14,693 nucleotides of DNA from Parachlorella kessleri (lineage: Eukaryota > Chlorophyta > Trebouxiophyceae > Chlorellales > Chlorellaceae): assembly GCA_001598975.1 (NCBI GenBank), contig BBXU01001676.1, positions 1 through 14,693 on the forward strand. The letters run 5' to 3'. Below are positions 1-14,693 of the stretch, piece by piece. The notes under the pieces are model-generated. The model was not told the DNA's origin and made no database searches. It was given only the letters and a program-made list of their open reading frames with translations. Within the stretch, counting starts at the first letter, position 1; each line of letters starts with the position of its first letter. Both the position numbers and the translations under genes were made by a program.

Positions 1-3000
1 GGGGGAGGGGGCAGGGCATGACTAATGCACCTGCCCCTGCCATGCCACCTGGCAGGACGACAGGCAAAGCATGGGCAGGCGCAGACACAATGACAGCCAC
101 ACAGGTGGCTGCTCTGTCTGACAGGCAAGCCAGCCCCGGCCTGTCCTACAGCCATCAGCTTGAAACGTACCCGACCCAGTCTACCTTGCTGGCGAGCTGA
201 CCCCCACCCGGCTGCTCGCCAGCCTGGTTGCACCTCCATACACCAAACAGTCCATACACCAAACGGTCTATACACCAAGTCACGCCGTGCCTGACCGCCC
301 TACTCACCACCCGCAGTCGCCCCCTGCCCTCCTTGGGGCCGCTCCCCGACCTGTTGCACCTTGCCAACAAAGGAAGACACGTTATACTTGGCCTCGGACC
401 GACCCACTCACCGCCCGCAGCCGCCCGCTGCCCTCCTTGCCGATGACCCCCAGCCCGATCGTGTCCTCTCCGTCTATGAACTCGTCCTCCGCCTGGTTGA
501 AGTTCATACGGTTGGCCGCCTTCTTCAAGTCTGTAAGGCCAAACCGCTCCTGCACAAGCCAGACGGCAGAAGTGCCCGGACGCTTCTTCTCTTCTACCTC
601 AGTGAGAACTACGCGCGCGCCAACCCCACCTCACAAAGCACCCCGCAGTGTCCAACTCCCATAACCTTCCACACCCACCCACCACCTACCCACTGACCAC
701 CCATGCAGGTTCAGGCTAGGTTTTCTGATTCTTGGGCTAGGGTTTGAAGTTAGGGTAACCACAGATCAACGTCCCACCCCCACCTTCATCTTGCGGTACC
801 GCTTGCCGCCGCGCCGCTTTTTGGCCTCCGCGTCCGGCGCCGGCAGCACCTTGGCCGTCTTGGCGGGCGGCGGCTCCTGCCACTTCTCCACCTTCTTCAC
901 CATCTCCTCCTTCATGCGCACACCCGCGCCGCCGCTGGGGTCCTGCATGCATGCACATGCATGCTTGGAGAGTGTTGTGCCAGCACAAGGCAAGACTCTG
1001 GAGTTAAGACGTCCACCAATCGGACCACCTCCTCCTTCAGGCGCACGCCCGCGCCGCCGCTGAGGTCCTGCATGCACGCACATGTAGCAAGCGACCCAAT
1101 GGCACCCGGCCACATGTGCTGCCAGTGCTAGGTTCTTTCGTAGATCGCCCCGCGCTGAGCTTGCTGCCCCTTTCCCTGTGTGTTTCCTGTGGACGTCAGC
1201 CCCTGCCCTCCCTGTGCCCCACTCACTGGCGCAGGCTCTTCAAAACATACTCTCTTCTGTCACCTGCACCTGCCAGTTGCATCCTCTCTATGAGCTATAA
1301 GGCTGTCATGAGAACAATTTGCAATCTCACAAGGTAACTCCTGCCCGCCCAGGCGCCACCACTGACTGCCTGCCCGGCAGCCTGCCCACCAGGCGGCAGC
1401 ACGCCATGTCCGCATGTGGCCTATCACATGTATCGAACTGCGCGTCGCAACAAATTAAAGCGACGCGGGGGCGCTTAGATGACATTTGCTTCTCTTTACT
1501 GCTTTGCGGCAACCCACCCGCAGACAAGCCAAGTGGGCGTAGCAGGACTTGAGCCTACAAGCGCCTTGCACCCACCATAAACACACCAAACGTCACCACA
1601 CCCCCGCCCACCTGCCCGTAGGCATCGATACGCGCCAGCAGCGTGCACTTCGCGCCCACCAGCCTCGCCGCCTTGGAGCGCAGGGCCGGCGGCGTCTGCT
1701 GGATGATGTCGGAGCCGAAGATGAAGCCCTGGTGGGGCTGGGCGGCGGTGGAGGAGAAGCCGGCCAGGGTCTTGCGCTTGGCGCCCAGCACCTGCAGCGC
1801 AAAGCGTGGCAGAGCATGCAGTCAGGAGAACGAGCGCCGGCTCCGACGATACTTCGGCAAACCATAGCCCTGCTGGGGCGTGCGGCGAGTGGAGAGCGGC
1901 CTTGTCAGGGCTGGTTTGTTTCACGCCCAGCACTGCGCAACCACAGCATGCACAGCTTGAACAGGAAGGAGGAGGACCTTGGCGCCCAACACCCGCACAG
2001 CATGCAGAGCGGGGCGTGTGGCATGTGCGTCAGCATCTTCAATAACATAGCATGCTAGCGGGCAGGGAGGAGGAGATACCGTCAGACGGACTTAAAACAC
2101 CCGCTACACACCTCCTGAAAGGCTGAATAGGCCTCAAGGCGACCCTATAAGCCCTTCTAATAGCATTCTTCCAACTTTCCCTAGGCCCCCTGTACCGTGC
2201 TAGCCGGACACCTTTTACGGGCTTGGTAGCCAGCCCCTGGTGGCCGTCCCGAGCCTTCTTCACCCCCACTTCCCCTCTTGAACTTGCTCCCTGACCACCC
2301 CCGCTCCTCTATAACCCCACGCAAGGAACTCCCGCCTCCTTTCCGTGCCACCCGCCTCCCACCTGCACATTGCACGCCGGCATCTTGGACAGGTTGAGCA
2401 GCCCGCCCGCCACGCCCATAAGCTGCGCCGCGATCTCGGTGCCCACCGCCGCCGACAGGTTGGGCGCGATGCGGTCCATCTTCTGCTGCACCAGGCGCAG
2501 AATGAGAGCCTTGTCCTCCTCCAGCTGCTGCGCCAGCTGGCAGGCCTCCAGCACCTGCCTGCAGGCAGGGAACGGATGAAGCAGCCAATGTGTGCTCCCG
2601 TGCCACCTCCTCAGGACGCCCACCCAGCTGCCTCAACTCCGCCCCTGACATGAGGGTAGGCCTAGCCACCACCCCTGCGCACAGCCTTTTGGCTTCTTTC
2701 TGGGCTCCGGGTGCACCCTCCGACTCACCTTCTTCAGTAAGCAGGGAAAAGATACTGGCTCACTTCCACCACAGCGAGCACCCACCTCCTTCCTGCTGAG
2801 CGGCCTGCCGCTGGTGATGATGGCTGTGACTATGTAACGAGCAAGACTGGTGCAGCCACCATACAGCAAAGCAGCAACTCGTGGACCCACACCCGCCCAC
2901 CTTAGGTTCTCGTCGCTGAGTGGCCTGCCGCTGGTTGTCGTGGCCGTGACTGTGACAACCATGACTGACGCGGGCGGCAGCAGTCGATCCAGGTCTACCA

Positions 3001-4346
3001 GCGTCACATCCATCTCATTACCTGCGGGCAAATCCCAATGCGATCTCGGGACACCGAGTGTGACCAGCAAGTGGTATACCCCATGAGGAAAGGAAGCGGT
3101 ACCCATGTGGGTAACCAAAATTGATGTATTTATGTTTGTGTCGGCAAGTGCAAGAGTCCTAGCAGTTGCCGTCCGGCATCAAGCTGATAGCTCAACGGCT
3201 GCCACCCCTGAAGGCCCCTCTCTGTGCTCACATAGGGCCTGCACACGCCTTTAGTGCTAATCTGAGGGGTGCGCCACCGGGCACTCCAGCTCAATTACCC
3301 TCAATAGGTTCCAGGCGAATCGCCCCCATGCTCATCCCCTGCGCTCACCTATGGCCTGCACCACCTTGGCGTATTCAAGGGGGTTCCGCACTAGGGATTC
3401 CAGCTCAGGAAATTTGGTGCGGTACTTGTCCCTGATGAAGTTGTACACAATCCCTATCTCATTATCGATGTCCACTGCCAGCTGATTACAGTCCACGAGC
3501 AGCCTGCACCATGGATAGAAGAAAGGCCGTGGCGACACTTGAAAGCTCAGCAGCTTGCAGCGGAACCAGAGGGGTTTCCGTGCAGCGTGAGGAACTACAT
3601 GCGAGTGGGAAGCGTGGTTGGGAATGTAAGAGGCTGCAGTGCAGCTGACTTCAACAGAGTGAGAGTCGGGAGCAGCAACTGGCATTGTCGACCCCCCCCC
3701 CCCCCCTCACAACCCCCCATGCAGCAGGATGGCAAAATTGACCAGAATGCAAGACTTGCAGTGTAAGGTGAGCACTTGGCGGGCCCACTTTGCTCGGGAT
3801 GCGTTTCTCCACGTGGCGCCCCACTCCCTGTGCCTCCCACAACGGTTGCCTGCATGCTCTGTGTGCTGTACCACACACGCCCCAGTGCAGGCGTGCTCCC
3901 CTCCCTTACTTGTATGTGGGGTCCTCCTCTGTGGGCCCCGCCCAGGCCTGGCCCTCGCCGCCCGCCTCGGCGCCCTCCAGCGCCCTGCGTACCGCCTCCA
4001 TGATGGTCCTGTACCGCTCATTGCCGGCCAGGTGGGCCACCGCCTCCAGGTTGTCGTAGTTGAGGTTGTCCAGGTCATCACCCAGCATCTGCAGGACAAC
4101 ACCTGGGCACCTCCTTCGTCGAGCATCGGCCGTGACAGTCGCCACAATACTCACAGATGCTGCTTGAAGAAGCGAGGAGCCCTCAGCTAGTCGAGCTTAC
4201 TCCAGATATTCCCCCAAAACAACAACGCCCAGCCTTAGCCGCACCTCCTCATCCTGTTCCTCCTGCTGTTGCTGCTGGTCATCATCCTCCTCCACGTCTG
4301 ACAAGTCCTCCAAGTCTGCCAGGAAACTCTCTGCCAACGTAGCCAT
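1..4346 (-). CDS. PRPF31: Pre-mRNA splicing factor Prp31 (U4/U6 snRNP), 3'-partial
   Basis: Prp31 binds the U4 snRNA k-turn/15.5K particle through its Nop domain and bridges U4/U6 to U5 in the nuclear tri-snRNP. Exons on the minus strand, in gene order: 4245-4346, 3910-4088, 3503-3349, 3021-2901, 2558-2363, 1791-1612, 942-784, 549-412. All introns are GT-AG, every phase matches, and together they give 410 codons. The start ATG (4346) sits in ACCATGG and opens an acidic, Q-rich N-terminus (MATLAESFLADLEDLSD). Recognisable family blocks are LLVDCNQLAVDIDNEIG and FIRDKYRTKFPELESLV (about 95-135), NEMDVTLVDLD (about 147), the Nop core IAPNLS...NLSKMPACNVQ (about 212-251), LGAKRKTLAGFSS (about 253), KWQEPPPAKTAKVLPAP (about 330), the basic KKRRGGKRYRKMK (about 352-364) and ERFGLTDLKKAANRMNF (about 365). 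Human and plant proteins run about 85 residues further. I found no convincing next exon in 1-411, so the C-terminus is probably beyond the left edge. Five introns carry decayed copies of adjacent exon edges. Confidence 0.93.
209..334 (-). repeat. Echo of the Prp31 exon 8 3' edge and donor
   Basis: Direct tandem duplicate of 337-440. The duplicated unit includes the last roughly 26 nt of exon 8, its donor and about 90 nt of intron 8. Both ends align: the GGCTGCTC...TTGCACCT block (about 211-233) matches about 338-362, and the CTCACC-CCCGCAG-CTGCCCTCCTTG block (302-333) matches 406-438. Spacing is 104 nt at the splice site. The echo donor still reads G|GTGAGT in gene direction. The copy contains a 16-nt tandem repeat that the parent lacks. 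Confidence 0.75.
235..282. repeat. 16-nt tandem repeat, three units
   Basis: Three consecutive 16-nt units, TCCATACACCAAACAG, TCCATACACCAAACGG and a diverged TCTATACACCAAGTCA, lie inside the echo unit downstream of Prp31 exon 8. This is a local slippage product in non-coding DNA. Confidence 0.85.
1020..1090 (-). repeat. Echo of the Prp31 exon 7 acceptor and 5' edge
   Basis: A second copy of the start of exon 7 (acceptor context plus about 45 nt of exon) lies 125 nt upstream of the real exon in intron 6. By eye about 55 of 62 aligned bases agree. The echo has its own acceptor GCATGCAG and reads DLSGGAGVRLKEEV, where the real exon reads DPSGGAGVRMKEEM. Similarity fades after that, where the real exon continues into KWQEPPP. 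It is the least decayed echo in the window and probably the youngest. Confidence 0.9.
1921..2015 (-). repeat. Two echoes of the Prp31 exon 6 acceptor and 5' edge
   Basis: Exon 6 begins at 1791 with codons for VLGAKRKT. Two decayed copies of its first roughly 10-15 nt and its acceptor flank lie upstream in intron 5. One is around 1921-1955 (reads V-L-G-V-K, offset about 142) and the other around 1970-2015 (reads V-L-G-A-K, offset about 201). All three share a GCATGCA-type motif 15-30 nt before the exon start. Identity is limited to short blocks, so the alignment is moderate. Confidence 0.65.
2779..2845 (-). repeat. Echo of the Prp31 exon 4 3' edge and donor
   Basis: A decayed copy of the end of exon 4 lies 120 nt downstream in intron 4. 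The core GCTGAGYGGCCTGCCGCTGG (plus-strand sense) differs at one position. In gene direction the real exon reads VTVTATTTSGRPLSDENL and the echo reads IVTAIITSGRPLSRKE, with a 6-nt deletion. The echo keeps a plausible donor (GAG|GTGGGT) but in a different phase from the real one (AAG|GTGGGC), so using it would break the frame into exon 5. Confidence 0.85.
3215..3297 (-). repeat. Echo of the Prp31 exon 3 3' edge and donor
   Basis: A decayed copy of the last roughly 60 nt of exon 3 plus donor lies 123 nt downstream in intron 3. In gene direction both copies start with TGAGCTGGA and end with TGCAGGCC-TA-GTGAGC-CAG. The middle has diverged and holds in-frame stops. The echo donor is degraded (CTATGTGAGC against the real ATAG|GTGAGC). 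Flanking intron sequence on the far side also looks related, which fits a tandem duplication of about 120 nt. Confidence 0.75.
3692..3706. repeat. Poly-C tract in Prp31 intron 2
   Basis: An uninterrupted run of 15 C on the plus strand (poly-G in the transcript) in the middle of intron 2. Confidence 0.9.
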
Positions 4347-5118
4347 GGTGCACCACTACCTGTAGGAAGGCCACATAGCACACCATGAGGCACAGCGGCT
4401 CCTGTGCCTTGCGACTATGTACGCACGGCTGCCAGTGTTCCTGCTGGATAGAGACCACCCAGGCACCACCGGCAGGCGCTGCTGCAGCACCACAACTCCA
4501 AGAGAAACAGTGCTGACGCGAACGGAACGTTACGACTGCAAAACGCGGCAGTGCTGACTCTAGTATACCATGCACACTAGGAACTAGAGGTCAGCCACCT
4601 CCGCACCGTGGCGCGCACCCAGCGATGGACGGATGCTTAAGTGATGCTCCTGTCTGGATGCTTTGGACAACGCACAAGGAACAGCAGAAGTCCTGGTCCC
4701 GATCGCCTGCCAGAACAACAATATGATCCGATAGCACGACAGTTTACTTCGTGTAAGGTAAATGCGTAAGAAGGTGAAGGAGAGGAGAGCTTGGGGACAG
4801 GTTAGTCATGTGTACAGTATATGCAGTAAGGGGCGCTAAGGCGTAAGAAAAACGGAGGTAGCCTCCCCGCTTCCTAGACTCCGAGCTGCCTGCACATAGG
4901 ACAGATGATTCATTGCCTGAGGCCACACCTTTGACTCTTCCTTGGGTGCGGCCTCGTCGGGGTGCGGGCGCAGCGTAGTAGTGGTGTAGTAGTGGTGTAA
5001 GTGAGTTTGATGCAGTCCACATCCATCGTAAATACCATTGCAAAGGTGTATTTGCAAGCAGCGCTCTGGGCCGAGCTTCTTTGCAAGGACCGCCGCCATT
5101 TGGCAGCGCCGCGGACAG
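4347..5118. promoter_or_regulatory. Divergent intergenic region between Prp31 and the ankyrin-like gene
   Basis: About 770 nt separate the two start codons, so both promoters and 5' UTRs should lie here. I see no clear TATA box. On the Prp31 side the sequence just before the ATG reads CTTCCTACAG|GTAGTGG in gene direction, which resembles an acceptor, so a 5'-UTR intron is possible. A perfect 11-nt duplication (GTAGTAGTGGT twice) lies at 4975-4996. Minus-strand open frames at 4744-5043 and 4836-5174 show no recognisable domain. Confidence 0.5.
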
Positions 5119-7292
5119 ATGGAAACACCCGAAATAGTCATCCGGGCGTGGGGCAGTATTAATAGCCTCGACAACTCAGGGCAGCATTGCTTGCAGCGCT
5201 TTGCTCACTGCGTCGCGCAGAGCGGGGTGCAGCTCGGCCACCTGCTCGACTCTTCCGTGGCCCAGCTGCGAGCGCTGCTCTCTGCTGGGGCCGACGTGGC
5301 TTTGGCATCCCTGACTCCAGCTTGCAGCCCGCTAGATATTCTCGTGAAGGGCTTGCGGCGAGAGCTGGGGCCGCTCTGCGAGACCCCACCTCACTACCGG
5401 GAGCTGGCCAGGTGGGAGAAAGATGCAAACTATTTCTTTGTGTTAGAGTGCTGGTAGGGTACATCTTAAAAAAATATGGGGCCCCTTTTGTTAAGAATGC
5501 CCTATTTTGGAAGGGGGTATGCCAAGCCCACCCCAGGTACCTCCTTTCCGTCTAAGATTTAAGCGTACACTATTGCTGACGGGCTTCGTGCTTGCTGCTT
5601 ATTCCAACCCACCCACACCATCCTCACCTGGCCCGCCCAAGGCCGGGGATTGCTCCCCCCGCCGACCCCCCCCCCCCCCCCTCCCCCCCCCAGGAGTACC
5701 CATAGCTATTATGCAGGGCAGTTGTGCCAAGTCATCGTCCAATAATTTCTCTGAAAGCTGCGCCAAGTTCGTGCCTGCTGTGTGCAGAGTATTCATAGAG
5801 GCCGGCTGCAAGGTAGACTCGCCTGTGCCTGGGCACCCAGACGTGTACGTGCACACAGTCTCCGCATGGCTGTCCATGCTTTTGGGCGCCATACGTCTCG
5901 GCCAGGGCAGATATGGCGTGTGGCCCAGGGACCTCCACCCTAGCGCCCTGGAGCTGAGTGAGATCATGCTCCGAGCGGCAGCAGCAGAGCAGCCAGCGGG
6001 CCGGCCGGAGTTTCTTGATGTGGCTCTCGCAGTGGGCAGTCTGGAGTTGGTGCAGCTGGTGCTGGATGTGTTCCCCGGGGCACCGGCCTGGCTTGTGAGC
6101 CGGGAACACTGCCAGCCTGTGACCTGGGAGGCCAGCTCAGACCACTTTCTCGAAGGCCGCCGGCAGCGGGTGCAGTACACCCCCTTGGAGATGGCCTTGA
6201 AGCACTTTGCTGACGGGCTTGTGCAGCTGAAAGTCCCTGCTCCAGAGGTGAGCTTCGCGAGGCTTCACCATGCACTAAGGCGTTGGGCTTCCCCCGGGTG
6301 GCCTGCAGCGTCGCACTTCGCTGGCAGATTGCGTGACATGCCTGCAGGGTGTGCATATGTTGGACACTGTACCGCCCATCAGCTCCCCACTGACGGCAGG
6401 GACCAGGTTTTGTATGATATGTACTCTATGTTGTGGTGTTCATGAGGTCGGATTTGTGCATGCAGTGCTCCTGGGACGCGAAGCACGCCTTGCCGGTGCT
6501 CCACTTCTGCCGCCTGGCCCAGACCTTGTTGAAGGCTGGCTGCCCTGCCATCCCCAGGCTGAGCATTGCTAAGAAGCCTGCACGGTGCTTGGAGAGGACC
6601 CTCATGCCCAGCCAACTAGGGGAAGGCACAGTTGTTCGGTTGCCTGGGTGGGCACGGCAACCTCTCAGGTGTGTATGCCTCTTACAGTTGGTTTTCTTTG
6701 CAAGGCAGGGAGGCTTACTTAATGCAAGATGGCCTGCCTTGTGCTCCACTGTCATGGCAACTCATCAGAACAATCTCTCAGAATGAATGCGCATTTGAAA
6801 TACGTGAATGCTGCCAAGTTGCACTCATTCCAGCACCTACTGAGCCCTCCAATAATGCCCACCAGTGTTGTCTACACTAGTGCCTCCGTCTTCGTGCTTG
6901 CCGTTTGTTTCCCTACCCTCTGCTCTGCTACTTGACGCAGCTGCCGCCAGACAAACTGCTATCTGACCCTTTTTGTCATGTGCATTTCATCATGAATGGC
7001 TTTCCTGGACCTCTGGTGCAGGCAGCTGCTGCCGCTGGTGGTGAGAGATGCCAAGTGGTGCTTGGAGACACACACTGACTTCCCCCTAGACTTCCAGGAA
7101 GCAACGAAGACCCTGCTGCTCATCAACAGCCACCGAGGGTTAGGGCAGCACCGCAGCCAAACCGAGCTGCAGCTCAGCGCATGCCAGTCTGGTGGTATTT
7201 ACTTGCCAGAGCCCTTGCTACTCTACATTGTCAGCATGGCTGCGAATCCCTTGCCTCACTGTGTTCGGCAGTTGGTGGAATTCTCACTGTAG
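5119..7292 (+). CDS. Degenerate ankyrin-repeat-like protein
   Basis: Proposed exons: 5119-5411, 5788-6247, 6466-6668, 7022-7292. All are GT-AG with matching phases (2, 0, 2), giving 408 aa. The ATG at 5119 (METPEIV) is the first in frame. Ankyrin-like helices are visible: LRALLSAGADVALAS near residue 60; RELARVFIEAGCKVDSP, created by the exon 1/2 join; DVALAVGSLELVQLVLDVFP in exon 2; and LHFCRLAQTLLKAGCP in exon 3. The end of the protein has FQEATKTLLLINSHRG followed by LPEPLLLYIVSMAANPLP, a C-terminal pattern I associate with large green-algal ankyrin-like families. There are no catalytic motifs, and the function is unknown (probably protein binding). Exon 1 could instead end at TGCTG|GTAGGG (5453). 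I prefer the chosen donor because it completes an ankyrin helix. The repeats are too degenerate for a firm family call. Confidence 0.55.
5666..5691. repeat. Poly-C tract with one T, followed by AG
   Basis: Sixteen C, one T, nine C, then AG, inside intron 1 of the ankyrin-like gene. It resembles an extreme polypyrimidine tract with an acceptor at 5692-5693. That acceptor is out of phase with the preferred exon 1 donor. Confidence 0.85.
6944..7003 (+). repeat. Dispersed repeat, copy a (ankyrin gene intron 3)
   Basis: About 60 nt sharing ACTGCT-TCTGACCC, TGTCA-GTGCATTTC and AATGGCT blocks with 12357-12415. The intervening bases differ by a few substitutions and short indels. The two copies are more than 5 kb apart in different non-coding contexts, so this is an interspersed family rather than a local duplication. 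Confidence 0.75.
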
Positions 7293-7386
7293 ACAGGCTA
7301 GGTCCTGCTCCCCTCGTTTTGCAGTCGAGAAGTTAGCCTGGCGCTGGGTTTATCTTGGAAAGGCTCCCGATTGCAACATGCTTTTC

Positions 7387-7425
7387 AAGCACTGCTTTTA
7401 AGCACTGCTTTTAAGCACTGCTTTC
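7387..7425. repeat. 13-nt palindromic tandem repeat, three units
   Basis: Three head-to-tail units of AAGCACTGCTTTY with a partial fourth. Each unit contains the 11-nt inverted repeat AAGCA-C-TGCTT, so the array can form several alternative hairpins in the probable 3' UTR of the ankyrin-like gene. Confidence 0.9.
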
Positions 7426-7617
7426 AAGCAGTCAGTCGTCATGGCTCCAGCTCTGGAGCCGAAATGGGTTAAGGCTTACCATGTGACCAGTCAGACAGTA
7501 CAGTCCAATGCCATCTCCTCTCTGTTCGCACTACATGCCGTGGCATGCCAGCTGGAACCAGCTGTGCCTGCGCCCAAACAATCGGAGCAGGCGAAGCAGG
7601 GTGTCAAGGTTTCCATG

Positions 7618-7622
7618 TGTAA
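7618..7622 (+). terminator. Putative TGTAA poly(A) signal of the ankyrin-like gene
   Basis: TGTAA is the usual poly(A) signal in chlorophyte nuclear genes. This one lies 326 nt after the stop codon at 7292, before the next gene. The assignment rests on motif and position alone. Confidence 0.35.
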
Positions 7623-7844
7623 AGACAACAAGGTGCCTGTACGCAGACGACCTGCTACATACACGAAGAAAAAGAGCTTGTTGGGGACCACTTGATTTCT
7701 TACCACTCCGTGTTAGGAGCTTGATCAGTTTACTGTACGGACAGCTCCGCTTTCTTCCTTGTTCGTCCTCCTCTTAGTATCGCAAAGAGCGTCAGGCAAA
7801 TACAGACACCGCAAGCCTGGTGGTGGTGTCCTTGTGTGGGCGAG

Positions 7845-10800
7845 ATGTCCGTCAAGGAGCCGGTGCCAAGCGCCTGGGACCCAGCAGGTGATGCTATCTT
7901 GGTGTATTAGCTGGGCCCTGGTATGGACCGGCAAGTGCTGGGGGTGAGTGCAAGTGCCTGGTGCACTAGCTCCACTTAAGAGCTCCAGGTGCCGCTGAGG
8001 CTGTGAGGGGAGACTTCCAAGGCTTACTGCGACGACTCATCCTCCGCGTTGCCATATATAGAGTGACCCACGGAGCCTCCTGATGCAGGCCGTGCCCCGG
8101 CATCGCGATACTTGCAGATTACCGGCACACGTGTGAAGTATGTGGGTGAGTAGCACGTGCTGCTCACAACTGCGTTTGTTACCAGGCACCCGCATGGGCG
8201 ATTCAAGCAAGCTCCACCCAACTGTGGACTGTCTGGTGGGCTGTATGGCTGTATTGCTTTTTGCAACTGGCTGAGGCGAGGCACTGGCAGCCCAAGGCAC
8301 AGCCTTAGAATTGCGCTCCTCTGCGCAGGTCCAGGCAACGATGACAGGGATGCCGCCTCTGTGCGGTCAAACTACCCTGTGCCAAGCGACCTGCCCATTT
8401 TTTATTATGAAGTGGAAGTCGTGAACAAGGGCAGGTATGTCTTTACTCCATTCCAGGTTTAATTGTACAGCCGCTGGCTCTTTAAACTTCGGCGCGCTTG
8501 CTGGGAATGTTGCCCAGCTTTCCAGCCCGCAACACCTAGTGCGCTGGCCAGTGGTTGGAGCACATGGCTGGACAGAACAGGAGCGCGGCGGTAGGGGTTT
8601 GGGCAAGTCCAGGTGATGCAGGTGTCATGGTAGTATGACGACCGAAATCCATGCAGAATGCTGGTTTGGGAGCTTGACCGGCGGCGGCGTGGTGTCCACC
8701 GCAGGGACGGCTTTATTGGCATCGGCTTTGCTGTGAGGGATGTGAAGCTGGACCGGCTGCCGGGCTGGGAGCCCCACTCCTACGGTTACCACGGGGACGA
8801 CGGCCACGCCTTTTCCGGCCGGGGCACCGGCCGGCCGTACGGGCCCTGCTTTGGGACAGGCAAGCCTGCTGCGCTGCTGGGGCTGGGGTCAAAAGAGCCT
8901 CCAACCAAGCGCAGGCCAGAGGGATGATGACAGTTGCAGAGCCCAGGGCAGTCGATATACCAAATCGTATCTACATGAGGAACCTGGGTTTGACATGCAG
9001 ACGTATACACCTCGCCTGGGGGGGTCCTGAGACAGCAGGTCACAGCGTAGGCTGCATGGCAGCGCTCCACATCATCTCCTGGGAGCCGTGCCGACTGCGT
9101 GTGCCCCCTGCTGCTCGCAGGCGACTGGATTGGCGTGCTGTGGAACCGGGTGGAGGGCACAGTCAGCTTTAGTAAGCGTGGCTACGACCTGGGGGTGGCG
9201 TTTGAGGGGGTCCATGAGGAGCACCTCTACCCCATTGTGGGCTTCCGGACACCTGACGAGGAGGCGAGTGTGCCTGCCGTGTGCCCCAGGGCTGGCTGTT
9301 GGTGTGTTGTGGGGTGAGTGGCTGGGGGTGATTTAGGGTACTGGCATTTGTTGAGTGGGTTCGAGAGAGGCCAGCAGGCGGTGGGGCGATTTTGCCAGGT
9401 TGCGTAAGCGCACCAGGGCCTCCACCCCTGGAAGCATTCCCCTCCATGTCACCTGCATGTGCTTCCTGCCATACAAGCAGACAGTGGCCTGTTGCACAAG
9501 GCCGGCCGTGGCAACCTGGTGCCCATAATTCAATAAGCGCTGCCAAGCCTCCAGTGAGACTTTTATCAGCTGAGCCTGTTCGGCCTATCCGATGCAGATT
9601 GACGCCAACTTTGGCGTGGACCTGGCCCGCAAGCCCTTTAAAGCGGACATGGCCGCCATACGCAAGGAGGCGGAGCAGCGGCTGTACAGCCGGATACTCC
9701 ACCTGCAGCTGCCGGCCAGCAAGGTGGGTGGGTGGGTGGGTAGGTAGGGCACCCTTGCGGATCTGCCTGCCTGTTTGTCTCCCTGTGCCGACTTGGGCTG
9801 ACTTGGGCTATGGGGGAGGGGGGCGGCGGTTACTTCTCCAGCTAATCATGTGTAGTTTGCAGGTGTCAATCAGCAACAGGCTTCGTCTGCATGGCTTCTG
9901 AGCAACAACCCCTCATAAGCCTTGGTAGCAGGGCCGGGGCAGCCCGAATGCGTGTTGCCTTTGTCGCACAAGCAACCTGCCTTCCGCTGCCGCTGGTAGA
10001 CTTGCACTTGCTGGTGCAAAGGGATCACTGGGACCCTACGAGCCCTGCTGCTGCCCTGCACACCGGTGCTGCTGCGTTGTTGCGCACTGCAGGGCCAGAG
10101 TAGTGACCTGGTGGGGCAGCTGGTGTTTGACTACCTCTGCCACTACGGCCACTGGGAGACGGCAGCGGCGGTGGGGCGGGATGTGCTGGGGGGCGCGGTG
10201 GAGGTGCGTTTCTGTTGGCAGTGCCGCCAGACGCAGCAGGGCTGCGCACGGCGCTGCAGTACTGCACTGTGCTAGTGTGGGGGGCCCTTGCTGAGTGATT
10301 GCCGAGCCCTGTAGCTTATCAAGGCTGGTGGGGTGGGTTGTGTGGCAGTCTGGCCCGTGGTGTGGATACCCAGAGCATAGCTGCATAGAACCCTGTCAGC
10401 CCAGTATACCCGTACCTCCTCTCTGATCCCATTACTCGCCACCCTTAATTAATATGGTCACCGTAGACGATGGATACGTGCGTGCTTGGCAGGTCTCGCA
10501 GCAGGCTGTGGAGGAGATGCAGAAGCGGCAGCAGGTGTCGGGGTGCGTGCTGAGGGGTGACATTGATGGTGCGGTGGCGCTGGCGCGGGAGGTGGCGCCG
10601 GGATCGCTGGAGGCGCACCCCGCAGTGCTCTTCAGGCTGCAGTGTCAGAAGTTTATGGAGCTGGTGAGTGGCAGGGGCTGTGCTTCTTAACCTGGCTGCT
10701 GTTCCCAGGCAGCTGAAGGGCAGGCGGGCAGTGAGGTAACGTGGGGCCAGCCAAAGTGATTTAGAGACTGGGCAGTCAGTCCATGATGCCAGCTGTACTG

Positions 10801-12216
10801 GTTATGTTGGCATCTGCCCGCCGTGACAGTGCCTTTGGCTATGTGATGGGAAGTATGAGTACGACAGGGGATGCGGTCCCTGAGTTGCCTCTCTCAGAGA
10901 GTTTGCTACCCCATGGGGTGTAGGTCACCGCCAAGCGCATTGAAGCGGCCATGGGCTGCATGGCTGCCTGTAGGTAGTCGCCCAACCCCAGTCGGCCGGC
11001 CCCCTTCCCAGCGCCTTGCCCTGTGCCCCATGCGCTGCAGATAAATGCCAAGCAGGACGAAGCGGCCACGGCCTACGGCCGCACGGTGCTGGTGCCCGCC
11101 TGCTCGAACGAGGCCGAGAAGGAATTGCTAGAGGATGCTTTGTCCTTGTTTGCTTACGAGGGTAGGTCACTCACAAGGGGATGCGAGTGGCCTAGCTACC
11201 AGGCGCTGTGGGGATGCATGGCATGGCAGAGCATGCACAGGGAGGGGCTAGGTTGCAGCTGTGGGGGAAGGCTGGAGGTGCTGCGTTGTCGGCCGGAAGG
11301 TGGAGAGAAGGCTGGCTTGGCCCCGTGCTCTGGGCAGCTTCGGGAAGGCTTTGAGCTACAGCGGACTCACCATGTAGCTTGCCCATCTCGCAGCCTGCCC
11401 CCTTCCTCCCACTTCACACCCCTCCGTGGCCGGGCCATCAACTTGTCTCATGCATGCCCTGCTACCATCCCCTGTGCCTGGATGCTAAGGGCCCGGCCTG
11501 CCCACCCCGCCCCATCTCTGCACCTCCTCTTCTGACCGGCCCTGCAGCGCGCATGTGTGTATGTGTGGTGCAGACCCAGCTGCCAGCCCCTGTGGCCACC
11601 TGCTGTCGGCAGCCGCGCGGGCTGAGCTGGCAGCTGAAGTGAACAAGGCCATCCTTGCAATGAAGGGCAGGCGGGAGGACTCGGCGCTCGAGTGCCTCTA
11701 CAAGCAGGTACTGCGAGCTAGGTACCCCTGCTGCACTGCTGGTACTGTAGGGTACTGCCTTGGGCGAGCTTGCATGCGCGTGGTCCTCAACAGAGATGAG
11801 GGATGCGCTGCGAGCTAGGGCAGGAGCTGCTGACTTCTCTCCGAAAAAACTCACCACTGGTGGCTACTGCGGTCCAGAGTTAAGGGAAGTCTCTGTCAGA
11901 ATCTGGTGTGTATGAGAGGCTTTTGGATGTGTGCAAGAGGGAAAGGCGGCAGTACAATCAAGGTCTGGCCATGTTACATTGTCAACCCATGCAGTGCAAA
12001 GCTGACGGGTGGCCAGGGGTGTGCGCTAGTCTGGATGCTGGATCTGGGGCTGCCCGTACATCTCACTCCAACGTGTCAGGCATGCAGTATTTGAGCCTCA
12101 ACAACTCCACTGCTGGCGTGCAGGCGGCAGCAGCCCACAAGGAGCTAGTGGCTCTAGGAGACCCAGCAGCCTCACTTGTGAACGTTGAGGATGTGATACA
12201 TACCAAACGAGACTGA
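7845..12216 (+). CDS. RANBPM: RanBPM/Gid1-like CTLH-complex subunit (SPRY-LisH-CTLH-CRA)
   Basis: Member of the RanBP9/RanBP10/Gid1 family, scaffold and adaptor subunits of the CTLH/GID E3 ubiquitin ligase in nucleus and cytosol. Eleven exons: 7845-7887, 8089-8145, 8329-8434, 8705-8859, 9121-9263, 9598-9723, 10093-10203, 10493-10663, 11041-11161, 11574-11707, 12124-12216. All phases match, giving 419 aa. Exon 1 encodes [14 protein letters not shown]. The SPRY domain runs from about 45 to 180, with [68 protein letters not shown] and [19 protein letters not shown]. LisH follows ([20 protein letters not shown], about 216-235), then CTLH (about 248-304, [19 protein letters not shown] and [12 protein letters not shown]). 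CRA follows (about 305-415, [21 protein letters not shown], then [13 protein letters not shown]). The protein ends [11 protein letters not shown]. Introns 4 and 5 use GC donors. It is compact and lacks the low-complexity insert of animal RanBP9. Confidence 0.92.
8858..8865 (+). other. GC donor of RanBPM intron 4 (GC-AG intron 8860-9120)
   Basis: The exon reads TTTGGGACAG|GCAAGC, and joining to CGCAG|GCGACTGG restores the family motif FGTG-DWIG in frame. There is no GT donor nearby that keeps the frame. AG|GCAAG is the strong consensus of GC-AG U2-type introns. Confidence 0.85.
9262..9269 (+). other. GC donor of RanBPM intron 5 (GC-AG intron 9264-9597)
   Basis: The exon reads GACGAGGAG|GCGAGT, and joining to GATGCAG|ATTGACGCC gives TPDEE-IDANFG, matching the RanBP9 pattern TPGEIVDANFG residue for residue. 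The nearest good GT donor (GG|GTGAGT at 9314) would add 50 nt and shift the frame. Confidence 0.8.
9724..9743. repeat. TGGG/TAGG simple repeat at the RanBPM intron 6 donor
   Basis: GTGGGTGGGTGGGTGGGTAG begins exactly at the donor of intron 6 (AAG|GTGGGT). The G-runs resemble a splice-enhancing or G-quadruplex-capable element. Confidence 0.8.
10905..10975 (+). repeat. Echo of the RanBPM exon 9 acceptor and 5' edge
   Basis: A decayed copy of the acceptor and start of exon 9 (real exon start 11041) lies 117 nt upstream in intron 8. Shared blocks include CCCCATG-G-TG-AG before the splice site, then GCCAAGC and GAAGCGGCCA within the exon. By eye about 70% of roughly 50 ungapped positions agree. 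The real exon reads [13 protein letters not shown]; the echo reads [11 protein letters not shown], then meets a stop. It shows that the Prp31 echo pattern extends to another gene. Confidence 0.8.
11711..11819 (+). repeat. Short direct repeat at the start of RanBPM intron 10
   Basis: CTGCGAGCTAGG at 11711-11722, starting three bases into the intron, recurs exactly at 11808-11819, and both are followed by a GCTGC a few bases on. The 97-nt spacing is similar to the exon-edge echoes, but the exon side is not clearly conserved. Confidence 0.5.
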
Positions 12217-12227
12217 GCGCTTTGCCA

Positions 12228-12232
12228 TGTAA
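12228..12232 (+). terminator. Putative TGTAA poly(A) signal of RanBPM
   Basis: A chlorophyte-type TGTAA just downstream of the stop codon at 12216. I see no other TGTAA before the start of the GNAT coding region. Confidence 0.35.
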
Positions 12233-12341
12233 ACTAAAGTTTGTTGGAAAAAATCCGAAGTAACAATAGTTTTGTTTGTTTGGGCAGTATTTGTTAGAGG
12301 ATGAGTCGGCCCTCTTTCCTCCTGGGGCTCATGAGATTTGC

Positions 12342-12421
12342 AAAATGGCTATATGCCCGCCACACTGCTGTCTGACCCCTTCCTGTCACGTGCATTTCCA
12401 CTTTAAAATGGCTGTATGCCG
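12342..12421 (+). repeat. Dispersed repeat, copy b, flanked by direct repeats
   Basis: The core 12357-12415 resembles 6944-7003. It is bracketed by AAAATGGCTATATGCCC (12342-12358) and AAAATGGCTGTATGCCG (12405-12421). These flanks could be a target-site-like duplication around a short inserted element, or simply the ends of a tandem duplicate. Confidence 0.6.
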
Positions 12422-12639
12422 TTGAGGTGGCCTAGATTGACTGTTATGGCAGGGTCTTCGGCAGGTGCCATGGGGGTTCTGGGCAAGCAAGACCCAGAAC
12501 GTACACCAGGGTTAGTGGCTTTGGAGGCTTGGTGGGTTAGTAAGCTGCATTTGCAGAGAAGGCAGGAACAGGTGGCTTGTCCCTGCTTGGGCGCAAATAG
12601 AGGTACTAATCGTTAGTCACACCCTGCTGTGAGATTCAT

Positions 12640-14313
12640 ATGAGCCCTTACCGCCTAATTATGCGGCAGCCTGCCACTGGATTCTTCCAGTGTCCAATGC
12701 CAACTCCCATGACTCAGACATCCCCACCCCGGCGCGCATGGCTGGCAAGCACGAGCCATCGTCATCATTCGTCGGTAGGAAGGTTGCGACGTGCAGTCTG
12801 TAAAGAGCAGGCTGCAGTACAACCTTCAATAGTTGCGAAGGGCAGACAAGCTGGCCATGGTCCTGCCTGGAGAAGAGACAAGCCCAGGGCCGCAAGAACA
12901 TCACTAGTTGCCCAGTCCACAACAGTGAGTAGACCGGCCAGCAGGGGCTGACAATTCTGTATACCATACTGCAGTGTTGCGGAGTACGCCACCTGCGCTT
13001 GTCCCTTGACATTCAGTCCAGTGTGGCAGGGGTGTGCAGACCTATTGTTTAAAACCTCATCAAGCACTTGACTGGAATCCCTTCACTTCTTTCTTTCACT
13101 TTATGCTGTAGGTGCCGCTAACTGGCCTTGAACACCTAAACATCATTAACAAGGAGCTAGACCACCCTATGGGCAGGCTTCTAGTGCGGCCAGTCATGGC
13201 GGAGGATGTCAAGGCTGCGACAGTTGTGCTTACAAGAGCATTTGCTACTACTGGCTATCTACCACTTGGCGATGCGGGCCAGTATTGCAAGGACATGCTC
13301 GGGCAGCCGCCGCTAGGAATACTGCTGGTTGTAAGGCTGAGTCCTACCGGTAAGGCGCAGCTATTGCCTACCTGGGCATGTCTAGCAGGTGCTATTCTGG
13401 GCACTGCTTTTCGTAAGGGTGGCAGGTAGTGCGGACAGATAGTGAGAGGCAAGCTCTAATGATTGAGCTGGTTAAACAAATGCTCGTGAGCTTCGCCTTG
13501 TCTGTCACTCTTATACTCAGCTCTATTGTACTGTGAACCCTAAGCTGTGAGTTGCGTGAACCTGCCTTGCTTTGCGGCTCAGTCTATTGCTGCTCTTGCT
13601 GCCAGAACAAAAGGTCTGAATGTTGCTCCATATCATGCCTGTGGTGTTACCCTTGCTAGTGCAGATGCAAGCTTGCTGCCGGAAGGCCAGGAATCGAGGT
13701 TGATAGCCACAGTAGCGCTGTCGTTTGCACGGAGGACCCGCGAGGAGTTCCCTTCCTTGCAACCCCCCGACGATGCAGCCTACTTGTCGAACATGGCTGT
13801 AGACCCCGCTTTCCGACGGTGAGCAAGTGTGCCGCGGTCTTCTACTGTGTATTGGCAGAGGCACGGCCGCAGTATGCCAGCATGCCAGACTCCGTACATG
13901 ACTGGGAAGGGGTGGCCCCTGTAGCTTAGCTGCTTGATAATAGTACGGGTGACAGGTAGCGCGAGCAGGGAGTGTGAGCTGGGCTGTACTAGCAGGACTG
14001 GTGGAATGAGCCTGAGTCTTGCCTGAGTTTGCTTGTTATGTCGCAGCTCAAAGGAGGACAACCCTGGTAATGAAGCGTGTGCAGGCAGGGCATTGCCCGT
14101 CTCCTGCTGCAAGCGAGTGAAGAGCTCTGCGCGGCTCGAGGTTTCCGCGAAATCTATCTCCATGCCCGGCTAGGAGATGACCCCGCAGTGCAGCTGTATG
14201 AGTCAGCAGGCTACGCGCTGGTTGACAAGGATTCCTTCCTTGTGAAGCTGCGTGGCATTCAGCCTCGGTCTCTCATGAGTAAGGAAGTGGCACTGCAAGA
14301 GGCAGTGCACTAG
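12640..14313 (+). CDS. GNAT-family N-acetyltransferase, probably plastid-targeted
   Basis: Exons 12640-12924, 13112-13349, 13665-13818, 14085-14313; all are GT-AG with matching phases (0, 1, 2), giving 301 aa. The first 95 residues (exon 1) contain many S, R, A and T but only two acidic residues, as expected of a chloroplast transit peptide. The catalytic domain starts around residue 112 (GRLLVRPVMAEDVKAA). Motif A lies around 217-235 as YLSNMAVDPAFRRQGIARLL, with the acetyl-CoA-binding R-x-x-G-x-A spanning the exon 3/4 junction (R225, G228, A230). Motif B is PAVQLYESAGYALV. This is the layout of plant/algal plastid GNATs that acetylate protein N-termini or lysines; the exact substrate cannot be read from the sequence. 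The next upstream in-frame Met codons are alternatives within the leader. The exon 3 start was chosen because it restores phase and joins to the LLPEGQESR block. Confidence 0.85.
13414..13510 (+). repeat. GGTGGCAGGTAGTGC repeat, copy 1 (GNAT intron 2)
   Basis: First of several related copies. It aligns well with 14515-14630 through GGGTGGCAGGTAGTGC, ACAGA-GTGA, GAGCT-TGGTT, AAATG-TC and AGCTT-GCCT. Confidence 0.75.
13935..14045 (+). repeat. GGTGGCAGGTAGTGC repeat, copy 2 (GNAT intron 3)
   Basis: Diverged copy: GGGTGACAGGTAGCGC near its start and CTTGCCTGAGTTTG near its end, in the same order and spacing as the copy at 14515-14630. Confidence 0.7.
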
Positions 14314-14514
14314 TGAAGCCCTTCATGTCACGCCTTAGGATGGCGGCAGTCAGTGGTCTCCACTGAGCGATATGTCCTGGCTGCAGCAGGTGGCTTGGCT
14401 TGGTCACCTCCGCTTATGCCCTGTATCCTTTCCTGCTGTACCTCTATTTGGGGAAAACTGCAAGCATTATGAACAGAGAGGAGGTAGGGGTGAACTGGAC
14501 TGACAGGTTGCGGT

Positions 14515-14630
14515 TATTAGCATGGGTGGCAGGTAGTGCAAACAGAGCGTGACAGTCGAGCTGTGCTGACTGAGCCTGGTTGCCGAAATGTTCCTATAGC
14601 TTGCCTGAGTTCTGTTGTGGTAGGTTTTAA
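14515..14630 (+). repeat. GGTGGCAGGTAGTGC repeat, copy 3 (3' of GNAT)
   Basis: The copy that links the others. It shares the GGGTGGCAGGTAGTGC head with copy 1 and the CTTGCCTGAGTT tail with copy 2, in the same orientation. Confidence 0.8.
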
Positions 14631-14676
14631 CCGAGACAACTAAGGAAACTGGGATAGCAGGTGAATCCATGTGTGA

Positions 14677-14693
14677 AAGGTGGCAGGTAGTGC
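14677..14693 (+). repeat. GGTGGCAGGTAGTGC repeat, copy 4, cut by the window edge
   Basis: The head motif AGGTGGCAGGTAGTGC recurs at the very end of the window, about 151 nt after copy 3, suggesting the array continues to the right. Confidence 0.7.

Follow-up and report, generated by a model that had tools for sequence, protein, structure and literature searches.

The origin of intron sequence and of new introns is an old question for which recent, dated cases are few. In the part of a review cited here, tandem duplication is given as the sole route of intron gain demonstrated in vivo (PMC3443670), and in the excerpted account of the potato RdRp gene, a tandem duplication across an intron-exon boundary made a new intron (PMC4974935). 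The initial annotation of the present locus had appealed to tandem duplication as a known proposed route of intron gain. In potato, according to the same excerpt, the copied piece joined the 3′ end of an intron to the 5′ part of the following exon, which gave a second acceptor and, together with a cryptic donor, a new intron (PMC4974935). Break repair in vertebrates yields short nearby copies, some with splice sites, according to the sections of Pace et al. 2009 considered here (PMC2671141).

The window is an entire contig of 14,693 nucleotides from Parachlorella kessleri, and the Prp31 gene occupies its first 4.35 kb in minus orientation (412-4346). Eight exons are on the contig, and the C-terminal ones would fall beyond the contig start. 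Exons 1 to 4 (4346-4245, 4088-3910, 3503-3349 and 3021-2901) and exons 5 to 8 (2558-2363, 1791-1612, 942-784 and 549-412) were placed by protein match and join in frame. The gene product matched the human Prp31 chain in PDB with an E value of 4.9e-113, and contains the Pfam domains Nop and Prp31_C. The nearest protein in the search was P0001, 'hypothetical protein N2152v2_011109 [Parachlorella kessleri]', whose residues 1-423 of 509 match the window exactly throughout, including an exon described below that is made from an exon-edge copy.

The Prp31 introns contain copies of adjoining exon edges, hereafter echoes, all on the minus strand. The donor edge of exon 3 (parent 3339-3407) recurs at 3222-3293 with 51 of 68 positions identical (75%), a period of 114-117 nt and an echo GT at 3231, and that of exon 4 (parent 2887-2967) recurs at 2769-2849 with 62/76 identical (~82%), a period of 118-120 nt and an echo GT at 2785. 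The acceptor edge of exon 6 (parent 1725-1828) is echoed at 1866-1971 (78/100 identical, period 143, echo acceptor at 1932), and a second, weaker copy of this edge at 1978-2002 (parent 1777-1801, offset 201) is 84% identical over 25 nt, or 90% over 20 nt with a score of 15. The acceptor edge of exon 7 (parent 899-959) is echoed at 1024-1084 with 56/61 identical (92%) and a period of 125 nt, and the donor edge of exon 8 (parent 391-450) at 289-347 with 50/56 identical, a period of 103-104 nt and an echo GT at 307. Most distances in the initial annotation agreed with these measurements (104 nt for exon 8, 125 for exon 7, 142 and 201 for exon 6, and 120 for exon 4). Its value of 123 nt for exon 3 was too large, and its top identity of 89% fell below the best that we measured, at exon 7.

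The exon 8 duplicate continues at 209-278, a flank to which the spacer 336-396 aligns better than in any of 200 shuffles (the exact place being read by eye). A 16-nt array of 2.8 copies, TCCATACACCAAACAG, interrupts the duplicate at 235-278 and is apparently a later expansion there. Ranked against all sense-strand GT sites (285) or AG sites (339) of the Prp31 stretch, the echo splice sites of exons 3 and 6 stood at the 89th percentile, that of exon 8 at the 96th, that of exon 4 at the 98th and the exon 7 acceptor at the 99th, and the exon 8 echo donor outscored its parent donor (6.01 versus 5.48).

Several scans and controls were applied to these similarities. An ungapped scan of window positions 1-4400 (offsets 40-400) found five direct repeats with a score of at least 14, whereas 100 local dinucleotide shuffles of the same region gave a mean of 0.02 and a maximum of 1. 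By gapped alignment, exactly the five introns named in the initial annotation (3, 4, 5, 6 and 8) paired with their adjoining exon edges better than 300 of 300 shuffled introns each. The other 10 of the 15 Prp31 pairs of exon edge and adjacent intron gave p values from 0.017 to 0.773 against 300 shuffles, none passing 0.01. A gapped scan of the whole window that was blind to gene structure (score at least 24, offsets between 60 and several hundred) returned the same five Prp31 events and no others, and found no event in a single shuffle of the window. The exon-edge echoes in the Prp31 introns are real.

The exon 7 echo shares the layout of the potato case, as far as that case is described in the excerpt (PMC4974935). 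Within it, a 39-nt exon, DLSGGAGVRLKEE (1029-1067, minus strand), is annotated in the P. kessleri protein, with AG before it and GT after it, and in P0001 it immediately precedes DPSGGAGVRMKEE. From the annotated exons a candidate new intron of 86 nt (943-1028, minus strand) follows, leading from the echo exon to exon 7. Seven algal proteins among the 119 other matches listed were aligned with it at the protein level, and all seven have only a counterpart of DPSGGAGVRMKEE and lack the 13 residues of DLSGGAGVRLKEE. The GT of the echo exon occupies the place of the parent ATG codon, whose methionine is kept in all aligned proteins but P0013. Annotation alone is no proof of the echo exon, because a self-trained ab initio gene finder, run without RNA, also predicts it; the first P. 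kessleri annotation was produced with GeneMark-ES, according to the portion of its report cited here, which also describes RNA-read libraries of strain NIES-2152 (PMC4724957). The exon 7 echo is a candidate intron gain, with a predicted 13-residue exon and an 86-nt intron, if spliced. The suggestion that such copies occasionally create new exons has one candidate instance here, from annotation.

The best explanation, and one that we consider likely, is recurrent short local duplication, tandem or near-tandem, with the copies that cross junctions being tolerated in introns. Short pieces of DNA (alignments of ~40-110 nt) would be duplicated repeatedly in direct orientation, mostly 76-152 nt apart, probably through error-prone break repair or replication slippage. 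A copy that crosses a junction would be tolerated if the original site stays in use for splicing and the added copy falls within the intron. The intron-side copy would then drift freely, and the constraint on the exon side of the parent would keep the pair recognisable. Introns would lengthen and come to contain strong decoy splice sites, and exon 7 would have gained the predicted exon and new intron. The duplications are inferred from similarity within this one genome. Three findings speak against this explanation. The spacers of well-preserved pairs, detailed below, bear no trace of a tandem unit. If both sides decayed freely, identity should be lower in the intron parts of the alignments, yet pooled identity there (270/337) was not clearly below that in the exon parts (625/766), a soft objection in view of the trimming by local alignment. 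The events were also uneven across genes, unlike the prediction of a uniform process.

Chance similarity or an assembly artefact is a rival account, and the GC-rich sequence and shared splice consensus do raise the background. However, the shuffled and non-adjacent controls that the initial annotation had named beforehand, together with inverted ones, contradict this account, which we regard as refuted by them for the five Prp31 pairs. In addition, no echo is identical to its parent, and that of exon 7 is present in the protein encoded on another, longer contig (2,035,142 bases). This account has almost no probability left. A further rival concerns the form of duplication. The initial annotation envisaged clean tandem duplication of a junction-spanning unit of about 100-140 nt everywhere, followed by decay of the intron side. 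This agrees with exon 6, where 104 nt of the 143-nt unit align, and with exon 8, where the right flank shows the remainder of the unit, interrupted by the 16-nt array; elsewhere in the genome, contiguous tandem units with periods of 83 (locus L025) and 105 (locus L012) were found. At exons 3 and 4, no remainder of the unit was found, and at 75% and ~82% identity decay could have erased it. Exon 7 speaks against the clean tandem form, since the echo is 92% identical and yet its 64-nt spacer (960-1023) resembles neither flank (p 0.81 and 0.255). The same is true of the 33-nt spacer of the L025 pair 326-262/228-164 (p 0.60 and 0.99) and the 75-nt spacer of the L022 pair 8855-8924/8710-8779 (p 0.595 and 0.105). 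Two of these three spacers were searched, and each was found at its own place only. Decay of a tandem unit is hard to believe for these three pairs, which call for copying at a distance or for an insertion at a later time. With unmatched spacers beside contiguous units, the set of events seems to be a mixture of tandem and spaced duplications, and a clean tandem unit in every case is quite improbable. The initial interpretation is partly supported.

Whether splice junctions are targeted, for example by exon-end insertion through an RNA or spliceosome intermediate or by breaks at RNA-DNA hybrids, was judged from the positions of the events. All five events of the blind scan in the window lie on exon edges. 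Of 13 strong events that involve non-coding DNA, eight also reach into an exon, where 40% would be expected (P 0.04); the eight include the three events of the window in this set, which were the reason why the window was examined. Purely non-coding events numbered five against 9.2 expected (P 0.03). On the other side, junction-spanning events were not significantly enriched (7 observed versus 4.4 expected when 17 strong events were placed at random, P 0.12), and purely non-coding duplications of like size do occur. Local direct 11-mer pairs at offsets of 60-200 fell into 26 non-coding/non-coding, 18 exon/non-coding and 10 exon/exon pairs, and inverted pairs of any class at these offsets numbered 14. 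Tandem duplication across a junction puts exon sequence into the intron by itself and stays recognisable longer through the constrained exon side, so that slower loss of similarity explains the tilt. A source in spliced RNA is ruled out, since the copies include intron sequence. The preference for junctions is weak, targeting is not claimed, and we hold it to be about as improbable as the clean tandem unit. Marginally better, though still unlikely, is the possibility that the echoes are selected exon duplicates that serve as alternative exons or splice sites. At exon 7 the echo preserves the reading frame, carries a splice site at each end and forms part of the annotated protein, and the echo splice sites are strong. 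In the ungapped core of the L022 pair, the exon differences are confined to third codon positions (7/20 versus 0/42 elsewhere). This pair has the look of a genuine exon duplication under constraint, and the copy may be an alternative exon. Each Prp31 echo, however, spans just part of an exon, and splicing at the echo donor of exon 4 or of exon 8 would leave 115 or 104 nt of intron sequence, respectively, in the mRNA. The exon 4, 7 and 8 pairs together differ at 2/37, 5/37 and 7/38 of first, second and third codon positions, small numbers that give no clear sparing of amino acids, second positions included.

The fate of the copies under recurrent local duplication was followed in a wider set. 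Over ten pairs, differences at codon positions 1, 2 and 3 numbered 11/138, 15/137 and 28/137 (11/117, 15/116 and 21/117 without the L022 pair), which fits a free copy beside a constrained parent. Complete introns that carry an echo had a median length of 512 nt (n=11) versus 279 nt for the others (n=249, one-sided P 1e-4); the eleven omit the exon 8 intron, which is cut off by the contig end, and the intron of the L028 hit was not counted as carrying an echo. The medians agree with the earlier proposal that copies lengthen introns, a reading confounded by the greater room that long introns offer. In L022, the gene containing the duplicated exon (8705-8816 and 8850-8955) matches the Pfam family GPR1/FUN34/yaaH.

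In comparison with the systems described, the Prp31 events are like the duplications inside genes, some of them creating introns, that are cited in the excerpts of PMC4974935 and PMC3443670. The potato case, as excerpted, was a single event for which relatives were compared, whereas Prp31 has five junctions, donor as well as acceptor sides, and one annotated new intron (PMC4974935). In the sections of Pace et al. 2009 considered, linked short copies, filler at breakpoints, and duplicated splice sites or partial exons as by-products resemble and would fit the spaced pairs (PMC2671141), and the exon 7, L025 and L022 pairs are indeed short copies near their source with spacers of 64, 33 and 75 nt. 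The human set in those sections differs in that it comprises insertions of at least 50 bp with proximal donors within 5 kb, and only 4 of 824 had partial exon or intron donors (PMC2671141). The kind of duplication is already known, and the exon 7 case is likely a new example of it. The literature search found no paper combining Parachlorella, tandem duplication and introns, and among the matches listed, with most subscription papers outside its scope, no description of a gene-wise series of echoes, in Parachlorella or elsewhere. The gene-wise series would thus be a variant of the known kind, as far as this search goes.

The concentration of echoes in single genes was assessed in a sample of 0.4% of the one genome (50.86 Mb, 1642 contigs), with L019 and L020 (pieces <5 kb) and the small loci L001-L007 left out. 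Coding models outside Prp31 came from the self-trained finder and show visible frame errors; parts of three other predicted proteins had Pfam hits. The edge test gave 16 hits. Prp31, with 15 edges, accounted for five of them, and one L025 gene, with 16 edges, for another five; the other 39 genes had six hits in 474 edges, with 33 genes having none. In 20,000 permutations of hits over edges, none equalled the observed clustering (P at most 5e-5, a value that takes in Prp31, itself picked for its echoes). Because Prp31 was so chosen, the L025 gene, met blind in a random stretch, is the fair evidence for concentration. Its exons are backed by homology to nine proteins, one carrying Pfam PF07766, which we take to be LETM1-like. 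The tblastn search behind this homology also touched three echoes (229-161, 476-441 and 3693-3655) with E values of 0.034 to 0.65, each weak singly. The structure-blind scan found 28 events in 8 of 20 loci, several within one L025 array, with no events in the other 12 loci and none in one shuffle per locus. As a tentative reading, which we regard as possible rather than probable, certain genes may be in a burst of junction-crossing duplication in which about a third of exon edges are duplicated while most genes have none, so that introns would grow from their own exons and occasionally release a new exon and intron. If so, introns would be growing and arising at present in Prp31, itself the gene of a splicing factor. 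If whole genes do have a third of their exon edges copied, the ignoring of decoy sites, the step from echo to exon and the proneness of particular genes would be open to direct study, with RNA reads and strain comparison of one culturable alga.

Further repeats were observed around these genes. L025:164-911 holds dense tandem copies with spacings of 83, 98, 168, 267 and 435, around exon 387-268 of the second echo-rich gene. In the window, the adjoining predicted gene (5966-11161, plus strand) has SPRY and CTLH domains, and an echo of an exon acceptor edge at 10909-10983 (parent 11026-11097, plus strand, period 117) belongs to its last predicted exon. About four 13-nt units of TGCTTTTAAGCAC form an array at 7379-7430. 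Near the contig end, at 13413-14567, direct repeats pair 13413-13448 with 13943-13978 (spacing 530) and 13938-13990 with 14515-14567 (spacing 577).
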